Below, one piece after another: positions 1-64,000 of a stretch of DNA of 64,000 nt. Source of the stretch: Alicycliphilus denitrificans K601 (GTDB taxonomy: Bacteria > Pseudomonadota > Gammaproteobacteria > Burkholderiales > Burkholderiaceae_C); the NCBI RefSeq assembly GCF_000204645.1, contig NC_015422.1:3303001-3367000 (forward strand), written 5' to 3'. How positions within the stretch are numbered: position 1 is the stretch's first letter; every line of letters begins with the position of its first letter. A model generated the notes under the pieces. The model was not told the origin of the DNA. It saw nothing but the letters and a program-made list of their open reading frames with translations, and did no database searches. A program made the position numbers and the translations under genes.

Positions 1-315
1 TTCCAGCGGCGGCGCGACATGGTGGTCGAGTCGCTGAACCAGGCGCCAGGCCTGCATTGCGAAGTGCCGCAAGGCGCGTTCTACGCATTCGCCTCCTGCG
101 AGGGCCTGATCGGCAAGACTACCCCCGGGGGCACGCAGCTGGACACGGACGAGGCGGTGGCCACTGCCTTGCTGGGCGAGGCGGGCGTGGCCGCCGTGCA
201 CGGCAGCGCCTTTGGCCTGGGGCCCTACCTGCGCGTCGCCTACGCCATCGACGATGCGGCACTGCGCGGCGCCTGCGAGGCAATTCGGCACTTCTGCACC
301 CGCCTGGCGGACTAG
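1..315 (+). CDS. PLP-dependent aminotransferase, C-terminal fragment
   Basis: This is the 3' end of a gene that begins before the window; the reading frame is open from base 1. The roughly 100 residues fit the small domain of a class I/II fold-type I aminotransferase (aspartate/aromatic aminotransferase family): a stretch with PQGAFYAF is followed by LLGEAGVAAVHGSAFG and then YLRVAYA, the usual order in which substrate-contacting residues, including the carboxylate-binding Arg of the LRVAYA segment, occur in this family. The active-site Lys lies outside the window. The substrate cannot be assigned from this part. The gene ends just before an inverted repeat that separates it from the convergent rnhA. 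Confidence 0.8.
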   Translation, partial: FQRRRDMVVESLNQAPGLHCEVPQGAFYAFASCEGLIGKTTPGGTQLDTDEAVATALLGEAGVAAVHGSAFGLGPYLRVAYAIDDAALRGACEAIRHFCTRLAD

Positions 316-326
316 CGCTACCGACT

Positions 327-412
327 TGATAGCTACCAGCGCCTTTCATTTCCAGGTTTTCCATATAAAACTATGTGAAATCCTTTTATGAAAAGCGCTG
401 GCAGCTATCAAA
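327..412. repeat. Dispersed Comamonadaceae-type repeat, paired copy
   Basis: The two arms are TTGATAGCTACCAGCGC at the left and GCGCTGGCAGCTATCAA at the right, inverted around an AT-rich centre. The same core occurs at 17254-17312, 55103-55155 and 60853-60905. It lies between the convergent aminotransferase and rnhA genes and could fold into a hairpin that acts as a bidirectional terminator. Confidence 0.7.
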
Positions 413-417
413 TTCGA

Positions 418-864
418 TTACCGTCCCAGCGCCTGCTCCACACCCTTGTTGGCCAGCGCATCGGCACGCTCGTTGCCCGGGTCGCCCGCGTGGCCCTTCA
501 CCCAGTGCCATTCGATGCGGTGGCCCGCCTTGTGCGCCAGCTCGTCCAGGCGCTGCCACAGCTCCACGTTCTTGACCGGCTGGCCCGCAGCGGTGCGCCA
601 GCCCTTTTTCTTCCAGCCATGGATCCATTCGGTGATGCCCTGGCGCACGTACTGGCTGTCAAGGTACAGCGCCACCTGGCAGGGGCGCTTGAGCGCCGCC
701 AGCGCCTGGATGACGGCCATCAGCTCCATGCGGTTGTTGGTGGTCCCCAGCTCGCCGCCGAACAGCTCCTTCTCGAGCTCGCCCGAGCGCAGCACCACCC
801 CCCAGCCGCCGGGGCCCGGATTGCCCTTGCACGCACCGTCGGTATAGATCACCACCTGATTCAA
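418..864 (-). CDS. rnhA: Ribonuclease HI
   Basis: Degrades the RNA strand of RNA-DNA hybrids in the cytoplasm, for example during removal of primers and R-loops. From the chosen start the protein is 148 residues, close to the 155 of E. coli RNase HI, and has all four metal-binding carboxylates: Asp9 in IYTDGAC, Glu47 in NNRMEL, Asp69 in YLDS and Asp134 in ERAD. It also keeps the basic GWKKKGW handle and the WVKGHAG histidine loop. The start is a TTG at 862-864 because AGGAG (871-875 on the opposite strand) sits 6 bases upstream and the protein then begins directly at the first beta strand; an in-frame ATG at 894 would add ten non-homologous residues and overlap the terminator hairpin. It follows the methyltransferase gene on the same strand. 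Confidence 0.95.
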
Positions 865-888
865 AAAAGACTCCTGAAGAAACAAGAA

Positions 889-907
889 ACCCACCGTCCC
901 GGTGGGT
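889..907 (-). terminator. Hairpin between methyltransferase and rnhA
   Basis: ACCCACCG and CGGTGGGT form an 8-bp stem with a 3-base loop. On the minus strand it is followed by TTCTTGTTTC. It lies 3 bases after the methyltransferase stop and would terminate or attenuate read-through into rnhA. Confidence 0.6.
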
Positions 908-909
908 GC

Positions 910-1692
910 TCAATGCCGCCGCGCGACCTGTACCTGCGCGGCCGCGGCCTTCGGCGCCTTGCGCCACGAGGGCTCCAGCAGCCGCATGCCCTGCACGCGC
1001 TTGGCAGCGACGATTACGTAGGCGGCCCCGAGTATCGGCCACCAGCGCGCGCCCAGCCCGTCCATCCAGCCGTAATGCTCCAGCCAGCGCTCGCTGGCCG
1101 CCGCGGGCCGGTAGCAGCCGAAGCTGATCGACTCCAGCTCGAACCCCAGCAGGCGCAGCCAGTCGCGCAGGCGCCCTGGCGTGATGAACTCCCCCACGTC
1201 CGGCAGGTAAAGCTGCCCCCCCCCGCCGCAGCGCTGATACAGCCGCGCGCGCCACTGGCGCAGGCCCCACAGGCTCAAGGGATTCAGGCCGCTGATCACC
1301 GCCCTGCCCTCGGGCACCAGCACGCGGTACACCTCGCGCAGCGCCGCGTGCGGGTCGACGCTGAGCTCCAGCGTGTGGGGCATGGCCACCAGGTCCAGGC
1401 TGCCCTCGGCAAACGGCAGGGCCACGGCCTCGGCCAGCAGGGCCACGGCCGGCGCCTCGGCGGGCGACGCCTCGCGCGGCAGCAATCGCGCCTCTTCGCC
1501 GCCCAGCGCCAGCCAGCGGTGCGGCATGCGATTGGCGCGCAGGCCCTGCAGGCCCGGCATGCCGAGCTGCAGCGCGTGGTAGCCGAAGATGTCGGCCACC
1601 AGTTCGTCGTAGCGCTCCTGCTCCCAGGCGAGCAGGTAGCGCCCGGGGGGGGAGCCAAACCAGTGGTGTAAACCTATAATTTCGCCGCTCAT
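910..1692 (-). CDS. SAM-dependent methyltransferase, gloB neighbour
   Basis: A 260-residue class I methyltransferase-like protein of the kind usually found between rnhA and gloB in betaproteobacteria. Its N-terminus has the family signature HHWFGSPPGRYLLAWEQ, and a Rossmann core runs roughly from residue 80 to 145, with LPFAEGSLDLVAMPHTLE as the acidic strand 4 region and LREVYRVLVPEGRAVISGLNP as strand 5. The GxGxG strand 1 motif is degenerate. The substrate is unknown; the family is commonly annotated only as a type 11 methyltransferase. The ATG shares the palindrome CATG with the start of gloB on the other strand, so the two divergent genes have no intergenic space and their promoters must lie inside one another. 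Confidence 0.8.
   Translation of the reverse strand: MSGEIIGLHHWFGSPPGRYLLAWEQERYDELVADIFGYHALQLGMPGLQGLRANRMPHRWLALGGEEARLLPREASPAEAPAVALLAEAVALPFAEGSLDLVAMPHTLELSVDPHAALREVYRVLVPEGRAVISGLNPLSLWGLRQWRARLYQRCGGGGQLYLPDVGEFITPGRLRDWLRLLGFELESISFGCYRPAAASERWLEHYGWMDGLGARWWPILGAAYVIVAAKRVQGMRLLEPSWRKAPKAAAAQVQVARRH
1675..1680 (+). promoter_or_regulatory. Possible -10 element of gloB
   Basis: A perfect TATAAT ends 10 bases before the gloB ATG and lies within the first codons of the divergent methyltransferase. Transcription from it would start within a few bases of the ATG and give a leaderless or nearly leaderless gloB mRNA. No good -35 hexamer is seen at the right distance, so this is tentative. 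Confidence 0.35.
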
Positions 1693-2467
1693 GAACTTGC
1701 TGCCGCTGCCCGCCTTCTCCGATAACTACATCTGGATGCTGCACGACGCTCGCCATGCACTCGTCGTGGACCCGGGCGACGCCGCGCCGGTATTGCAGGC
1801 ACTGCATGGCATGGGGCTGTCACTGCGGACGATTCTAGTCACGCACCACCATGGCGACCATGTGGGCGGGGTGAACGCCCTGCGCGAAGCCACCGGCGCC
1901 GCCATCTACGGCCCCGCGGGCGAGGCGATGCCCGAGCCCATCACGCGCCTGCGCCATGGCGAGGCCGTCACCGCGCTGGGCCTGCGCTTCGCGGTGATCG
2001 ACGTGCCCGGCCACACTGCGGGGCACATCGCCTATTACTGCGCCGACGTGGACGGCGCACCCCTGCTGTTCTGCGGCGACACGCTGTTCTCGGGCGGCTG
2101 CGGCCGCCTCTTCGAGGGCACGCCCGCGCAGATGCAGGCCTCGCTCGATACCCTGGCCGCCCTGCCGGGCGACACGCGCGTGTGCTGCGCCCACGAATAC
2201 ACGCTCTCCAACCTGAAGTTCGCGCGCGCCGTGGAGCCCGGCAACCAGGCCCTGCTCCAGTACCTCGGCCACTGCGAATCCCTGCGCCAGGCGGGCCGGC
2301 CCACGCTGCCCTCGCGCATGGACACGGAGCGCGCCATCAACCCCTTTCTGCGCACGCGCGAAGCCACCGTCGCCCAGGCGGCCCACGGCTTCGACGCGCA
2401 CGTGGATCCGCGCGAACCCGCGACCGTGCTAGCCGCGCTGCGCCAATGGAAGAACGAGTTCCGATGA
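1691..2467 (+). CDS. gloB: Hydroxyacylglutathione hydrolase (glyoxalase II)
   Basis: Hydrolyses S-D-lactoylglutathione to D-lactate and glutathione, the second step of methylglyoxal detoxification, in the cytoplasm. The 258-residue metallo-beta-lactamase fold has the metal motif THHHGDH at residues 51-57, a further ligand in DVPGHTAGH, the GDTLFSGGCGR segment, and the C-terminal HEYTLSNLKFA region with the glutathione-site residues typical of GloB. Length and N-terminus (PAFSDNYIW) match the family. The ATG overlaps the start of the divergent methyltransferase, and the stop overlaps the mltD start by ATGA. Confidence 0.95.
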   Translation: MNLLPLPAFSDNYIWMLHDARHALVVDPGDAAPVLQALHGMGLSLRTILVTHHHGDHVGGVNALREATGAAIYGPAGEAMPEPITRLRHGEAVTALGLRFAVIDVPGHTAGHIAYYCADVDGAPLLFCGDTLFSGGCGRLFEGTPAQMQASLDTLAALPGDTRVCCAHEYTLSNLKFARAVEPGNQALLQYLGHCESLRQAGRPTLPSRMDTERAINPFLRTREATVAQAAHGFDAHVDPREPATVLAALRQWKNEFR

Positions 2468-3978
2468 AAATCCTGCACATCCTGTGGCTGGCCAGCCTGC
2501 TGTGGCTGACCGGCTGCGCCACCACCAGCACCCCCAGCGACACCACCTCCTCCGACACCAGCCAGGCCAGCACCGGCGCGACGGCGGTATACCCCTCGGG
2601 GCCGCTCTCACCCATCACGGCCGGCACCGCCAAAGGCCGCGCCGTGGCCGGCATCGACGCGCCGTCCGATCTGTGGGACCGCATCCGCCGGGGCTTCGCC
2701 ATGCCCGACCTGGACACCGACTTGGTGCGCGACCGCGAGCAGTGGTATGCCACCCGGCCCGACTACATGCAGCGCATGACCGAGCGCTCCAGCAAGTACC
2801 TGTTCCACATCGTCGAAGAGCTGGAGCGCCGCGGCATGCCCACCGAACTGGCTCTGCTGCCCTACATCGAGAGCGCCTTCAACCCCCAGGCCGTCTCCAG
2901 CGCCAAGGCCGCGGGCATGTGGCAGTTCATGCCGGCCACGGGCAGCTACTTCGACCTCAAGCAGAATGCCTTCCGCGACGACCGGCGCGACGTGCTGGCC
3001 TCCACGCGCGCTGCGCTCGACTACCTGCAGAAGCTCTACGGCATGTTCGGCGACTGGCACCTGGCCCTGGCCGCCTACAACTGGGGCGAGGGCAGCGTGG
3101 CGCGCGCCATCGCCCGCAACGAGAAGCAGGGCCTGGACACCGGCTACACCAACCTGTCCATGCCCGCCGAGACGCGCATGTACGTGCCCAAGCTGCAGGC
3201 GGTGAAGAACATCGTGGCCGATCCCGTCCGGTTCAGCACCGAGCTGCCGCTGATCGAGAACCACCCCTACTTCCAGAGCGTGGAGATCACGCGCGACATC
3301 GACGTGTCGCTGGTCGCCAACCTGGCGGGCATACGCGAGGAGGACTTCCGCGCGCTCAACCCCTCGCTGCACCGCCCGGTGATCCTGGCCGCGGGCATGC
3401 CGCAGATCCTGCTGCCCTGGGACAACGCCCAGGTGTTCCGCAGGAACCTGGAGGCCTACAACGAAGGCCAGTACGCCAGCTGGACCGTCTGGACCGTGCC
3501 CAGCACCATGAGCGTATCGGCCGCGGCCCAGCGCGCCGGCATGAGCGAGAGCGAGCTGCGTCAGCTCAACGGCATACCGCCGCGCATGATGATCAAGGCC
3601 GGCTCGGCCCTGATGGTACCGCGCGCCGCCACGACGCGCGCCGACGTCTCCAGCCATGTGGCGGACAACGGGCAGATCGCCTTCACGCCCGAGATCGTCA
3701 CGCGCCGCACCACCGTGCGCGCCGGCAAGCGCGACACCGTGGCCAGCATCGCCCGCCGCTACAAGGTCAGCGCCGCGGACGTTGCCGACTGGAACGACCT
3801 GAAGGCCTCCAGCAGCTTCAAGGCCGGCGAACGCGTGGTGATGTACCTGCCCATGCGCCTGACTGCGACGGCGCTGTCGCACTCCCCCGGCAAACGGCAG
3901 GCCGGCAAGGCGATTGCCCAGACGGCCAAGGCCAGCCCGGCGCGCAAGGGCGGCACGCCGGCCAAGCGCAAGCGCTGA
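2464..3978 (+). CDS. mltD: Membrane-bound lytic transglycosylase D with LysM domains
   Basis: Cleaves the MurNAc-GlcNAc bond of peptidoglycan with formation of 1,6-anhydro-MurNAc, probably from the inner leaflet of the outer membrane. The 504-residue protein begins with a lipoprotein signal ending in LTGC (Cys18). The SLT domain (about 110-240) has the catalytic Glu136 in LPYIESAFNP, followed by AAGMWQFMPATG and ALAAYNWGEG. Two LysM-like modules follow at about 335-390 and 415-465, and the tail is Lys/Arg/Ala-rich. The start is the ATG overlapping the gloB stop, because the signal peptide begins there; the open frame further upstream runs inside gloB. The overlap implies co-translation with gloB. 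Confidence 0.93.
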   Translation: MKILHILWLASLLWLTGCATTSTPSDTTSSDTSQASTGATAVYPSGPLSPITAGTAKGRAVAGIDAPSDLWDRIRRGFAMPDLDTDLVRDREQWYATRPDYMQRMTERSSKYLFHIVEELERRGMPTELALLPYIESAFNPQAVSSAKAAGMWQFMPATGSYFDLKQNAFRDDRRDVLASTRAALDYLQKLYGMFGDWHLALAAYNWGEGSVARAIARNEKQGLDTGYTNLSMPAETRMYVPKLQAVKNIVADPVRFSTELPLIENHPYFQSVEITRDIDVSLVANLAGIREEDFRALNPSLHRPVILAAGMPQILLPWDNAQVFRRNLEAYNEGQYASWTVWTVPSTMSVSAAAQRAGMSESELRQLNGIPPRMMIKAGSALMVPRAATTRADVSSHVADNGQIAFTPEIVTRRTTVRAGKRDTVASIARRYKVSAADVADWNDLKASSSFKAGERVVMYLPMRLTATALSHSPGKRQAGKAIAQTAKASPARKGGTPAKRKR

Positions 3979-3995
3979 GCCGCAGGGCTGCGTGG

Positions 3996-4148
3996 CTACA
4001 GGCGCAGCGTGTGCATCCCCATCAGCCCCAGCACGCCGATCACGATCAGGTACAGCGCCACGATGACGTTGAGCAGCTTGGGCATGATCAGGATCAGAAT
4101 GCCCGCGATCAGGGAAACCAGGGGGCCGATGCTGAGGTGCAGAGACAT
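3996..4148 (-). CDS. DUF3096-like 50-residue membrane peptide
   Basis: This short frame encodes about 50 residues that are almost entirely hydrophobic. A segment GPLVSLIAGILILIMPKLL and a second, YLIVIGVLGLMGM, would make two short membrane helices joined around an Asn. The IAGILILIMPKLLN pattern is what I know from the DUF3096 family of small integral membrane proteins, whose function is unknown. It lies convergent to mltD and in the same direction as the downstream binding-protein gene. The start ATG at 4148 gives the natural N-terminus MSLHLSIGPL; the ribosome-binding site is weak. Confidence 0.75.
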   Translation of the reverse strand: MSLHLSIGPLVSLIAGILILIMPKLLNVIVALYLIVIGVLGLMGMHTLRL

Positions 4149-4246
4149 AGGGTAGGCCTTGTGGAGAGTCGAATCCCGGCGCGGCGCGCCGGCTATCTGC
4201 CAACTTTAGCGCGCCCGGGCACCGCCCCATGCGGACCGCGCCACCG

Positions 4247-5296
4247 TCAGAGCTGGAATTTCTGCTTGGCCTTGCGCACCCAATTGTTGCTGAACGTCTT
4301 GTCCAGCGCCACCCGCGCCGCCGCCGACTCCGGTTGCAGCCGCGCCACGGCGCGAACTGCCGTCACGGGGCCATCCTCCGGCATCATGCCATCGGGCGAC
4401 AGGGTCTCGCGCACCTTGTAGAAAGCCGCCATGTAGCGCGCGCGGTCGCCCAAAAGATAGGACGGCGGCACCACACGCGCCAGATCGGTGGGGCTGGCCG
4501 TCTGCAGCCACTTCAGCGCATGCACCAACGCGTTGACGAGCGCCTGCACCTCGGCCGGATGGCTCTGCACATAGTCCTGGGGCGCGTACAGGCAGGCGCC
4601 GGGCATCGCTCCGCCGAACATCTCGACCGTGCCCTTGAGCGTACGCGTGTCGGCCAGCAGCCGCACCTCGCCGCGCTGCTCCAGCATGGTGATGAGAGGG
4701 TCCGAATGGCACAGCGCATGCACCCGCCCCTGCCGGAGTGCCGTGAGCGCCCCCATGCCGCTGCCCACGCCGACGAAGCGCACCGCATCGAGCGGCACCC
4801 CCGACTGGTTCAGCCACAGGCTCGCCAGGAACTGCGTGGACGAATCCAGCGCCGTCACGCCCACGCGCAGACCGCGGAAGCCGGCAATGTCCTTGAGCGG
4901 CCAATGGCGCGCCGACGCCACCAGAGCCAGCTGCGGTGCCCGCCCGAGCACGGCCAGGCTGCGGTATGCCACGCCGCGCAATTGCTGACGCACGACATGC
5001 TCGAACGCGCCGCAGCACACGTCGGCCACTCTCCCATGCAGCGCCTGCAGCGCCAGTCCGCCGCCGGGATAGTCCATAACCCGGACGTCCAGCCCCTCGT
5101 CACGGAAAAACCCCAGCCCCAGCGCCACCGTGAGCGGCAGGTAATACAGCCCCGCCTGCCCGCCCACGGCAATGCGCACCGGCATGGCGGCACCCGGGCG
5201 CGACTGCGCGCGCAGCAAAGCGGGCACGCCCAGGGCGGCGGCGGACAATATGCCAAGCCGGCCCAACTGGCGACGGGTAACAGACAGGGGAGACAT
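4247..5296 (-). CDS. ABC transporter substrate-binding protein, SsuA/NMT1-like
   Basis: A periplasmic binding protein of 349 residues in the nitrate/sulfonate/taurine group. The N-terminus VTRRQLGRLGILSAAALGVPALLRA resembles a Tat or Sec signal peptide. The mature part starts PVRIAVGGQAGLYYLPLTVALGLGFFRDEGLDV, the standard opening of SsuA/ThiY/NMT1 proteins (about 45-75), and continues with YPGGGLALQAL and GLRVGVTALDSSTQF. The ligand is not deducible. No permease or ATPase gene lies beside it, so it is either an orphan or works with a transporter elsewhere. The ATG at 5296 was chosen because the signal begins there; an ATG at 5350 would add 18 Cys-rich residues. Confidence 0.8.
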   Translation of the reverse strand: MSPLSVTRRQLGRLGILSAAALGVPALLRAQSRPGAAMPVRIAVGGQAGLYYLPLTVALGLGFFRDEGLDVRVMDYPGGGLALQALHGRVADVCCGAFEHVVRQQLRGVAYRSLAVLGRAPQLALVASARHWPLKDIAGFRGLRVGVTALDSSTQFLASLWLNQSGVPLDAVRFVGVGSGMGALTALRQGRVHALCHSDPLITMLEQRGEVRLLADTRTLKGTVEMFGGAMPGACLYAPQDYVQSHPAEVQALVNALVHALKWLQTASPTDLARVVPPSYLLGDRARYMAAFYKVRETLSPDGMMPEDGPVTAVRAVARLQPESAAARVALDKTFSNNWVRKAKQKFQL

Positions 5297-5462
5297 CCTC
5301 GAAAAGCACCAATGAACACCGCATGTTGCAGTGCAGCAATCGTGCCGCATGGACCCTGGTTCGGCATCAGGGTGAACCCTGCCGGGAGACTACGTATGCA
5401 GGCCAACGCCACGCGGGCGCTCCGCAGTCATGCACCGGCAGACTGCCTGCGGGTGACAAGAA

Positions 5463-5498
5463 ACAAAAAAGCGCGCAATCTATTTGATAGCGCGCTTT
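5463..5498 (-). terminator. Original tRNA-Lys terminator, now displaced
   Basis: GCGCGC (5471-5476) pairs with GCGCGC (5490-5495), extended by AAA/TTT, and the minus strand then runs into a T-rich tract. It lies 12 bases beyond the truncated tRNA-Lys copy at 5511-5559 and points the same way as the tRNA, so it is most likely the terminator of the tRNA before the element inserted. The stretch 5297-5462 between it and the binding-protein gene holds no other feature I can support and must contain that gene's promoter. Confidence 0.65.
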
Positions 5499-5510
5499 CC
5501 CTATGCAGCC

Positions 5511-5559
5511 TGGTAGGACGTACAAGATTCGAACTTGTGACCAACGGATTAAAAGTCCG
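5511..5559 (-). repeat. attL: truncated tRNA-Lys 3' half
   Basis: These 49 bases are identical to 11746-11794. Read on the minus strand they give the anticodon arm end, variable loop, T arm, acceptor 3' strand and CCA of tRNA-Lys, and then diverge. With no 5' half present this is not a tRNA gene but the left attachment site. Confidence 0.92.
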
Positions 5560-5572
5560 GCCTAGCGGGTGT

Positions 5573-5601
5573 TTGGCAGTGTTGATTGGTGTAGCTATAA
5601 T
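5573..5601 (+). promoter_or_regulatory. Sigma-70-type promoter of the integrase
   Basis: TTGGCA (5573-5578) and TATAAT (5596-5601) are separated by 17 bases, a near-consensus vegetative promoter. It lies just inside attL and points toward the integrase gene, whose ATG is 112 bases downstream. Confidence 0.65.
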
Positions 5602-5676
5602 CTATGCAAATCAACAGCTTATGCGCTTTTGACAGGGTGCAGGCGTTGATTGGGATTCGCCTGTTTTTGGCAAATC

Positions 5677-5696
5677 TGCCTACAGATTGCCTACAA
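5677..5696 (+). repeat. Left arm-type site (TGCCTACA repeats)
   Basis: A 20-base sequence beginning TGCCTACAGATTGCC is repeated exactly and in the same orientation at 11669-11688, just inside the other end. It is itself a tandem of two TGCCTACA units, and a third related unit CGCCTACAAG follows at 5700-5709. The position suggests arm-type binding sites for the integrase. The sequence ends 17 bases before the integrase ATG, so binding there could also repress the gene. Confidence 0.6.
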
Positions 5697-5713
5697 CCCG
5701 CCTACAAGCCGCC

Positions 5714-7030
5714 ATGCCCACAGTGCCCAGCCGCGTCAGACTGACCGCCGCCCGCGTTGAATCCTTCGCCTGCCCGCCGGGCAAGTCCCAGTCCTTCCTG
5801 TGGGACACCGTCGCGCCCGCTCTGGCCGTTCGCGCGACACCGACAGGGCGCAAGACTTACACCTTCGAATCGCGCCTGCAAGGCAAGACGCTGCGCCTGA
5901 GCATTGGCGACGTGCGCGCCTGGACGCTGGCCGCCGCGCAGGCTGAGGCAACCCGGCTGACGCTGCTGGTGGACAGTGGCACCGACCCGCGCGAGCAAAA
6001 GCGCCAGCACGAAGCCGAGCAAGCCGCGCAAGCTGCCGCGCTGGCTGCCCAGGCCGTGACCGTGGGCGAAGCATGGGCTGCCTACCTGGCAGACCGCCGC
6101 CCGCACTGGGGCGAGCGCCATTACAGCGACCATGAAGCATTGGCCCGCGCTGGTGGGCAACCTGCCGCCCGTGGCACCCGTGGCCGTGGCGTGACCGTGG
6201 CCGGCCCGCTGCACGTGCTTATGTCCCAGCCCTTGCGCGAGCTGACAACGCCCGCCATCGAGGCATGGGCGCAGCGCGAAGGCCAGAGCCGCCCGACCGT
6301 GGCCCGCCTGGCCTGGCGGCTGTTGCGTGCCTTCATGGCCTGGTGCAGCGAGCATCCCGACTACCGCGCCGCCGTGCCTGAGCGCAACCCGGCAAAGAGC
6401 CGCCGCGCCCGCGAGGCATTGGGCAAGCCCCAGGCAAAGGACGATGCCTTGCTGAAGGAACAGCTTCCCGTCTGGTTCGCCGCCGTGCGAGCCATCCGCA
6501 ACCCTGCCCAGGCCGCCTATTTGCAAGCCCTGCTGCTGGTGGGCGCCCGGCCCGGTGAGCTGCTGGGGTTGCAGTGGCAGGACGTCAACACCCAGTGGCG
6601 CGGACTGACCATCCGGGACAAGGTGGAAGGTGAGCGCGTCATTCCCCTGACGCCCTACGTCTGGCACCTGCTGGCCGGCCTGCCGCGCCGTGGGCAGTAC
6701 GTGTTTGCCGGCGAGGATGGCGACAAGCCCATGAGCAAGCCGCACAAGGCGCACGCCAGCGCCTGCGCCGTGGCCGGTATCGACGGGCTGACGCTGCACG
6801 GGCTGCGCCGCAGCTTTGGCACCTTGTCCGAGTGGCTGGAACTGCCTGCCGGCGTGGTGGCGCAGATTCAAGGCCACAAGCCCAGCGCGACGGCTGAAAA
6901 GCATTACCGCGTCCGGCCCCTGGACTTGCTGCGCCTGCACCATGAGCGGCTGGAAGCGTGGATTCTGGAACAGGCCGGGGTGCAGTTCGACGCCCAGGCG
7001 GAACCGGGCAAGCTGCGCGCCGTAGTCTGA
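5714..7030 (+). CDS. int: Tyrosine recombinase (element integrase)
   Basis: Catalyses site-specific integration and excision at the tRNA-Lys attachment site. The 438-residue protein has an N-terminal DUF4102/arm-binding-like region (about 1-90: SFLWDTVAPALAVRATPTGRKTY and the LRLSIGDV beta strand), an Ala/Gln-rich helical linker (about 95-118), a SAM-like core-binding domain (about 118-245) and a catalytic domain from about 250. Visible active-site residues are Arg279 in GARPGELLGL, Lys303 in IRDK, His362 and Arg365 in LHGLRRSFG, His388 in QGHK and Tyr398. The set is complete, so the enzyme should be active. The ATG at 5714 was chosen; an upstream TTG at 5687 lies inside the arm-type repeats. 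The gene adjoins attL, as is usual. Confidence 0.93.
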   Translation: MPTVPSRVRLTAARVESFACPPGKSQSFLWDTVAPALAVRATPTGRKTYTFESRLQGKTLRLSIGDVRAWTLAAAQAEATRLTLLVDSGTDPREQKRQHEAEQAAQAAALAAQAVTVGEAWAAYLADRRPHWGERHYSDHEALARAGGQPAARGTRGRGVTVAGPLHVLMSQPLRELTTPAIEAWAQREGQSRPTVARLAWRLLRAFMAWCSEHPDYRAAVPERNPAKSRRAREALGKPQAKDDALLKEQLPVWFAAVRAIRNPAQAAYLQALLLVGARPGELLGLQWQDVNTQWRGLTIRDKVEGERVIPLTPYVWHLLAGLPRRGQYVFAGEDGDKPMSKPHKAHASACAVAGIDGLTLHGLRRSFGTLSEWLELPAGVVAQIQGHKPSATAEKHYRVRPLDLLRLHHERLEAWILEQAGVQFDAQAEPGKLRAVV

Positions 7031-7037
7031 AAGTTTC

Positions 7038-7102
7038 GCCCCAGCTAGGCCCGCGAACCGAAGAGCGGGTTTCCCTGCCCGCCTGCTGGGGCACCTTTTT
7101 TT
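7038..7102 (+). terminator. Long hairpin and T-tract after the integrase
   Basis: GCCCCAGC (7038-7045) pairs with GCTGGGGC (7085-7092), and a T7 tract follows at 7096-7102. A second smaller stem, CCCGC with GCGGG, sits in the loop. The loop of about 39 bases is long for a simple terminator, so a structured RNA element is also possible. Confidence 0.55.
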
Positions 7103-7129
7103 CAGGGATGCGCTGAGGGAGGCGCAGAT

Positions 7130-7711
7130 ATGACCGATGAAATCCAAGCCCTGCGCCGCGTGGCGCAAATCCTCGCAGGCGTTGCCACGCCGATAGAGCG
7201 CCAGAACATCGCCCGCCGCGTGGCGCAAAAAGTCAAAGGCGACGATTCCGAACTGGCGCTTTCGCTGCCCCATGCTGCCGCCTTGTTCTGGCCTGGCGAT
7301 GCCGAAAAAACAGCCGAGGTGCTACAGCAAATAACGCGGGCGTTTGATGCTGGCGAGCTCGGCGGATTTATCCCGCGCGAGCATCGGCACCTTCTTTTTA
7401 CTGATTTCATCGTATGGCCGGATTGCCCTCCGATGGCCGCAGATTCGCCGTTGCGCTATTGGGTGCCCGATGCGCCCGTGATGCAGCCCCAGACCCCTGC
7501 ACCCGCGCCCGTGGTGAACAGCCCCAGCAATGCGCCAGGCAAGGTGTGGACTGATGAAAGGCTGGCCGAGGTAAGCGCATATCGAAAAAAGCACGGCACT
7601 AAAAAAACCGCCGAACACTATGGCGTTTCTGAGGCGTTGATTCGGCAAAAACTGCCGGGCGAAAAACCCAAACCAAAGGGCTACAGCGCGTTTACGCATC
7701 GCCCGAAATAG
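7130..7711 (+). CDS. Unknown element protein with HTH-like C-terminus
   Basis: I do not recognise this 193-residue protein. The N-terminal half (about 1-110) is mixed helical and includes LRRVAQILAGVATPIERQNIARRVAQ and an aromatic FTDFIVWPDCPP segment. A Pro/Ala linker follows (about 118-138). The C-terminal part begins WTDERLAEVSAYRKKHGTKK and continues AEHYGVSEALIRQKLP, which reads like a helix-turn-helix of the type that scans for a specific site. It is the first gene after the integrase terminator and precedes the alpA-like gene by a structured 150-base leader. A role as an element regulator is an inference. Confidence 0.6.
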   Translation: MTDEIQALRRVAQILAGVATPIERQNIARRVAQKVKGDDSELALSLPHAAALFWPGDAEKTAEVLQQITRAFDAGELGGFIPREHRHLLFTDFIVWPDCPPMAADSPLRYWVPDAPVMQPQTPAPAPVVNSPSNAPGKVWTDERLAEVSAYRKKHGTKKTAEHYGVSEALIRQKLPGEKPKPKGYSAFTHRPK

Positions 7712-7718
7712 CCATAAC

Positions 7719-7825
7719 GGGTTGCGCTGGGGGTTACGCCTGCCGCCCTGAAACCCGCATGAAATAAGGCTTTGCGCACCCGCAATGGGTTGCGCCTTTG
7801 ACCGCAACGGGGGGTGCGGAAAGCC
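7719..7825 (+). promoter_or_regulatory. Structured leader before the alpA-like gene
   Basis: GGGTTGCGC occurs at 7719-7727 and again at 7787-7795. GGCTTTGCGCACC (7768-7780) is an imperfect inverted repeat of GGTGCGGAAAGCC (7813-7825, 12 of 13 pair). Inside it CGCAA-TGGG-TTGCG forms a smaller hairpin. The block lies in the gap 7712-7863 and could be an operator for the HTH proteins or an RNA attenuator. Confidence 0.4.
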
Positions 7826-7863
7826 AATACAGCCATCGCAACAAACCCAAAAGGGATTAAACG

Positions 7864-8067
7864 ATGGCAAACGCAATCACCCCCTTGGCGCAAGAGTCCC
7901 GCGCCGCACTGCCGACCCGCGAGGCAGCGCACCACCTGAGCCGCGCACAGCAAACGCTCCGTATTTGGGCCATGACGGGGCACCCCATCCAACCCCTGCG
8001 CGTCAATGGCCGCCTGGCCTGGAAAACTGACGACATCCGCCGTCTGCTGGGCGTGGAGGGCGTGTAA
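7864..8067 (+). CDS. AlpA/excisionase-like DNA-binding protein
   Basis: A 67-residue protein with the layout of the AlpA/MerR-like winged helix family. LPTREAAHHLSRAQQTLRIWAM is the helix-turn-helix, GHPIQPLRVNGRLAWKTDDIRRLL is the wing and the recognition tail that ends most AlpA and Xis-like proteins. Such proteins usually switch excision or early transcription of integrative elements. A good Shine-Dalgarno AAGGGA precedes the ATG. The next gene starts on the base after its stop codon, so the two are co-translated. Confidence 0.75.
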   Translation: MANAITPLAQESRAALPTREAAHHLSRAQQTLRIWAMTGHPIQPLRVNGRLAWKTDDIRRLLGVEGV

Positions 8068-8418
8068 ATGATCCTCGGTCACAGCAAGCAAAAAGCCCCC
8101 GGAGCTACCAACACCGAGGGCTTCCAAAACGTCACACACAAGCGCCGCCATTTTAGCAAAAGCACGGCTACCGAAGCGCAGTACCGGCGCATCATCGAGG
8201 CCCTGCGCCGCAGGCCGCACACCAGCTACGACTTGATGACGATTGCCGGCGTGTATCACCCGCCATCGCGCATCTTCGAGCTGAAGGCCAAGGGCTTTCT
8301 CATCGACAAAACGACTGTCACGGTCGTTGATCGCGACGGTTACAGCCATACCGGCGTGGCGCTGTACAGCCTTGTTGCCGAGCCGGAAAACGCCGATGCG
8401 CTGATCGGGAGCGTCTGA
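8068..8418 (+). CDS. Winged-helix-like element protein
   Basis: A 116-residue protein whose middle part resembles a helix-turn-helix of the phage type: YRRIIEALRRRPHTSYDLMTIAG is followed by IFELKAKGFLI, the pattern of a winged helix in which the second phrase is the helix before the wing. The C-terminus is predicted beta (TTVTVVDRDGYSHTGVALYSLV), consistent with a wing. The N-terminal 30 residues are basic and probably disordered. It is tightly coupled to the alpA-like gene before it and the rep-like gene after it. It could be a repressor, an activator or a replication accessory factor. Confidence 0.6.
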   Translation: MILGHSKQKAPGATNTEGFQNVTHKRRHFSKSTATEAQYRRIIEALRRRPHTSYDLMTIAGVYHPPSRIFELKAKGFLIDKTTVTVVDRDGYSHTGVALYSLVAEPENADALIGSV

Positions 8419-8419
8419 C

Positions 8420-9136
8420 ATGGGACGCGACTACAAGCGTTCCAAGGGCGACACAGGGCGCGATGGAGGCGGGTTTGCTGCCATCCCCTGGACAGTGTTT
8501 GATTCGCCCGCCTACGCCCGTTTGAGCCATCCCGCAAAGGCTTTGCTGATGGAGCTTGCGCGCCAATTCGTGAGAGACAACAACGGCAAATTGTTGTGCA
8601 GCATGGCGCACCTGCGCCCGCGCGGCTGGAAGTCTGCCGACGTGGTGCAGCGCGCCAAAACCGAGCTGCTGGCCGCTGGCTTCATCTTCGAGACCTGCAA
8701 GGGCGCGCGCCCCAATCGCGCGAGCTGGCACGCCCTGACCTGGCGCACACTTGACCGGCACAACGGCTACGACCCCGGCGCCCTGGAATCCTTCGAGCGT
8801 GGCGCGTACCGCAAAAACGCTCCCCTTATTCCGTCTCCCGGAACAGGGAAGCGCCCTATTGTTCCGTCTCCCGGAATAGAGACACCCGCTCCTATTCCGT
8901 CTCCCGGAACAATGCAGGCCAATTTGCCCGGCCCCTCTATTCCGTCTCCCGGAAACCATCTAGATAAGCCATCTGAAGGGGCGAAGGATGAGCAGGCAAT
9001 CGACTGTCTCCAAGTGCTGTGGGAGCGCGTGGGCTGCCGTGTGACGTGGCGTGACCCATCGTTGCCGACTGCCAGCAAGCGCCCCAGCAAGCGCCGCACG
9101 GCACGCAAGACGGAGGGCTTGTCCGCCGCAGTTTGA
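8420..9136 (+). CDS. Putative replication initiator with internal iterons
   Basis: A 238-residue protein. The N-terminal 130 residues look like a winged-helix DNA-binding domain: FAAIPWTVFDSPAYARLSHPA, then LLMELARQFV, then a helix GWKSADVVQRAKTELLAAGFI and a beta segment. I associate this type with proteins of small proteobacterial islands that occupy the place of phage O-like replication proteins. The middle (about 137-178) is a low-complexity linker with PSPG four times, each copy encoded by the 16-bp palindromic iterons at 8828-8954. The C-terminus is short, basic and Lys/Arg-rich. An initiator that carries its own origin inside its gene would match the lambda O arrangement. The function is inferred from layout, not from a clear domain match. 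Confidence 0.55.
   Translation: MGRDYKRSKGDTGRDGGGFAAIPWTVFDSPAYARLSHPAKALLMELARQFVRDNNGKLLCSMAHLRPRGWKSADVVQRAKTELLAAGFIFETCKGARPNRASWHALTWRTLDRHNGYDPGALESFERGAYRKNAPLIPSPGTGKRPIVPSPGIETPAPIPSPGTMQANLPGPSIPSPGNHLDKPSEGAKDEQAIDCLQVLWERVGCRVTWRDPSLPTASKRPSKRRTARKTEGLSAAV
8828..8954 (+). repeat. Four iteron-like palindromes, possible replication origin
   Basis: Four 16-bp copies of (A/G)TTCCGTCTCCCGGAA lie at 8828-8843, 8861-8876, 8894-8909 and 8939-8954. Only the first base differs (G in copy 2). Each copy is an interrupted palindrome, TTCCG-TCTCC-CGGAA. Start-to-start spacings are 33, 33 and 45 bases, close to whole helical turns. The intervening sequences are not conserved, so DNA and not only the encoded PSPG motif appears to be under selection. 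Confidence 0.75.
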
Positions 9137-9250
9137 GCGCTGGCGCCGCTTCCCAGGCCGCGCGCGCTCGTTACCCATGTTTTCACCCATGCCGCGCGGC
9201 TGATCCCTTCCCTTTTTCACCATCGGGCGACCTGCCCGGAAAGACCCAAC

Positions 9251-10054
9251 ATGACCCAACAACGACTGACTGACCTGGACGGCGTGACCGTCAACGACAA
9301 CACCGCGTGGATCCATCACGCCGCCGGCAAGCTGCGCCTTGACGCGCCGCCCGTGCCCGCGACCGGCAACTACAACGCCGAGGCCGCCGTCACCCGCGCT
9401 GCCCAGGCCTTGCGCGAGCACGGCCCGCGTGCGCTCGAAATCAGGCAATCGAGCGACTGGACGGAGGCCGGGCGACGCAAGGCCGCAGCGCCCGCCGCCC
9501 TGGCGTGCTTTTGGAAAATTGCAAGCGCCTACGACGATGCCGAGCGCGCGCTTGAGGCCGCCAATGAGCGCGAGCGCCGCCTGCTGGCCGTGCCAGCACC
9601 TGACCTGCGCACGCCCGGCGCCGCCATCCGCGCATGGGAAGCCCGCTCGTTCTTCCGCGACCTGGACAAGGCCGGGAAGCTGCAATTCCTGGCCCGCGTG
9701 CAGCAAGGCCACCACGGCGCCGAGGAAGTCCTGGCCGCGCTGATGAGCGGCCCGATGGTGGGGCTTGATGATGACGTGGAGACCGTCCGCACGGCATGGG
9801 AGACGCACCGGCGTGAGAGCAACGCCACCGAGACCGAGGCAATCGAGTGCGACCGCCAATCTGCCCGTTGGGCGATGGCTTCGATCCAGGTTATCGGCGT
9901 GGCCGCCGCTGAAGCCTTCCAAGGGCTGGCCGAGCCGCTGGAAGTGCTGACCCGCAATGCCAAAGGGCAAATGCCTGAAGGCTTCGGAGCCTTTGGTTTG
10001 GCGCCTGACGTGGTGCGCCGCGCCGTCGCCCTGGACGCGCTGAAGGCCGCATAA
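9251..10054 (+). CDS. Unknown 267-residue element protein
   Basis: I do not recognise a family. The protein is predicted to be almost entirely alpha-helical and is rich in Ala, Glu and Arg, with a long helical middle (about 95-130) around SAYDDAERALEAANERERRLL that could form a coiled coil. It has no signal peptide, membrane segment, P-loop or metal motif that I can see. It follows the rep-like gene by 114 bases; that gap holds a plausible GGAAAG ribosome-binding site but nothing else clear. In a lambda-like layout this would be the position of a helicase loader, but nothing in the sequence supports that beyond location. Confidence 0.55.
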   Translation: MTQQRLTDLDGVTVNDNTAWIHHAAGKLRLDAPPVPATGNYNAEAAVTRAAQALREHGPRALEIRQSSDWTEAGRRKAAAPAALACFWKIASAYDDAERALEAANERERRLLAVPAPDLRTPGAAIRAWEARSFFRDLDKAGKLQFLARVQQGHHGAEEVLAALMSGPMVGLDDDVETVRTAWETHRRESNATETEAIECDRQSARWAMASIQVIGVAAAEAFQGLAEPLEVLTRNAKGQMPEGFGAFGLAPDVVRRAVALDALKAA

Positions 10055-10135
10055 CGTTTAGTCACTACCCAGGCCCTGCCGGCGCAGTTTGACGCGCTGG
10101 CGGGGCTGTAAACGGCTGAGAAAGGATCAACCGAC

Positions 10136-10405
10136 ATGAGCGAAACCCGCACCACTGCAAGCAATGGGGCTGCACCCCCCCGCTTGCGTCTGCCGCTGGC
10201 CAGTGCCGGCGATGTTGCGCGCGAGCTGGCACGGCTGTATCGACAGGCCCGAGCCGGGCAAATGGAGGTGCAGGACGCATCGCGCTTGGCCAACATCCTG
10301 CAAATCCTGGCGCGCGTGCTGGAGACAAGCGACTTGGAAGCCCGCATCGAGGAGTTGGAAGCCATCAAGGGCGAAGGGAAGGGGTCAGCATGGGCAACGC
10401 ACTGA
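10136..10405 (+). CDS. Small helical element protein (89 residues)
   Basis: A short protein with an unstructured N-terminus, then helices in which GDVARELARLYRQARAGQMEVQDASRLANILQ is followed by LARVLETSDLEARIEELEAI. The C-terminal Leu/Glu heptads suggest a coiled coil. The pattern of a helix pair followed by ARLANIL resembles small phage proteins found ahead of terminase genes, but no terminase follows here. AAAGGA upstream is a good ribosome-binding site. Its 3' end overlaps the next gene by 16 bases, which starts the run of overlapping small genes. Function unknown. Confidence 0.6.
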   Translation: MSETRTTASNGAAPPRLRLPLASAGDVARELARLYRQARAGQMEVQDASRLANILQILARVLETSDLEARIEELEAIKGEGKGSAWATH

Positions 10406-10608
10406 AAACCCGACTGGAGCGCCTTGAGGGCGCCGTAGACCCGCGCGGCTTGTTGCCGACCATCCTGATTGCACCGGACGGCCCTGACGGCGATGCAGCA
10501 CGCCAGCAAGCGCAGCGACTGCGCCAACAAGGGCACACGGTGATTCTGATTGCCGACGATGCCGACCGGCTCAATGCCGCCGTCGATTGGTTGGAGGGCT
10601 TGGTATGA
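10390..10608 (+). CDS. RLxRLE small protein, copy 1
   Basis: A 72-residue protein that opens with LKTRLERLEGA, then has a short beta strand LLPTILIAPDGPDGD, a helix ARQQAQRLRQQ and a second strand HTVILIADD, ending in a helix. The opening motif recurs in the next two genes, so these are tandem paralogs or at least share an N-terminal coiled-coil module. The 5' end overlaps the preceding gene and the stop overlaps the next start by ATGA. Function unknown. Confidence 0.6.
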   Translation: MGNALKTRLERLEGAVDPRGLLPTILIAPDGPDGDAARQQAQRLRQQGHTVILIADDADRLNAAVDWLEGLV

Positions 10609-10823
10609 GCATCAAGACCCGTTTGCAGCGCCTGGAAGCTGCCCAGGACGCCCGGCGCCGCTGGCCGCTGGCGTGGCCATCCATCGAGGCCGCCGCCGCT
10701 GCCGGCGTGCGTGGCGGCTTCCTGCTGGTGGGCGAAGTCCTGCCGGCTGACGAATGGGCGCGGCTGGCCGTGCCCTACATGCGTCAATTGACTGAAGGAC
10801 ACCATCATGCAATCGAGCATTGA
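10605..10823 (+). CDS. RLxRLE small protein, copy 2
   Basis: A 72-residue protein beginning MSIKTRLQRLEAAQDARRRW, with the same N-terminal motif as its neighbours. The rest (AAAAAGVRGGFLLVGEVLPADEWARL) has one beta strand and a helix. It starts inside the stop codon of copy 1 and overlaps copy 3 by 17 bases, so the three are translationally coupled. Function unknown. Confidence 0.6.
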   Translation: MSIKTRLQRLEAAQDARRRWPLAWPSIEAAAAAGVRGGFLLVGEVLPADEWARLAVPYMRQLTEGHHHAIEH

Positions 10824-11055
10824 GCGCCGCATCGCCCGCCTGGAGGCGCGATTGTTGGAGACCGAGCCGCCGCGCCTGTTTGTCCTGACCATTGGCCGCG
10901 AGCCGCAAGGCTTTACAGCGTGCGCTCCCGTCCTTTGCACCACGGTTGACCGCCTGACCGGCGAGACCTTGGAAGAGTTGGAAAACAGGTGCACCGCGCT
11001 GCATCCCGGCGTCATCGTGTGGCGAGCCATAGGAGGTGATACCGATGCGCCATGA
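10807..11055 (+). CDS. RLxRLE small protein, copy 3
   Basis: An 82-residue protein beginning MQSSIERRIARLEARLLE, a variant of the same N-terminal motif, followed by PRLFVLTIGREPQGF, a strand comparable to those of copy 1, and a C-terminal LEELENRCTALHPGVIVWRAIGG. AAGGA precedes the ATG. It overlaps the next gene by 11 bases. Function unknown. Confidence 0.6.
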   Translation: MQSSIERRIARLEARLLETEPPRLFVLTIGREPQGFTACAPVLCTTVDRLTGETLEELENRCTALHPGVIVWRAIGGDTDAP

Positions 11056-11311
11056 ACTTGAGAATGTGGCCGCTGCTGCGCTGGCGTGGAACCGGGCCCG
11101 ACTGCATCGCATTGCCGTCACCAAGCAAAACGCGGATGCTTTGCGATGGGCCACCGTGCCCGAGGTGAACGATGCGCGCAAGGCTGAGGCCACCGCAAAG
11201 GCCAGACTGCGCAAAGCCTGCGCCGCTGCTGACCCGGGAAGCCTGACCATTGATGCGGAGGTGCGCGAGCTTGCCGAGGCGCCCGGCGTGCAGATATGGC
11301 GCAGCACCTGA
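11045..11311 (+). CDS. Small helical element protein (88 residues)
   Basis: The last gene of the element operon. The ATG at 11045 was chosen over a GTG at 11036 because a strong AGGAGG lies 8 bases upstream of it. The protein is helical and Ala-rich, with basic and acidic residues evenly mixed (VPEVNDARKAEATAKARLRKAC), and has no recognisable domain. A clear terminator follows at 11335-11357. Function unknown. Confidence 0.55.
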   Translation: MRHELENVAAAALAWNRARLHRIAVTKQNADALRWATVPEVNDARKAEATAKARLRKACAAADPGSLTIDAEVRELAEAPGVQIWRST

Positions 11312-11334
11312 TCCCGTCATCGCCATCAACCCAG

Positions 11335-11357
11335 GCCCGCCGCGTGCGGGCTTTTTT
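11335..11357 (+). terminator. Terminator of the element operon
   Basis: GCCCGC (11335-11340) and GCGGGC (11346-11351) form a stem, followed by T6. It closes the run of small genes. From here to 11745 (about 390 bases) I see no gene; the stretch holds the right arm-type repeat and the terminator near attR. Confidence 0.75.
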
Positions 11358-11668
11358 GCGCCTGGCCAAGGGTGCGTCACTTTGCCCCCCCCTTGCCCTA
11401 GTGCCGGGGTAATCGCGCCTGAGCTGCGATTTTCTGGCTGCGGGCCATCAAGCGCAGCAAGGGCGTGAACCAAACCGGGCTTTTCCCGGTAAGCCCGCTG
11501 CACGCGCACGCGTGGAAGCACCACAGTGGCTAATCCGGTAACGTTGCCGGATTTGCCCCCCCGCGCGCGTGGAGTGCCCGCCCTATGCCCAACATAGACC
11601 GCGCCCGCTGGTGCAGCGCCTGAGCAGCCCCAGCTTGCCGCGCTTGCCCGCCGCAGAAAAAGCAAAAG

Positions 11669-11688
11669 TGCCTACAGATTGCCTACAA
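11669..11688 (+). repeat. Right arm-type site (TGCCTACA repeats)
   Basis: Exact 20-base copy, in the same orientation, of 5677-5696. It lies 57 bases inside attR. Together with the left copy it is a candidate for integrase arm binding. Confidence 0.6.
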
Positions 11689-11701
11689 GCTGACGGCAAA
11701 C

Positions 11702-11730
11702 AAAAAGGCCAGCCCCGAAGAACTGGCCTA
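11702..11730 (-). terminator. Element-borne terminator for tRNA-Lys
   Basis: On the minus strand AGGCCAG pairs with CTGGCCT, followed by TTTTTG. It lies 15 bases beyond the CCA end of the tRNA-Lys gene and inside the element, so it replaces the tRNA's original terminator, which the insertion moved to 5463-5498. Confidence 0.65.
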
Positions 11731-11745
11731 AGTGCTTGATTTGAT

Positions 11746-11794
11746 TGGTAGGACGTACAAGATTCGAACTTGTGACCAACGGATTAAAAGTCCG
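11746..11794 (-). repeat. attR: 3' half of the intact tRNA-Lys
   Basis: Identical over 49 bases to attL at 5511-5559. Here it is joined to the tRNA 5' half, so insertion left the tRNA gene whole at this end. Confidence 0.92.
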
Positions 11795-11821
11795 CTGCTC
11801 TACCAACTGAGCTAACGTCCC
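11746..11821 (-). tRNA. tRNA-Lys (anticodon UUU)
   Basis: A complete 76-nucleotide tRNA with encoded CCA. The D arm contains TAGCTCAGTTGGTAGAGC, the anticodon arm is CGGACTTTTAATCCG with anticodon TTT, and the T arm has GTTCGAATC. The acceptor stem closes with a G1-U72 wobble. It is the integration site of the neighbouring element. As a UUU-reading tRNA it should carry t6A37, the modification further processed by the tcdA product encoded next door. Confidence 0.95.
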
Positions 11822-11867
11822 CCGCCTGCTGGCTTGCTGCAGCAAAGTCGCACATTATAGCGTGCTT

Positions 11868-12644
11868 TCAGGGTTTGCCAGACAGTCCGTCCAATACCCA
11901 ACCGGCGGCGCACTGGCCGAAGGTGGCCGTCACGGCCACGGAGGAGCCATAGCCGTGGCAATTCAAGGTGCCGTCCCCTTCCTGCACGGCGCAGGATGCA
12001 TGTGGCGGGGCCACGGCCTCCCTGCTGAATACGCAGGCAATGCCCATGCGCCTGCCGTCCCGGGCGGCGCCATGCTCCCTGCGCAGGCGGTAGCGCAGTT
12101 GGGCGAGCAATGGGTCGTGCGTGGTGTGGGCAAGGTCGTCCACGTCGACCTTGTGGGCCAGCCGCTTGCCGCCCGCCGCACCCACGGTGATGAAAGGCCG
12201 GCGGTTCTGGAGCGCCCACGCCGCCATGGCGGTCTTGGCCCTGACCTGGTCGCAGGCGTCGATGACGGCGTCCACCGGGCCGGGCAGGATGGCGGGCCAG
12301 TTCGCGGGTTCGACGAATTCCTCGACGCACTCGACACGGCATGCGGGGTTGATGAGCGCGATGCGCTCTGCCATGGCATGGACCTTGGCCTGGCCCAGCG
12401 TCGTGCTCAGGGCGTGGATCTGGCGGTTGATGTTCGACTCGGCCACATGGTCCAAGTCGATCAAGGTCAGCCGTCCCACGCCGCTGCGCGCCAAGGCCTC
12501 GGCAGCCCAGGAGCCCACCCCGCCGATGCCGACGACGGCGACATGGGCCGCGCGGATGCGGGTCGAGCCCTCCACGCCGAACAGCCGGGCCAGGCCGCCG
12601 AAGCGGCGCTCCAGGTCGGCCGGCTCGTGCACAGCAGTGCTCAC
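11868..12644 (-). CDS. tcdA: tRNA threonylcarbamoyladenosine dehydratase
   Basis: ATP-dependent cyclisation of t6A37 to ct6A in ANN-decoding tRNAs. The 258-residue E1-like ThiF/MoeB fold has the nucleotide motif VVGIGGVGSWAAEALARSGVG (about 37-57), LIDLDHVAESNINRQ with the conserved Asp and Arg finger, and AHKVDVDDLAHTTHDPLL typical of the TcdA/CsdL subgroup; the MoeB/ThiF Cys-pair zinc site is absent. The start is GTG at 12644, overlapping the cpoB stop by GTGA, so tcdA is the last gene of the tolB-pal-cpoB run. Confidence 0.92.
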   Translation of the reverse strand: MSTAVHEPADLERRFGGLARLFGVEGSTRIRAAHVAVVGIGGVGSWAAEALARSGVGRLTLIDLDHVAESNINRQIHALSTTLGQAKVHAMAERIALINPACRVECVEEFVEPANWPAILPGPVDAVIDACDQVRAKTAMAAWALQNRRPFITVGAAGGKRLAHKVDVDDLAHTTHDPLLAQLRYRLRREHGAARDGRRMGIACVFSREAVAPPHASCAVQEGDGTLNCHGYGSSVAVTATFGQCAAGWVLDGLSGKP

Positions 12645-13429
12645 TTCAGGCGCGCCAGGCGTTCCTTGGCGGCAGCGGCGGCCTCGGACTGAGGATAGGC
12701 GCGCAGCAGGTCTTCCAGGGTCTTGCGGGCGGCGCGCGTGTCCTTCAGCTCGATCTGGCAGTTGGCGATCGACAGCGCCGCCTCGGGCGCGCGCGCATGG
12801 TCGGGCGCGGCCGCCAGCAGCCCCTTGAAGTTGGCGATGGCTTCCTTGTAGTCGCGCGTGGCGTACTGCGCGTTGCCCAGCCAGAAGCGCGCCGACGGCA
12901 CGTAGCCCGATTGCGGGTACTGGCGCACGAAATTGCCGAACGCCGTGGCCGCCTCGGGAAACTTGCCCGAACGGAATACCGCCAGGGCGGCTTCGAAATC
13001 GCGCTTTTCCGCCGGGTCCGCGCGGAACTCGCGCCCATCGACGTTCACGGCAACGGGCTCGAACTGGCGCAGCCGCTCGTCCACGCCGCGCGCCATGTCC
13101 TTCTGCCGGCGCTGCAGTTCAGCCACGTCGCGCAGCAGCTGCTCATTCTGCCCGCGCAGGCTCGCCTGCTCGGTGCGCAGCGCCTCGATCTGCGCCTGCA
13201 AGTCCAGCAGGCTGCGCCGCAGCTGCGAGACCTCGTCGCCCGAACGCTCGCCAGCGCGCTGGTTGGCCTGCTGCAGCGCATCGACGCGCTGGCGCAGCTC
13301 CAGAATGGCACGGCGCGCCTCATCGTCCCCAAACAGCGCGTGGCTGGGCATGGCCCAGGTGGCAGCGGCCGCGAAGACCACGGTGCTCAGCACGCGCGAG
13401 CGATGGGGAAAAGACATGCGCGCGGCCAT
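12641..13429 (-). CDS. cpoB: Cell division coordinator CpoB (YbgF)
   Basis: A periplasmic protein that links the Tol-Pal system with PBP1B during septal peptidoglycan synthesis. The 262-residue protein has a signal peptide ending around MPSHA, a trimerising coiled coil (about 30-125, from EARRAILELRQRVDAL to QRRQKDMARGVDERL) and three TPR repeats at the C-terminus (about 140-262; YPQSGYVPSARFWLGNAQYA is characteristic). The ATG at 13429 overlaps the pal stop codon by one base; a Met four codons downstream is the alternative start. Gene order tolB-pal-cpoB is conserved. Confidence 0.93.
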   Translation of the reverse strand: MAARMSFPHRSRVLSTVVFAAAATWAMPSHALFGDDEARRAILELRQRVDALQQANQRAGERSGDEVSQLRRSLLDLQAQIEALRTEQASLRGQNEQLLRDVAELQRRQKDMARGVDERLRQFEPVAVNVDGREFRADPAEKRDFEAALAVFRSGKFPEAATAFGNFVRQYPQSGYVPSARFWLGNAQYATRDYKEAIANFKGLLAAAPDHARAPEAALSIANCQIELKDTRAARKTLEDLLRAYPQSEAAAAAKERLARLK

Positions 13430-13971
13430 CAACGGTACGACAGTTCGACGCGGCGGTTCTGCGCGAAGGCGCTCTCGCTATGGCCTTGCGCGGCCGGCTT
13501 TTCCTCGCCGTAGCTCACGGCCTCCATCTGGGCATCGGGCACGCCCAGCAGCGCCAGGGAACGGCGCACGGCCTCGGCGCGCTTCTGGCCCAGCGCCAAG
13601 TTGTATTCGCGGCCGCCGCGCTCGTCGGTGTGGCCTTCGAGCATGACCTTGCGTGCGGACGAGGCCTTCAGGTAGCGCGAGTGGCCTTCGAGCACCGACT
13701 GGTATTCCGGCTTGACGGTGAAGCTGTCGAAGTCGAAGTAGATGATGCGCGCCACGCCCACGGGGCCGCCGGCCTCGCGGCCGGACTGGGTCAGATCGAC
13801 CGGCGCGACGCCGCTCTGGCTCGTGCCGCCGGAATTGGCACCGGGCACGGTGGAGGTGGCGCCCTTGTCCTCGACCGGAACATCGTCGAGCTTCACGCCG
13901 GAGCTGCAGCCCGCCATGAGGGCGGCGATGGTGAGTGCAAGCGAAACGCGCTTGAAGGAGGATTGCTTCAT
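13429..13971 (-). CDS. pal: Peptidoglycan-associated lipoprotein Pal
   Basis: An outer-membrane lipoprotein that binds peptidoglycan and TolB during cell constriction. The 180-residue protein has a lipoprotein signal ending in LMAGC (Cys22), a short Gly/Ser-rich tether, and an OmpA-like domain (about 72-180) with IYFDFDSFTVKPEY, the peptidoglycan-binding LEGHTDERGGREYNLALGQKRAEAV motif (Asp and Arg present) and QNRRVELSYR. It lies between tolB and cpoB. Confidence 0.96.
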   Translation of the reverse strand: MKQSSFKRVSLALTIAALMAGCSSGVKLDDVPVEDKGATSTVPGANSGGTSQSGVAPVDLTQSGREAGGPVGVARIIYFDFDSFTVKPEYQSVLEGHSRYLKASSARKVMLEGHTDERGGREYNLALGQKRAEAVRRSLALLGVPDAQMEAVSYGEEKPAAQGHSESAFAQNRRVELSYR

Positions 13972-14014
13972 TGTGAACGTCCTGGAAAAAGGGGTTTGAG
14001 AGACTAAAAACGCA

Positions 14015-15337
14015 TCATTGCTTCTGGAATGGCCCCCAGTCGGGCTCGCGGATGTCCCCGCCCTGGCCGGCCAGGCGGGCCTTGATCTTGCCGTCCAACG
14101 TGGTGGTCATCAGGGCCTCGCGGCCCTGCTGCTGGGTGGCGTACAGGATGAGGCGGCTGTTGGGCGCGAAGCTCGGGCTTTCATCGGCGCTGGAGTCGGT
14201 CAGCGCCGTCACGGAGCCCGACCTCAGGTCCATCACGTGCAGCTTGAAGGCGCCGCCCACGCGCGAGATGTAGGCCAGCCACTGTCCGTCGGGGCTGATG
14301 GCCGGCGATATGTTGTAGGCGCCGTTGAACGTGACGCGCTCGGCATTGCCGCCGCCGGCCGCCACGCGGTAGATCTGGGGCGAGCCGCCGCGGTCGCTCA
14401 CGAAGTAGATGCTGCGGCCGTCGCTCGAAAACGCCGGCTCGGTATCGATGCCGCTGCTTTGCATGAGGCGGCGCGGCTCGCCGCCATTGGCGTCGATGGT
14501 GTAGAGCTGCGAGCCGCCGTCGCGGCTCAGCGTCACGGCCAGGGTGCGGCCATCGGGCGACCAGGCGGGCGCGCTGTTGGAGCCGCGGAAATTGGCGATC
14601 AGCCGGCGCCGCCCCGTGGCCACGTCGTGCACGTAGACCACGGGCTTGCGCGACTCGAACGACACGTAGGCCAGCTGCGCGCCCGAGGGCGACCAGGCCG
14701 GCGAGATGATGGGCTCAGGGCTGGACAGCGCCGACTGGGCGTTCTCGCCATCAGCATCGGCCACCCACAGGCTGTAGCGCGCGCCCACCTTGGTCACGTA
14801 GGCGATGCGCGTGGAGAAGACGCCGCGCTCGCCCGTGAGCTTTTCGTAGATGAAGTCGGCGATGCGGTGGGCCACCAAGCGCAGGTCCGCCTGCGTGACG
14901 GTGAAGCTCTGCCCGCCCAGATCCTGGCCCTTGACCACGTCCCACAGGCGAAAGCGCACGTCGAAACGCCCATCGGCCAGGCGCGTGACGCTGCCGGTGC
15001 TCAGGGCGTCGGCCTTGCGCTGGCGCCACTGCGACAGGTCGGGGCGCGAGGTCTCGTCGAGCGCCACGCCCGTGGCATCGACGCCGGTGAAGCGGCCGCT
15101 GCGCTCCAGGTCGGCCTGCACGATGGCGGAGATTTTTTGCGGCGACTGCGCCTCGCCGCGCAGGGGCGCGATGGCAATGGGCAGCTGCGTCAGGCCCACG
15201 CCCGTGATCTCTACGCGGAATTGCGCGAGCGCCGGGAGGGTGGAGCCGGCGGCCAGGGCCGCAACGGCGTGGCGCCGCGACAGGGGCAGCAGTGTGCTGG
15301 GAAGGGAGGTGGATGGAGGAGTGCGGTCAATAGTCAT
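14015..15337 (-). CDS. tolB: Tol-Pal system protein TolB
   Basis: A periplasmic beta-propeller protein that binds Pal. From the ATG at 15337 it has 440 residues, as expected. A signal peptide with LSRRHAVAALAAGSTLPALA is present, followed by an N-terminal alpha/beta domain (about 45-175) and a six-bladed propeller of WSPDG-type repeats (SPAWSPSGAQLAYVSFES, APAWSPDGRTLAVTLSRDG, EPAFSSDGRSIYFVSDRGG, SPAISPDGQWLAYIS). It is the first gene of tolB-pal-cpoB-tcdA here; tolQRA are not in the window. Upstream, AACCGTC is repeated three times at 15342-15375, of unknown meaning. Confidence 0.96.
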   Translation of the reverse strand: MTIDRTPPSTSLPSTLLPLSRRHAVAALAAGSTLPALAQFRVEITGVGLTQLPIAIAPLRGEAQSPQKISAIVQADLERSGRFTGVDATGVALDETSRPDLSQWRQRKADALSTGSVTRLADGRFDVRFRLWDVVKGQDLGGQSFTVTQADLRLVAHRIADFIYEKLTGERGVFSTRIAYVTKVGARYSLWVADADGENAQSALSSPEPIISPAWSPSGAQLAYVSFESRKPVVYVHDVATGRRRLIANFRGSNSAPAWSPDGRTLAVTLSRDGGSQLYTIDANGGEPRRLMQSSGIDTEPAFSSDGRSIYFVSDRGGSPQIYRVAAGGGNAERVTFNGAYNISPAISPDGQWLAYISRVGGAFKLHVMDLRSGSVTALTDSSADESPSFAPNSRLILYATQQQGREALMTTTLDGKIKARLAGQGGDIREPDWGPFQKQ

Positions 15338-15470
15338 TGGCAACCGTCGAATAACCGTCAAACAACCGTCGGATGGCGGTCAACACAAGCGCGCATGTTA
15401 CACATAGCGTAGCGCGCCCTGTGACAAACTGTGCCGACCGGCCATAGCCGAAACGTAGAATCCGCCCCTC

Positions 15471-17252
15471 ATGCAAGACTCGAATCATAGCGCGACAAAG
15501 ACTGGCTCGCCGCAGGCGGTGCAGCCTCTTTCGCTGCTGGCCCGCTTGCGGCGCCTGCACACGTACTTCGGCCACCAGCGCCTGGCGTGGGCCATGGCCC
15601 TGCTGGCCACCGTGGTGGCGGCCGTCACCGAGCCCCTGATTCCCGCTCTGCTCAAACCCTTGCTCGATCAGGGCTTCACAGAGGGATCGCTGCAGCTGTG
15701 GATGGTTCCCGTGGCGATCATCGGCGTGTTCCTGGTGCGCGGGCTGGCGCAGTTCACCAGCCAGTACGCGCTGACGCGCATCGCCAACGAGGGCATGCTG
15801 CGGCTGCGCACCGCCCTGTTCGAGCGGCTGCTGGCAGCCGACATGCGCCTGTTCCGCCACCAATCGGCCAGTGCCCTGTCCAACACCGTGGTGTACGAGG
15901 TGCAGACCGGCTTCACCTCGCTGGTGCAGGCGCTGGTCGGCCTCTCGCGCGACGGCTTCACACTGGTGGCGCTGCTAGGCTACCTGGTCTACCTGAACTG
16001 GCAGCTCACCCTCATCGTGGCGGTGCTGGTGCCGGGCGTGGCCTGGGTCATGAAGGCTCTGTCGCGGCGCCTGTACAAGATCACCAAGAGCAGCCAGCAG
16101 GCCACCGACGACCTGGCCTACGTGGTCGAGGAGAACGTGCTGGCCCATCGCATGGTGCGCCTGCACGGCGCCCAGGCCGGGCAGGGCGAGCGCTTCGACA
16201 CGCTCAGCCAGAAGCTGCGCCGCCTGGCCATCAAGTCCACGATCGCCTCGGCCGCCATGACGCCCACCACGCAGCTGCTTTCGGCAGGCGCGCTGTCCAC
16301 CGTGATCTGCATCGCCCTGTGGCAAAGCCACGGCCATGGCGTCAAGGACGTGACCGTGGGCGGCTTCGCCTCCTTCATCGCCGCCATGCTGATGCTGATC
16401 GCCCCCATGCGCCGCCTGGCCGACGTGGCCAACCCCATCACGCGCGGCGTGGCGGCGCTAGAGCGCGGCCTGGTGCTGCTCAGCGACACGCCGGCGGAGT
16501 CGGGCGGCAGCCATGTCGCCGCGCGGGCCCGGGGTGCGATCAGCCTGCGCGATGCGAGCGTGCGCTTCGACGCCGAGCACGCGCCCGCCCTGGATGCCGT
16601 GAGCCTGGACATCCACCCCGGCGAGGTGGTGGCCCTGGTGGGACCGTCGGGCGCCGGCAAGACCACACTGGTGAACCTGCTGCCGCGCTTCGTCACGCCG
16701 AGCGGCGGCCAGGTGCTGCTCGATGGCGTGCCGGTGCAGGACTGGGACCTGGACTGCCTGCGCGCGCAGTTCGCCATGGTGAGCCAGGACGTGGTGATGT
16801 TCAACGACAGCATCGCCGCCAACGTGGCGCTGGGCGCCCCCGTCGACGAGCAGCGCGTGCAGCAGTGCCTGGCAGCGGCCAACCTGGCCCAGCACGTGGC
16901 CGCCCTGCCCCAGGGCATGCACACGGTGGTGGGGCACAACGCCACGCAACTCTCGGGCGGCCAGCGCCAGCGGCTGGCGATCGCGCGGGCGCTATACAAG
17001 GACGCCCCGGTCCTGATCCTGGACGAGGCCACGTCGGCGCTGGACACGGAGTCCGAGCGCCTCGTGCAGGAGGCACTGCAACGCCTGATGCGCGGGCGCA
17101 CCACGCTGGTGATCGCGCACCGCCTGTCCACCATCGAGCACGCCGACCGCGTGGTGGTGATGGAGCGTGGGCGCATCGCGGAGCAGGGCACGCATGCCGA
17201 TCTGGTGGCCGCGGGCGGGCTGTTCGCGCGCCTGCAGGCGCACGGCTCCTGA
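15471..17252 (+). CDS. msbA: Lipid A export ABC transporter MsbA
   Basis: A homodimeric inner-membrane flippase for lipid A-core. The 593-residue half-transporter has a six-helix ABC membrane domain (about 25-330) followed by the ATPase. Walker A GPSGAGKTT starts near residue 391, the signature LSGGQRQRLAIARALY near 494, and Walker B is VLILDEATSALD, followed by the H-loop AHRLSTI. Length and the N-terminal LARLRRLHTYFGHQRLAWAMAL fit the MsbA group. It is transcribed divergently from tolB across a 133-base gap. Confidence 0.92.
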   Translation: MQDSNHSATKTGSPQAVQPLSLLARLRRLHTYFGHQRLAWAMALLATVVAAVTEPLIPALLKPLLDQGFTEGSLQLWMVPVAIIGVFLVRGLAQFTSQYALTRIANEGMLRLRTALFERLLAADMRLFRHQSASALSNTVVYEVQTGFTSLVQALVGLSRDGFTLVALLGYLVYLNWQLTLIVAVLVPGVAWVMKALSRRLYKITKSSQQATDDLAYVVEENVLAHRMVRLHGAQAGQGERFDTLSQKLRRLAIKSTIASAAMTPTTQLLSAGALSTVICIALWQSHGHGVKDVTVGGFASFIAAMLMLIAPMRRLADVANPITRGVAALERGLVLLSDTPAESGGSHVAARARGAISLRDASVRFDAEHAPALDAVSLDIHPGEVVALVGPSGAGKTTLVNLLPRFVTPSGGQVLLDGVPVQDWDLDCLRAQFAMVSQDVVMFNDSIAANVALGAPVDEQRVQQCLAAANLAQHVAALPQGMHTVVGHNATQLSGGQRQRLAIARALYKDAPVLILDEATSALDTESERLVQEALQRLMRGRTTLVIAHRLSTIEHADRVVVMERGRIAEQGTHADLVAAGGLFARLQAHGS

Positions 17253-17253
17253 C

Positions 17254-17312
17254 GTAAAAACGATAGCTGCCAGCGCTTTTGCACCAAGCGCCAGCGGCCA
17301 AAAACACTCAAA
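17254..17312. repeat. Dispersed repeat copy after msbA
   Basis: Contains CGATAGCTGCCAGCGCTTTTG followed by CAAGCGCCAGCGGCC, an imperfect inverted repeat. It fills the whole gap between the convergent msbA and biotin carboxylase genes and may serve as a bidirectional terminator. Confidence 0.65.
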
Positions 17313-17314
17313 AA

Positions 17315-19045
17315 TCAGCAGATGCGCGCGATGCAGGCGCCGGCCGCCTGGTAGCTGCCCGCGGCCGCCTGCAGCGTGATGCGGCCGGCGCGGTGCGCGG
17401 CGACCTGCATCTCCATCTTCATAGCCTCCATGACGGCGATCACGTCGCCTTCCCGCACCGCGTCGCCCTCCCCCACCTTCCAGGCGTGCAGGTTGCCTGC
17501 GATGGGCGAGGCGACGGCCGCTTCGTCGGTGCTTTCCTGCGCCGCGGGCGCTGCTGCGGCGGCGCCACCGCCCGCCGACGCCAGACCCTGCAGCAGCGCG
17601 GCCGGCAGGCCCAGCTGCATGCGGCGCCCGTCGATCTCGATGGTGCAGCGCACCAGCGCGGCATCCGGCTGGGGCTCGGCGCGCGCGGCGGCCGCAAGGT
17701 CGTTGGCGAAGGCGGTCTCTATCCAGCGCGTGTGCACCTTGAAGCCGTCGGCGCCGGTGAAGTCCGCATGCTCCATCACGGCGCGGTGGAACGGCAGCAC
17801 GCTGGCCACGCCCTCGATGCGGAACTCGGCCAGCGCCCGGCGCGCGCGCGCCAGCGCCTGCTCGCGCGTGGCGCCGGTCACGATGAGCTTGGCCATCAGC
17901 GAATCGAAGGTGCCGGGCACGATCGATCCCGCCTGCACGCCGCTGTCCACGCGCACGCCCGGGCCCGCGGGCGGGTCGAAGCGCGCCACCTGCCCGGGCG
18001 TGGGCAGAAAGCCCCGGCCCACGTCCTCGGCGTTGATGCGGAACTCGATGGCGTGGCCCAGCGGCGCGGGCGTTTCGGCTATGGACAGCGGCAGGCCGTC
18101 GGCCACGCGCAGCTGCTCGACCACGAGGTCCAGGCCCGTGGTCTGCTCAGTGACCGGGTGCTCGACCTGCAGGCGCGTGTTCACCTCCAGGAACGAGATC
18201 GCTCCGCTGCCCGAGAGCAGGAATTCCACCGTGCCCGCGCCTTCGTAGCCCACCTCGGCGCAGATGTCGTGCGCAGCCTGGTGGATGCGCTGGCGCTGCA
18301 CGTCGGTCAGGAACGGCGCGGGCGCCTCCTCGACGAGCTTCTGGTTGCGCCGCTGCAGCGAGCAGTCGCGCGTGCCCAGCACCACCACCCGGCCATGCCG
18401 GTCGCCCATGACCTGGGCCTCGATGTGGCGCGGCCTGTCCAGGAACTGCTCGACGAAGCATTCGCCGCGCCCGAAGGCCGCCGTGGCCTCGCGCACGGCC
18501 GACGCATACAGCTCCGCCACCTCGTCCATGCGCCACGCGATCTTCATGCCGCGCCCGCCGCCGCCGAACGCGGCCTTGATGATGATGGGCAGGCCATGCT
18601 GCCCGGCAAAGGCCAGCACCTCGGCCGCGTCCTTGACGGGCTCCGGGGTTCCCGCGACCAGCGGCGCCCCCACCTTCAGCGCGATCTTGCGCGCCTCGAC
18701 CTTGTCGCCCAGGCGCGCGATCGCCCGGGGCGACGGCCCTATCCAGGCCAGGCCCGCATCCATCACGGCCTGCGCGAAGGCCGCGCTCTCGGACAGGAAG
18801 CCGTAGCCGGGGTGCACGGCGTCAGCGCCGCTCTTTCGCGCGACGTCCAGCAGCTTCGCGATGTGCAGGTAGGTATCGGCCGGGCGGTCGCCATGAAGGC
18901 CGTAGGCCTCGTCGGCCATGCGGACGTGCAGGGCGTCGATGTCGGCATCGGCGTACACGGCGACGGACTGCACGCCGTAGTCGCGGCAGGCACGCACCAC
19001 GCGCACGGCGATCTCGCCTCGGTTCGCAATCAGGACTCTTTTCAT
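17315..19045 (-). CDS. Biotin carboxylase fused to biotin carrier domain
   Basis: Carboxylates its own biotin with ATP and bicarbonate. The 576-residue protein has the biotin carboxylase domains ([23 protein letters not shown] at the start, the ATP-grasp loop [12 protein letters not shown], catalytic [14 protein letters not shown], and [17 protein letters not shown]) to about 450, a linker, and a BCCP domain with EAMKM whose biotinylated Lys is 543. This is the layout of the alpha subunit of acyl-CoA carboxylases, but the neighbours are PxpB-PxpC, DUF1445 and PxpA rather than a carboxyltransferase of the acyl-CoA type. The acceptor is therefore probably a small amide or lactam such as 5-oxoproline, which is an inference. 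An alternative ATG at 19057 overlaps the upstream gene. Confidence 0.88.
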
Positions 19046-19050
19046 GGCAT

Positions 19051-20652
19051 TCAGCATTCGATGGCCTCGAAGGGCCGTATGGGATGGAAGCGCACCCAGG
19101 CGTTCACGGGGATCTGGCCCGCGCGGTCCAGGTGGTGCGGCGCGACGCAGGCGATCACCGGGTAGCCGCCGGTGAGCGGGTGGTCGGCCAGGAACAGCAC
19201 GGGCTGGCCGCTGGCGGGCACCTGGATGGCGCCCGTGGGCGTGCCCTCGCTGGGCAGCTCCTGGGTGATGGCGCGCGCCAGCGGCACCTCTCCCGCCAGC
19301 CGCAGGCCCACGCGGTTGGACTGGGGCGTGACGCGCCAGCGCTGGCGCGCCAGCAGCTCCAGGGCCTCGGGCGTGAACCAGTCGGCGCGCGGGCCCGGCA
19401 CCACGTCGAGCACCACGTCCTCGTGCACGCTGGGCAGGTCGTCGGGCGGCAGCTCGGCATCGCCCACGACGGCGCCGCGCGCCACCGCGCACAGCGCCAG
19501 CACGTCGCCCGCCGCCAGCGCGGGCGGGCCCACATGCGCCAGGGTGTCGGTGCTGCGGCTGCCGAGCACGGGCGCCACGTCGAAGCCGCCGCGCGCGGCC
19601 ACGTAGCAGCGCGTGCCCGCGGCGGGCTCGCCGACGGCCAGCTCATCGCCATCGGCCAGCGCCACGGCCTGATAGCGCGGCACGTGCCAGCGCGCGCCGC
19701 CGGCGGTGGCCAGGGTGAGGGGCGCATCCGCGCCGGTCACGGCCACCACGGTGTCGCCACGGCTGCGCAGGCGCAGGCCGCCGCCCACGGTCTCCAGGCA
19801 GGCCATGCCGGACGGGTTGCCCACGAGCCGGTTGGCGGTGCGGCAGGCGCCCTGGTCCAGCGCGCCGGAGGCCGACACGCCCTGCCCCGCCTGGCCGGGC
19901 CGGCCCAGGTCCTGCAGCAGCGTGAGCAGGCCGGGCGAGCGCACTTCGAGCGCCGGTCCGTCCGCCGCCACGGGCGCCGCGGGTTTGGCATGTTTTGGGG
20001 CTATAGCGCTCTCCAGTTCTGCGCGAGCAGCTTCCGAAAGCGTAGCAATATCGACGAAGCGCACCTGGAAGCCCGGCTGCAGCAGCGCAGGCACCGGGCG
20101 CTCCAGGTCCCACATCGCCAGCGGCGTCGTGCCGATGATCTGCCAGCCCCCGGGGCTGGCCTGCGGGTACACGCCGCTGAACCGACCCGCCAGGCCCACG
20201 GCGCCCGCGGGGATGCGCGTGCGCGGCGTGGCGCGGCGCGGCACGTCCAGGCTTTCGTGGCCGCCCGAGAGGTAGGCGAAACCCGGCGCAAAGCCCACGA
20301 AGGCCACGCTGTAGGCGCTGCCGGTGTGGCGGCGCACCAGTTCCTCGCGCGTGATGCCCAGCATCTGCGCCACCTCGGCCAGGTCCTCGCCGTCGTAGCG
20401 CACGGGGATTTCGACCAGGATGCCGCCGCGCCGCACCTGCTGCGACAGGTCGCGCGCGGCAATGGCGCGCACCAGCCGCGCGGTGTCGGTGGCCGAGGGC
20501 GAGAACTGCACGAGGATGGTGCGCGCCGCGGGCACCAGCTCCAGCACGCCGGGCAAGGGTTCGCGCTGCAGCGAGGCCAGCAGGGCCAGGGTCTGGTCCA
20601 GGTCGGCCAGCTCCACGAGCAGCGCGTTCAACGATACGGGCAGAAAACGCAC
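19051..20652 (-). CDS. pxpBC: Fused PxpB-PxpC, 5-oxoprolinase subunits
   Basis: A 533-residue fusion of the two subunits KipI/PxpB (about 1-210; [29 protein letters not shown] and [12 protein letters not shown] are the family motifs) and KipA/PxpC (about 235-533; [28 protein letters not shown], the [11 protein letters not shown] and [14 protein letters not shown] motifs). With PxpA these hydrolyse 5-oxoproline to glutamate using ATP. The same pair of domains is joined in the allophanate hydrolase/carboxyltransferase half of urea amidolyase, which fits the adjoining biotin carboxylase. The start is GTG at 20652, with GAGG five bases before it. The linker region around 20000 contains GGGGCTATAGCGCTC, a possible decayed copy of the dispersed repeat. 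Confidence 0.88.
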
Positions 20653-20659
20653 CTGGGCC

Positions 20660-21472
20660 TCACACGTGGTAGCTGCTGTCGGGCACGTCGGTGATGAACA
20701 TGTGGCCCGGCGCATGGGTGACGGCAAAGGGCACGCCCGAGGCCATCACGGCCGCCTGGGGCGTGACGCCGCAGGCCCAGAACACGGGCAGCTCGCCGGG
20801 CGCGATGCGCACGGGGTCGCCGAAATCGGGCCTGGCCAGATCGGCGATGCCCAGCGCCGCCGGGTCACCCACGTGCACGGGCGCGCCATGCACCGAGGGG
20901 AAGCGCGCCGAGATCGCCACAGCGTCGGCCACGCGGTGCGCCGGGATGGGCCGCATGGACACCACCATCTCGCCGCGCAGGCGCCCGGCCGGGCGGCAGG
21001 CGCGGTTGGTGCGGTACATGGGCACGTTGCAGCCGTCGGCGATGTGGCGCACCTCGATGCCGGCCTCCTGCAGCGGCGTCTCGAACGTGAAGCTGCAGCC
21101 GATCAGAAAGGTGACCAGGTCGGGATGCTCGGCCCACAGGGGCGTGGCGTCCTGCACCTCCTGCGCCAGCCGGCCATCGCGCCAGACGCGGTACAGGGGG
21201 ATGTCGGTGCGGATGTCGGCCCCCTCGGCCAGCAGGGTCTGGTGCGCGCCGGCCTCGATCACGTCGAGCACCGGGCAGGGCTTGGGGTTGCGCTGCGCGT
21301 ACAGCAGGAAGTCCCAGGCCCAGTCGCGCGGCAGCGCGATCATGTTGGCCTGCGTCATGCCGGGCGCGACGCCGGCCGTGGGCCGCACGCTGCCCGCGCG
21401 GTAGGCGGCGCGCGCCTGGCGCGCCGCGGCCACGGCGGCGGCGCGCGCCTGCTCCAAGGCGTTGTGTTGCAT
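20660..21472 (-). CDS. DUF1445 putative hydro-lyase
   Basis: A 270-residue member of the YcsI/DUF1445 family, annotated in databases as putative hydro-lyase. Visible family motifs are [20 protein letters not shown] at the N-terminus, [18 protein letters not shown] in the middle and [12 protein letters not shown] and APGHMFITD at the C-terminus. The family regularly accompanies PxpA-PxpB-PxpC, but its reaction is not known to me; D-glutamate/5-oxoproline chemistry is the likely theme. It lies 7 bases ahead of pxpBC. The ATG at 21472 starts the natural N-terminus; a longer open frame upstream runs over pxpA in another frame. Confidence 0.88.
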
Positions 21473-21494
21473 GGTGTCTGCTCCAGTGAAAATT

Positions 21495-22256
21495 TCAGGC
21501 GAACGGGCGCACGACGACGCCGTCGCTCTCGAGCGCCATGCGCACGGCGCGCGCCATCTCCACGGCGCCCGCGCTGTCGCCGTGCACGCAGATGGACTGC
21601 GCCTGCACGCGCGCCAGGCTGCCATCCACGGCCTCCACCACGCCCTCGCGCACCAGGCGCAGCATGCGCTGCGCCACCAGGGCGCTGTCGTGCAGCACGG
21701 CGCCCTTCTCGCGGCGCGACACCAGCGTGCCCTGCGGCGTGTAGGCGCGGTCGGCGAAGGCCTCGGCGATCACGCGCAAGCCGGCGTCCTGCGCCCATTG
21801 GACGAGCGGCGAGCCCGCCAGCGCCACGAGCGCAAGGCTGCCGTCCACCGCGCGGATGGCGGCGATCACGTCGCGCGCCTGGCGCTCGTCGTGCGCGATG
21901 GTGTTGTAGAGCGCGCCATGGGGCTTGACGTAGGTGACGCGCGTGCCCGCGGCGTGCGCCAGGCCCTGCAGCGCGCCAATCTGGTAGATCACGTCGGCCA
22001 CCAGGTCGCTGCTGGCCACGTCCATGTTGCGTCGGCCGAAGCCCACCAGGTCGGGATAGGCCACGTGCGCCCCCACGGCCACGCCGCGCGCATGCGCCGC
22101 CTTGAGCGTGCCCAGGATTCCCGCTGGGTCGCCCGCGTGGAAGCCGCAGGCCACATTGGCGCTGCTCACGATGTCCAGCATGGCGTCGTCGTCGCCCATG
22201 CGCCAGGCGCCCAGGCTCTCGCCCAGGTCGCTGTTCAGATCGATATGCCTCGTCAT
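21495..22256 (-). CDS. pxpA: 5-oxoprolinase subunit A (LamB/YcsF family)
   Basis: A 253-residue LamB/YcsF protein, the subunit that works with PxpBC in ATP-dependent cleavage of 5-oxoproline. Motifs: [13 protein letters not shown] at the start, [39 protein letters not shown] and [13 protein letters not shown]. Start ATG at 22256 has GGAG eight bases upstream. It is the second gene of the divergon's leftward operon after the MFS transporter. Confidence 0.92.
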
Positions 22257-22283
22257 GTCTCTCACTCCTTGCCGGTCATTGCG

Positions 22284-23531
22284 CTAGGCGGTCGGCTCGG
22301 CCGCCTCGGCCAGCTCGCGCCCCTGGGTCTCGGGCAGGGCCAGGCAGGCGATCACCACCAGCGCATAGGCGCCCACGGCCATGTAGCCGATGGCCACGCC
22401 CAGCGACATGGTCGAACTCATGTAGCCCACCATGGCCGGGCACACCGAGCCCACGGCACGCCCGAAGTTGTAGCAAAAACCCTGGCCCGAGCCGCGGATG
22501 TGGCTGGGGTAGAGCTCGGTGAGGTAGGCGCCCATGCCCGAAAAAATGCCCGACAGGAAGAAGCCCAACGGGAAACCCAGCACCATCATGGCGGCGTCGG
22601 TGATCGGCAGCTGGGTGTAGAAGGTCACCAGGACGGCTGCACTGACCGCGAACAGCATGAAGCAGCGGCGCCGGCCCAGGCGGTCGGACAGCCAGGCGCT
22701 CGTGAGGTAGCCGGCGAATGAGCCCGCGATGAGCACCATCAGGTAGCCGCTGGTGTTGAGCACCGAGAGGTTGCGCTCCATCTTCAGGTAAGTGGGCAGC
22801 CAGGTGGTGACCGAGTAGTAGGCCCCCTGCATGCCCGTGGCCAGCAGGCTGGCCCACACCGTCACGCGCAGCACGCCGGGCTTGAAGATGAGCATGAAGT
22901 GGCTGCTCTGCCCGGTCTTGGCCAGCCGCTCCTGCGTGGCGCGGAACACCGTGGGCTCGCTGATGTTGCGGCGGATGTAGAGGATGAACAGGGCCGGCAG
23001 CACGCCCAGCCAGAACAGCACGCGCCAGGCGGTCTGCTGCTCCACCAGCGCATAGACGGCCCAGAAGGCGATGGCTGACAGGCCCCAGCCCACGGCCCAG
23101 CTGCTCTGCACCAGCCCCACGGCCTTGCCGCGGTGGCGCGCGCGGATCATCTCGGCGATCAGCACCGAGCCCACCGACCATTCGCCGCCGAAGCCCAGGC
23201 CCTGCAGCGCGCGCGTCACGAACAGCTGCTCGGGCGAGTGCGTGAAGCCGCTCAGGAAGGTGAAGAAGCTGAACCACAGCACCGTCAGCTGCAGTATGCG
23301 CACGCGGCCGTACTTGTCGGCCAGGATGCCGGCCAGCCAGCCGCCGATGGCCGAGCTGATCAGCGCACCGGTGGCGATGTAGCCAGCCTCGGTCTTGGTC
23401 ATGCCCCACACCAGGATGAAGGTGGGGATCATGAAGGTGTAGATCATGTAGTCGAACGCATCCACGCCATAGCCGACGAATGCGGCAAACAGCGTCTTGC
23501 GCTCTTCCTGACTGGTTTCCTTGAGCCACAT
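22284..23531 (-). CDS. MFS transporter, sialate/aromatic acid type
   Basis: A 415-residue 12-helix major facilitator of the metabolite:H+ symporter group. Loop 2-3 has GILADKYGRVRIL and the symmetric loop 8-9 has AWLSDRLGRRRC; FDYMIYTFMIPTFI in helix 1 resembles NanT/JEN-type acid carriers. The context says it imports the substrate of the PxpA/PxpBC/carboxylase operon, for example 5-oxoproline or a related cyclic amide. It is the promoter-proximal gene, facing the GntR regulator over a 263-base gap. The ATG at 23531 begins MWLKETSQEERKT. Confidence 0.88.
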   Translation of the reverse strand: MWLKETSQEERKTLFAAFVGYGVDAFDYMIYTFMIPTFILVWGMTKTEAGYIATGALISSAIGGWLAGILADKYGRVRILQLTVLWFSFFTFLSGFTHSPEQLFVTRALQGLGFGGEWSVGSVLIAEMIRARHRGKAVGLVQSSWAVGWGLSAIAFWAVYALVEQQTAWRVLFWLGVLPALFILYIRRNISEPTVFRATQERLAKTGQSSHFMLIFKPGVLRVTVWASLLATGMQGAYYSVTTWLPTYLKMERNLSVLNTSGYLMVLIAGSFAGYLTSAWLSDRLGRRRCFMLFAVSAAVLVTFYTQLPITDAAMMVLGFPLGFFLSGIFSGMGAYLTELYPSHIRGSGQGFCYNFGRAVGSVCPAMVGYMSSTMSLGVAIGYMAVGAYALVVIACLALPETQGRELAEAAEPTA

Positions 23532-23614
23532 GGTGTCTGGCCTTTCTCGATGCGTTGAAGGACTTGGCGTTCCTGATTGAGCCGGATGAATCAGCGGGCA
23601 ATACATACGCATGT

Positions 23615-23666
23615 GTTGATCACAATAAACATATTGATCAACTCACATGAATTTATTGTTCAACAA
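23615..23666. promoter_or_regulatory. GntR/FCD operator candidates
   Basis: GTTGATCA (23615-23622) and TGATCAAC (23635-23642) are inverted repeats. TTGTTCAACAA (23656-23666) is a perfect palindrome that matches TNGTNNNACNA, the pattern I know for FadR-subfamily GntR operators. Both lie in the 263-base gap between the MFS gene and the regulator; the rest of the gap shows nothing else clear. Confidence 0.55.
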
Positions 23667-23794
23667 TTCAGGATGCAGCGAATCAGGGAATACCCGCCCC
23701 CGGATGGCCCGGCGGACACACCCGGGCCGCGCGCGCGGGCTCGCTACACTCGGGCCTCCAGCGCCCGCGCGGCCATCCCGCTTCCTCGCATGCC

Positions 23795-24472
23795 ATGACC
23801 TCCCCTGCCGATGCACCGCAAAACCTGACCGACCGCGTGAGCGAGCAGATCCGGCGCAAGCTCGTCGATGGCGAACTCACGCCCGGCCAGCGCCTGTCGG
23901 AGGCCGCCCTGAGTGAAAGCCTGGAGATCTCGCGCAACACGCTGCGCGAGGCGTTCCGCCTGCTGACCAAGGAGGGGCTGCTCAAGCACGAGCCCAACCG
24001 CGGCGTGTCGGTGGCTATTCCCAGCATCGCGGCCATCATCGACATCTACCGCGTGCGCCGGCTCATCGAATGCCAGGCGCTGGCCCAGGCCTACCCGCGC
24101 CACCCGGCCAGGAAGCGCCTGCGCGAGGCCGTGGACAAGGCGCTGCGCTGCCGCGGCGAGGGCGACTGGCGCGGCGTGGGCACAGCCAACATGGAGTTCC
24201 ACCAGGCCATCGTGGAGCTGGCCGACAGCGAGCGCCTGAACGAAATGTTCTCGCACCTGCTGGCCGAGCTGCGCCTTGCCTTCGGCTTGCTCAACGACCC
24301 CGAGTTCCTGCACGCCCCCTACGTGGACAGCAACGTGAAGATCGTGGAGCTGTTTGAGGCCGGCAAGCCGCAGGAGGCCGCCGCCGTGCTCAACGACTAC
24401 CTGGTGCACTCCGAGCGCATCGTGCTGGCGGCCTACGCGCGGCGCATCTCCGACGCCGGCGCGGGCAAGTGA
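23795..24472 (+). CDS. GntR-family regulator with FCD domain
   Basis: A 225-residue transcription regulator. The N-terminal winged helix has LTDRVSEQIRRKLVDGELTPGQRLSEAALSESLEISRNTLREAFRLLTKEGLL, the classic GntR signature (about 11-65). The C-terminal all-helical FCD domain carries the metal-binding pattern, with MEFHQAIVEL and the later His residues. It is divergent from the pxp operon and most likely responds to its substrate or a derivative. A hairpin terminator overlaps the convergent DUF2325 gene end. Confidence 0.9.
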   Translation: MTSPADAPQNLTDRVSEQIRRKLVDGELTPGQRLSEAALSESLEISRNTLREAFRLLTKEGLLKHEPNRGVSVAIPSIAAIIDIYRVRRLIECQALAQAYPRHPARKRLREAVDKALRCRGEGDWRGVGTANMEFHQAIVELADSERLNEMFSHLLAELRLAFGLLNDPEFLHAPYVDSNVKIVELFEAGKPQEAAAVLNDYLVHSERIVLAAYARRISDAGAGK

Positions 24473-24475
24473 CCC

Positions 24476-25693
24476 TCACCGGCCGGCGTCTGCGGCCGGC
24501 TTTTCGGCAGAGTCGCCTGCGGTGATTTGCTGCAGCGTGCGGGTCAGCGAGGACGTGCTGGGGTTCTCCACGAAGACGCATTGCTTTCCGGTGCGCTTGC
24601 AGAAGTCCTTCACCCGCCAATACGCGTTGTGGCTGATGCAGCCGGTCTGGCAGATGACAAGGTCCGCCGCGGCGAGCACCGAGTCGAGCGCCCCCTGCTT
24701 GTCTTCCAGCCCGCCATCGTGGTGCGCGAAATGCCCGCCCGCCTTCTCGACGACATCCCGGTAGCTGGACACGTTCCCGTTGCGGCCGCCGACGCACAGG
24801 ACCGTCTTTTCCTTGAAATGGAACGCGACGGGGCTTTCCCTGGGCGCATCGCCCCGATGCTCCGCCGCGGGCGCGGCCTCGGCTTCGCGCAGCCCTAGCA
24901 GGCATTGCGCCTCGCCGAGCTGCTGGCGCAGCCGCGCGTTCTGCGCCTCCAGGCCGGCCAGCCGGGCGCCGAGCTGTTCGAGCTTCCTGCGCAGCCTCGC
25001 GGTGTCCTCGTAGCCCGGCAGCGACGCCTGGAGCCGCTCCAGGTCCTGCGTGAGGAACGCAATCCGTGAATCCTTGCCGATCGCAATCGCGCGCTGCTGC
25101 ACCAGCTGGGCGTTGAGCCGCTCGATTTCGACCGACTTCTCGCTGATCACGCGGGTGCAGCGCTCCTGTACCCTGCCCAGCTCCCGGCCCAGGACGCCGT
25201 TTTCCTTGACCAGCTCGCCGAAACGGGCGGCGTCCACCCACGCCGCCGCCCCGGCCTGATGCTGCAGCATGTGCATGTCCCGCAGCACGGCCTCCTGCAG
25301 CAGCTCGTCGCAGCGCGGATGGGTCAGCACGGCCCAGAACGCGCCCGGGACGTCCCCTCCCCGGACCGCCGCCGCCCACATGTCCGCGACCGCCTGGGTG
25401 TCCTTGGCGGCGCGGAACGCCTGCACCGCGCCGGCGTAGCGGGACTCCAGCTCCTTCTGCAGCACTTCGGACAGCCGGTTGCGCTTCATGCACTCGGCCA
25501 CCGCGCCGAGGTGGATCTCATAGTCGTCCGCGACGGCCTTGCCGACCAGCGCCTTGCCGACCAGCTGGCGCAGCACCGGCAGCGGGAAGCAGACCCCCAC
25601 CACGGGGCAGTGGCATGGGTGCGGCAGATCCCAGAGCCGCTTGCGGCGCGACCCGTTGATGGCCGCCAGGGGGCGGAAGCACTCATCGCACAT
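24476..25693 (-). CDS. DUF2325 protein with coiled coil
   Basis: A 405-residue protein. An N-terminal helical domain (about 1-165) begins MCDECFRPLAAINGSRRKRLWDLPHPCHCPVVG, with a Cys/His cluster that could bind metal. A long coiled coil follows (about 170-280). The C-terminal DUF2325 domain (about 305-395) has VLCVGGRNGN, AGGHFAHHDGG and ICQTGCISHNAYWRVKDFCK, a Rossmann-like fold with conserved Cys and His. The function of the family is unknown. A perfect AGGAGG precedes the ATG. The gene forms an operon with a small upstream gene behind a Fur-box-like palindrome, so a role under iron limitation is suggested by context only. Confidence 0.85.
   Translation of the reverse strand: MCDECFRPLAAINGSRRKRLWDLPHPCHCPVVGVCFPLPVLRQLVGKALVGKAVADDYEIHLGAVAECMKRNRLSEVLQKELESRYAGAVQAFRAAKDTQAVADMWAAAVRGGDVPGAFWAVLTHPRCDELLQEAVLRDMHMLQHQAGAAAWVDAARFGELVKENGVLGRELGRVQERCTRVISEKSVEIERLNAQLVQQRAIAIGKDSRIAFLTQDLERLQASLPGYEDTARLRRKLEQLGARLAGLEAQNARLRQQLGEAQCLLGLREAEAAPAAEHRGDAPRESPVAFHFKEKTVLCVGGRNGNVSSYRDVVEKAGGHFAHHDGGLEDKQGALDSVLAAADLVICQTGCISHNAYWRVKDFCKRTGKQCVFVENPSTSSLTRTLQQITAGDSAEKPAADAGR
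24480..24504 (+). terminator. Terminator after the GntR gene
   Basis: GCCGGC (24482-24487) and GCCGGC (24495-24500) can pair, followed by TTTT. It lies inside the last codons of the convergent DUF2325 gene. Confidence 0.55.
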
Positions 25694-25724
25694 GCGACCT
25701 CCTTGCTCTGCGCGCCTGGGGGCT

Positions 25725-25970
25725 TCAATGGACGGCGCGCGCCCGGCCTTCGTGGCCGCGGCTCTCGTGCGGCGGCATGCCGTGCAGGCGCTTCTGCGCC
25801 TGGGACAGCATCTCGGCCAACGCCAGGAAGGCGCCCACCTCCAGCCGCACGGAGACACAGTCGAGGGACAGATGCACGACGCCGCAATCGGGGCAGACGG
25901 ACACATGTCCGACCGGGCTATGGACCAGCAAGGCGTGCTGGCAGCTGGACGAAGTAGGCGAGCGCTCCAT
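25725..25970 (-). CDS. Small protein with Cys-x2-Cys motif, DUF2325 partner
   Basis: An 81-residue protein. CQHALLVHSPVGHVSVCPDCGVVHLSLDCVSVRLE contains a CPDC knuckle and several His and Cys residues, suggesting a small metal-binding domain; the remainder is a helix (VGAFLALAEMLSQAQKRL) and a basic tail. AGGAGG lies six bases before the ATG. It precedes the DUF2325 gene by 31 bases. I do not know a function. Confidence 0.7.
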   Translation of the reverse strand: MERSPTSSSCQHALLVHSPVGHVSVCPDCGVVHLSLDCVSVRLEVGAFLALAEMLSQAQKRLHGMPPHESRGHEGRARAVH

Positions 25971-26000
25971 GCGGTCCTCCTGTGAGTGGCTGGAAGTTAA

Positions 26001-26029
26001 TTTTAAATGCGACTTGTTCGCATTTAAAA
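26001..26029 (-). promoter_or_regulatory. Perfect 12-bp palindrome, Fur-box-like
   Basis: TTTTAAATGCGA and TCGCATTTAAAA are perfect inverted repeats around a 5-base centre, in the 194-base gap 30 bases upstream of the small Cys-protein start. The AAATGCGA...TCGCATTT layout resembles betaproteobacterial Fur boxes. A site overlapping the promoter would repress the operon when iron is plentiful. The rest of the gap (26030-26164) shows nothing else I can support. Confidence 0.6.
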
Positions 26030-26164
26030 GAGTCGAAGCGTAACGAACTCCAGCGGTATCCACAAGGGCGAATCGCGCCCGGTGCCATCGGGCGGCGGCA
26101 GTGCCCGCGGCGAAGAACCTCGAAAACCCGCTTCAGCCCCCGCGCGGCGGCTGCCGGCCAGGCG

Positions 26165-26845
26165 TCACCACCGCCCCCGGTTGGGCTGGCGCCGGCGCAC
26201 GGCCTGGGCCACCAGGTCCACCATGTCGGCGCGGTCGGCCTGGCGCGCAAAGTCGATGGCCGTCAGGCCCAGGTCGTTCTTCAACGTGGGATCGGCGCCC
26301 TCCTCGATCAGCAGGAGCGCCACGTCGCCCGTGCCGTAGCGCACGGCCATCATCAAGGGCGTGGTGCCGTTGGGCGAGGCGGCGTCGATGTAGGCGCTCT
26401 CCTCCAGCAGCAGCGCCACCATGGCGGCGGCGTCCTGCGTGGTGCCCGACGCGGCGTAGTGCAGCGGCGTCCAGCCGGTCTTGTTGACGTCGGCATCCAG
26501 TCTGATCAGGGCGCGCGCCGCGCTCAGGTTGCCGCGCAGGGCGGCCAGCATCAGCGCGCTCTCGTCCTTGGCGTTGCGCTCTTCCACCTTCAGGCCCTTG
26601 GCCGCAATCAGTGCGGCCGCGGCCTTGCGCGAGTCCCCGCGCAGCGCCACGATGAGCGCGGGCTGGCCCTTGGGGTCGCGCGCGTTGGGGTCGAAGCCGC
26701 GGCGCAGCAGGTCGGCCACGGCGGCGCCGTTGTCGAGTTCTATGGCCTTGAAGAAGTCCTCATAGGCGCCGGCATGCGCCAGTCCGGCCACGGGTGCGGC
26801 GGCGGCCAGCGCCAGCCATGCCAGGGTGCGGCGGCGGCTCGTCAT
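26165..26845 (-). CDS. Exported ankyrin-repeat protein
   Basis: A 226-residue protein with a signal peptide ([22 protein letters not shown], cleavage near 26) and about five ankyrin repeats. Typical units are [58 protein letters not shown] and TPLHYAAS. It should act in the periplasm as a protein-binding scaffold. It overlaps the tatD stop by ATGA and so follows tatD in an operon. Ankyrin proteins at this place beside tatD are common in Comamonadaceae as far as I know; the partner is unknown. Confidence 0.88.
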
Positions 26846-27651
26846 GCGGCGCCCCCCTGCAGGAACAACCGCTCGAAGTTGCGGCTCGTGGCCCGGGCCA
26901 CCTCCTGCACCGGCAGGCCCCTGATGGCCGCGATCTGCTGCGCCACGAAGGGCACGTAGGACGGGTTGTTGGTCTTGCCGCGGTAGGGCACGGGAGCCAG
27001 GTAGGGGCTGTCGGTCTCGATGAGCAGGCGGTCCATGGGCACGAAGGCGGCCACGTCGCGCAGGTCCTGCGCGTTCTTGAAGGTGATGATGCCGGAAAAC
27101 GAGATGTAGTAGCCCAAGTCCAGCGCCGCGCGCGCCACCTCGGCCGTCTCGGTGAAGCAGTGGAACACGCCGCCGGCGCGGTTGCCAGCGCCGTCCTCGC
27201 CCTCCTCGCGCAGGATGGCCAGGGTGTCGCCCGAGGCGCTGCGCGTGTGGATCACCAGCGGTTTGCCGCAGGCGCGCGCGGCGCGGATGTGGGTGCGGAA
27301 GCGCTCGCGCTGCCACTCCAGGTCGGCGATGCTGCGCCCGCCCTTGCGATCTTCCATGCCGTAGTAGTCGAGCCCCGTCTCGCCGATGGCCACCACGCGC
27401 GGCAGCACGGCGCGCTCCAGCAGGTCCTGCACCGAAGGCTCGGCCATGTCTTCGGTATCGGGGTGCACGCCCACGGTGGCCCAGAAGTTGTCATAGGCCG
27501 TGGCCAGGCCGTGCACGGCGGGGAACTCCTCCATGGTGGTGCAGATGCACAGCGCGCGGTCCACCTGCGCCGCCGCCATGGCCTGGCGGATCTGGGGCAG
27601 CTGGCTGGCGAGCTCGGGAAAGTTCAGATGGCAGTGGGAATCGACGAACAT
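26842..27651 (-). CDS. tatD: TatD-family metal-dependent hydrolase
   Basis: A 269-residue TIM-barrel deoxyribonuclease-like hydrolase of the TatD/YcfH group. Metal ligands are seen in [10 protein letters not shown] (HxH), the Glu of [12 protein letters not shown], the His residues of PLVIHTRSA and GGVFHCFTE, and the Asp of [12 protein letters not shown]. Proposed roles are 3'-5' DNA trimming and repair. It ends the run mltG-tmk-holB-pilZ-tatD, a conserved betaproteobacterial order, with YcfH as the better match than TatD proper. Confidence 0.9.
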
Positions 27652-27667
27652 GGCGCAATGGAAAACG

Positions 27668-27690
27668 AAAAGCCTGCCGGAGAGGCCGGC
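27668..27690 (-). terminator. Weak hairpin between pilZ and tatD
   Basis: GCCGG and CCGGC (27676-27680, 27686-27690) form a stem on the minus strand; an imperfect T-rich tract follows. It may attenuate transcription entering tatD. Confidence 0.35.
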
Positions 27691-27712
27691 GGCAAGAGCG
27701 GGACCGCGCCCC

Positions 27713-28072
27713 TCAAATGGTCTGCGTGGGCCGGTCGGCGGCCAGGGCCGTGCCCAGGATTTCCTCGATTTTGAGCTTGAGCTGGCGCGACTTCTCGTCC
27801 TTGGGGAACTGTATGCCCACGCCCTGCGTGCGGTTGCCGACGGCGCGCGCCGGCGTCACCCAGGCCACGCGGCCGGCCACGGGGTAGCGCTGCGGGTCAT
27901 CGGGCAGCGTGAGCAGCACGTAGACGTCGTCGCCCAGCCTGTACTCGCGCGTCGTGGGCACGAAGATGCCGCCCTCCTCGAAGAACGGGATGTAGGCTGC
28001 GTACAGAGCAGCCTTTTCCTTGATGTTCAGCTGCATGACGCTGGGGCGCGGCGCTGTGGACGGACTGCTCAT
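27713..28072 (-). CDS. pilZ: PilZ-domain protein
   Basis: A 119-residue single PilZ domain protein of the type-IV-pilus PilZ subgroup. The sequence VMQLNIKEKAALYAAYIPFFEEGGIFVPT is characteristic of PilZ proteins encoded next to holB and tmk; these lack the RxxxR motif for c-di-GMP, and none is obvious here. It acts in type IV pilus assembly through the PilB/FimX pathway. The gene lies 16 bases after holB. Confidence 0.9.
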   Translation of the reverse strand: MSSPSTAPRPSVMQLNIKEKAALYAAYIPFFEEGGIFVPTTREYRLGDDVYVLLTLPDDPQRYPVAGRVAWVTPARAVGNRTQGVGIQFPKDEKSRQLKLKIEEILGTALAADRPTQTI

Positions 28073-28088
28073 AGGTGGCCTGGGGAAA

Positions 28089-29080
<992 letters not shown>

Positions 29081-29084
<4 letters not shown>

Positions 29085-29737
29085 GGCGCGGCCCCCGGCA
29101 GCCAGCCGCGCGCGGCCACCGCGGCCAGCATCTGCGCGGCCACCTGCTCGCGCGGCTGCGCCCCGTCGATGCGCGCGAAGCGCCGGGGCGCGCCGGCGGC
29201 GCGGTCGGCATAGCCCCGCGCCACGCGGGCGAAGAACTCCACGGGCTGGGCCTCGAACCTGTCCGGCGCGCGTGCCGCGGCCAGGCGCTCGGCGGCCACC
29301 TCGGGCGGCACGTCGAACCACAGCGTGAGATCGGGCTCAAGCATCGAATCAGGCCCCAGGCCAATCCCTGTCTGCGCCAGCCGCTCCATATATGAGAGCA
29401 CCCGCAGATCGAAGCCGCGCCCCGCGCCCTGGTAGGCGAAGGTGGCGTCGGTGAAGCGGTCGCACAGCACGGCCTCGCCGCGCGCGAGCGCCGGCCCGAT
29501 CACGCGGCACAGGTGGTCGCGCCGCGCGGCGAACGCCAGCAGCGTCTCGGTCAGCGCATCCATGGCGTCATTGAGCAGCAGCGCGCGCAGCTTCTCGGCC
29601 AGCGGCGTGCCGCCGGGCTCGCGCGTCAGCGTCACGCTGCGCCCGGCCGCGCGCAGGGCGCGCGCCAGCGTCTCGATGTGCGAGGACTTGCCCGCGCCGT
29701 CTATGCCCTCGAAGGTGATGAACAGGCCTGTCGTCAT
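29081..29737 (-). CDS. tmk: Thymidylate kinase
   Basis: Phosphorylates dTMP to dTDP. A 218-residue P-loop kinase with [12 protein letters not shown] (about 7-18), the DR(Y/F) segment in [18 protein letters not shown] and the lid region. [20 protein letters not shown] is the standard tmk motif. It overlaps mltG upstream and holB downstream by four bases each, so the three are one translational unit. Confidence 0.95.
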
Positions 29738-30729
29738 TTGCGTTGATACCGGTTGACGGCGCGGTTGTGCTCGTCGAGCGTAACGCTGAAGTGGCTCGTG
29801 CCGTCGCCGCGCGCCACGAAGTACAGCGCGCGCGTATCGGCGGGCTGCACGGCGGCCAGCAACGCGGCGCGGCCCGGCATGGCGATGGGCGTGGGCGGCA
29901 GGCCCGCGCGCGTGTAGGTGTTGTAGGGCGTGTCGGCCTGCAGGTCGCGCTTGCGCAGGTTGCCGTCGAACCTCTCGCCCAAGCCGTAGATCACCGTGGG
30001 ATCGGTCTGCAGCAGCATGCCCGCGCGCAGGCGGTTGCTGAACACGCCGGCGATCTGGGCGCGGTCCTCGGGGCGGCCGGTCTCCTTCTCGACGATGCTG
30101 GCCAGGATCAGCGCCTGCTCGGGCGACTTCAGCGGGGTGTCGGGTGCGCGCTGGGCCCAGGCGGCCTCCAGGCGCCGGTCCATGGCGTGCAGCGCGCGGC
30201 GCAGCACGGCCAGGTCGCTGCTGCCCTTGGCGTAGGTGTAAGTGTCGGGAAAGAAGCGCCCCTCGGCGGGTACGCCCGGGCGGTCCAGGCGGGCCATGAT
30301 GTCCGCGTCGCTCAAGCCCTCGGTATCGGGCCTGAGCTGCTCGGCGCGCGCCAGCGCCTGGCGCAGCTGGCGGAAGTTCCAGCCCTCCACCAGCGTGACG
30401 GCGCGCAGCGCCTCCTCGCCGCGCACGAGCTTCTGCAACAGCGCATGGGGGCTGGTGCCCTGCGCGACCTCATAGTTGCCGGCCTTGATGCCGCGGTCCT
30501 TGCCCGACAGGCGGAACCACAGGAACAGCAGGCGCGCATCGGTGTCGAAGCCGGCCTGCACCACGGCGCGCGCCACGCCGCGCGGCGTGGTGCCGGGCTC
30601 TATCTCCAGCTCCAGCGGCTGCCCCGCGCCCACGCCCGCGCGCACGGGCATGGGGGCCTGCAGCCACCAGGCCGCGCCGGCGGCCAGGGCCAGCACGACG
30701 AGCAACACCAGAACGAGGAACCTGCGCAC
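29734..30729 (-). CDS. mltG: Endolytic transglycosylase MltG
   Basis: Cleaves nascent glycan strands at the inner membrane and ends their elongation. The 331-residue protein has an N-terminal membrane anchor ([19 protein letters not shown]), a LysM-like domain and the YceG domain with [22 protein letters not shown] (catalytic Glu), [25 protein letters not shown] and NPG-like ending. The start appears to be GTG at 30729. It is the first gene of the leftward run and is divergent from ygfZ across 46 bases. Confidence 0.93.
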
Positions 30730-30775
30730 AACCCTGCAGCCTGTATGAAGGAAAGCCGGGCATCATAATTCAGCC

Positions 30776-31717
30776 ATGACCGACCCCAAGCCAGTACCGC
30801 CGCCCCTGCCCGCGGGCGGCGTGACACGTTTATCCCACCTCGGCGTGATCCGCGTCGCCGGTGAAGACGCCGCCAAGTTCCTGCACGGCCAACTCACCCA
30901 TGACTTCGCGCTGCTGGACCTGCAGCATGCGCGCCTGGCGGCCTTCCTCACCGTCAAGGGCCGCATGCTGGCCAGCTTCATCGCCTTCAAGCGCAACGAT
31001 GCCGAGGTGCTGCTGGTGTGCGCGCGCGAGCTGCTCGCGCCCACACTCAAGCGCCTGTCCATGTTCGTGCTGCGCGCCAAGGCCAGGCTGAGCGACGCGA
31101 CGGATGACTTCGCCCTGTACGGCCTGCTGGGCGACGCGGCCCGCGCCGTGCTGCCCGAAGGCGGCGAGCCCTGGGCCAAGATCGACCTGGGCGAAGCCAG
31201 CGTGGTGCAGCTGTATCCGGCCGACGGCCAGCCGCGCGCCCTGTGGCTGGCGCCCGCCACGGCGGGCAGCGCGCCCGCCGGTGCGCCGCTGGACGAGTCG
31301 CTGTGGCTGTGGAGCGAGGTGCGCAGCGGCATCGCCACGCTCACCGCGCCCGTGGCCGAGGCCTTCGTGCCGCAGATGCTGAACTACGAATCCGTGGGCG
31401 GCGTGAATTTCAAGAAGGGCTGCTACCCTGGCCAGGAGGTGGTGGCGCGCAGCCAGTTCCGCGGCACGCTCAAGCGCCGCACCTACCTGGCGCATGCGCC
31501 CTCGGCCATCGCCGCGGGCGCCGAGGTGTTCGCCGAGGGCGACGCCGAGCAGCCCGTGGGCACCGTGGTGCAGGCCGCCGCCGCGCCCGGCGGCGGCGTG
31601 GACGCGCTCGTGTCGCTGCAGATCGCGGCCGCCGGCGGCGCGCTGCGGGCGGGCGCGGCGGACGGCGTGCCGCTCGCGCTGCTGCCGCTGCCCTATGCGC
31701 TGCTTGAGGACATCTGA
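30776..31717 (+). CDS. ygfZ: Folate-binding Fe-S cluster protein YgfZ
   Basis: A 313-residue tetrahydrofolate-dependent protein that supports assembly or repair of certain Fe-S enzymes such as MiaB. It has the diagnostic KGCYPGQEVVAR motif with the essential Cys, preceded by LNYESVGGVNFKK, and the N-terminal LGVIRVAGEDAAKFLHGQLTHDF of the GcvT-like fold. The C-terminal barrel is Ala/Gly-rich. It is divergent from mltG. Confidence 0.92.
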   Translation: MTDPKPVPPPLPAGGVTRLSHLGVIRVAGEDAAKFLHGQLTHDFALLDLQHARLAAFLTVKGRMLASFIAFKRNDAEVLLVCARELLAPTLKRLSMFVLRAKARLSDATDDFALYGLLGDAARAVLPEGGEPWAKIDLGEASVVQLYPADGQPRALWLAPATAGSAPAGAPLDESLWLWSEVRSGIATLTAPVAEAFVPQMLNYESVGGVNFKKGCYPGQEVVARSQFRGTLKRRTYLAHAPSAIAAGAEVFAEGDAEQPVGTVVQAAAAPGGGVDALVSLQIAAAGGALRAGAADGVPLALLPLPYALLEDI

Positions 31718-31750
31718 GGCTATCCACGCACCGGCACGAGGCCCCTGGGC

Positions 31751-32242
31751 ATGACACTGACACCTGCCACCTCGACCAGCGACATTGCGCTGCTGCGCCG
31801 CGCCGTCGACCTGGCGCACGCCAACCGCATGCAGGGCGGGCGGCCCTTTGGCGCCGTGATCGCGCGCGACGGCCGGCAACTGGCCACCGGCGTGAACGAG
31901 ACCCACCAGACCTGCGACCCCAGCGCGCACGCCGAGATGCAGGCGCTGCGCGAGGCCACGCGCGCAAGGCGCGACGCGAGCCTTGCCGGCTGCAGCGTCT
32001 ACGCCAGCGGCCACCCCTGCCCGATGTGCCTGGCGGCGCTGGTCATGGCCGGGGCCGAGCGCGTGTTCTTCGCCTTCGACAACCGGGATGCTGCGCCCTA
32101 TGGCCTGTCCAGCGAAGGCACCTACCAGCGCCTGCGCCTGCCGCTCGACCCGCCTCCCCTGCCCATGGAGCGGCTCGACACCGGCATCAGCGCGGCGCAG
32201 CTGTACGGCGACGCCCCCTGGCCAGAAACGCCCCGTGGCTGA
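31751..32242 (+). CDS. Nucleoside/guanine deaminase
   Basis: A 163-residue zinc-dependent cytidine-deaminase-fold protein. Zinc ligands are His60 and Glu62 of HAEM (Glu62 as proton shuttle) and Cys90 and Cys93 of PCPMC. NRMQGGRPFGAVI at the N-terminus and the length fit the guanine deaminase GuaD group, which converts guanine to xanthine; a tRNA adenosine deaminase is less likely because of the C-terminal sequence. Its stop overlaps the start of the next gene. Confidence 0.85.
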   Translation: MTLTPATSTSDIALLRRAVDLAHANRMQGGRPFGAVIARDGRQLATGVNETHQTCDPSAHAEMQALREATRARRDASLAGCSVYASGHPCPMCLAALVMAGAERVFFAFDNRDAAPYGLSSEGTYQRLRLPLDPPPLPMERLDTGISAAQLYGDAPWPETPRG

Positions 32243-33428
32243 GCGCGCCGCGCGCATCGCGCCGGCATGGCTGGCCACGGTGGTGCTGGTCACGCTCAAC
32301 CTGCGCCCGTTCCTCACCGCCGTGGGGCCGCTCACGCCGGCCATCCAGGCGCACACGGGCCTGAGCCTGCAGGCGCTGGCCTGGCTCACGCTGCTGCCCA
32401 TGGCGCTGATGGGCGCGGGCACCTGGCTTGCGCCCGCCGTGCTGCACCGCGTGGGCGCGCGGTCCACGCTGGCACTGGCGCTCGCGCTGCTGGCGCTGGG
32501 CTGCGCGCTGCGCCTGGTTCCCGCCTGGCTGATCGCCACCGCCGCGCTGTGCGGCGTGGGCGTGGCGCTGGTACAGGGCGTGCTGCCGGGCCTGATCAAG
32601 CTGCACACGCCGCGCCATGTCGCGCCGATGATGGGCGTGTACTCGGCCGCCCTCATGAGCGGCGGCGCGCTGGGCGCGCAGCTTTCCCCGCTGGCGCTGC
32701 AATGGGGCGTGGACTGGAGAGGCGCCCTGGCGCTGTGGTCGCTGCCCGTGCTGGCGGCGCTGGCGCTTGCCTGGCGGCAGCTGGACCGCATGGCGGCGCC
32801 CGCGGCCACAGGGACACGCGGCGGCGCCACCGCCTGGCTGCTGCGCCGCCCGCGCACCTGGTACCTGATGCTGGCCTTTGGCCTGATGAACGGCGGCTAC
32901 GCCAGCATGGTCGCGTGGCTGGCGCCGCACTACCAAGAGCTGGGCTTGAGCGCCGCGCGCAGCGGCACGCTGGTCGCCGTCCTGTCAATCGCGCAAGCGG
33001 TGGCCGCCCTGCTGCTGCCGGTGCTGGCCACGCGCGGCGGGCCCGATCGCCGGCCCTGGCTCTGGCTCACGCTCGGCTGCCAGGCGCTGGGTTTCGCGCT
33101 GCTGGCCAGGGCTCCCCTGGCTGCGCCGCTGGCCACTGCCATCGTGCTGGGCGTGGGCCTGGGCGGCTGCTTCACCTTCTTCATGCTGGTGGCGCTGGAC
33201 CATCTGCACGCACCGCTGCAGGCCGGTGCGCTGAACGCGCTGATGCAGGGCGGCGGCTTTCTGCTCTCGGCCCTGCCGACCTGGCTGATGGCACGGCTGC
33301 ACCAGGGCAGCGGCGGCTTTTCCAGCGGCTGGTGGATGCAGTGCGCCATTGCGCTGCTCGTTGCGGTGCTGGTGGCACGCTTTGCGCCCGCGCGGTTCGA
33401 GCGCGCGATGCACCCGCCGGCGCCGTGA
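32235..33428 (+). CDS. CynX/NimT-type MFS transporter
   Basis: A 397-residue 12-helix major facilitator of the cyanate/nitroimidazole transporter group. NLRPFLTAVGPLTPAIQAHTGLS in helix 1 and the next loop is the signature of CynX-type proteins. The start is GTG at 32235, overlapping the deaminase gene by 8 bases, so it may export or import a purine or another metabolite handled by the deaminase; that link is inferred from coupling only. The open frame upstream of the GTG runs inside the deaminase gene. Confidence 0.82.
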   Translation: MAERAARIAPAWLATVVLVTLNLRPFLTAVGPLTPAIQAHTGLSLQALAWLTLLPMALMGAGTWLAPAVLHRVGARSTLALALALLALGCALRLVPAWLIATAALCGVGVALVQGVLPGLIKLHTPRHVAPMMGVYSAALMSGGALGAQLSPLALQWGVDWRGALALWSLPVLAALALAWRQLDRMAAPAATGTRGGATAWLLRRPRTWYLMLAFGLMNGGYASMVAWLAPHYQELGLSAARSGTLVAVLSIAQAVAALLLPVLATRGGPDRRPWLWLTLGCQALGFALLARAPLAAPLATAIVLGVGLGGCFTFFMLVALDHLHAPLQAGALNALMQGGGFLLSALPTWLMARLHQGSGGFSSGWWMQCAIALLVAVLVARFAPARFERAMHPPAP

Positions 33429-33450
33429 AGCCGCGTGCCAGAATTTGCCC

Positions 33451-34932
33451 ATGAACGGATTGCGCCGCACCGCCCCGTGGCTGCTGGCCTGGCTGGTGCT
33501 GGCCGCAGCCGGCTGCGCATGGCTGGCGCGGCAGCGCCTGCAGCAGCTGCACGACGCCTTCGACACCGACGCGCGCATTGCCCACCGCGTGCTCAGCCAG
33601 CGCATGGTGCAGCACGAGGCCATCCTGGCCACGCTGGTACTGTTGCAGCCCGAAGGCCCAGCGGCCGGGCCCGTGCCCTGGAGCGCGCTCGCCCGCCCCT
33701 ACCCGCAGGTGCGCGAAGTGCTGCGCCACGACGATGCCGCGCAGGCCTGGCCCGCCGGCTGGCCGCAGGGCATGGATGCGGCGCTCGCACAGTCGCGCGC
33801 CAGCGGCCACGCCATGCTGGCCCGCAGCGACCTGGCCAGCGGCCAGCTCTACTTGGTGCAAGCCGGCTCGCCCGCCAGCTTTGCGCTGCACCTGGACCTG
33901 CACGCCACTGCATCGGCCGACGACTGGCCGCTGCCCTCCGGCAGCCCGGTGCGCGCTTGGTTCACGCTCGGCAGCCAGCACTACGAGATCCAGGGCGGCG
34001 CTGAGACCGCGGGACGCTGGCACTGGCACTGGCGGGCCGAGAAGACGCTGGCGGCCGCTAGCCAGCCCCTTGCGCTGCACATGCAGCAGACGGTGCGCGC
34101 CGACATGCTGCCCTGGGCCGCGATGCTCGGCTGGGTGGCAGGCAGTGCGGCCCTTCTCGCTGCCCTGCGCCAGCTGATGCGCCAGCGCGTGGCCCGCCGG
34201 CGCGCCGAGCAGCTGCTGCAGCTGGGCCAGGTGGCGCGGTTGAACACCCTGGGGGAACTCGCCGCCGGCATGGCGCACGAGCTCAACCAGCCGCTCACGG
34301 CGGTGCTTGCCAGCAGCCAGGCCGCGCAGCGCCTGCTGGCCGACGATGAACCCAACATGCCGCTGCTGCGCCAGGCCCTGGCGCAGGCGGTGGCGCAGGC
34401 GCGGCGCGCATCGGACGTGGTGACGCGGCTACGCCGCCTGGTCGAACGCCCGGACGCGGCGGCGCGCACCAGTGCCATCGACCTGCCCCAGGCCGCCGCC
34501 GACGCGCTGCACCTGCTCGAACCACAGCTTGCCGCCCACAAGGTGCAGGTGCACACGCAGTTCGCGCCCGGCCTTCCCGCCGCCAGCGCCGATGCGGTGG
34601 CGTTGCAGCAAATCCTGCACAACCTTCTGGCCAACGCGCTGCAGGCGATCGAGGCGATGCCCCTGGGCGAACACCAGATCTGGATCACGATCGCGCACCA
34701 GGGCGCGCAGCTGCTGCTCACGGTGCGCGACAGCGGCCCCGGCATCGCCCCCGACATGCTGCCCCGCCTGTTCATCCCTTTCGCCACCAACCGCGACCAC
34801 GGCCTGGGCCTGGGGTTGACGTTGAGCCAAAGCCTGGCCGAGACCATGGGCGGCAGCCTGCAGCTGCACGAGCCCGCCCCCGGCCCCGGTGCCTGTTTCG
34901 CCCTGCGCCTGCCGGTGCACGCCACGAGATGA
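33451..34932 (+). CDS. Sensor histidine kinase with periplasmic domain
   Basis: A 493-residue two-component kinase. One membrane helix (WLLAWLVLAAAGCAWLA) is followed by a periplasmic sensing domain (about 30-218) of CHASE-like or unknown type, a second helix (WAAMLGWVAGSAALLAAL), then the dimerisation domain with phospho-acceptor His276 in GMAHELNQPL, and an ATPase with N-box QILHNLLANALQAI, DSGPGI and the GLGLGLTLSQSLAETMGG region. The FixL/TodS-like H-box fits the FixJ-family partner. Its stop overlaps the regulator start by ATGA. Confidence 0.9.
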   Translation: MNGLRRTAPWLLAWLVLAAAGCAWLARQRLQQLHDAFDTDARIAHRVLSQRMVQHEAILATLVLLQPEGPAAGPVPWSALARPYPQVREVLRHDDAAQAWPAGWPQGMDAALAQSRASGHAMLARSDLASGQLYLVQAGSPASFALHLDLHATASADDWPLPSGSPVRAWFTLGSQHYEIQGGAETAGRWHWHWRAEKTLAAASQPLALHMQQTVRADMLPWAAMLGWVAGSAALLAALRQLMRQRVARRRAEQLLQLGQVARLNTLGELAAGMAHELNQPLTAVLASSQAAQRLLADDEPNMPLLRQALAQAVAQARRASDVVTRLRRLVERPDAAARTSAIDLPQAAADALHLLEPQLAAHKVQVHTQFAPGLPAASADAVALQQILHNLLANALQAIEAMPLGEHQIWITIAHQGAQLLLTVRDSGPGIAPDMLPRLFIPFATNRDHGLGLGLTLSQSLAETMGGSLQLHEPAPGPGACFALRLPVHATR

Positions 34933-35573
34933 CAGCCTCCAACGCAGACCTATCCCCGCTGATCCACCTAGTGGACGATGACGACGCAGTGCGCGGCAGC
35001 CTGGCGCTGCTCATCTCCACCATTGGCCTGCGCGTGCAGACCTGGGCCGATCCCCTGGCGTTTGCCGCGCGGTTCGACCGAGAAGGCATAGGCGCCATCG
35101 TGCTCGACGTGCGCATGCCCGGCATCGGCGGCCTGGCGCTGCTGGCGCAGCTCGTGGATCAGGGGGTGGACCACCCCATCGTCCTGCTGACCGGCCACGG
35201 CACGGTGGACATGTGCCGGCGCGCGTTCAAGGCCGGCGCGGCGGAGTTCCTGGAGAAGCCGGTGGACGACGAGCTGCTGCTGGAGACGCTGCAGGCGGCC
35301 GTGCGCCAGCATGTGCGCGCGCGCCTGCAGCGCCAGGCGGATCGCGACGCCGAGCAGCGTTTTGCCGAACTCTCCACGCGCGAGCGCCAGGTACTGGCGC
35401 TGATCGTGCAGGGCCTGTCGAACAAGGAAATGGCACGCGCACTGGAGCTTTCGCCACGCACCGTGGAGGTGCACCGCGCCAACCTGTTCGCCAAGCTGCA
35501 AGTACCAAGCCTGGCGCACCTCGTGCGCCGCTACGCCAGCCTGGCGGAAGTGGATGCACCGCCCACCGCGTAA
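34929..35573 (+). CDS. FixJ/NarL-family response regulator
   Basis: A 214-residue regulator. The receiver has the acidic pair in LVDDDDAV, phospho-acceptor Asp60 in IVLDVRMPG, Thr in LLTGHG and Lys in LEKPVDD. The LuxR-type HTH (about 148-205) is LSTRERQVLALIVQGLSNKEMARALELSPRTVEVHRANLFAKL. It is translationally coupled to the kinase and probably controls the HbpS-like gene that follows. Confidence 0.92.
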   Translation: MTASNADLSPLIHLVDDDDAVRGSLALLISTIGLRVQTWADPLAFAARFDREGIGAIVLDVRMPGIGGLALLAQLVDQGVDHPIVLLTGHGTVDMCRRAFKAGAAEFLEKPVDDELLLETLQAAVRQHVRARLQRQADRDAEQRFAELSTRERQVLALIVQGLSNKEMARALELSPRTVEVHRANLFAKLQVPSLAHLVRRYASLAEVDAPPTA

Positions 35574-35575
35574 AA

Positions 35576-35595
35576 CTACGTAACGCCCAGCGTAG
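35576..35595 (+). promoter_or_regulatory. Inverted repeat upstream of the HbpS-like gene
   Basis: CTACG (35576-35580) and CGTAG (35591-35595) are inverted with a 10-base spacer, 96 bases before the HbpS-like start and right after the response regulator stop. A regulator binding site is possible; the short arms make this weak. Confidence 0.3.
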
Positions 35596-35690
35596 CCATG
35601 CGAATGGTGCGCACGGGAGGCTTTTCCTACAGTGGCACCCATGTCCGCAGCGCCGCTGCGGCATCTGTCAACCTGCCGAAGAAAGCACCC

Positions 35691-36179
35691 ATGCAAGCCA
35701 AGACCATCGCCCTGCTCGCCACCGCCGCCATCGCCGGTGCCGCCAACGCCCAGGCCGTGCGCACCGAGAAAAACATGTCGCTGGAACTCGCCAGCCAGAT
35801 CGCCACGCACAGCATCGCCGCCTGCGCCGCCAACGGCTACGCGGTGGCGGCCACCGTGGTGGACCGCGCCGGCCAGGTGCGCGCGCAGCTGCGCGCCGAC
35901 AACGCCGGCCCCCACACCCTGGAGGCCAGCCGCCTGAAAGCCTACACGTCGGCATCGGCCAAGAACAGCACCAGCGCCATCATGGAAGGCTCGCAGAAGA
36001 ACCCCGGCGCGGCCAACCTGGGCCAGATCCCGGGCTACCTGCTGCTGGGCGGCGGCCTGCCGGTCAAGGCGGGCAACGAAGTGATCGGCGCCGTGGGCAT
36101 TGGCGGCGCCCCCGGCGGCCATCTGGATGAGCAGTGCGCCAAGGCGGCGATCGACCAGGTGCAGGAATTGCTCAGGTAA
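35691..36179 (+). CDS. Exported GlcG/HbpS-family protein
   Basis: A 162-residue protein of the DUF336 (GlcG/HbpS/PduO C-terminal) family, with a signal peptide MQAKTIALLATAAIAGAANAQ. The mature part has the family motifs SIAACAANGYAVAATVVDRAG, ASRLKAYTSASAKNSTSA and GGLPVKAGNEVIGAVGIGGAPGG. HbpS of Streptomyces is an extracellular haem-binding protein that works with a two-component system; the kinase and regulator directly upstream make a similar sensory role attractive, though haem binding is not visible in the sequence. Confidence 0.85.
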   Translation: MQAKTIALLATAAIAGAANAQAVRTEKNMSLELASQIATHSIAACAANGYAVAATVVDRAGQVRAQLRADNAGPHTLEASRLKAYTSASAKNSTSAIMEGSQKNPGAANLGQIPGYLLLGGGLPVKAGNEVIGAVGIGGAPGGHLDEQCAKAAIDQVQELLR

Positions 36180-36182
36180 CGG

Positions 36183-37043
36183 CTACGGCAACGCCCGTCG
36201 CATGGTGATGTGCGGTATGCCCGCTTCCTCGAACGGCTCGCCCTGCACCTCGAAGCCCGCGCGGCGGTAGAAGCCCTCGGCGCTGCGCTGGGCGTGAAGC
36301 GTCACTAGCGCGTCGCCGCGCGATCGCGCGGCATCCACCAGGGCATCGAGCACCATGCGGCCCCAGCGCTGGCCGCGCACCACGCGGTCCACGGCCATGC
36401 GGCCTATGCGCGCGTCGCCCGGGGCCTCGTACAGCAGGCGGCCCGTGGACACGGCCTGGCCCAGGCGGTTGTAGGCCACGGCGTGCACGGCCGTGGCGTC
36501 GTGCTCGTCGAGCTCGATCGTGGGGTCTATGCCCTGCTCCTGTACGAACACCGCCATGCGCAGCCGGGTGGCGTCGCGGCCCAGGGTGGCCCAGTCGCCC
36601 ACGCGCAGCTCGACCATCTCGCCGCCGGCCTCGAAGTGCTCGATCATGGCGCGCAGCTGGGGCGGCACGGCGCGCTTGGTCTGCGTGGCCGGATCAGCGA
36701 AGACGTAGACCAGCTCGATGGCGGCCAGCAGCCGCTCGCCCGCGAACACGCCGCACTCGAACACCAGGGAGGTGTTGCCCACGCGCGCGCAGCGCAGCCC
36801 CAAGTCCAGCAGGTCGTCCAGGCGCGCCGAGGCGTGGTACTCCACGCTGGCCTTCTTGAGGTACACCTCGCCGTCCAGGGCCTGCATGCCGGCCTCGTAG
36901 GGCAGCGCCAGCGCGCGCCAGTATTCGGTCATGGCACAGTCGGCATAGGTGAGGTAGTGGGCGTTGAAGACGATTTTCTGGATGTCCACCTCGGACCAGC
37001 GCACACGCAGGCGGTGGCAGCAGCGGAAGTCTTTTCGTTGCAT
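36183..37043 (-). CDS. YbgC-type thioesterase fused to GNAT acetyltransferase
   Basis: A 286-residue two-domain protein. Residues 1-135 form a hot-dog thioesterase of the YbgC/FadM type (RVRWSEVDIQKIVFNAHYLTYADCAMTEYW, with the catalytic Asp in the EVD position). Residues 140-286 form a GNAT acetyltransferase of the ElaA type (MAVFVQEQGIDPTIELDEHDATAVH, RIGRMAVDRVVRGQRWGRMVLDAL with the acetyl-CoA loop, FYRRAGFEVQGEPFEEAGIPHI). The combination would hydrolyse an acyl-CoA and transfer an acetyl group, but no common substrate is known to me. It is in the same direction as the esterase upstream. Confidence 0.85.
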   Translation of the reverse strand: MQRKDFRCCHRLRVRWSEVDIQKIVFNAHYLTYADCAMTEYWRALALPYEAGMQALDGEVYLKKASVEYHASARLDDLLDLGLRCARVGNTSLVFECGVFAGERLLAAIELVYVFADPATQTKRAVPPQLRAMIEHFEAGGEMVELRVGDWATLGRDATRLRMAVFVQEQGIDPTIELDEHDATAVHAVAYNRLGQAVSTGRLLYEAPGDARIGRMAVDRVVRGQRWGRMVLDALVDAARSRGDALVTLHAQRSAEGFYRRAGFEVQGEPFEEAGIPHITMRRALP

Positions 37044-37052
37044 GGCTTGTTT

Positions 37053-38036
37053 TCAGTCGATGAGAAAGGCGGCACGCAGGGCGTGCGCCGCGTCCTGGTG
37101 GGCCTGGCGCGCCTCGGGAATGGCGCGGCCCATCTTGATGAATTCGTGCGTGACGCCGCGGTAGATCTCCAGATCGACGGCCACGCCGGCGGCGCGCAAC
37201 TTGTCGCCGTACGCTACGCCCTCGTCCACCAGCGGGTCGCATTCGGCCAGGCCGATCCAGGCGGGGGCCACGCCGTCCACGTCGGGGGCGAGCAACGGGG
37301 CGAAGCGCCAGTCCTCGCGCTCGGCGCGGCTGGGGATGTACTGGTCGAAGAACCAGCCTATGGCCGCGCGGTCGAGCACCGGGCCGTAGGCGAACTCGGT
37401 GTGCGAGGGCGTGTCCTGGTGCGCCGTGGTTCCGGGATAGATCAGGAGCTGCAGCGCCAGCGGCAGGCCGACGTCGCGCGCCAGTATGGCGCTGACGGCC
37501 GCCAGCGTGCCGCCCGCGCTGTCGCCGCCCACGGCCAGCCGCGCCGGGTCTGCGCCCAGCCGGGCGGCGTTGGCGGCCACCCAGGCCAGCGCGTCCCAGG
37601 CGTCGTCGCTGGCGCGGGGGAACGGGTGCTCGGGCGCAAGCCGGTAGCCGAGCGACACCACCATGCAGCCGGCCAGGCGCGCAAGCTCGCGGCACAGCAC
37701 GTCGTGCGTGTCCACGCTGCCGACGGTGAAGCCCCCGCCGTGCAGGTACAGCAGCAGCGGCAGCGCGCGCCCGGCCCCGGGCGCGTACAGGCGCGCTGGC
37801 AGCGGCAGGCCATCTCGCGCAGGGATACGCAGGTCCTCCACGCGGGGCAGCGCGGCCTTCGGCACCTCCAGCACGCCGGCGCCCAGCTCATAGGCGGCGC
37901 GGGCCTCGGCGGGGGTCAGCGTGTGCAGGGGAGGACGGCCGGCGCGCGCCATGCGGTCGACGACGCTGCGCATCTGCGGCGTGAGCCGCGCATGGTGGGG
38001 CGAAGGGAGGGCGGAATCGGGGCCGGTCGTCGTCAA
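37053..38036 (-). CDS. Alpha/beta hydrolase of the HSL family
   Basis: A 327-residue carboxylesterase of the hormone-sensitive-lipase (family IV) group. The oxyanion motif HGGG lies at 99-102 and the nucleophile Ser173 in GDSAGG; the Asp of AECDPLVDEG and the His of GVTHEF complete the triad. LYLHGGGFTVGS and LAPEHPFP are typical. The start appears to be TTG at 38036, with AGGA eight bases upstream; no ATG lies close by. It precedes the thioesterase fusion by 9 bases. Confidence 0.9.
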   Translation of the reverse strand: MTTTGPDSALPSPHHARLTPQMRSVVDRMARAGRPPLHTLTPAEARAAYELGAGVLEVPKAALPRVEDLRIPARDGLPLPARLYAPGAGRALPLLLYLHGGGFTVGSVDTHDVLCRELARLAGCMVVSLGYRLAPEHPFPRASDDAWDALAWVAANAARLGADPARLAVGGDSAGGTLAAVSAILARDVGLPLALQLLIYPGTTAHQDTPSHTEFAYGPVLDRAAIGWFFDQYIPSRAEREDWRFAPLLAPDVDGVAPAWIGLAECDPLVDEGVAYGDKLRAAGVAVDLEIYRGVTHEFIKMGRAIPEARQAHQDAAHALRAAFLID

Positions 38037-38048
38037 TGGATGCGTCCT

Positions 38049-38924
38049 TTACTTGAAATGCACCTGCACCGGCCGCGCGCCGGGCAGGCCCACATAGGTG
38101 GCCGTGACGCCGAGCCCGGCGCGCGGCGGCAGCAGCGGCGAGAACGAACCCAGGCTGACCAGGTCGCCCGGCTGCAGGGTGATGTCCTCCTGCTGCAGCG
38201 CCTGCGCCAGCCAGACCACCGCATTGAGCGGCTGGCCCAGGATGTCGCTGCCCTTGCCGCTGGCCAGCAATTCGCCCTTGTCGTTGGTGAGCTGCACCTC
38301 CATGCGTTCGAGCGCGTCGAGCAGCGCGTAGCGCTCGCCGCGCGTGGCCGGCACGGCGATGGGCTGGCCCGCCACGCCCAGGCGCGCACCCACGTTGATC
38401 GCGGCCACGCCGGGGCCGTTGAGCTGCGGCGGCGCCTGCACGATCAGGTCGGGGAGCTCAATGAAGGGAATCACTTGGTCGATGTGCTGCAGCACCTCGT
38501 AGGGCGTGCGCGCGTGGTTGATGGCCGCGTCCTTCACGCGCACCAGCATGTCGGCCTCGTACAGCGGGCGGGCGCCGAAGGCGGCGGGCACGGCGGTGCC
38601 GCTTGGCTGGACCATGCCCTCGTAGAGCTTGCCCCAGACGGGCTTGTCGGTACGGAAGCGCTTTTGCACCGCTGGGTTGGTCAAGCCCGCCTTGTAGCCC
38701 ACCACCTTGCCCAGGCTGGAGGCCAGCAGCACGTTGAACTTGGCGCGCGTGCAGGCGCCGTCCGCGTCCGAAAGCGCTGGGAAATTGGGCGCGGGCGTCT
38801 TGGCCGAATAGTGCGAGGCAAGGACGCCCACCTCGCCGTCGCTCAGGCACTGGGCCTGTGCGCCCATGGCCAGCGCCAGTGCGAGGCCCGCACCCAGCGC
38901 GGTGAAAGATTGCTTCATGGTCAT
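38049..38924 (-). CDS. Exported 2-keto-4-pentenoate hydratase-like protein
   Basis: A 291-residue protein of the MhpD/fumarylacetoacetase-like fold, preceded by a signal peptide (MKQSFTALGAGLALALAMGAQAQ). Fold motifs include GYKAGLTNPAVQKRF, EADMLVRVKDAAIN, IPFIELPDLI, AAINVGARLGVAGQP and PLNAVVWLAQAL, and LQPGDLVSLGSFSP. Family members are normally cytoplasmic, so export is unusual. The ELPDL segment retains acidic residues, but I cannot confirm all metal ligands. AGGAGA before the ATG at 38924 supports the start. It precedes the esterase by 12 bases. Confidence 0.8.
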   Translation of the reverse strand: MTMKQSFTALGAGLALALAMGAQAQCLSDGEVGVLASHYSAKTPAPNFPALSDADGACTRAKFNVLLASSLGKVVGYKAGLTNPAVQKRFRTDKPVWGKLYEGMVQPSGTAVPAAFGARPLYEADMLVRVKDAAINHARTPYEVLQHIDQVIPFIELPDLIVQAPPQLNGPGVAAINVGARLGVAGQPIAVPATRGERYALLDALERMEVQLTNDKGELLASGKGSDILGQPLNAVVWLAQALQQEDITLQPGDLVSLGSFSPLLPPRAGLGVTATYVGLPGARPVQVHFK

Positions 38925-39019
38925 GCCGGTCTCCTTGTTGTGTCGTGGCGGCTGATCGTAATGGCGTCCGGCCGGCGCTGCACACAAGGCTCTCACCCAC
39001 CGGCCGGGCCGGCCCCGGC

Positions 39020-39853
39020 TCATACGTAGTCGCCCGCGTCGGAGCGCGCCTTCCAGTCGATGGGGTCCTGCTGCAGCACCATATCGATGTCCAGGCCCAG
39101 GGCCACGCCCACCTCGCCGGGGAAGGTCACGGCCAGCTCGCGCGCGCCCAGCCCCGCCTCGCGCGCGCGGGCGCGCCAGGCGGCCAGGTGCAGCACGCCG
39201 GCCAGGGGTTCGCAAACGTCGTTGTCGAACGGTGCTGGATGGTGGCGCAGCGCATCGACCACCACGTCTGGCAGCTGCCAGCGCCAGGCCAGGCCCGCGC
39301 TGACCTGCGCATAGCAGTAGCCCAGCAGGTGCTGCTCCAGCTTGGCGCGGCGCAGATCCAGCGGCCCCACCAGCGCGTTGACGGACTGCATGCGCGCTGC
39401 GTCGGCCATGTGCAGCGCAAGCTCGCCCACGCCATGCAGCAGCCCCGCCGTGTAGGCCGCGATCTGGTTGTGGTGCACCAGGCCCGCCAGCGCGCGCGCG
39501 AGCTTGGCCGTGTAGAGGCTGTAGCGCCAGAAATGCTGCAGGTTCACGCCCGGCACCGAGCGCGACGTGGTGCCCGGCGGGGCCGCGGCCACCAGCGTGC
39601 GCAGCCGGTCCACGCCCAGCAGGGCCAGCGCCTCGGGAATGCCGCTGACCTGGCGCTGCGCGGCAAAGGGGGCGGAGTTGGCTTCCTGCAGCAGCCGCGC
39701 GGCCAGCGCCGGGTCGGTGCCGAAGAGCTGGTTCAGCCGCCGCAGGCTCGGCTCGGCGCTGCCCAGCTCGTTCATCAGTAGTGCCACGGCGCGTGGCAGG
39801 CTGGGCAGCACGAAGGGCTGTTCCAGCAGTGCATTCAACTCCATCGATTGCAT
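39020..39853 (-). CDS. HDOD-domain protein
   Basis: A 277-residue protein with an HDOD domain (about 10-210): LPSLPRAVALLMNELGS, FGTDPALAARLLQEANSAPFAAQRQVSGIPEALALLGVDRLRTLV, and a diverged HD-like metal region LLHGVGELALHMA. HDOD proteins are signalling proteins related to HD phosphodiesterases but usually lack activity; here the HD pair is replaced by HG. The output is unknown. It stands alone between the hydratase-like gene and the IclR regulator. Confidence 0.85.
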   Translation of the reverse strand: MQSMELNALLEQPFVLPSLPRAVALLMNELGSAEPSLRRLNQLFGTDPALAARLLQEANSAPFAAQRQVSGIPEALALLGVDRLRTLVAAAPPGTTSRSVPGVNLQHFWRYSLYTAKLARALAGLVHHNQIAAYTAGLLHGVGELALHMADAARMQSVNALVGPLDLRRAKLEQHLLGYCYAQVSAGLAWRWQLPDVVVDALRHHPAPFDNDVCEPLAGVLHLAAWRARAREAGLGARELAVTFPGEVGVALGLDIDMVLQQDPIDWKARSDAGDYV

Positions 39854-39908
39854 TGCCCGGACAGGAAGGTGCGGGGATTATGTAACGATTGTTGCCGCCT
39901 GCAGCATC

Positions 39909-40619
39909 TCATCCGCCGAGCAGCCCGGTCAATGCCTGCGCCGAGCGCCGCAGCTCGTCGGCGAACGATGGCCGCACCCGCTGCTCCGGCGCGGTGAGCG
40001 TGAGCGCGCCCACCAGTTCCCGGGCTGCGTTCCATACCGGCGCGGATATGCCGACCAGCCCCGGGACGCGGTCTCCCGAGACCATGACGAATCCATCGCG
40101 CCGCACCTTGTCGTACATGCGGCCCTTGGCCCCCGCGAACGCCATGAGGACGCGCCCCCCCGCCCCCCGGTCCAGCGGTAGCAGATCCCCGGCGCGCACG
40201 TGGTCGCGCAGCAACTGGGGCGAATCGACGCGGTAGAGCACCAGGCGCTGATCACCCTGGCGGACGTGGAACGCCACGCTTTCCTGCGTGCGCTCCATCA
40301 GCGCGCGCATCTCGGGCATGACCAGGTCCTCGAGCGAGAACGATGCCGAATAGATCGACGCCAGGCGTGCCACCTCGGGGCCGAGGCTCCACTGGCCGTC
40401 CGCCGTCCGCTGCACCAGGCGTCCATGCGCAAGCGACGCCAGCAGGCGCAGCACGGTGCTCTTGTAAAGCCGTGTGCGCTCTGCCAGCTCCGTGACGCTC
40501 AGCGCCCTGTCTCCCGCCCGGAAGGCGGCAAGGACGGTGACCGCCTTGTCGACGGCGGCGGCGCCGCCTGGAGCGGCCTGTTCATCGGCGAGAGAGGTGG
40601 TTGCGGACTTCTTTGGCAT
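39909..40619 (-). CDS. IclR-family regulator of catabolic module A
   Basis: A 236-residue regulator. The N-terminal winged helix (about 20-85) is AVDKAVTVLAAFRAGDRALSVTELAERTRLYKSTVLRLLASLAHGRLVQRT, and the C-terminal GAF-like effector domain has LLPLDRGAGGRVLMAF and VPGLVGISAPVWNAARELVGALTL. It is divergent from the amidohydrolase-Bug-CoA-transferase operon, and the gap between them has a strong promoter with an overlapping inverted repeat. Confidence 0.92.
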   Translation of the reverse strand: MPKKSATTSLADEQAAPGGAAAVDKAVTVLAAFRAGDRALSVTELAERTRLYKSTVLRLLASLAHGRLVQRTADGQWSLGPEVARLASIYSASFSLEDLVMPEMRALMERTQESVAFHVRQGDQRLVLYRVDSPQLLRDHVRAGDLLPLDRGAGGRVLMAFAGAKGRMYDKVRRDGFVMVSGDRVPGLVGISAPVWNAARELVGALTLTAPEQRVRPSFADELRRSAQALTGLLGG

Positions 40620-40652
40620 GGCGCCGAGGGTAACGGGAAACCAGGGGCCCGA

Positions 40653-40722
40653 TTGACACGCCGGATCCTCACAACTACTATTGTTCTATCTTTTGAATTT
40701 TAGTTCTATAAGACAGAACAAA
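40653..40722 (+). promoter_or_regulatory. Promoter and operator of module A
   Basis: TTGACA (40653-40658) and TACTAT (40676-40681) are 17 bases apart. TTGTTCTATC starting at 40681 is an imperfect inverted repeat of GACAGAACAA, and GTTCT (40703-40707) pairs with AGAAC (40715-40719). The operator overlaps the expected start of transcription, so the IclR regulator probably represses from here. Confidence 0.6.
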
Positions 40723-40767
40723 ACATATTCGGCGCCAGGGCGCCGATCCCTCATCCCGGACACCACC

Positions 40768-41778
40768 ATGAGCAGCAATTACCTGGCCGTGCGTCCCGAT
40801 TGGCTTGCACTCGGGCAGGAAGAAATCCTGGAGCCGGACCTGCCGATCGTGGATGTCCATCACCACTTTTTCGATCGCCCGGGCTGGACCTATCTGGCCA
40901 GCGAATACCTGGCGGACGTGCGCTCGGGCCACAAGATCCACTCAACGGTCTATATGCAGGCCCAGACCCGGTACCGCCGGGAAGGGCCCGCCAACCTGCG
41001 CGCCGCCGGGGAGACCGAGTACGTCGCCCATGCCGCCGACTCCCTGGCAGCGACCGGCGTGAACGTCGCGGCGGGCATCGTCGGCCACGCCGATCTGCGC
41101 GCGGGGGCCCGGGTACGCGAGGTTCTGCAGGCACACATCGAGGCGGGGCGCGGGCGTTTCCGCGGCATCCGGCACCTCACGACCTGGGACGCGGACGCAT
41201 CGCTGGTCAATCCGCTGTCGGCGGTCCCCGCGCGGCTCATGCTTGACGGCGCCTACAGGGAGGGCGTGGCGCAGCTCGCGCCGCTGGGGCTGTCCTACGA
41301 CGCCTGGCTGTTCTTCCACCAGCTGCCCGAACTGCAGGACCTTGCCGAGGCCTTTCCCGACACCACGGTCGTCGTGAACCATTGCGGCGGCATCGTGCGC
41401 ATCGGCCCTTATGCGCAATGCCGGGACGAGGTCTTCAGGCAATGGGCCCGCGCCATGCGGGAACTGGCCCGGCTTCCGAACGTGTACGTCAAGCTGGGCG
41501 GGCTGGGCATGCGCATCAACGGCTTCGATTTCGAGAAATCCGAAACACCGCCCTCCTCGCAGCAACTGGCCGCCGCGTGGCGCCCATGGATGGAAACCTG
41601 CATCGAGGCTTTCGGCGCCGAGCGCTGCATGTTCGAGAGCAATTTCCCCGTGGACAAGGGCTCGTATTCCTACGCGACGCTCTGGAACGCCTTCAAACGC
41701 CTCACATCCGGCGCCAGCGCACAGGAAAGGCGGGCGCTGTTCGAAGGCACCGCGACGCGGGTCTACAGGATCGCCTGA
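40768..41778 (+). CDS. Amidohydrolase 2-family hydrolase
   Basis: A 336-residue metal-dependent TIM barrel of the amidohydrolase 2 group (PF04909-like), which includes lactonases and decarboxylases. The HxH metal motif is in IVDVHHHFFDR (31-33). Further conserved parts are GIRHLTTWD, VVNHCGGI with a metal-linked His, VYVKLGGLGMRI, and CMFESNFPVDKGSYSY with the terminal Asp. It probably opens a lactone or cyclic product for the CoA-transferase and lyase that follow. The start is the ATG at 40768; a longer frame upstream runs through the operator. Confidence 0.85.
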   Translation: MSSNYLAVRPDWLALGQEEILEPDLPIVDVHHHFFDRPGWTYLASEYLADVRSGHKIHSTVYMQAQTRYRREGPANLRAAGETEYVAHAADSLAATGVNVAAGIVGHADLRAGARVREVLQAHIEAGRGRFRGIRHLTTWDADASLVNPLSAVPARLMLDGAYREGVAQLAPLGLSYDAWLFFHQLPELQDLAEAFPDTTVVVNHCGGIVRIGPYAQCRDEVFRQWARAMRELARLPNVYVKLGGLGMRINGFDFEKSETPPSSQQLAAAWRPWMETCIEAFGAERCMFESNFPVDKGSYSYATLWNAFKRLTSGASAQERRALFEGTATRVYRIA

Positions 41779-41828
41779 AACGGCCCACCGGCCCACATTC
41801 TTTTTCATCTACTCAACGGAGACATTCC

Positions 41829-42788
41829 ATGGTCGATACGCCTCGCCGCTTGCTTCTTGCCGCCATTTGCGCGCTGCCCCTGGCCTCGATGGCGCAGGGC
41901 GGCTACCCAAGCCAGCCCATCAAGCTGATCGTGCCGTTCCCCCCCGCCGGCGGCACTGACGTGCTGACGCGCCTGGTTGCCAACGAGGTAGCGCTCAAGG
42001 AGAAATGGACCTTCGTGGTCGATAACAAGCCCGGCGCGGGAGGCAACATCGGACTGGACGCTGTCGCCAAAGCCAGGAAAGACGGATACACCCTGGGCAC
42101 GGGGCAGACGGCCAATCTGGCGATCAACCCGACCCTGTACACGAAGATGCCATTCGATGCGGGCAAGGACTTCGCGCCCGTGGTGCTGCTGGCTTCGCAG
42201 CCTGTGGTGCTCGTGGTCAGGCCGGACTCTCCAATCAAAACCTTGGCCGACGTGAAGACGCAGGCCAAGCAGCTCACGATGGCCTCGGCCGGTACCGGTA
42301 CGGTGGGCCACGTGGGCGGCGAGATGTTTGCCAAGCGTGCCGGGATCAAGGTCATGCACGTGCCCTACAAGGGCGCCGGACCTGCCACCACCGATCTGCT
42401 GGGCGGCGTCACGGACATGTACTTCGCCACGCCGCCGAGCGTCATTTCCCTGATCAAGAGCGGCAAGCTGCGCGCGGTGGCCGTCACTTCGCCCAAGCGC
42501 CTGTCGGTGCTGCCCGACGTGCCGACGGTGGCCGAATCCGGCTACCCGGGCTTCGAGGCGGAGGACTGGAAGGCCATGGTGGCGCCGGCCGGCACGCCGC
42601 CGGAAGCTATCGCCCAGATCAACAAGGCCGTGAATGCGGCGCTCGCCCGCCCGGAGATCGCCGAGCGCCTGCGCGACGAAGGCAGCGTGGCGCGTGGCGG
42701 CACCCCCGCCGAACTCGGCGCCTTCCTGAAGAGCGAGCAGGCCCGCTGGGGGACTGCCGTACGCGAGTCGGGCGCCAAGCTCGACTGA
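41829..42788 (+). CDS. Bug-family (TctC) periplasmic binding protein 1
   Basis: A 319-residue tripartite-tricarboxylate-type binding protein with a signal peptide (LLLAAICALPLASMAQ) and the standard Bug motifs: YPSQPIKLIVPFPPAGGTDVLTRL, VVDNKPGAGGNIG, MHVPYKGAGPATTDLLGG and LPDVPTVAESGYPGFE. These proteins bind carboxylates through backbone contacts. The ligand is unknown. It follows the amidohydrolase in module A; TctA and TctB membrane subunits are not present in the window. Confidence 0.92.
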   Translation: MVDTPRRLLLAAICALPLASMAQGGYPSQPIKLIVPFPPAGGTDVLTRLVANEVALKEKWTFVVDNKPGAGGNIGLDAVAKARKDGYTLGTGQTANLAINPTLYTKMPFDAGKDFAPVVLLASQPVVLVVRPDSPIKTLADVKTQAKQLTMASAGTGTVGHVGGEMFAKRAGIKVMHVPYKGAGPATTDLLGGVTDMYFATPPSVISLIKSGKLRAVAVTSPKRLSVLPDVPTVAESGYPGFEAEDWKAMVAPAGTPPEAIAQINKAVNAALARPEIAERLRDEGSVARGGTPAELGAFLKSEQARWGTAVRESGAKLD

Positions 42789-42820
42789 TACCTTCTTTCC
42801 ACCATGACTCGGAGACATCC

Positions 42821-43786
42821 ATGCCCATCGACAACATGCGCCGCCACATGCTTCTGGCCGGCGCCGCCAGCATGCTCGGCACACCGGCCTTCGCGCAGGG
42901 CAAGCCCATCACCATCATCGTTCCCTATTCGCCTGGCGGTACTGCAGACCTTTCGACACGGGTGATTGCGCAGTTCGCGGCGCCAAGCGTGGGTTCGCCC
43001 ATGGTGGTCGATAACCGCACCGGAGGCGGCGGGCTCATCGGCTGGGGCCTCGCCTCGCGCGCGGCCCCCGATGGCAACACACTGCTGACGGTCGAACTGG
43101 CCTACGCGATTGCCGCAGGCTTGCTGCCGAACATGCCTTTCGATCCGCTCAAGGCGTTCTCCCAGATCACGACGGCCGTCAAGGTGCCGCATGTGCTGGT
43201 GGTGAATCCGAACGTGCCCGCCAAGACGGTGCAGGAATTCATCGCGCTGGCAAAGGCGCAGCCCGGCAAGCTCAACTATGGTTCGGGAGGCAACGGCACC
43301 AACACCCATCTGGCGGGCGAGCTGTTCAAGAGCGTTACCGGGACGGACATCGTGCACGTGCCCTACAAGGGGGCCGGCGCGGTGCTTGCCGACCTGATGG
43401 GCAACCAGGTGCAGGCGCTGATCACCGCGGTGCCCACCGCGCTGTCCCACATCCGCAGCGGCAAGCTCCGGGCGTTGATGGTGACCGGTGCACAGCGCAA
43501 TGCCCTGCTGCCCGACGTGCCGTCGGCCAAGGAAGCGGGCATCCCGGCGATGGACATCGACTACTGGGTCGGGCTCGGCGCGCCGGCAGGCACGCCCCAG
43601 CCCGTCATCGACAAGCTCGGCAAGGCCATCAATGCAGCCTTGGCGCAACCCGAGGCCAGGAAGAAGTTCGCCGAGATGGGGCTTACCGTGGTGGGCAGCA
43701 CGCCCGAGCAGGCGACGCAGTTCGTGCACAGCGAGATCCAGCGCTGGAGCGCAGTCATCAAACAGGCCGGCATCAAGCCGGAGTGA
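42821..43786 (+). CDS. Bug-family (TctC) periplasmic binding protein 2
   Basis: A 321-residue Bug protein with a signal peptide (MLLAGAASMLGTPAFAQ). Motifs: KPITIIVPYSPGGTADLSTRV, VVDNRTGGGGLIGW, VHVPYKGAGAVLADLMGN and LPDVPSAKEAGIPAMD. It differs clearly from copy 1, so a second ligand or a receptor role is more likely than recent duplication. It lies between copy 1 and the CoA-transferase; its stop is two bases before the next ATG. Confidence 0.92.
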   Translation: MPIDNMRRHMLLAGAASMLGTPAFAQGKPITIIVPYSPGGTADLSTRVIAQFAAPSVGSPMVVDNRTGGGGLIGWGLASRAAPDGNTLLTVELAYAIAAGLLPNMPFDPLKAFSQITTAVKVPHVLVVNPNVPAKTVQEFIALAKAQPGKLNYGSGGNGTNTHLAGELFKSVTGTDIVHVPYKGAGAVLADLMGNQVQALITAVPTALSHIRSGKLRALMVTGAQRNALLPDVPSAKEAGIPAMDIDYWVGLGAPAGTPQPVIDKLGKAINAALAQPEARKKFAEMGLTVVGSTPEQATQFVHSEIQRWSAVIKQAGIKPE

Positions 43787-43788
43787 CC

Positions 43789-44991
43789 ATGCCGATCAAA
43801 CCTCTGCAAGGCGTTCGGGTGCTGGACCTGACCAACGTGCTCGCCGGCCCCTTCTGCTGCCATCAGCTCGCCCACATGGGCGCCGACGTCATCAAGGTCG
43901 AGGCGCGGCTGGGCGGCGACCTGGCGCGCCAGCTGGGCGCCGACGTGGAGCTCAACCGCCGCAACATGGGCGTGTCCTTCCTCGCGCAGAACCCCGGCAA
44001 GCGCTCCATCACGCTCGATCTCAAGAAAGAGAGCGCCAAGGCCGTGTTCCGCAGGCTGGTGCGCACGGCGGACGTGGTGGTGGAGAACTTCCGGCCCGGC
44101 GTCATGGACCGCCTGGGCCTGGGCTACGCGGAGTTGCTCCAGGAGAACCCCGGGCTCGTCTACTGCGCGATCTCGGGCTTCGGCCAGACCGGCCCGCTGC
44201 GCGACTTCCCCGCGTATGACCAGATCATCCAGGGCATGTCCGGCGTGATGGGCATCACCGGCGACCAGGAGTCGGCGCCGCTGCGCGTCGGCTACCCCAT
44301 CGCCGACACCATCGGCGGCATCACGGCCGCATTCGCCGTGGCATCGGCCCTGGCCAGTCCGAAGCGCAACAAAGGCGTGTTCATCGACGTATCGATGCTG
44401 GAGGCCACCATGGCGACGATGGGGTGGGCCGTTTCCAACCACCTCGTCGCCGGGCGCGCACCGCAGCCCATGGGCAACGACAACGTGACCGCGAGCCCCT
44501 CCGGAACCTTCAGGACGGGCGACGGGCTGCTGAACATCGCGGCCAACAAGCAGGAGCAGTTCGAGAAAGTCTGCGACGTGCTGGGCCGCCCCGAATGGAA
44601 GCAGGACCCGCGCTTTGCCGAGCGCCACGCCCGGCTCGGGAACAGGGCCGAGCTCAAGCGCCTGATGGAAACCGAGCTGGCCGCCCGTTCGGCCGATGCC
44701 TGGTGGCAGTTGCTCAACGCCGCCGGAGTGCCGTCCGGGCCCGTGTACAGCGTGCCGCAGGCCCTGGACCACCCCCAGATCAGCACGCGGGGCATGGTGG
44801 CCACGTTCAAGGACGCCCCGGGCGTGGGCCGCGACATCCGGCTCGTGCGCACGGGCTTCAAGCTCAACGGGGAGGCGCCTTCCGTGGACGCGCCGCCGCC
44901 CCGGCTGGGCGAGCACACCGACGCGATCCTGGCCGAGCTGGGCTATGCCGAGGAAGAGATCGCATCCTTCAAGCAGCAGGAGATCGTATGA
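43789..44991 (+). CDS. CaiB/BaiF family III CoA-transferase
   Basis: A 400-residue formyl-CoA-transferase-type enzyme that moves CoA between acids through an aspartyl-CoA thioester. The N-terminus LQGVRVLDLTNVLAGPFCCHQLAHMGADVIKVE is canonical; the catalytic Asp is Asp173 in YPIADTIGGITAA. NRRNMGVSFLAQNPGKRSITLDLK and the C-terminal PRLGEHTDAILAELGY complete the fold. It is followed with ATGA overlap by a citrate-synthase-fold lyase, implying that the CoA ester formed here is cleaved next. Confidence 0.92.
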   Translation: MPIKPLQGVRVLDLTNVLAGPFCCHQLAHMGADVIKVEARLGGDLARQLGADVELNRRNMGVSFLAQNPGKRSITLDLKKESAKAVFRRLVRTADVVVENFRPGVMDRLGLGYAELLQENPGLVYCAISGFGQTGPLRDFPAYDQIIQGMSGVMGITGDQESAPLRVGYPIADTIGGITAAFAVASALASPKRNKGVFIDVSMLEATMATMGWAVSNHLVAGRAPQPMGNDNVTASPSGTFRTGDGLLNIAANKQEQFEKVCDVLGRPEWKQDPRFAERHARLGNRAELKRLMETELAARSADAWWQLLNAAGVPSGPVYSVPQALDHPQISTRGMVATFKDAPGVGRDIRLVRTGFKLNGEAPSVDAPPPRLGEHTDAILAELGYAEEEIASFKQQEIV

Positions 44992-45839
44992 GCACGACAC
45001 CGAAAGACACGGAACAGGTGCGGCAGGCCGTGAGGGACTGGTGGCGCACCTCCATCATCGACATGGCGCCGGGCAGCATCCGCTACAGCGGCTACCCCAT
45101 ACAGGAGCTGATCGGCCGCGTCGGCTTCGCGCAGATGATCTGGCTGATGACGCGCGGCGAGCTCCCGAGCGAAGGCGAGGCGCGCCTGCTCGACGCCGCG
45201 CTGGTGGCCGCGGTGGACCATGGCCCCCAGGCGCCGAGCATCGCCATAGCCCGCATGGCCGCCACCTGCGGCGTGGGCCTGAACAACGCCATGGCCTCGG
45301 CGGTGAACGTGCTGGGCGACGTGCACGGAGGCGCGGGTGAGCAGGCCGTGGAGATGTATGCCTGCATCGCGCGGCGGCTGGACCGGGGCGAGGACCTTCG
45401 CGCCGCCGCGAGCGCGGGCCTCGACGAGGCGATCGACCGCCACGGGAAGTTCGTCTCCGGCTTCGGCCACCGCTTCCACCCCATCGACCCGCGCGCGCCG
45501 CGCCTCCTGGAACTGGTGGACGAGGCCGCCCGGGCCGGCGTGGTCGGCGGGCGCTTTGCGCGCATAGGGCGCGCGGTGGAGGAGGAGCTTGCGGCGCGCA
45601 AGAACGGCAAGCGCATCCCGATGAACATCGACGGCGCCACCGCGGTGATCTATGCCGAGCTGGGCTTTCCCGCCGCGCTCGCGCGCGGCCTGTTCTGCCT
45701 GTCGCGCTCGGTGGGCATCCTGGCCCATGCGTGGGAGCAGACGCGGCAGGGAGGGCGCAACAAGGGCCCCATCCCCCGCGAGTACATCTGGAGCTACGAC
45801 GGCCCTGCGCAGCGCGCGGTGCCGGGCAGCCAGACCTGA
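44988..45839 (+). CDS. Citryl-CoA lyase-like, short citrate synthase fold
   Basis: A 283-residue member of the citrate synthase superfamily, much shorter than the roughly 430 residues of citrate synthase. The three catalytic residues are kept: His113 in GDVHGGAGEQ, His161 in SGFGHRFHPIDPR and Asp215 in MNIDGATA. Short members of this type are annotated as citryl-CoA lyase. Coupled to a CoA-transferase it would cleave a citryl- or malyl-like CoA ester to acetyl-CoA or another acyl-CoA and an oxo acid. The precise substrate is unknown. It ends module A and is followed by a terminator. Confidence 0.85.
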   Translation: MSTTPKDTEQVRQAVRDWWRTSIIDMAPGSIRYSGYPIQELIGRVGFAQMIWLMTRGELPSEGEARLLDAALVAAVDHGPQAPSIAIARMAATCGVGLNNAMASAVNVLGDVHGGAGEQAVEMYACIARRLDRGEDLRAAASAGLDEAIDRHGKFVSGFGHRFHPIDPRAPRLLELVDEAARAGVVGGRFARIGRAVEEELAARKNGKRIPMNIDGATAVIYAELGFPAALARGLFCLSRSVGILAHAWEQTRQGGRNKGPIPREYIWSYDGPAQRAVPGSQT

Positions 45840-45892
45840 AACCGGGTCGGATTGATTTCCTCCCGGAATTCGACGTAGAGTCTTGCGGGAAA

Positions 45893-45915
45893 AGCGGTAT
45901 CCGCTATCCTTTTTA
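45893..45915 (+). terminator. Terminator of module A
   Basis: AGCGG-TAT-CCGCT forms a compact hairpin followed by ATCCTTTTTAC. It lies between the lyase stop and the end of the convergent LacI gene. Confidence 0.55.
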
Positions 45916-45929
45916 CATCGATACGTTCG

Positions 45930-46937
45930 TCACACCGCGCCGCAGGAAGCACCCAGGATCAAATCCGACTGGATGACCACCGTGCGCGCATGCGGCGGAG
46001 CCACTTTCTCGATGCGCTGCAGAATGAGCTGCACGGCGGCGCTTGCGCTCTGGTGGAAGTTGTAGCGCAGGGCCGTGACGGGCGGGTACATCAGCTCCAG
46101 CGTCTCCAGCGTGCCGATCCCCACCACGGACATGTCGCGCGGGATGTCCATCCCCGCTTCGCGCACGACGTGCACGGCGCCCGACAGCAATTGGGTGCCC
46201 ACGGCAATGATGGCCGTGGGCGGCGCTTCCAGCCGCAGCATGCGCCGCATGGGCTCGCGCGAGGATTCGAGCCACGACTCGGAGAGATGCACCAGCCGCT
46301 CGTCGAACGCGAACCCCGCATCCTCCAGCGCCGCGCGGTATCCGCGCAGCTTTTCGCGGCCCGGGCGCAGGCGCGGGCCCGAGGCGAACAGCGCCACGCG
46401 CCGGTGGCCCAGGGCAAGCAGGTATTCCATCACCTTGCGCATGCCCTGGCAGTGATCCACCAGCACGCTGTCGAACCCGGGCCCCAGGTCGCGATCGACG
46501 ATCACCGTGGGCAGGCTCGTCGTGCCGAAGGGCGATGACTTCGGATCCTCGTATTCGTGCGACGGCGAGGCGATGATGCCCTCCAGCCGCCGGTTCTCGA
46601 AGAACGCGACCAGTTCCTTGTCGCGCGCCGGCCGCTCCGAGCTGCCGATGAACAGCGAGTAGCCCGCGCCCTGCGCGAGCTTCTCGACCTCTGCCAGATG
46701 GATCGCCAGAAACGGGTTGGCGATGTTCGGCAGCAGGTAGCCGATGGTGCGGCTGTGGCCGGTACGCAGGTGGCGGGCGGTGAAGTCCGGCTCGTACCCC
46801 AGCCGCGCAATGGCCTGCTGCACGCGCTGGCGCACGGCCTGGCTCGCGTAGCCGCTGCCGTTGAGTACACGGGACACGGTGCCGATGGACACCTCGGCCG
46901 CTGCTGCGACATCTCTGATCGATACACGTTCGGTCAT
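45930..46937 (-). CDS. LacI-family regulator of catabolic module B
   Basis: A 335-residue regulator. The HTH (about 5-50) is VSIRDVAAAAEVSIGTVSRVLNGSGYASQAVRQRVQQAIARLGY with the hinge helix TARHLRTGHS, and the effector domain has TIGYLLPNIANPFLA, FIGSSERPARDKELV, TVIVDRDLGPGFDSVLVDHCQG and LGHRRVALFA. It is divergent from module B, and two LacI-type boxes lie in the 90-base gap. Confidence 0.93.
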   Translation of the reverse strand: MTERVSIRDVAAAAEVSIGTVSRVLNGSGYASQAVRQRVQQAIARLGYEPDFTARHLRTGHSRTIGYLLPNIANPFLAIHLAEVEKLAQGAGYSLFIGSSERPARDKELVAFFENRRLEGIIASPSHEYEDPKSSPFGTTSLPTVIVDRDLGPGFDSVLVDHCQGMRKVMEYLLALGHRRVALFASGPRLRPGREKLRGYRAALEDAGFAFDERLVHLSESWLESSREPMRRMLRLEAPPTAIIAVGTQLLSGAVHVVREAGMDIPRDMSVVGIGTLETLELMYPPVTALRYNFHQSASAAVQLILQRIEKVAPPHARTVVIQSDLILGASCGAV

Positions 46938-46949
46938 GGTTTACGCGAA

Positions 46950-47024
46950 TGAAAACGTTCCACAGGATTGCTGATTTTGCACAGCATACATAGGATTTAT
47001 CGTGTGAAAACGCTTCCACAAGAT
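46950..47024 (+). promoter_or_regulatory. Two LacI-type boxes around a promoter
   Basis: Box 1 (46950-46968, TGAAAACGTTCCACAGGAT) and box 2 (47005-47024, TGAAAACGCTTCCACAAGAT) share nearly their whole sequence in the same orientation. Starts are 55 bases apart, about five helical turns. A weak promoter TTGCTG (46968-46973) and TAGGAT (46991-46996), 17 bases apart, lies between them. Binding at both boxes would allow looping and repression of module B and of lacI itself. Confidence 0.6.
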
Positions 47025-47027
47025 CCC

Positions 47028-48020
47028 ATGGAACCAGCGAACCTTCTCCCATCCCGGCGACGTGCCGTGCTGCAGGCACTGGCGGCCCTGGCCCTGCCGG
47101 CAGGTCTGACCGTGCGCGCTGCGCAATGGCCTGAGCGCAGCATCACCTTCGTGCAGCCCTATGCGCCGGGGACCGCGACCGATGCATCCTCGCGCTACAT
47201 CGCCCAGCAGATCTCCGAGCGCTGGAAGGTGCCCACCGTGATGGAGCACAAGGTCGGCGCCAACAGCATCATCGGCACCGAGTACGTGGCCCGCGCGGCG
47301 CCCGACGGCTATACCTTCCTGATCACCTCCACCGGCTTCTTCACCAACGAGGCCATGGTGTCCAAGCTGCCCTACCACCCGCTCGACAGCTTCGTGCCCG
47401 TGGCCAAGGTGGGCGGTGTGCAGCTTCTGCTGTGCGTGCCCGCCAATTCGCGCTTGCGCAGCGCGAAGGAACTGGTGGACTTCGCCAGGGCCAACCCCGG
47501 CAGGCTGACCTATGCCTCCGGCGGCAACGGCAGCTCGCAGCACCTGTCGGGCGCGCAGCTGGGCACCTTGTCGAACACGCAGCTGATGCACGTGCCCTAC
47601 AAGGCGCAGGTGCCGGCGGCAGTGGCCACTGCGTCCGGCGAGGTGGACTTTTCCTTCATCGCCATCGCCACGGCCAAGCCCCTGCTGGCCGCGGACAAGA
47701 TCCGCGTCCTGGCCGTCAGCGGGTCCAGCCGATCGGCCTCCTTCCCGGAGATGCCCACCGTTGCCGAGGCCGGCGTGCCGGGGTTCGAGTGGGTGGCCAA
47801 CACTTTCTTCCTCGCGCCGGCGAACACCCCGCGCGACATCGTCCGCAAACTCTCCGGCGTGCTGGGCGAAGTGGCCGGAAGCGACGGCTACCGAGAGTTC
47901 ACCAAGGGCATAGGCATGGACGCCGACTTCATGGGCGAAGCCGAGTGGAGCCGCACCATCGCGGCGGAGCGGCAGCGCTACCTGCAAGTCGTGCGCGCCA
48001 GCGGCGCCAAGGCGGAGTGA
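47028..48020 (+). CDS. Bug-family (TctC) periplasmic binding protein 3
   Basis: A 330-residue Bug protein, first gene of module B. Signal region RRRAVLQALAALALPAGLTVRAA has a twin-arginine-like start. Motifs: ERSITFVQPYAPGTATDASSRY, MEHKVGANSIIGTEYVARAAPDGYTFL, LMHVPYKAQVPAAVATASGEVDFSF and FPEMPTVAEAGVPGFEW. The pattern PYAPGTATD departs from the usual PF(P/S)PGG(T/S)xD loop, so the ligand pocket may differ. The ATG at 47028 was chosen over an upstream frame that runs through the operator. Confidence 0.9.
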   Translation: MEPANLLPSRRRAVLQALAALALPAGLTVRAAQWPERSITFVQPYAPGTATDASSRYIAQQISERWKVPTVMEHKVGANSIIGTEYVARAAPDGYTFLITSTGFFTNEAMVSKLPYHPLDSFVPVAKVGGVQLLLCVPANSRLRSAKELVDFARANPGRLTYASGGNGSSQHLSGAQLGTLSNTQLMHVPYKAQVPAAVATASGEVDFSFIAIATAKPLLAADKIRVLAVSGSSRSASFPEMPTVAEAGVPGFEWVANTFFLAPANTPRDIVRKLSGVLGEVAGSDGYREFTKGIGMDADFMGEAEWSRTIAAERQRYLQVVRASGAKAE

Positions 48021-48025
48021 CGGAC

Positions 48026-49582
48026 ATGCAATTGATCGATCTGTTCGACCGCGGAGCCACCTATGGCGCCGAAAGCCCCTGCCTGATCGAGCCCGGAGGA
48101 AGCACCTGGAGCTACGCGCAGGTGCAGGACCTATCGCACCGCATCGCCAACGGCCTGCAGACCTGCGGGGTGGAGCGAGGGAGCAAGGTCGGCTTGCTCA
48201 GCGCCAACCACGTGCTGACGTTCGCGGCCATCCTGGGCATCGTGCGCTCCAACGGCATCTGGCTGCCCGTGAATGCGCGCAATGCGCCCGAGGAGAACGT
48301 CAACATCCTGGTGCGTGGTGGCTGCGAATTCCTGTTCGTGCACAGCCAGTTCGCGGCGCAGCTGCCGCAGCTGCGCGAGGCCATGCCGGCGCTCAAAGGC
48401 ATCGTGTGCATCGATGCCGAATTGCCCGGCGTGCCCGGCTTGCAAACCTGGGCCGGGGAGCAGCCGGCCCAGCCCTTTCGCAGCGAAGACCGGACCGACG
48501 ACGTCGTCGCGATCCGCGGCACCGGAGGCACGACGGGGCTGCCCAAGGGCGTGCTGATCAGCCACCGCAACTACCTGGCCATGTATGCCAACTGGTACGC
48601 CGCCATGCCCGTGCGCGAGCGGCCCGTGCACCTGGTGGTGGCGCCGCTGACGCACGCGGCCGGCTCGCTGTGCTTCGCCACCTGCGGCTACGGCGGCGCC
48701 AACATCATCCTGCCGAGCGCCGAGCCCGCAGCCATCATCGAGGCGATCGAGCGCTACAAGGTGACGCAGCTCTTCCTGCCGCCCACGGTGATCTACAAGC
48801 TGCTCGCACACCCGGACGTGCGCAGGGGCGACTACCGCTCGCTGCGCTACTTCGTCTATTCGGCAGCGCCGATGTCGGTGGACAAGCTGCGCGAGGCGCT
48901 GCAGGTATTCGGCCCGGTCATGGTGCAGGCCTATGGCCAGGCCGAGGCGCCCTTCGCCTGCACGATCATGACGGCGGACGAGCACGCGCACATCCTGGGC
49001 GACCCGGCCCTGGGGCACCGCCTGTCCAGCTGCGGGCGCGCCTCGCCGTTCGTGCGCGTGGGCGTCATGGACGCAGAAGGCCGCCTGCTGCCGCCCGGCG
49101 AACGCGGGGAGATCGTCGTGCAGGGCGACCTCGTCATGAAGGGCTATTACCAGGATCCCGAAAAGACCGCCGAGACCCTGCGCCACGGCTGGCTGCATAC
49201 GGGCGACGTAGGCTACCGCGACGAGGACGGCTACTTCTACATCGTCGACCGCATGAAGGACCTGATCGTCTCGGGAGGCTTCAACATTTCCCCGAGCGAG
49301 GTCGAACAGGTGCTGTGGGCGCATCCGGCCGTCAGCGAATGCGCCGTGATCGGCGTGCCCGACAGCCACTGGGGAGAGTCGGTGAAGGCTATCGTCGAAC
49401 TCAAGCCCGGCGTGCCGTGGGACGAGAACGCGGCCCTGGCCTACTGCCGCGATCGCCTGGGTGGCATGAAGGCGCCCAAGTCCATCGAGGTGTGGCCGCA
49501 ACTGCCGCGCAGCACGGTGGGCAAGGTGCTGAAGCGGGAGATCCGCGAACGCTACTGGGCGGGGCAGAGCCGGCGCGTTTGA
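48026..49582 (+). CDS. AMP-dependent acyl-CoA ligase
   Basis: A 518-residue ANL-superfamily ligase that activates a carboxylic acid to its CoA thioester with ATP. Motifs: the P-loop RGTGGTTGLPKGVLISH, QAYGQAEAP in place of the usual YGxTE, LHTGDVGYRDEDGYFYIVDRMKDLIVSGGFNISPSEVE and the final catalytic Lys in RSTVGKVLKREIR. The acid is unknown; the SDR, thiolase-like and DUF35 genes that follow suggest an oxidation-and-cleavage route on a CoA ester. Start ATG at 48026, five bases after the Bug stop. Confidence 0.9.
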   Translation: MQLIDLFDRGATYGAESPCLIEPGGSTWSYAQVQDLSHRIANGLQTCGVERGSKVGLLSANHVLTFAAILGIVRSNGIWLPVNARNAPEENVNILVRGGCEFLFVHSQFAAQLPQLREAMPALKGIVCIDAELPGVPGLQTWAGEQPAQPFRSEDRTDDVVAIRGTGGTTGLPKGVLISHRNYLAMYANWYAAMPVRERPVHLVVAPLTHAAGSLCFATCGYGGANIILPSAEPAAIIEAIERYKVTQLFLPPTVIYKLLAHPDVRRGDYRSLRYFVYSAAPMSVDKLREALQVFGPVMVQAYGQAEAPFACTIMTADEHAHILGDPALGHRLSSCGRASPFVRVGVMDAEGRLLPPGERGEIVVQGDLVMKGYYQDPEKTAETLRHGWLHTGDVGYRDEDGYFYIVDRMKDLIVSGGFNISPSEVEQVLWAHPAVSECAVIGVPDSHWGESVKAIVELKPGVPWDENAALAYCRDRLGGMKAPKSIEVWPQLPRSTVGKVLKREIRERYWAGQSRRV

Positions 49583-49608
49583 GCGCAAACGCAGGCAAGG
49601 AGACGGCC

Positions 49609-50409
49609 ATGACGGAACGACTCAAGGGCAAGACGGCACTGGTGCTGGGCGCGGGCTGCGTCGGCGAGGGCTGGGGCAACGGCAACGCGACCGCGGTGAC
49701 CTTCGCGCGCGAAGGCGCCAACGTGGTGTGCGCCGACATCAACGAGGGGTCCGCAGCGCAAACCGCGGAACTCGTGCGCCGCGAGGGCGGCAAGGCCGTG
49801 CACGTGCGTGCCGACGTTGCCAGCCTCGAACAGCTGGAGCATGCGGCGGCCGTTGCGCTCGAGGCCTACGGGCGCATCGACGTGCTGCACAACAACGCAG
49901 GCATCAGCGTGCGCGGAGGCACGCTGGATTCCAGCGAGGAAAGCTGGGACCGCGTGTACGCCGTCAACGCCAGGGGCGCCTTCCTCGCATGCAAGGCGGT
50001 GATCCCGCACATGCAGCGCCAGGGCGGCGGCTCCATCATCCATGTCTCGTCGATTGCCGCCGTCGGCTGGACGGGGCATGCCCTGCTGTCCTACCAGTCG
50101 TCGAAAGCCGCGCTGAACCAGCTCACGCGCATGGTCGCGGTGCAGCACGCGGCCGAAGGCATCCGCTGCAACTGCATCATGCCGGGCCTCATCGACTCCC
50201 CGCGCATCTACCAGACCATCCTGCCGGTATTCGGCGGCGATGTGGAAAGGATGCGCGCATCGCGTTCGCAGGCCGTGCCGATGAAGCGCATGGGCGAAGC
50301 CTGGGACATCGCCAACGCGGCACTGTTCTTCGCCGCGGACGAGTCCAAATACGTCACTGGCGTGGTGATGGCCGTCGATGGCGGCATCACCTGCTCCCTG
50401 CCGCATTGA
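49609..50409 (+). CDS. SDR-family oxidoreductase
   Basis: A 266-residue short-chain dehydrogenase. The nucleotide site is GAGCVGEGWGNGNATA, an expanded glycine motif of a particular classical SDR subgroup, followed by NNAG (95-98). Catalytic residues are Ser148, Tyr162 and Lys166 in the SYQSSK segment. The C-terminus ends VTGVVMAVDGGITC. It probably oxidises a 3-hydroxyacyl-CoA or a similar alcohol made in this pathway. AAGGAG lies ahead of the ATG at 49609. Confidence 0.9.
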   Translation: MTERLKGKTALVLGAGCVGEGWGNGNATAVTFAREGANVVCADINEGSAAQTAELVRREGGKAVHVRADVASLEQLEHAAAVALEAYGRIDVLHNNAGISVRGGTLDSSEESWDRVYAVNARGAFLACKAVIPHMQRQGGGSIIHVSSIAAVGWTGHALLSYQSSKAALNQLTRMVAVQHAAEGIRCNCIMPGLIDSPRIYQTILPVFGGDVERMRASRSQAVPMKRMGEAWDIANAALFFAADESKYVTGVVMAVDGGITCSLPH

Positions 50410-50446
50410 AGCGGCAACGGCCATCCCGATACTTCAGGAGACCCCC

Positions 50447-51430
50447 ATGCAATGGATATCGCTCGCCGCCGCGGTCGGCCTGTGCGTGGCACAGGGCGCC
50501 GCCAGCGCCCAGGCCTGGCCGGCCAAGCCGGTCAAGATGATCATCCCGCTGGCTGCCGGCGGCGCCACGGACAAGGCCGCGCGCCTGGTGGCCCAGCGGC
50601 TCAGCGTTGCGCTGGGCCAGCAGGTCGTCGCGGAGAACGTCACCGGCGCCTCGGGCAGCATCGCGCTGCAGCGGCTTGCGCAGGCCGAGCCCGATGGCTA
50701 CACGCTGGGCGCCACGGCCAACAGCCTGCACACCATCGCGCCGCACATGGGCAAGCTGCCCTACGACGCTTTTTCGGCTTTCAGCTTCGTCGGCACCTAT
50801 GCCGCCTTCGACTACGTGCTGATCACCGCGCCGGATGCGCCCTACAAGAACGTCGCCGAGCTGGTCGAGCGCGCCCGCAAGAACCCCGGAACGGTCTCGT
50901 ACGGTTCCTCGGGCGTGGGCACCGGCAACCATCTGGCTGCGGCATTGTTCGGCCAGCTCGCACAGGCCGATCTCAACGGCATCCCCTACCGGGGCGGCAG
51001 CCCGGCCATCCTGGACGTGATGGCGGGCCGCACGGATTTCATGTTCGACGTGGTGGGCGGCGCCATCGCGCAGATCGAAGGAGGCAAGGTCAAGGCCCTA
51101 GGCGTCAGCGGCGTCAAGCGCCATGCGCTGCTGCCCGGCGTGCCGCCGATTGCCGACAGCGTGCCGGGCTACGAGTCGGGAGGCTGGTTCGCGCTGATCG
51201 GGCCGGCCCGGCTGCCGCCGGCCATCGTGCAACGGCTGAACACGGAACTCAACCGCATCCAGGCCTCGGCCGAATTCCGCGAGCAGCTCGCGGCACTCGG
51301 CTACGAGCCTTTGCCCGGGACGCCGGCAGATGTGGAAAAGCGCCTGAAGGCGGAAACCCTCAAGTGGGGCGAGGTGATAGGCAAGCTGCCGTGCACCGCC
51401 GTTCCCGAACGCTGCGCCACCACCCAATGA
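50447..51430 (+). CDS. Bug-family (TctC) periplasmic binding protein 4
   Basis: A 327-residue Bug protein. Signal peptide MQWISLAAAVGLCVAQGAASAQA; motifs KPVKMIIPLAAGGATDKAARLVAQRL, AENVTGASGSIALQRLAQAEPDGYTLG, LNGIPYRGGSPAILDVMAGRTDFMFD and LPGVPPIADSVPGYESGG. GIPYRGG replaces the common HVPYKG. It overlaps the next gene by ATGA and is thus tied to the thiolase-like enzyme. Confidence 0.9.
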   Translation: MQWISLAAAVGLCVAQGAASAQAWPAKPVKMIIPLAAGGATDKAARLVAQRLSVALGQQVVAENVTGASGSIALQRLAQAEPDGYTLGATANSLHTIAPHMGKLPYDAFSAFSFVGTYAAFDYVLITAPDAPYKNVAELVERARKNPGTVSYGSSGVGTGNHLAAALFGQLAQADLNGIPYRGGSPAILDVMAGRTDFMFDVVGGAIAQIEGGKVKALGVSGVKRHALLPGVPPIADSVPGYESGGWFALIGPARLPPAIVQRLNTELNRIQASAEFREQLAALGYEPLPGTPADVEKRLKAETLKWGEVIGKLPCTAVPERCATTQ

Positions 51431-52608
51431 ACGCCATGAATTTTCATCATCCCGCCTTCATCGTGGGCGCCTTCGAGCACCCGACGCGCCATGCGCCGGA
51501 CAAGTCGGTGGCGCAATTGCATGCCGAATGCGCGCGCGGCGCGCTGGCCGACGCCGGGCTGGGCATGGACGACGTGGACGGCTATTTCTGCGCCGCCGAT
51601 GCGCCAGGCGGCATCCCCGCCCTGATGGCCGACTACCTGAATCTGCGCCTGCGGCACATCGACGGCACGGAGTCCGGCGGCTGCTCGTACATCGCGCACG
51701 TAGGCCATGCCGCCACGGCCATCGCACAGGGCAGGTGCTCCGTGGCCCTCATCACGCTGGCCGGCAAGCCGCGCAGCAGCGGCCAGGCGACCGGCACCGA
51801 GATCCGCAAGATTCCCCCGGAGCGCCCCGCCGCGCCCTTCGAGCAGCCCTACGCATGGACGGTCGCCGGCCTGTACGGCATCCTGGCCAGCCGGCACATG
51901 TACGAATACGGCACGACGATGGAGCAGTTGGCCTGGGTCAAGGTCGCTGCGTCGCACCATGCCCAGCACAACCCCCATGCGCTGCTTCGCAAGGTATTCA
52001 CCACGGACGACGTGCTGGCCTCCCCCCTCGTGGCCGATCCGCTGCGGCGGCTGGATTGCTGCGTGATCACCGACGGCGGGGGCGCGCTGGTGATGGTCCA
52101 CCCCTCCATTGCGCGGTCGCTCAAGCGCCCCATGGTCGGCGTGCGCGGGTTCGCGGAAACCATCCGCACCAACGAGGCCGGGCGCCTCGACCTGCTGCAG
52201 ACCGGTGCCGCAGTCACCGGCCCGCGCGCCTTCGAGAACGCCCGCCTCACGCCCGCGGACGTGAAGTACGCCTCGGTCTACGACAACTTCACCATCATGG
52301 TGGCCATGCAGCTCGAAGACTTGGGCTTCTGCGCCAAGGGCGATGGCGGCCGCTTCGTCGCCGACGGCAACCTCATCTCTGGCGTTGGCAGGCTGCCCTG
52401 GAACACGGACGGCGGCGGCCTGTGCAACAACCACCCGCAGAACCGCGGCGGCATCACCAAGGTCATCGAGGCCGTGCGCCAGCTGCGCGGAGAAGCCCAT
52501 CCTGCCGTGCAGGTCCCGAACTGCGACATCGCCCTGACCAGCGGCCCGGGCCTCGTCATGGGCGCGGGCCATGCACACGCCACGGTATTGCTGGAGCGCC
52601 TGCAATGA
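51427..52608 (+). CDS. Thiolase-fold lipid-transfer-protein-like enzyme
   Basis: A 393-residue member of the thiolase superfamily, SCP2-thiolase/lipid-transfer branch. SGGCSYIAHVGHAATAIAQGRCSVALI is the region around the first thiolase Cys; GLCNNHPQNRGG replaces the usual His-containing loop and ALTSGPGLVMGAGHAHATVLL is the C-terminal part. With the coupled DUF35 protein it resembles the Ltp2/ChsH2-type pairs, which act as retro-aldolases on branched acyl-CoAs, as well as acetyl-acetyl-CoA thiolase-DUF35 complexes. C-C cleavage of a CoA ester is the safest statement. Start overlaps Bug 4, stop overlaps the DUF35 gene. Confidence 0.85.
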   Translation: MNAMNFHHPAFIVGAFEHPTRHAPDKSVAQLHAECARGALADAGLGMDDVDGYFCAADAPGGIPALMADYLNLRLRHIDGTESGGCSYIAHVGHAATAIAQGRCSVALITLAGKPRSSGQATGTEIRKIPPERPAAPFEQPYAWTVAGLYGILASRHMYEYGTTMEQLAWVKVAASHHAQHNPHALLRKVFTTDDVLASPLVADPLRRLDCCVITDGGGALVMVHPSIARSLKRPMVGVRGFAETIRTNEAGRLDLLQTGAAVTGPRAFENARLTPADVKYASVYDNFTIMVAMQLEDLGFCAKGDGGRFVADGNLISGVGRLPWNTDGGGLCNNHPQNRGGITKVIEAVRQLRGEAHPAVQVPNCDIALTSGPGLVMGAGHAHATVLLERLQ

Positions 52609-53003
52609 ACAACGCCCACGCCCTTGCCGGCGATCCCTATGTCGCCGCCTTTCCCGAAAACCTGCCCTTCTGGGAAGCCGCCGCGCGCGGCAGGCTCTTG
52701 CTGCCGCGCTGCGCCGACTGCGGGCAAGCCCATTGGCACCCGCGCGCCCATTGCCCCTACTGCCGCTCGGAGGCCGTGCGCTGGGAAGAGGCCAGCGGCA
52801 GGGGGACGATCCACGCCTGCACCGTCATCCGGCGCCCGGATTCCCACTGCGTGCTGGCCTATGTGCAGGTCGAGGAGGGTCCTTTGATGATGACCAACAT
52901 CATCGATGCGGCCCCGGAAGACCTGCATATCGGAATGGCCGTGCGATGCGATTTCCGCGCGACCGCCGAAGGCCGGCATGCGCCGGTCTTCCGGCCGGCA
53001 TGA
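52605..53003 (+). CDS. DUF35 OB-fold zinc-ribbon protein
   Basis: A 132-residue partner protein. The rubredoxin-like zinc ribbon has Cys36, Cys39, Cys50 and Cys53 (CADC...CPYC), followed by an OB fold (about 62-130: GRGTIHACTVIRRPDSHCVLAYVQVEEGPLMMTNI). DUF35 proteins bind beside thiolase-fold enzymes and carry or position acyl-CoA. Start overlaps the thiolase-like stop by ATGA, which supports an obligate pair. Confidence 0.92.
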   Translation: MNNAHALAGDPYVAAFPENLPFWEAAARGRLLLPRCADCGQAHWHPRAHCPYCRSEAVRWEEASGRGTIHACTVIRRPDSHCVLAYVQVEEGPLMMTNIIDAAPEDLHIGMAVRCDFRATAEGRHAPVFRPA

Positions 53004-53025
53004 ACCACAACGAAGGAGACGACCG

Positions 53026-54000
53026 ATGATTCCCCTTACGCGCCGCCGCCTGCTGCAAGCCATCGCCGCCGCAGGCACGATGCCCGCCCTCCATGCGGGC
53101 GCGCAAGCCACCTACCCCGGCAAGCCCATACGGCTGATCGTGCCCGCCGCGGCGGGCGGAGCCACCGACATCATCGGCCGCCTGGTCGCCCATCAGGCAA
53201 GCCTTGCCTGGCCGCAACCCATGGTCGTGGAAAACGTCGCGGGCGGCGGCGGCGTCATCGGAACGCAGGTCGTCGCGCGAGCCAGCGGGGACGGGCATAC
53301 CCTGCTCATGGGCGCCATCAACCACACCATCAATGCGAGCCTGGTCGGCAAGCTGCCCTACGACAGCGTGAAGGACTTCACCTTCATCTCGCACCTCGTC
53401 TCCATTCCCAACGTGCTCGTCGTGCACCCCTCGTTGCCCGTGACCACGCTGGCGGAGTTCATCCAGTACGCGCGAACGCACGATACGCTGGTGTTCGCCT
53501 CGTCCGGCAACGGCACGTCGCAGCACCTCTCCGCCGAAATGTTCCGCATGGCCACCGGCGTCAAGTACCAGCACGTCCCCTACAAGGGCGCGGCCCCCGC
53601 GACCAACGACCTGCTCGGCGGCCACGTCCACCTGATGTTCGACAACCTGCCCGCCGCGGCCCCCAACATCCGGGCCGGCAAGCTCCGCGCCTTGGCCGTC
53701 ACCAGCGCCCGGCGCAATGCCGCGTTTCCCGACCTGCCGGCCATTGCCGAAACCGTGCCCGGTTTCGACGTGCGCTCCTGGTTCGGCCTGATGGGCCCTG
53801 CGGGCATGCCCAGGCCCGTGGTGGACAAGCTGCATGCCGAGATGGTGCGGATCTTCACCCAGCCCGAAGTGCTGCGGCGCATCGCCGACATGGGGGCAGA
53901 GGCCCAGGTGACAGACCCCGCGGCGTTCAACGCCTATGTGCACCAGGAGATGGAGCGCTGGGCCAAGGTCGTCAAGGCATCGGGCGCCACGGTGCAGTAA
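53026..54000 (+). CDS. Bug-family (TctC) periplasmic binding protein 5
   Basis: A 324-residue Bug protein ending module B. Twin-arginine-like signal MIPLTRRRLLQAIAAAGTMPALHAGAQA; motifs KPIRLIVPAAAGGATDIIGRLVAHQ, VENVAGGGGVIGTQVVARA, YQHVPYKGAAPATNDLLGGHVHLMFD and FPDLPAIAETVPGFDVRS. It shares the PxAAGGATD loop with Bug 4, so those two may bind related ligands. GAAGGAG lies upstream of the ATG at 53026. Confidence 0.92.
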   Translation: MIPLTRRRLLQAIAAAGTMPALHAGAQATYPGKPIRLIVPAAAGGATDIIGRLVAHQASLAWPQPMVVENVAGGGGVIGTQVVARASGDGHTLLMGAINHTINASLVGKLPYDSVKDFTFISHLVSIPNVLVVHPSLPVTTLAEFIQYARTHDTLVFASSGNGTSQHLSAEMFRMATGVKYQHVPYKGAAPATNDLLGGHVHLMFDNLPAAAPNIRAGKLRALAVTSARRNAAFPDLPAIAETVPGFDVRSWFGLMGPAGMPRPVVDKLHAEMVRIFTQPEVLRRIADMGAEAQVTDPAAFNAYVHQEMERWAKVVKASGATVQ

Positions 54001-54015
54001 GGAATCCGTGGCTGC

Positions 54016-56400
<2,385 letters not shown>

Positions 56401-56492
56401 GTGCCTGGAAAACGCGAGGGAAAACGAAGCGCGGGAGTTTGCCATACGGCCCGGCGCACCCGTGGCGGCCGCCCCATAATCGAACGCCAGCC

Positions 56493-56897
56493 ATGTCCGC
56501 CCAGCCCTTTCCCATCCGCACCGAATGCCCGCCCGGCAGCTGCGTATGCGAACGCGACGCGCTCATGCGCGCGCCCGGCGGCGACGTGCGCATCCTGCGC
56601 TTGACGCGCGATGAGGAGAAGCGCCTGGTGCAGCGGCTGGAGAACCTCACGAGCCTGGCCGACCTGCGCCACATGGAGCAGCGCCTGTTCGAGCAGCTCG
56701 GCGTGCGCCTGTCCATCACCGCCAGCCCCCATGAAGTGCGCACGCTGCGCGGCATCGCCATCCTCGTGCACGCGCAGCCGGGCCTGTGCCGCAAGACGCG
56801 CAAGGCCATTCCCGAGGCCATCCGCAAAAGCATGGAGCGGCGGCCCGAGATCGCCTACGGCCTGCTCGACGAGGGCGGCCTGTTCGAGGGGATGTAG
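56493..56897 (+). CDS. Conserved unknown protein with CxxxxxCxC motif
   Basis: A 134-residue protein I cannot assign. The N-terminus has ECPPGSCVCERD, a Cys-rich loop, then a helical body with LTRDEEKRLVQRLENLTSLADLRHMEQRLFEQLGVRLSI and a basic CRKTRKAIPEAIRKSMERRPEIAYGLLDE. It may be a small nucleic-acid or cluster-binding protein, but nothing decides. The following DUF72 gene starts on the next base after its stop, so they are co-translated. Confidence 0.65.
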   Translation: MSAQPFPIRTECPPGSCVCERDALMRAPGGDVRILRLTRDEEKRLVQRLENLTSLADLRHMEQRLFEQLGVRLSITASPHEVRTLRGIAILVHAQPGLCRKTRKAIPEAIRKSMERRPEIAYGLLDEGGLFEGM

Positions 56898-57944
56898 GTG
56901 CAGGACGATCTGTTCGGCGGCCCGCCGCCGCCCTCGGCCCCGGCCGCGCCCGATAAAGCCCCCGCGCGCCGCACCGGCGTGCACCCCGCCACCTGGGGCG
57001 GCGACCTGCACGCCCTGGCCGCCAGGCTGCCGCCCCGGCTGCGCCTGGGCACCTCGTCGTGGAGCTACCCCGGCTGGCAGGGCCTGGTGTGGGAGAGTGC
57101 GCATTCCGAGCAGACACTGGCCAAAAAGGGCCTGCCCGTCTACGCCAGGCACCCGCTGCTGCGCACGGTGAGCATCGACCGCAGCTTCTACCGCCCCCTC
57201 ACGGCCAGCGACTACGCGCGCTACGCGGCCCAGGTGCCGGGGGATTTCCGCTTCGTCGTCAAGGCGCCCAGCCTGGTCGCCGACGCTCTCGTGCGCAGCG
57301 AGGATGGACGCGCGCGCGAGCCCAACCCGGCCTTCCTGAACCCGCAGCTGGCCGCGCAGGAGTTCGTGGCGCCCGCGCTCGAAGGACTGGGCGCACGCAC
57401 CGGCGCCCTGGTGTTCCAGTTGAGTCCCCTGCCCTGGCGCCTGCTCGACCGCCTGCCCGAGGTGCTGGAGCGCCTGCGCACCCTGCTGCAGGCCCAGCCG
57501 CCCCTGGGCCAGCCGGACGCCGTGCTGGCCGTGGAGGTGCGCGACCCCGAGTGGCTGGCGCCCGAACACATGGGGCACTTCGCCGACGTGCTCAGGAGCA
57601 GCGGCGCCACCTACTGCCTGGGCCTGCACGCGCGCCTGCCGCCGCTGGCCGAGCAACTGCCGCTCCTGCGCCTGCTGTGGCCCGGCCCGCTGGTATGCCG
57701 CTGGAACCTGCACCCCGTGCACGGCCCCCACGGCTACGAGGACGCGCAGAAGCTGTACGCCCCCTACGACCGCATCCACCACCCCGATCCGGACACCCAT
57801 GCGCTGCTCGCTCGCACGCTCGCCGGCGTGTGCGGGCGCGGGCAGAACGCCTACGTCACCATCAGCAACCATGCCGAGGGCTGCGCGCCGCTCACGGTGC
57901 GCCGGCTGGCCGAGCAGGTGGCCGCACTGGGCGCCGCCCAATAA
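56898..57944 (+). CDS. DUF72 protein
   Basis: A 348-residue TIM-barrel-like DUF72 protein (YecE family). LGTSSWSYPGWQGLVWE, SIDRSFYRPLTASDYARYAAQVPGDFRFVVKAP, FQLSPLP and AYVTISNHAEGCAPL are the family motifs. The last phrase replaces the usual YxFFNNHxxGxA. The function is unknown. The start is GTG at 56898, directly after the preceding stop; the N-terminal 40 residues are Pro/Ala-rich and extra to the family. Confidence 0.88.
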   Translation: MQDDLFGGPPPPSAPAAPDKAPARRTGVHPATWGGDLHALAARLPPRLRLGTSSWSYPGWQGLVWESAHSEQTLAKKGLPVYARHPLLRTVSIDRSFYRPLTASDYARYAAQVPGDFRFVVKAPSLVADALVRSEDGRAREPNPAFLNPQLAAQEFVAPALEGLGARTGALVFQLSPLPWRLLDRLPEVLERLRTLLQAQPPLGQPDAVLAVEVRDPEWLAPEHMGHFADVLRSSGATYCLGLHARLPPLAEQLPLLRLLWPGPLVCRWNLHPVHGPHGYEDAQKLYAPYDRIHHPDPDTHALLARTLAGVCGRGQNAYVTISNHAEGCAPLTVRRLAEQVAALGAAQ

Positions 57945-57946
57945 AA

Positions 57947-57967
57947 AAACCCGGCAATGCCGGGTTT
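57947..57967. terminator. Bidirectional terminator
   Basis: AAACCCGGC and GCCGGGTTT form a perfect 9-bp stem with a 3-base loop, flanked by A7 on the left and TTTC on the right. It serves the convergent DUF72 and OmpA-like genes. Confidence 0.85.
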
Positions 57968-57992
57968 CTCGTGCGCGCGTGGGAATGGGCCG

Positions 57993-58514
57993 TCAGGGCG
58001 CCAGCATCACCTCGACGCGGCGCGCCTCGGCATTGCTGCCGCTGCCCTGCGTGACTTCGGGCTTCTTGAGCTCCACCTTCTCTTCGGGAACGCCCAGCGC
58101 CTTGAGCGCGTCGCGCACGGCCAGGGCGCGCTGCTTGGAAAGCTCGGCGTTCACCGCGGCGTCGCCCGTCGCATCGTGAAAGCCCGAGACCACGGCCGTC
58201 TTGCCGCCTTCGAGCACGCCCTTGACCGCCTCGGCCAGCGCCTCGCTGGCGCCCGCGGCCAGGTCGGCCTTGCCGCTGGCGAAGAAGAACTTCACCACGC
58301 CGCCCTCGACCACCACGCTGGCAGCGTCTTCGGCCACCACTTCGACCGCTGTCGTCACCACGGCGGCGGCCGGCGCCTTGGCCGGCGCGTGCGCGATGCC
58401 GCGCTTGTAGACCACCACGCCCACGACGGTGGACACCACCAGGGCGATGAGGGCGAAGAGGAACCCGAGTGCGAAGCGCTGCTGGCTGTCGTCGTCGGAG
58501 CTGCTGAAGGACAT
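57993..58514 (-). CDS. OmpA-domain protein with N-terminal membrane anchor
   Basis: A 173-residue protein. One membrane helix FALGFLFALIALVVSTVVGVVVY anchors it in the inner membrane; after an Ala/Val-rich spacer, the OmpA-like domain (about 72-173) has FFFASGKADLAAGASEALAE, VVSGFHDATGDAAVNAELSKQRALAVRDALKALGV and ARRVEVMLAP. The peptidoglycan-binding Asp of the NxxLSxxRA-type motif is replaced (FHDATGDAAVN), so binding may be altered. No partner gene of a MotB or Tol type is adjacent. Confidence 0.85.
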   Translation of the reverse strand: MSFSSSDDDSQQRFALGFLFALIALVVSTVVGVVVYKRGIAHAPAKAPAAAVVTTAVEVVAEDAASVVVEGGVVKFFFASGKADLAAGASEALAEAVKGVLEGGKTAVVSGFHDATGDAAVNAELSKQRALAVRDALKALGVPEEKVELKKPEVTQGSGSNAEARRVEVMLAP

Positions 58515-58576
58515 GATGGAGACTCCCGTGAATAATCCGTGCGTTGGACAAAACCCGTCGATTGTAGAGTCTCGCC

Positions 58577-59170
58577 ATGCCTGCGCTTGCCGCCCCCCTG
58601 CGCGATCCCGCCCCCATGCTCGAACGCACGCTCGAAGAATGGGGCGGCGCGTGCGACCTGTGGATCTTCGGCTACGGCTCGCTGATCTGGCGCCCGGACT
58701 TCCCCTTCGCCGAGCGCCGCGCCGCCAAGGTGCACGGCTGGCACCGGGCGCTCAAGATGTGGAGCCGCGTGAACCGCGGCACGCCCGAATGCCCGGGCCT
58801 GGTGTTCGGCATGCTTTCGGGCGGAAGCTGCCGCGGCATGGTGTTCCGCGTGGAGCAGGCCCATGCCCGCCAGGTCATGGTCAACCTGTGGCAGCGCGAG
58901 ATGGTGCTGGGCGTGTACGACCCGCGCTGGCTCGACTGCCGCACCCCCGCCGGCCCGGTGCGCGCCCTGGCCTTCACCCTCTCGCGCAAGAGCCCCAGCC
59001 ACACGGGCGTGCTGGCCGACGAGGAATACCGGCGCATCTTCGCGCAGGCCAGCGGCATCTACGGCACCACGCGCGACTACGCCGAGGCCACCCACGCCGA
59101 GCTGCTGCGCCTGGGCATCCACGACCGGGCGCTGGCGCGCCTGCTGGCCCTGTCGCGGCCGCACGCTTGA
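58577..59170 (+). CDS. chaC: Gamma-glutamylcyclotransferase ChaC
   Basis: A 197-residue glutathione-specific gamma-glutamylcyclotransferase-like protein that releases 5-oxoproline and Cys-Gly from glutathione. The nucleotide-like motif [12 protein letters not shown] (30-41), the loop [18 protein letters not shown] and the catalytic Glu in the [24 protein letters not shown] region match ChaC. Its product is the presumed substrate of the pxp cluster at 17315-23531, though the two are 35 kb apart. Confidence 0.92.
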
Positions 59171-59186
59171 GGGGCACAATCGGCGC

Positions 59187-59840
59187 ATGAGCCACAGCCC
59201 CCTCTCCTCCTCCATCGCCGACCTGCGCAAGAGCTACGAGCGCGCCGAGCTCAGCGAAGACGCCTCCCACGCCGATCCGCTGCAGCAATTCGACCAATGG
59301 CTGCAGGAAGCCGTCGCCGCCCAGGTGCCCGAGCCCAACGCCATGACCGTGGCCACCGTGGGCAGCGACCTGCGCCCGAGCACGCGCGTGGTGCTCATCA
59401 AGGGCTACGACGCGCGCGGCATCGTCTGGTACACCAACTACGACAGCCGCAAGGGCCGCCAGCTCGCGGGCAATCCCTATGCCGCGCTGCAGTTCCACTG
59501 GGTGGAGCTCGAACGCGTGGTGCGCATCGAGGGCATCGTGGAGAAGGTCAGCGACGAGGAAAGCGACGCCTACTTCCACAGCCGCCCGCTCGACTCGCGC
59601 ATAGGCGCCTGGGCCAGCCCGCAGAGCCAGGTGATCGCCAGCCGCGGCGTGCTCGTGGCCAACGCCGCCAGGTACGGCGCGCAGTTTCTGCTCAAGCCCC
59701 CGCGCCCGCCGCACTGGGGCGGCTACCGCCTCAAGCCCGAGCAGTGGGAGTTCTGGCAGGGCCGCAAGAGCCGGCTGCACGACCGGCTGCGCTACCGGCT
59801 GGAAGGCGGCGCCTGGGTGCGCGAGCGCCTGGCCCCCTGA
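59187..59840 (+). CDS. pdxH: Pyridoxamine/pyridoxine 5'-phosphate oxidase
   Basis: FMN-dependent oxidation of PNP or PMP to PLP. The 217-residue protein has the standard motifs [76 protein letters not shown] and [24 protein letters not shown]. Length and start fit the family. It follows chaC by 16 bases and ends one base before the convergent AEC gene stop. Confidence 0.95.
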
Positions 59841-60779
59841 TCACATGAACAGCCGCGCCGCCGCGAGCGCCAGCGGCACGGTCGCCAGCGCCAGCGCCGT
59901 GGAGATGGCGATGGCCGACGACACCTCCTCCTGCATCACCCCGTAGCGCTGCGTGAAGTACAGCACGTTGGCGCCCACGGGCAGCGCAGACGCGGTGAAC
60001 ATCACCGCCACGGCCGGCCCCGAGAGGCCCAGCGCCCAGGCCAGCGCGGCCAGGGTTGAGGGCATGACAAGGTTCTTGATCGCCGCGATGCGCAGCGCGC
60101 CGCGCCAGTGCGCGCCGATGCGCGTGTGCGCCAGCGCGATGCCCACGAGCAGCAGCGCCATGGGCCCGAGCGCCGCGCCCAGCATCTGCAGCGGCTTGTC
60201 GACCACCTCGGGCAGCGGCAGGCCCGTCTGCGCGAACAGCAGGCCCGCGAGGATGGGCAGCGGCACCGGATGCACGATGCTGCCCCGCACCGCCTGCCAC
60301 ACCGTGCGCGCCATCGAATGCCCGTCATCGGCGCCCGCGCGCGCCTGCGCCAGCTCGAACACCAGCGTGGCGGCCGTGAGCAGCACCAGCGAATGCAGCG
60401 AGACCAGCGTGAACAGCGCCACCAGCCCCGCGGGGCCATAGACCAGGCTGATGAGCGGCACGCCGATCATCACCGTGTTGCTGAAGGTGTGCGCCAGCGC
60501 CCGCGCCGCCGTCGCCGTGGTGAACGGCGCCCAGGCCAGCGTGGCCCCGAACAGCAGCGCAGCCGATGCGAAATACAGCCCCACGGGCCGGAAGTCCAGC
60601 TCCTGCAGGTGCACCTGCCCCATGGTGCGAAAGAGCAGCGCGGGCGTGAGCAGCAGGAAGAGGATGTTGGACAGGTCCGGCACCGCCGCGGCGCGCACCC
60701 AGCCCACGCGGGCGATGAGATAGCCCGTGCCTATGCACAGGATGACGGGGACCAGCGGAACGAGGATGGAGGAGAGCAA
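59841..60779 (-). CDS. Auxin efflux carrier (AEC) family transporter
   Basis: A 312-residue, ten-helix membrane protein of the AEC/BART group, which includes MdcF malonate carriers. Motifs: VPVILCIGTGYLIARVGWV, NILFLLLTPALLFRTM, NTVMIGVPLISLVYGPAGL, and the C-terminal SGPAVAVMFTASALPVGANVLYFTQRYG. The substrate is probably an organic acid. No ATG is available at the right place; TTG at 60779 gives MLSSILVPLVPV and TTG at 60812 is the alternative, so the start is uncertain. Confidence 0.85.
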   Translation of the reverse strand: MLSSILVPLVPVILCIGTGYLIARVGWVRAAAVPDLSNILFLLLTPALLFRTMGQVHLQELDFRPVGLYFASAALLFGATLAWAPFTTATAARALAHTFSNTVMIGVPLISLVYGPAGLVALFTLVSLHSLVLLTAATLVFELAQARAGADDGHSMARTVWQAVRGSIVHPVPLPILAGLLFAQTGLPLPEVVDKPLQMLGAALGPMALLLVGIALAHTRIGAHWRGALRIAAIKNLVMPSTLAALAWALGLSGPAVAVMFTASALPVGANVLYFTQRYGVMQEEVSSAIAISTALALATVPLALAAARLFM

Positions 60780-60852
60780 GGCGCGTGAATGTCGGAAGGC
60801 AGCGGGCCGCAAGTGTAGGGCCAGGCGCCGCCGCCTGCCGGGCCGCTGCTTT

Positions 60853-60905
60853 TCATTCGATAGCTGCCAGCGCTTGCCAGCCGGGCGCTACAGGGAGATT
60901 TGACC
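60853..60905. repeat. Dispersed repeat copy near chrA
   Basis: Contains TTCATTCGATAGCTGCCAGC followed by GCTTGCCAGCCGGGCGCTAC. It lies in the 130-base gap between the AEC transporter gene and the end of chrA, both on the minus strand. Confidence 0.6.
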
Positions 60906-60910
60906 TTGAA

Positions 60911-62131
60911 TCAGCGCAGCAGCCACGGGCCCGCCGCCCCGCACAGCGGCACCACCAGCCAGGGCGGCACGCGCCCCCATGCCAGTGCCGCAAGGGCGGC
61001 CAGCGCCAGGGCAAGGTCCGCCGGGGCGTGGATGGCGCTGGTCCACACCGGGCGGTAGAGCGCGGCCAGCAGCAGGCCCACCACGGCCGCGTTCACGCCC
61101 GACATCGCCGCACGGGCGCGCACGTCGTGGCGCAGGCGCTCCCAGAACGGCAGCGCGCCCGCCACCAGCAGGAATGCCGGCAGGAAGATGGCCGCCAGGC
61201 ACACCAGCGCCCCCGGCCAGCCACCTGCGCCGTTGCGCGCCGCCGCGCCCAGGAAGGCGGCGAAGCTGAACAGCGGCCCCGGCACGGCCTGCGCCAGGCC
61301 GTAGCCGGCCAGGAACTCGTCCGCAGCCACCCAGCCGGTGGCCACCACCTCGGCCTGCAACAGCGGCAGCACCACGTGGCCGCCGCCGAACACCAGGGCC
61401 CCGGCGCGGTAGAACGCATCGGCCAGCAGCAGCGCAGGCTGCGGCCAGGCACGCGCCGCCAGGGGCAGCAGCACCAGCAGGGCGGCGAAAGCCGCCAGCA
61501 GCAGCGCGCCCGTGCGTGCGCGCACGCCCACGGGCTCGTCGTGCACGGGCGGCACCGGCGCGGCGCCACCCCGGCCCCACAGCGCCAGGCCGGCCAGCGC
61601 CGCCAGCAGCATGGCGCCCACCTGCCCCGCCACGCCCGGCCACAGCAGCGCCAGCGCGCAAGCCAGCGCCATCAGCAGCAGCCGGGCCGGCCCCCGGCAC
61701 AGGCCGCGCGCCATGCCCCACACGGCCTGCGCCACCACGGCCACGGCGGCCACCTTGAGCCCATGCAGCACGCCCGCGGGCACCAGCCCCTGGCCCGCCA
61801 CCAGGCCCAGGCCCAGCAGCGCCATCGCCAGGGCCGACGGCAGCGTGAAGCCCAGCCAGGCCGCCAGCGCGCCGCCCCAGCCGGCCCGGCGCAGACCCAG
61901 GGCCATGCCCACCTGGCTGCTGGCCGGGCCGGGCAGGAACTGGCACAGCGCCACCAGGTCGGCGTAGGCGTCTTCTGGAAGCCAGCGGCGGCGCGCGACA
62001 AACTCCTGGCGGAAATAGCCCAGGTGGGCGACGGGCCCGCCGAACGAGGTCAGGCCCAGGCGCAGGAAGATGGCAAACACCGCCCAGGCCGATGCGTGGC
62101 GGGTTTCCGGGTTTGATGGGGGCGGGGGCAT
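60911..62131 (-). CDS. chrA: Chromate transporter ChrA
   Basis: A 406-residue CHR-family protein of the long, two-domain type. The first half has FLRLGLTSFGGPVAHLGYFRQEFV and LCQFLPGPASSQVGMALG, and the second half the degenerate copy GALVFGGGHVVLPLLQAEVV and YGLAQAVPGPLFSFAAFLGA. It exports chromate from the cytoplasm. The start is ATG at 62131. No chrB or chrF regulator is adjacent. Confidence 0.93.
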   Translation of the reverse strand: MPPPPSNPETRHASAWAVFAIFLRLGLTSFGGPVAHLGYFRQEFVARRRWLPEDAYADLVALCQFLPGPASSQVGMALGLRRAGWGGALAAWLGFTLPSALAMALLGLGLVAGQGLVPAGVLHGLKVAAVAVVAQAVWGMARGLCRGPARLLLMALACALALLWPGVAGQVGAMLLAALAGLALWGRGGAAPVPPVHDEPVGVRARTGALLLAAFAALLVLLPLAARAWPQPALLLADAFYRAGALVFGGGHVVLPLLQAEVVATGWVAADEFLAGYGLAQAVPGPLFSFAAFLGAAARNGAGGWPGALVCLAAIFLPAFLLVAGALPFWERLRHDVRARAAMSGVNAAVVGLLLAALYRPVWTSAIHAPADLALALAALAALAWGRVPPWLVVPLCGAAGPWLLR

Positions 62132-62182
62132 GGACACGGGGGCTGGCGACAAACTCCCCGAGTATCGGGCCCCCCGCTCTAT

Positions 62183-63055
62183 TCAAATGGCGCTGGGTCC
62201 CATCCACACGCCGCTGCGCAGGCCCGCGGGCAGCCGCTGCGCCCAGACCTGGGCGCAGTCCTCCCAGGCGGGCTCCTGCACGTTCAGGCCGGCGAAGATG
62301 CCGTAGCCATCGCCCGCGCGGATGTCCTCGCGCGCGCACAGGCTCTCGCCCGCCTTGATGGCGCCGTTGGCCCGTATGGATTCGCCGGCCTTGATGCCCC
62401 AGCCGGCCTCCAGGTGCATCACGCCGCCGATGGCGCCGCCCACGACGATCCCCTGCCCCGCGCGCAGGCTGCCCGCGCCGCTCAGGTGGCCGCCCACGCG
62501 CAGCCCCTTGCCGCAGGCCATGTCGCCGTGCACGGTCAGGTCCTGGCCGACGAAGGCGCCAGCGCCCACCTCCAGCGCGCCGCCGCACACCACGTCCCAC
62601 GCGGCGCGCAGCTCGCCGCCGCAGTGCAGCGATTCCTGCACCTCCACACCCCAATCCGCGCGCAGGTCGCCGCCGCAGTGCAGGCGGCCCTGGCCGCGGA
62701 TGCTGGCGCCCGCGCGGATGTCCTCGCCCGCCACGATGGCGCCGCCCGCGCGTATGCCGCCGCCCGCGTGGATGGAGCGGCCCGCGTGGATCACGCCGTC
62801 CACATCGATGCCGCCGCGCACCTGCACGGTGCCGGCGAACACCACGGCCTCGGCCTCCAGGCCGTCCGCGCGCAGCACGGCGTTCGTGGGGCCGAACTGG
62901 CCCAGCAGCCACAGCGCATCGTCCACGCGGCCGGCTGCGACCAGCTGGTCCAGCGCCTGCTGGTAGCCCACGCCGTCCTCGACGTGGCGCACGAACCAGC
63001 GAAACCCGTTGGCGCAGGGGTTCTTGGCCCGGAGAAACTGCTTGGTGAATTCCAT
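62183..63055 (-). CDS. Bactofilin-like beta-helix repeat protein
   Basis: A 290-residue protein. The N-terminal 70 residues are helical (EFTKQFLRAKNPCANGFRWF and YQQALDQLVAAGRVDDALWLLGQFGP). From about 80 to 265 follows a long run of short repeats of the type x-I-x-A-G-x (VQVRGGIDVDGVIHAGRSIHAGG, IRAGGAIVAGEDIRAG, IKAGESIRANGAIKAGE), the pattern of a right-handed beta helix such as bactofilins or polymer-forming proteins. There is no signal peptide. It could be a cytoplasmic scaffold. GGAG precedes the ATG at 63055. I do not know a characterised relative. Confidence 0.7.
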   Translation of the reverse strand: MEFTKQFLRAKNPCANGFRWFVRHVEDGVGYQQALDQLVAAGRVDDALWLLGQFGPTNAVLRADGLEAEAVVFAGTVQVRGGIDVDGVIHAGRSIHAGGGIRAGGAIVAGEDIRAGASIRGQGRLHCGGDLRADWGVEVQESLHCGGELRAAWDVVCGGALEVGAGAFVGQDLTVHGDMACGKGLRVGGHLSGAGSLRAGQGIVVGGAIGGVMHLEAGWGIKAGESIRANGAIKAGESLCAREDIRAGDGYGIFAGLNVQEPAWEDCAQVWAQRLPAGLRSGVWMGPSAI

Positions 63056-63392
63056 GCGACGCTCCAATCCTTGGATGGTGGCGCCATGCGCAGCGCGGGC
63101 GCATGGTCCTTGTGACCCGGTGGGCGCGCGTGGGGCAGCGCCAGTCCACCGCAGCGCAGGGCGGATGCCCGGCGATGGTGGTTCTGCGCTGATGGAAAGG
63201 GGAAGGGGTGCTTTATCGCCGGGCGGGGGAATGTGCGACCGGCTTGTATGGCCAGATCTCGCGCGCCACGGCCGCGCCGCCCACGCTGCGCGGGGTGGTG
63301 CTGGACACGGAGGCGGGACGGGACATAGGGCGGGCATGCTAGCAGCCGTGCCCGCCGGCGACAAGCTTGTCGCACGGCGGCGCACGGTCTTG
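63056..63392. other. Gap without a supported gene
   Basis: This 340-base stretch upstream of the beta-helix gene must hold its promoter. A 37-residue frame on the minus strand (63213-63326, MSRPASVSSTTPRSVGG) lacks a ribosome-binding site and is probably chance. GACAAGCTTGTC at about 63360-63371 is a 12-base palindrome. Nothing else is clear. Confidence 0.4.
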
Positions 63393-63555
63393 AGGGCCTG
63401 TTAACACTATGGAAGGGGTCGCGAAGCTCATGACAGCCCGCCCATCAAAGCGCGCGACGCAGTGCGTGCGTGTGCACGCACAAGGAGCGCAACGCCGAGG
63501 GGCGGGCTGTCATGAGCTTCCCTTCGGGTTGCCTCCCATAGCGTCAACAGGCCCT
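63393..63555. repeat. 163-bp inverted-repeat (MITE-like) element
   Basis: The ends are AGGGCCTGTT (63393-63402) and AACAGGCCCT (63546-63555). The arms of about 50 bases remain similar, both ending internally with AAGCTCATGACAGCCCGCCC or its complement, and enclose a core with CGTGCGTGTGCACGCAC. It carries no gene and lies 2 bases after the TonB-receptor stop. It could fold into a long hairpin and act as a terminator, or be a non-autonomous mobile repeat. Confidence 0.65.
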
Positions 63556-63557
63556 AG

Positions 63558-64000
63558 TCAGAACGACACGCGCACGCCCAGCGTCACGTTGCGCCCGGCC
63601 AGCGGCGCCGCGTCCTTGATGAACGAGGTGTGGGCGTAGGCCAGGCGGCCAGTCAGATTGCGCGCCTTCAGGTACAGCTGCCAGGGCATGCCGCCGCCGG
63701 TGCGGCCGTTGTAGGCCACGCCCATGTTCAGCATGCCGTAGCCCGGGGTGGCTGTCTCGAACTGCGCCACGCGGTCCTGGCGCGCCACCTGCACCCATTC
63801 CACCTGGCCTTCCCAGGCCTGCCAGTTGGCGTCCAGGCGCAGGCCGGCCCGCATGGGCGCGATGCGCGGCAGCAGGCCGCCGCCGTCCAGGCGCGCGCGC
63901 ACGCTGTCGCCGAACAGCGTCACGCCCAGGCGGGGCGTGATACGCTGGCGCACGCGGCCCTCGATGCCGGTGAAGGTGGCGTCCGCCTGGGCGTACTGCA
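63558..64000 (-). CDS. TonB-dependent receptor, C-terminal fragment (ZnuD-like)
   Basis: The gene continues past the right edge; the frame is open from base 64000. The visible 147 residues belong to the C-terminal barrel strands of an outer-membrane TonB-dependent receptor: YAQADATFTGIEGRVRQRI, PRIAPMRAGLRLDANW, YGMLNMGVAYNGR, LYLKARNLTGRLAYAHTSFIKD and the final GRNVTLGVRVSF with terminal Phe. The HTSFIKDAAPLAGRN ending is what I know from ZnuD-type zinc receptors. The plug domain lies outside the window, so the ligand is uncertain. Confidence 0.85.
   Translation of the reverse strand, partial: QYAQADATFTGIEGRVRQRITPRLGVTLFGDSVRARLDGGGLLPRIAPMRAGLRLDANWQAWEGQVEWVQVARQDRVAQFETATPGYGMLNMGVAYNGRTGGGMPWQLYLKARNLTGRLAYAHTSFIKDAAPLAGRNVTLGVRVSF

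Follow-up and report, generated by a model that had tools for sequence, protein, structure and literature searches.

The iterons of phage lambda are interrupted palindromes. The passages of PMC7466680 that deal with lambda and the Stx phages locate the origin centrally in gene O, where the iterons are found together with an AT-rich tract. For pSK41, the relevant sections of PMC5703833 describe four Rep boxes located centrally in rep, a winged-helix N-terminal domain and a linker, encoded by the origin, that is dispensable; the same sections mention a staphylococcal Rep with a helix-turn-helix (HTH) of pfam13730. Iterons of RepA_N replicons converge on a poly-A tract, according to an extract of PMC7145576. 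In PLE, a satellite of Vibrio, the DNA-binding domain of the initiator covaries with semi-palindromic iterons, as set out in parts of PMC8263062 and PMC7145576. Excerpts of PMC6092414 on Gram-negative PICI place the origin directly 3' of the initiator and describe an AT-rich region flanked by two sets of iterons; the primase they report is in some cases fused to the initiator.

Here we describe an array of four interrupted palindromes inside a gene of an integrated island of Alicycliphilus denitrificans K601, found in a stretch of 64,000 nucleotides that we refer to as the window. The nearest published design is that of pSK41. We propose that the gene encodes a winged-helix protein which binds the 162-bp array inside its own coding sequence, and that this array most likely also serves the protein as replication origin. 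The role as an origin is considered probable from the analogous designs of lambda O, pSK41 Rep and PLE RepA. Together with its relatives, the locus makes up a new family of in-gene initiator-iteron modules.

Materials and Methods

The DNA of 89 related loci was compared with the window, 80 of them from genomes and 9 from viral contigs; the locus counts given below are no census, and the number of genome loci is a lower bound. From these 90 loci (the window and 89 others), 77 were aligned after setting aside seven without the 3' anchor (L025, L043, L061, L069, L079, L081, L085), five with a poor fit to the frame (L072, L080, L082, L083, L084) and one duplicate (L087, identical to L015). Palindromes with other arms were seen by eye in four of the five with a poor fit (L072, L082, L083, L084). 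Ten loci (L096, L102, L103, L105, L111, L114, L116, L117, L121, L123) were added to the 77, giving a set of 87.

Results

Four palindromic copies spaced 33, 33 and 45 bases from start to start had originally been noted in the gene, and this was confirmed: all four 16-bp copies, listed in Table 1, match with 0 mismatches. The pairing arms at all four sites are exactly TTCCG/CGGAA (5 bp), and the next base pairs at 0 of 4 sites. When up to 3 mismatches were allowed, the window gave exactly 4 matches; 100 shuffled versions averaged 0.48, and none gave more than 2. In the host's own genome (5,070,751 bases), exact copies of the 15-mer are confined to these four, and one match with 2 mismatches lies elsewhere. 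Since a control pattern read backwards gave 10 matches at up to 2 mismatches, in this genome the exact cluster alone counts.

Table 1. Coordinates of the features of the island and of related loci (positions in the window unless a locus is named)
Feature	Position	Strand	Evidence
Left attachment repeat (49 bp)	5511-5559		exact direct repeat
Tyrosine integrase of the island	5687-7030	+	PF00589, PF13356; PHROG 1
int-alpA RNA, between integrase and next gene	7038-7107	+	RF02996, 55.5 bits vs gathering 35.8
Gene with DnaG-type helicase-binding domain outside a primase	7130-7711	+	PF10410, E 2.3e-5, 25.0 bits vs cut-off 20.6
Small AlpA/excisionase-like gene	7864-8067	+	weak PHROG 66 match, E 0.028
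Winged-helix regulator HTH_39	8068-8418	+	PF14090, E 3.8e-13
Putative replication initiator gene (238 aa): N-terminal winged helix, array, variable tail	8420-9136	+	open reading frame, homologues, AF2 model
Winged-helix domain, residues 20-130	8477-8809	+	predicted structure (AF2)
Codon of residue 62, start of helix 62-68	8603-8605	+	covaries with arm bases
Predicted recognition helix, residues 73-86	8636-8677	+	AF2 model; covariation of 77, 73, 75 (77 clearest)
Whole conserved array cassette (162 bp)	8813-8974	+	column conservation, 77 loci
Site 1, interrupted palindrome	8828-8843		exact match
Site 2, interrupted palindrome	8861-8876		exact match
Site 3, interrupted palindrome, opposite orientation by half-site class	8894-8909		exact match, half-site classes
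Site 4, interrupted palindrome, opposite orientation by half-site class	8939-8954		exact match, half-site classes
Conserved tail ACCATCTAGAnAnGCCATCT, two CCATCT 13 bp apart (start to start)	8955-8974	+	column conservation
Right attachment repeat inside tRNA-Lys (11746-11821, -)	11746-11794		exact direct repeat
Array and initiator gene regions in L123	6750-7721 and 9495-9905
C4 antisense / Proteo-phage-1 RNA matches	L052 15315-15403, L063 19173-19259, L082 12115-12187

The island that carries the array is 6.2 kb long and is bounded by a 49-bp exact direct repeat, one copy of which lies inside tRNA-Lys. An empty attachment site was not shown in the genus: the gene of the left flank was well matched in one relative only, in which this gene and tRNA-Lys are on different contigs. 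A 45-bp copy of tRNA-Lys was noticed in another genome (G399), about 9.5 kb before tRNA-Lys, which suggests another element at the same site. Since the int-alpA RNA was also found in L015 and L082 among seven loci scanned, it is a companion of some of these islands. The protein with the PF10410 domain is a possible candidate for a helicase recruiter. Its homologues are present in 2 of the 89 loci only (L017, L035), and Pfam gives PF10410 in neither; a helicase and Toprim primase pair was observed near the array in seven loci, so that no one loader travels with the module. Behind the initiator gene lies a gene of 267 aa (9251-10054) without a significant family match, relatives of which occur in 2 of the 89 loci.

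An array of the same build was present in 87 analysed loci (window included), in integrative elements, and most of these belong to Burkholderiales as judged by title. Because the alignment was built on the frame 0/33/66/111, the measure is the count of exact matches, with CCG, 5 bp and CGG at all four sites (offsets 0, 33, 66, 111) in 76 of the 87 loci. Conservation starts with an A-rich stretch before site 1 and ends sharply after the second CCATCT; within the tail, 15 of the 20 columns hold the same base in 72-76 of the 77 loci. The arm bases vary between loci and mostly agree within one island. The half-sites 1R, 2R, 3L and 4L are mutually alike (y2: 84-93% of the 87 loci), as are 2L and 3R (y2 82%, y3 98%), while 1L and 4R are different; at y1 all half-sites except 4R are fairly alike (71-91%). 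The flanks carry AGAG to the right of sites 1 and 2 and CT to the left of sites 3 and 4, giving extended half-sites CGGnnnAG (right, sites 1 and 2) and CTnnnCCG (left, sites 3 and 4). These point to the centre, and sites 1-2 and 3-4 thus face each other.

Spacers were also alike within a locus, the third base being the same at sites 2 and 3 in 64 of 77 loci and the fourth base at sites 1 and 4 in 70 of 77. Candidate sites with a flipped spacer numbered 14 of 348, several of them weak; at L009 site 3, L016 site 4 and L050 site 2 all five spacer bases are inverted together in comparison with the remaining sites of the locus, as if the spacer had been copied by template switching in the palindrome. 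An AT-rich opening site was sought in and around the arrays and was not found. A 40-bp stretch of 70% AT occurred in 0 of 77 arrays, in 1 of 77 loci in the 280 bp before, in 7 of 75 in the 280 bp behind and in 6 of 72 in the next 400 bp. Directly behind the array, the AT excess amounts to only 5-11 points over 60-80 bp.

The exact 3' motif was found in 19 of 398 genomes of the family, and the backwards pattern in none among the matches listed. In the 28 loci with the 3' motif (L095-L122; 9 viral and 19 genomic, several of them repeating earlier loci), the HTH gene lay up to 700 bp upstream of the motif in 26. The exceptions are L109 (the same as L123) and L097, which was seen over 5.3 kb of a 31-kb contig. 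A tblastn search of phage records gave 0 matches, and one of plasmids gave 1 weak match (39.8% identity over 43%); no cultured helper phage or plasmid with this module was found by these searches.

Within 8 kb of the array, an ORF of the integrase family was present in 57 of the 89 loci, an HTH_39-like ORF in 46, and AlpA-type ORFs in 41 and 31 (two overlapping families). A capsid gene was found in 10 of the 89 (L087 repeats L015), 0.8-2.7 kb behind the start of the matched stretch; these ten loci have a protease in all cases and portal and large terminase in eight each. A topoisomerase-like family (PHROG 6247) was found near the array in eight loci. L124 (G004:C1:1736000-1750000), from the same genus as the window, has initiator and array followed by relatives of capsid, protease, portal, HNH and terminase genes; no capsid match was obtained among nine ORFs searched in the island of the window. 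PICI and cf-PICI are known by an integrase, an AlpA-type regulator and an initiator with its origin, to which cf-PICI add a capsid module. The integrase, AlpA and capsid-type neighbours make the islands look like phage satellites. Matches to C4 antisense RNA (two loci) and Proteo-phage-1 RNA were also noted near related islands (Table 1).

A search with the encoded protein gave 1021 homologues (E of 0.001 or lower), and none of the 120 listed has a name other than hypothetical protein. An N-terminal winged helix had been suspected from the sequence, and AlphaFold predicts it confidently: the ten-residue means of pLDDT are 93-98 over residues 21-130, except for 75 at 91-100, with helices at 62-68 and 73-86 and a wing at 89-93/103-106. 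In the region behind the winged helix these means are 55-69, with one short helix (197-204). The protein of the window itself had no match to any Pfam, PHROG or NCBIfam family. Foldseek with this protein gave no PDB match at E 0.001 and listed mostly transcription regulators, and a sequence search of solved structures with the alignment gave nothing up to E 1. Among the 88 members of the alignment, the replication initiation families PHROG 270, 678 and 428 were matched by 59, 47 and 45 (E up to 0.1).

We then compared the arm bases with the residues of the protein. Mutual information over 77 loci, in which descent was controlled by weighting only, first flagged residues 62, 73, 75 and 77. When overall protein distance was regressed out (87 loci), residues 62 (r 0.317) and 77 (r 0.210) exceeded all 200 permutation maxima (largest 0.162, 95% 0.141); residues 46 (0.136), 44 (0.116) and 73 (0.097, fifth of 89 columns) fell within the permutation range, and 75 was not among the 14 best in this distance-controlled test. 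Fourteen combinations of residues 62/73/75/77 were seen more than once. Nine of them occur with one arm triplet only (RAMT with TAC five times, RAVD with AAC, RAMS with TAC and RVMT with TAC three times each, and five sets seen twice) and five are mixed, namely AAVT (TGT 6, CGT 3), RAVQ (AAC 6, ACA 1), RNMT, YKVT and LNTS.

Over 12 split halves, the residues selected on one half were 77 (8 times), 73 (7), 62 (5) and 75 (5), no other more than twice; accuracy on the held-out half was 0.663 vs 0.492. Leave-one-out prediction from the four residues, run on the full data in which they had been chosen, reached 0.762, as compared with 0.633 for all other variable columns and 0.504 for four random columns (at most 0.697 in 300 sets); random pairs gave 0.417. 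Across 41 disjoint close pairs, residue 62 differed in 1 of the 17 with equal arms and in 16 of the 24 with different arms. Residues 114, 71, 73, 106, 67, 77 and 41 also had p below 0.03 in this pair test, which covered 70 columns uncorrected and in which only 62 would survive Bonferroni correction. All these tests reduce the effect of shared descent and do not remove it. Position 62 and the stretch 73-77, close to where the HTH helices begin, are the places at which DNA contact by an HTH would be expected. That arm bases vary together with these residues strongly supports binding by the encoded protein, and covariation at these expected contact positions is the strongest single argument, from sequence comparison, for the protein reading the arms. 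It is very probable that the array is bound by the winged-helix protein of its own gene.

At the protein level, the four sites encode a repeated PSPG motif, and we considered whether this linker or binding motif could be what is selected, the likeness of the DNA being a by-product. Among the unique arrays in the alignment (77), translation runs in frame through the whole array in 64, as such a repeat would have it, and a further six are in frame with a stop inside. In the 37 relatives examined, the four motifs are mostly kept; the residues flanking them, however, are replaced in the coordinated way that the palindrome requires (VPSPGT, TPSPGV, and GPSPGP in L015), a change in front of the motif being matched by one behind it such that complementarity of the DNA arms is preserved. 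The palindromes continue in several loci whose ORF ends before or inside the array. Seven of the 77 arrays are out of frame, five being in another frame with a stop inside and two lying wholly behind the stop. As these include isolates (L052, L063, L075) and a complete chromosome (L070), draft errors cannot explain them in general. In L123, no array follows the initiator gene (136 aa), and the array lies about 2.4 kb upstream in another ORF. Two identical ORFs (2289-3221 and 10036-10968), which we take to be transposase-like, stand on either side of this region, so the separation may be a recent rearrangement and the element may be inactive. The pLDDT of the linker is low (57-69, ten-residue means). 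The out-of-frame arrays, along with those behind a stop or separated from the gene, refute a protein-level repeat, which we regard as scarcely credible. The original prediction that the repeats go beyond such a motif is thus borne out: arm sequences differ between islands with palindromes persisting at the same place, and the freely varying synonymous codons that would speak for a protein repeat are absent, the array being kept even out of frame. On this sequence evidence, the array consists of DNA elements and is not a protein repeat.

A structured RNA, or single-strand hairpins in the transcript, would also account for paired arms; a short hairpin is possible at each site, and 1R:4L, 2R:3L and 2L:3R are complementary. 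Within sites, however, G-U makes up 22 of 258 non-Watson-Crick pairs (8.5%; 10.7% expected from column make-up). For nested pairing it makes up 27 of 115 (23.5%, 19.7% expected), a small excess and no clear enrichment, and for crossed pairing 15 of 73 (20.5%, 22.9% expected). In addition, 2R fits its crossed partner 4L (93/90% at y2/y3) more closely than 3L (86/72%), with which it would pair in the nested arrangement. Rfam gave no match near a family cut-off on the array in the island, a mir-557 match at 8810-8863 being far below with 20 bits vs 93, and none at gathering level on the arrays of seven loci. With no usable Rfam match and no clear G-U enrichment, an RNA element was rejected; RNA pairing is disfavoured by the alignments, and we consider it very improbable.

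Discussion

If the array is read as DNA by the protein of its own gene, its function could be other than that of an origin. The winged-helix protein might be a regulator that represses or tunes its own operon or the genes behind, with the array as its operators. The covariation does not tell an initiator from a repressor, and many structure neighbours are transcription regulators. Against this, the array occupies the 3' end of its gene and is followed by different genes in different elements, the families matched are replication-initiation families, and a frame of four sites in 76 of 87 loci exceeds, in our judgement, the usual need of an operator; this explanation seems unlikely. Less likely still, and in our opinion improbable, is a packaging (cos/pac) site, or the regulator-bound part of one, for the island's own or a helper terminase. 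A capsid gene lies behind the array in 10 of the 89 loci, islands that look like phage satellites, but 79 of the 89 stretches (many of them short) showed no member of that capsid family, the one sought, and belong to the same set of loci, and the arm bases covary with an HTH protein of replication type.

We therefore return to the origin as the probable function. The original prediction was of a self-contained initiator-origin module, laid out as in lambda between a DNA-binding and a partner-binding domain. For its first part, binding by the encoded protein, the covariation is strong support. The lambda-like placement did not hold, since the part behind the array is unlike among relatives and absent in several. 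The absence of both an AT-rich tract and a conserved C-terminal partner domain counts against an origin. As a working model, protein dimers would bind each palindrome, and sites 1-2 facing sites 3-4 could form a nucleoprotein complex in which nearby DNA is opened. The host helicase would be brought in directly or via island genes (here perhaps the PF10410 protein), and the excised island would thereby be copied. The reading frame of the array would be incidental, linker codons carrying DNA sites and the protein tail being free to vary or be lost.

The nearly invariant TCTAGA/CCATCT tail, together with the missing AT-rich tract, could mean that the array exceeds a new family of known design. 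It is conceivable, though we would not yet favour it, that the array is a portable origin cassette of about 160 bp, with facing palindromes, two half-site classes and a fixed frame but no AT-rich tract, in which the tail opens or primes the DNA and a residue code reads the arms, and which may also lie in another frame or at a distance from its gene. None of the papers that searches of an open-licence library listed describes the array, as judged by titles and the beginnings of abstracts; outside this library fall most subscription papers and all preprints. It is likely to be the replication module of widespread Burkholderiales islands, some of them satellite-like. The 87 loci and 1021 protein relatives form a large natural set of matched initiator/iteron pairs, which makes the rules of origin reading and island compatibility directly testable.

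Comparison with known replicons

As in lambda O, going by the passages cited above, four iterons lie within the initiator gene. Unlike lambda, the present family has neither an AT-rich tract beside the iterons nor a conserved C-terminal half. Among the island genes searched, there was no match to the lambda P family. The O-like PHROG 678 was matched by 47 of 88 members (best E 1.1e-6), the member of the window not being one of them, and Pfam Phage_rep_O by 1 of 88, at 0.034. With PICI, as the excerpts describe them, the locus shares the integrated island and an origin, here putative, at or behind the 3' part of the initiator gene; it differs in having four palindromes in one frame, no AT-rich region and a small HTH protein without primase. 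The likeness to PLE, within what the cited parts report, lies in an integrated satellite with its own initiator, (semi-)palindromic iterons and covariation of domain and origin, whereas PLE has three iterons, in a noncoding region apart from repA, and a conserved C-terminal domain.

With RepA_N and pSK41, again by the sections cited, the locus has in common an N-terminal winged helix (predicted here), four sites inside the initiator gene and, with pSK41, a linker coded by the sites that the protein can probably do without. In the 77 aligned loci the boxes are in or directly behind the gene, which holds by construction of the alignment and has exceptions in L109/L123 and perhaps L097. The RepA_N profile matched 1 of 88 members (E 0.024), and pfam13730 was seen weakly among this initiator family. 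A conserved C-terminal domain that binds the replisome, a RepA_N trait, was not seen in the relatives, whose tails are unlike each other or missing; as far as those sections go, the family thus differs from RepA_N and pSK41 in lacking such a domain and in having no A-tract between the arms. It further differs from RepA_N in its GC-rich arms and in a 33/33/45 frame with facing halves, and its hosts are Betaproteobacterial islands, in contrast to the Firmicute plasmids of RepA_N.
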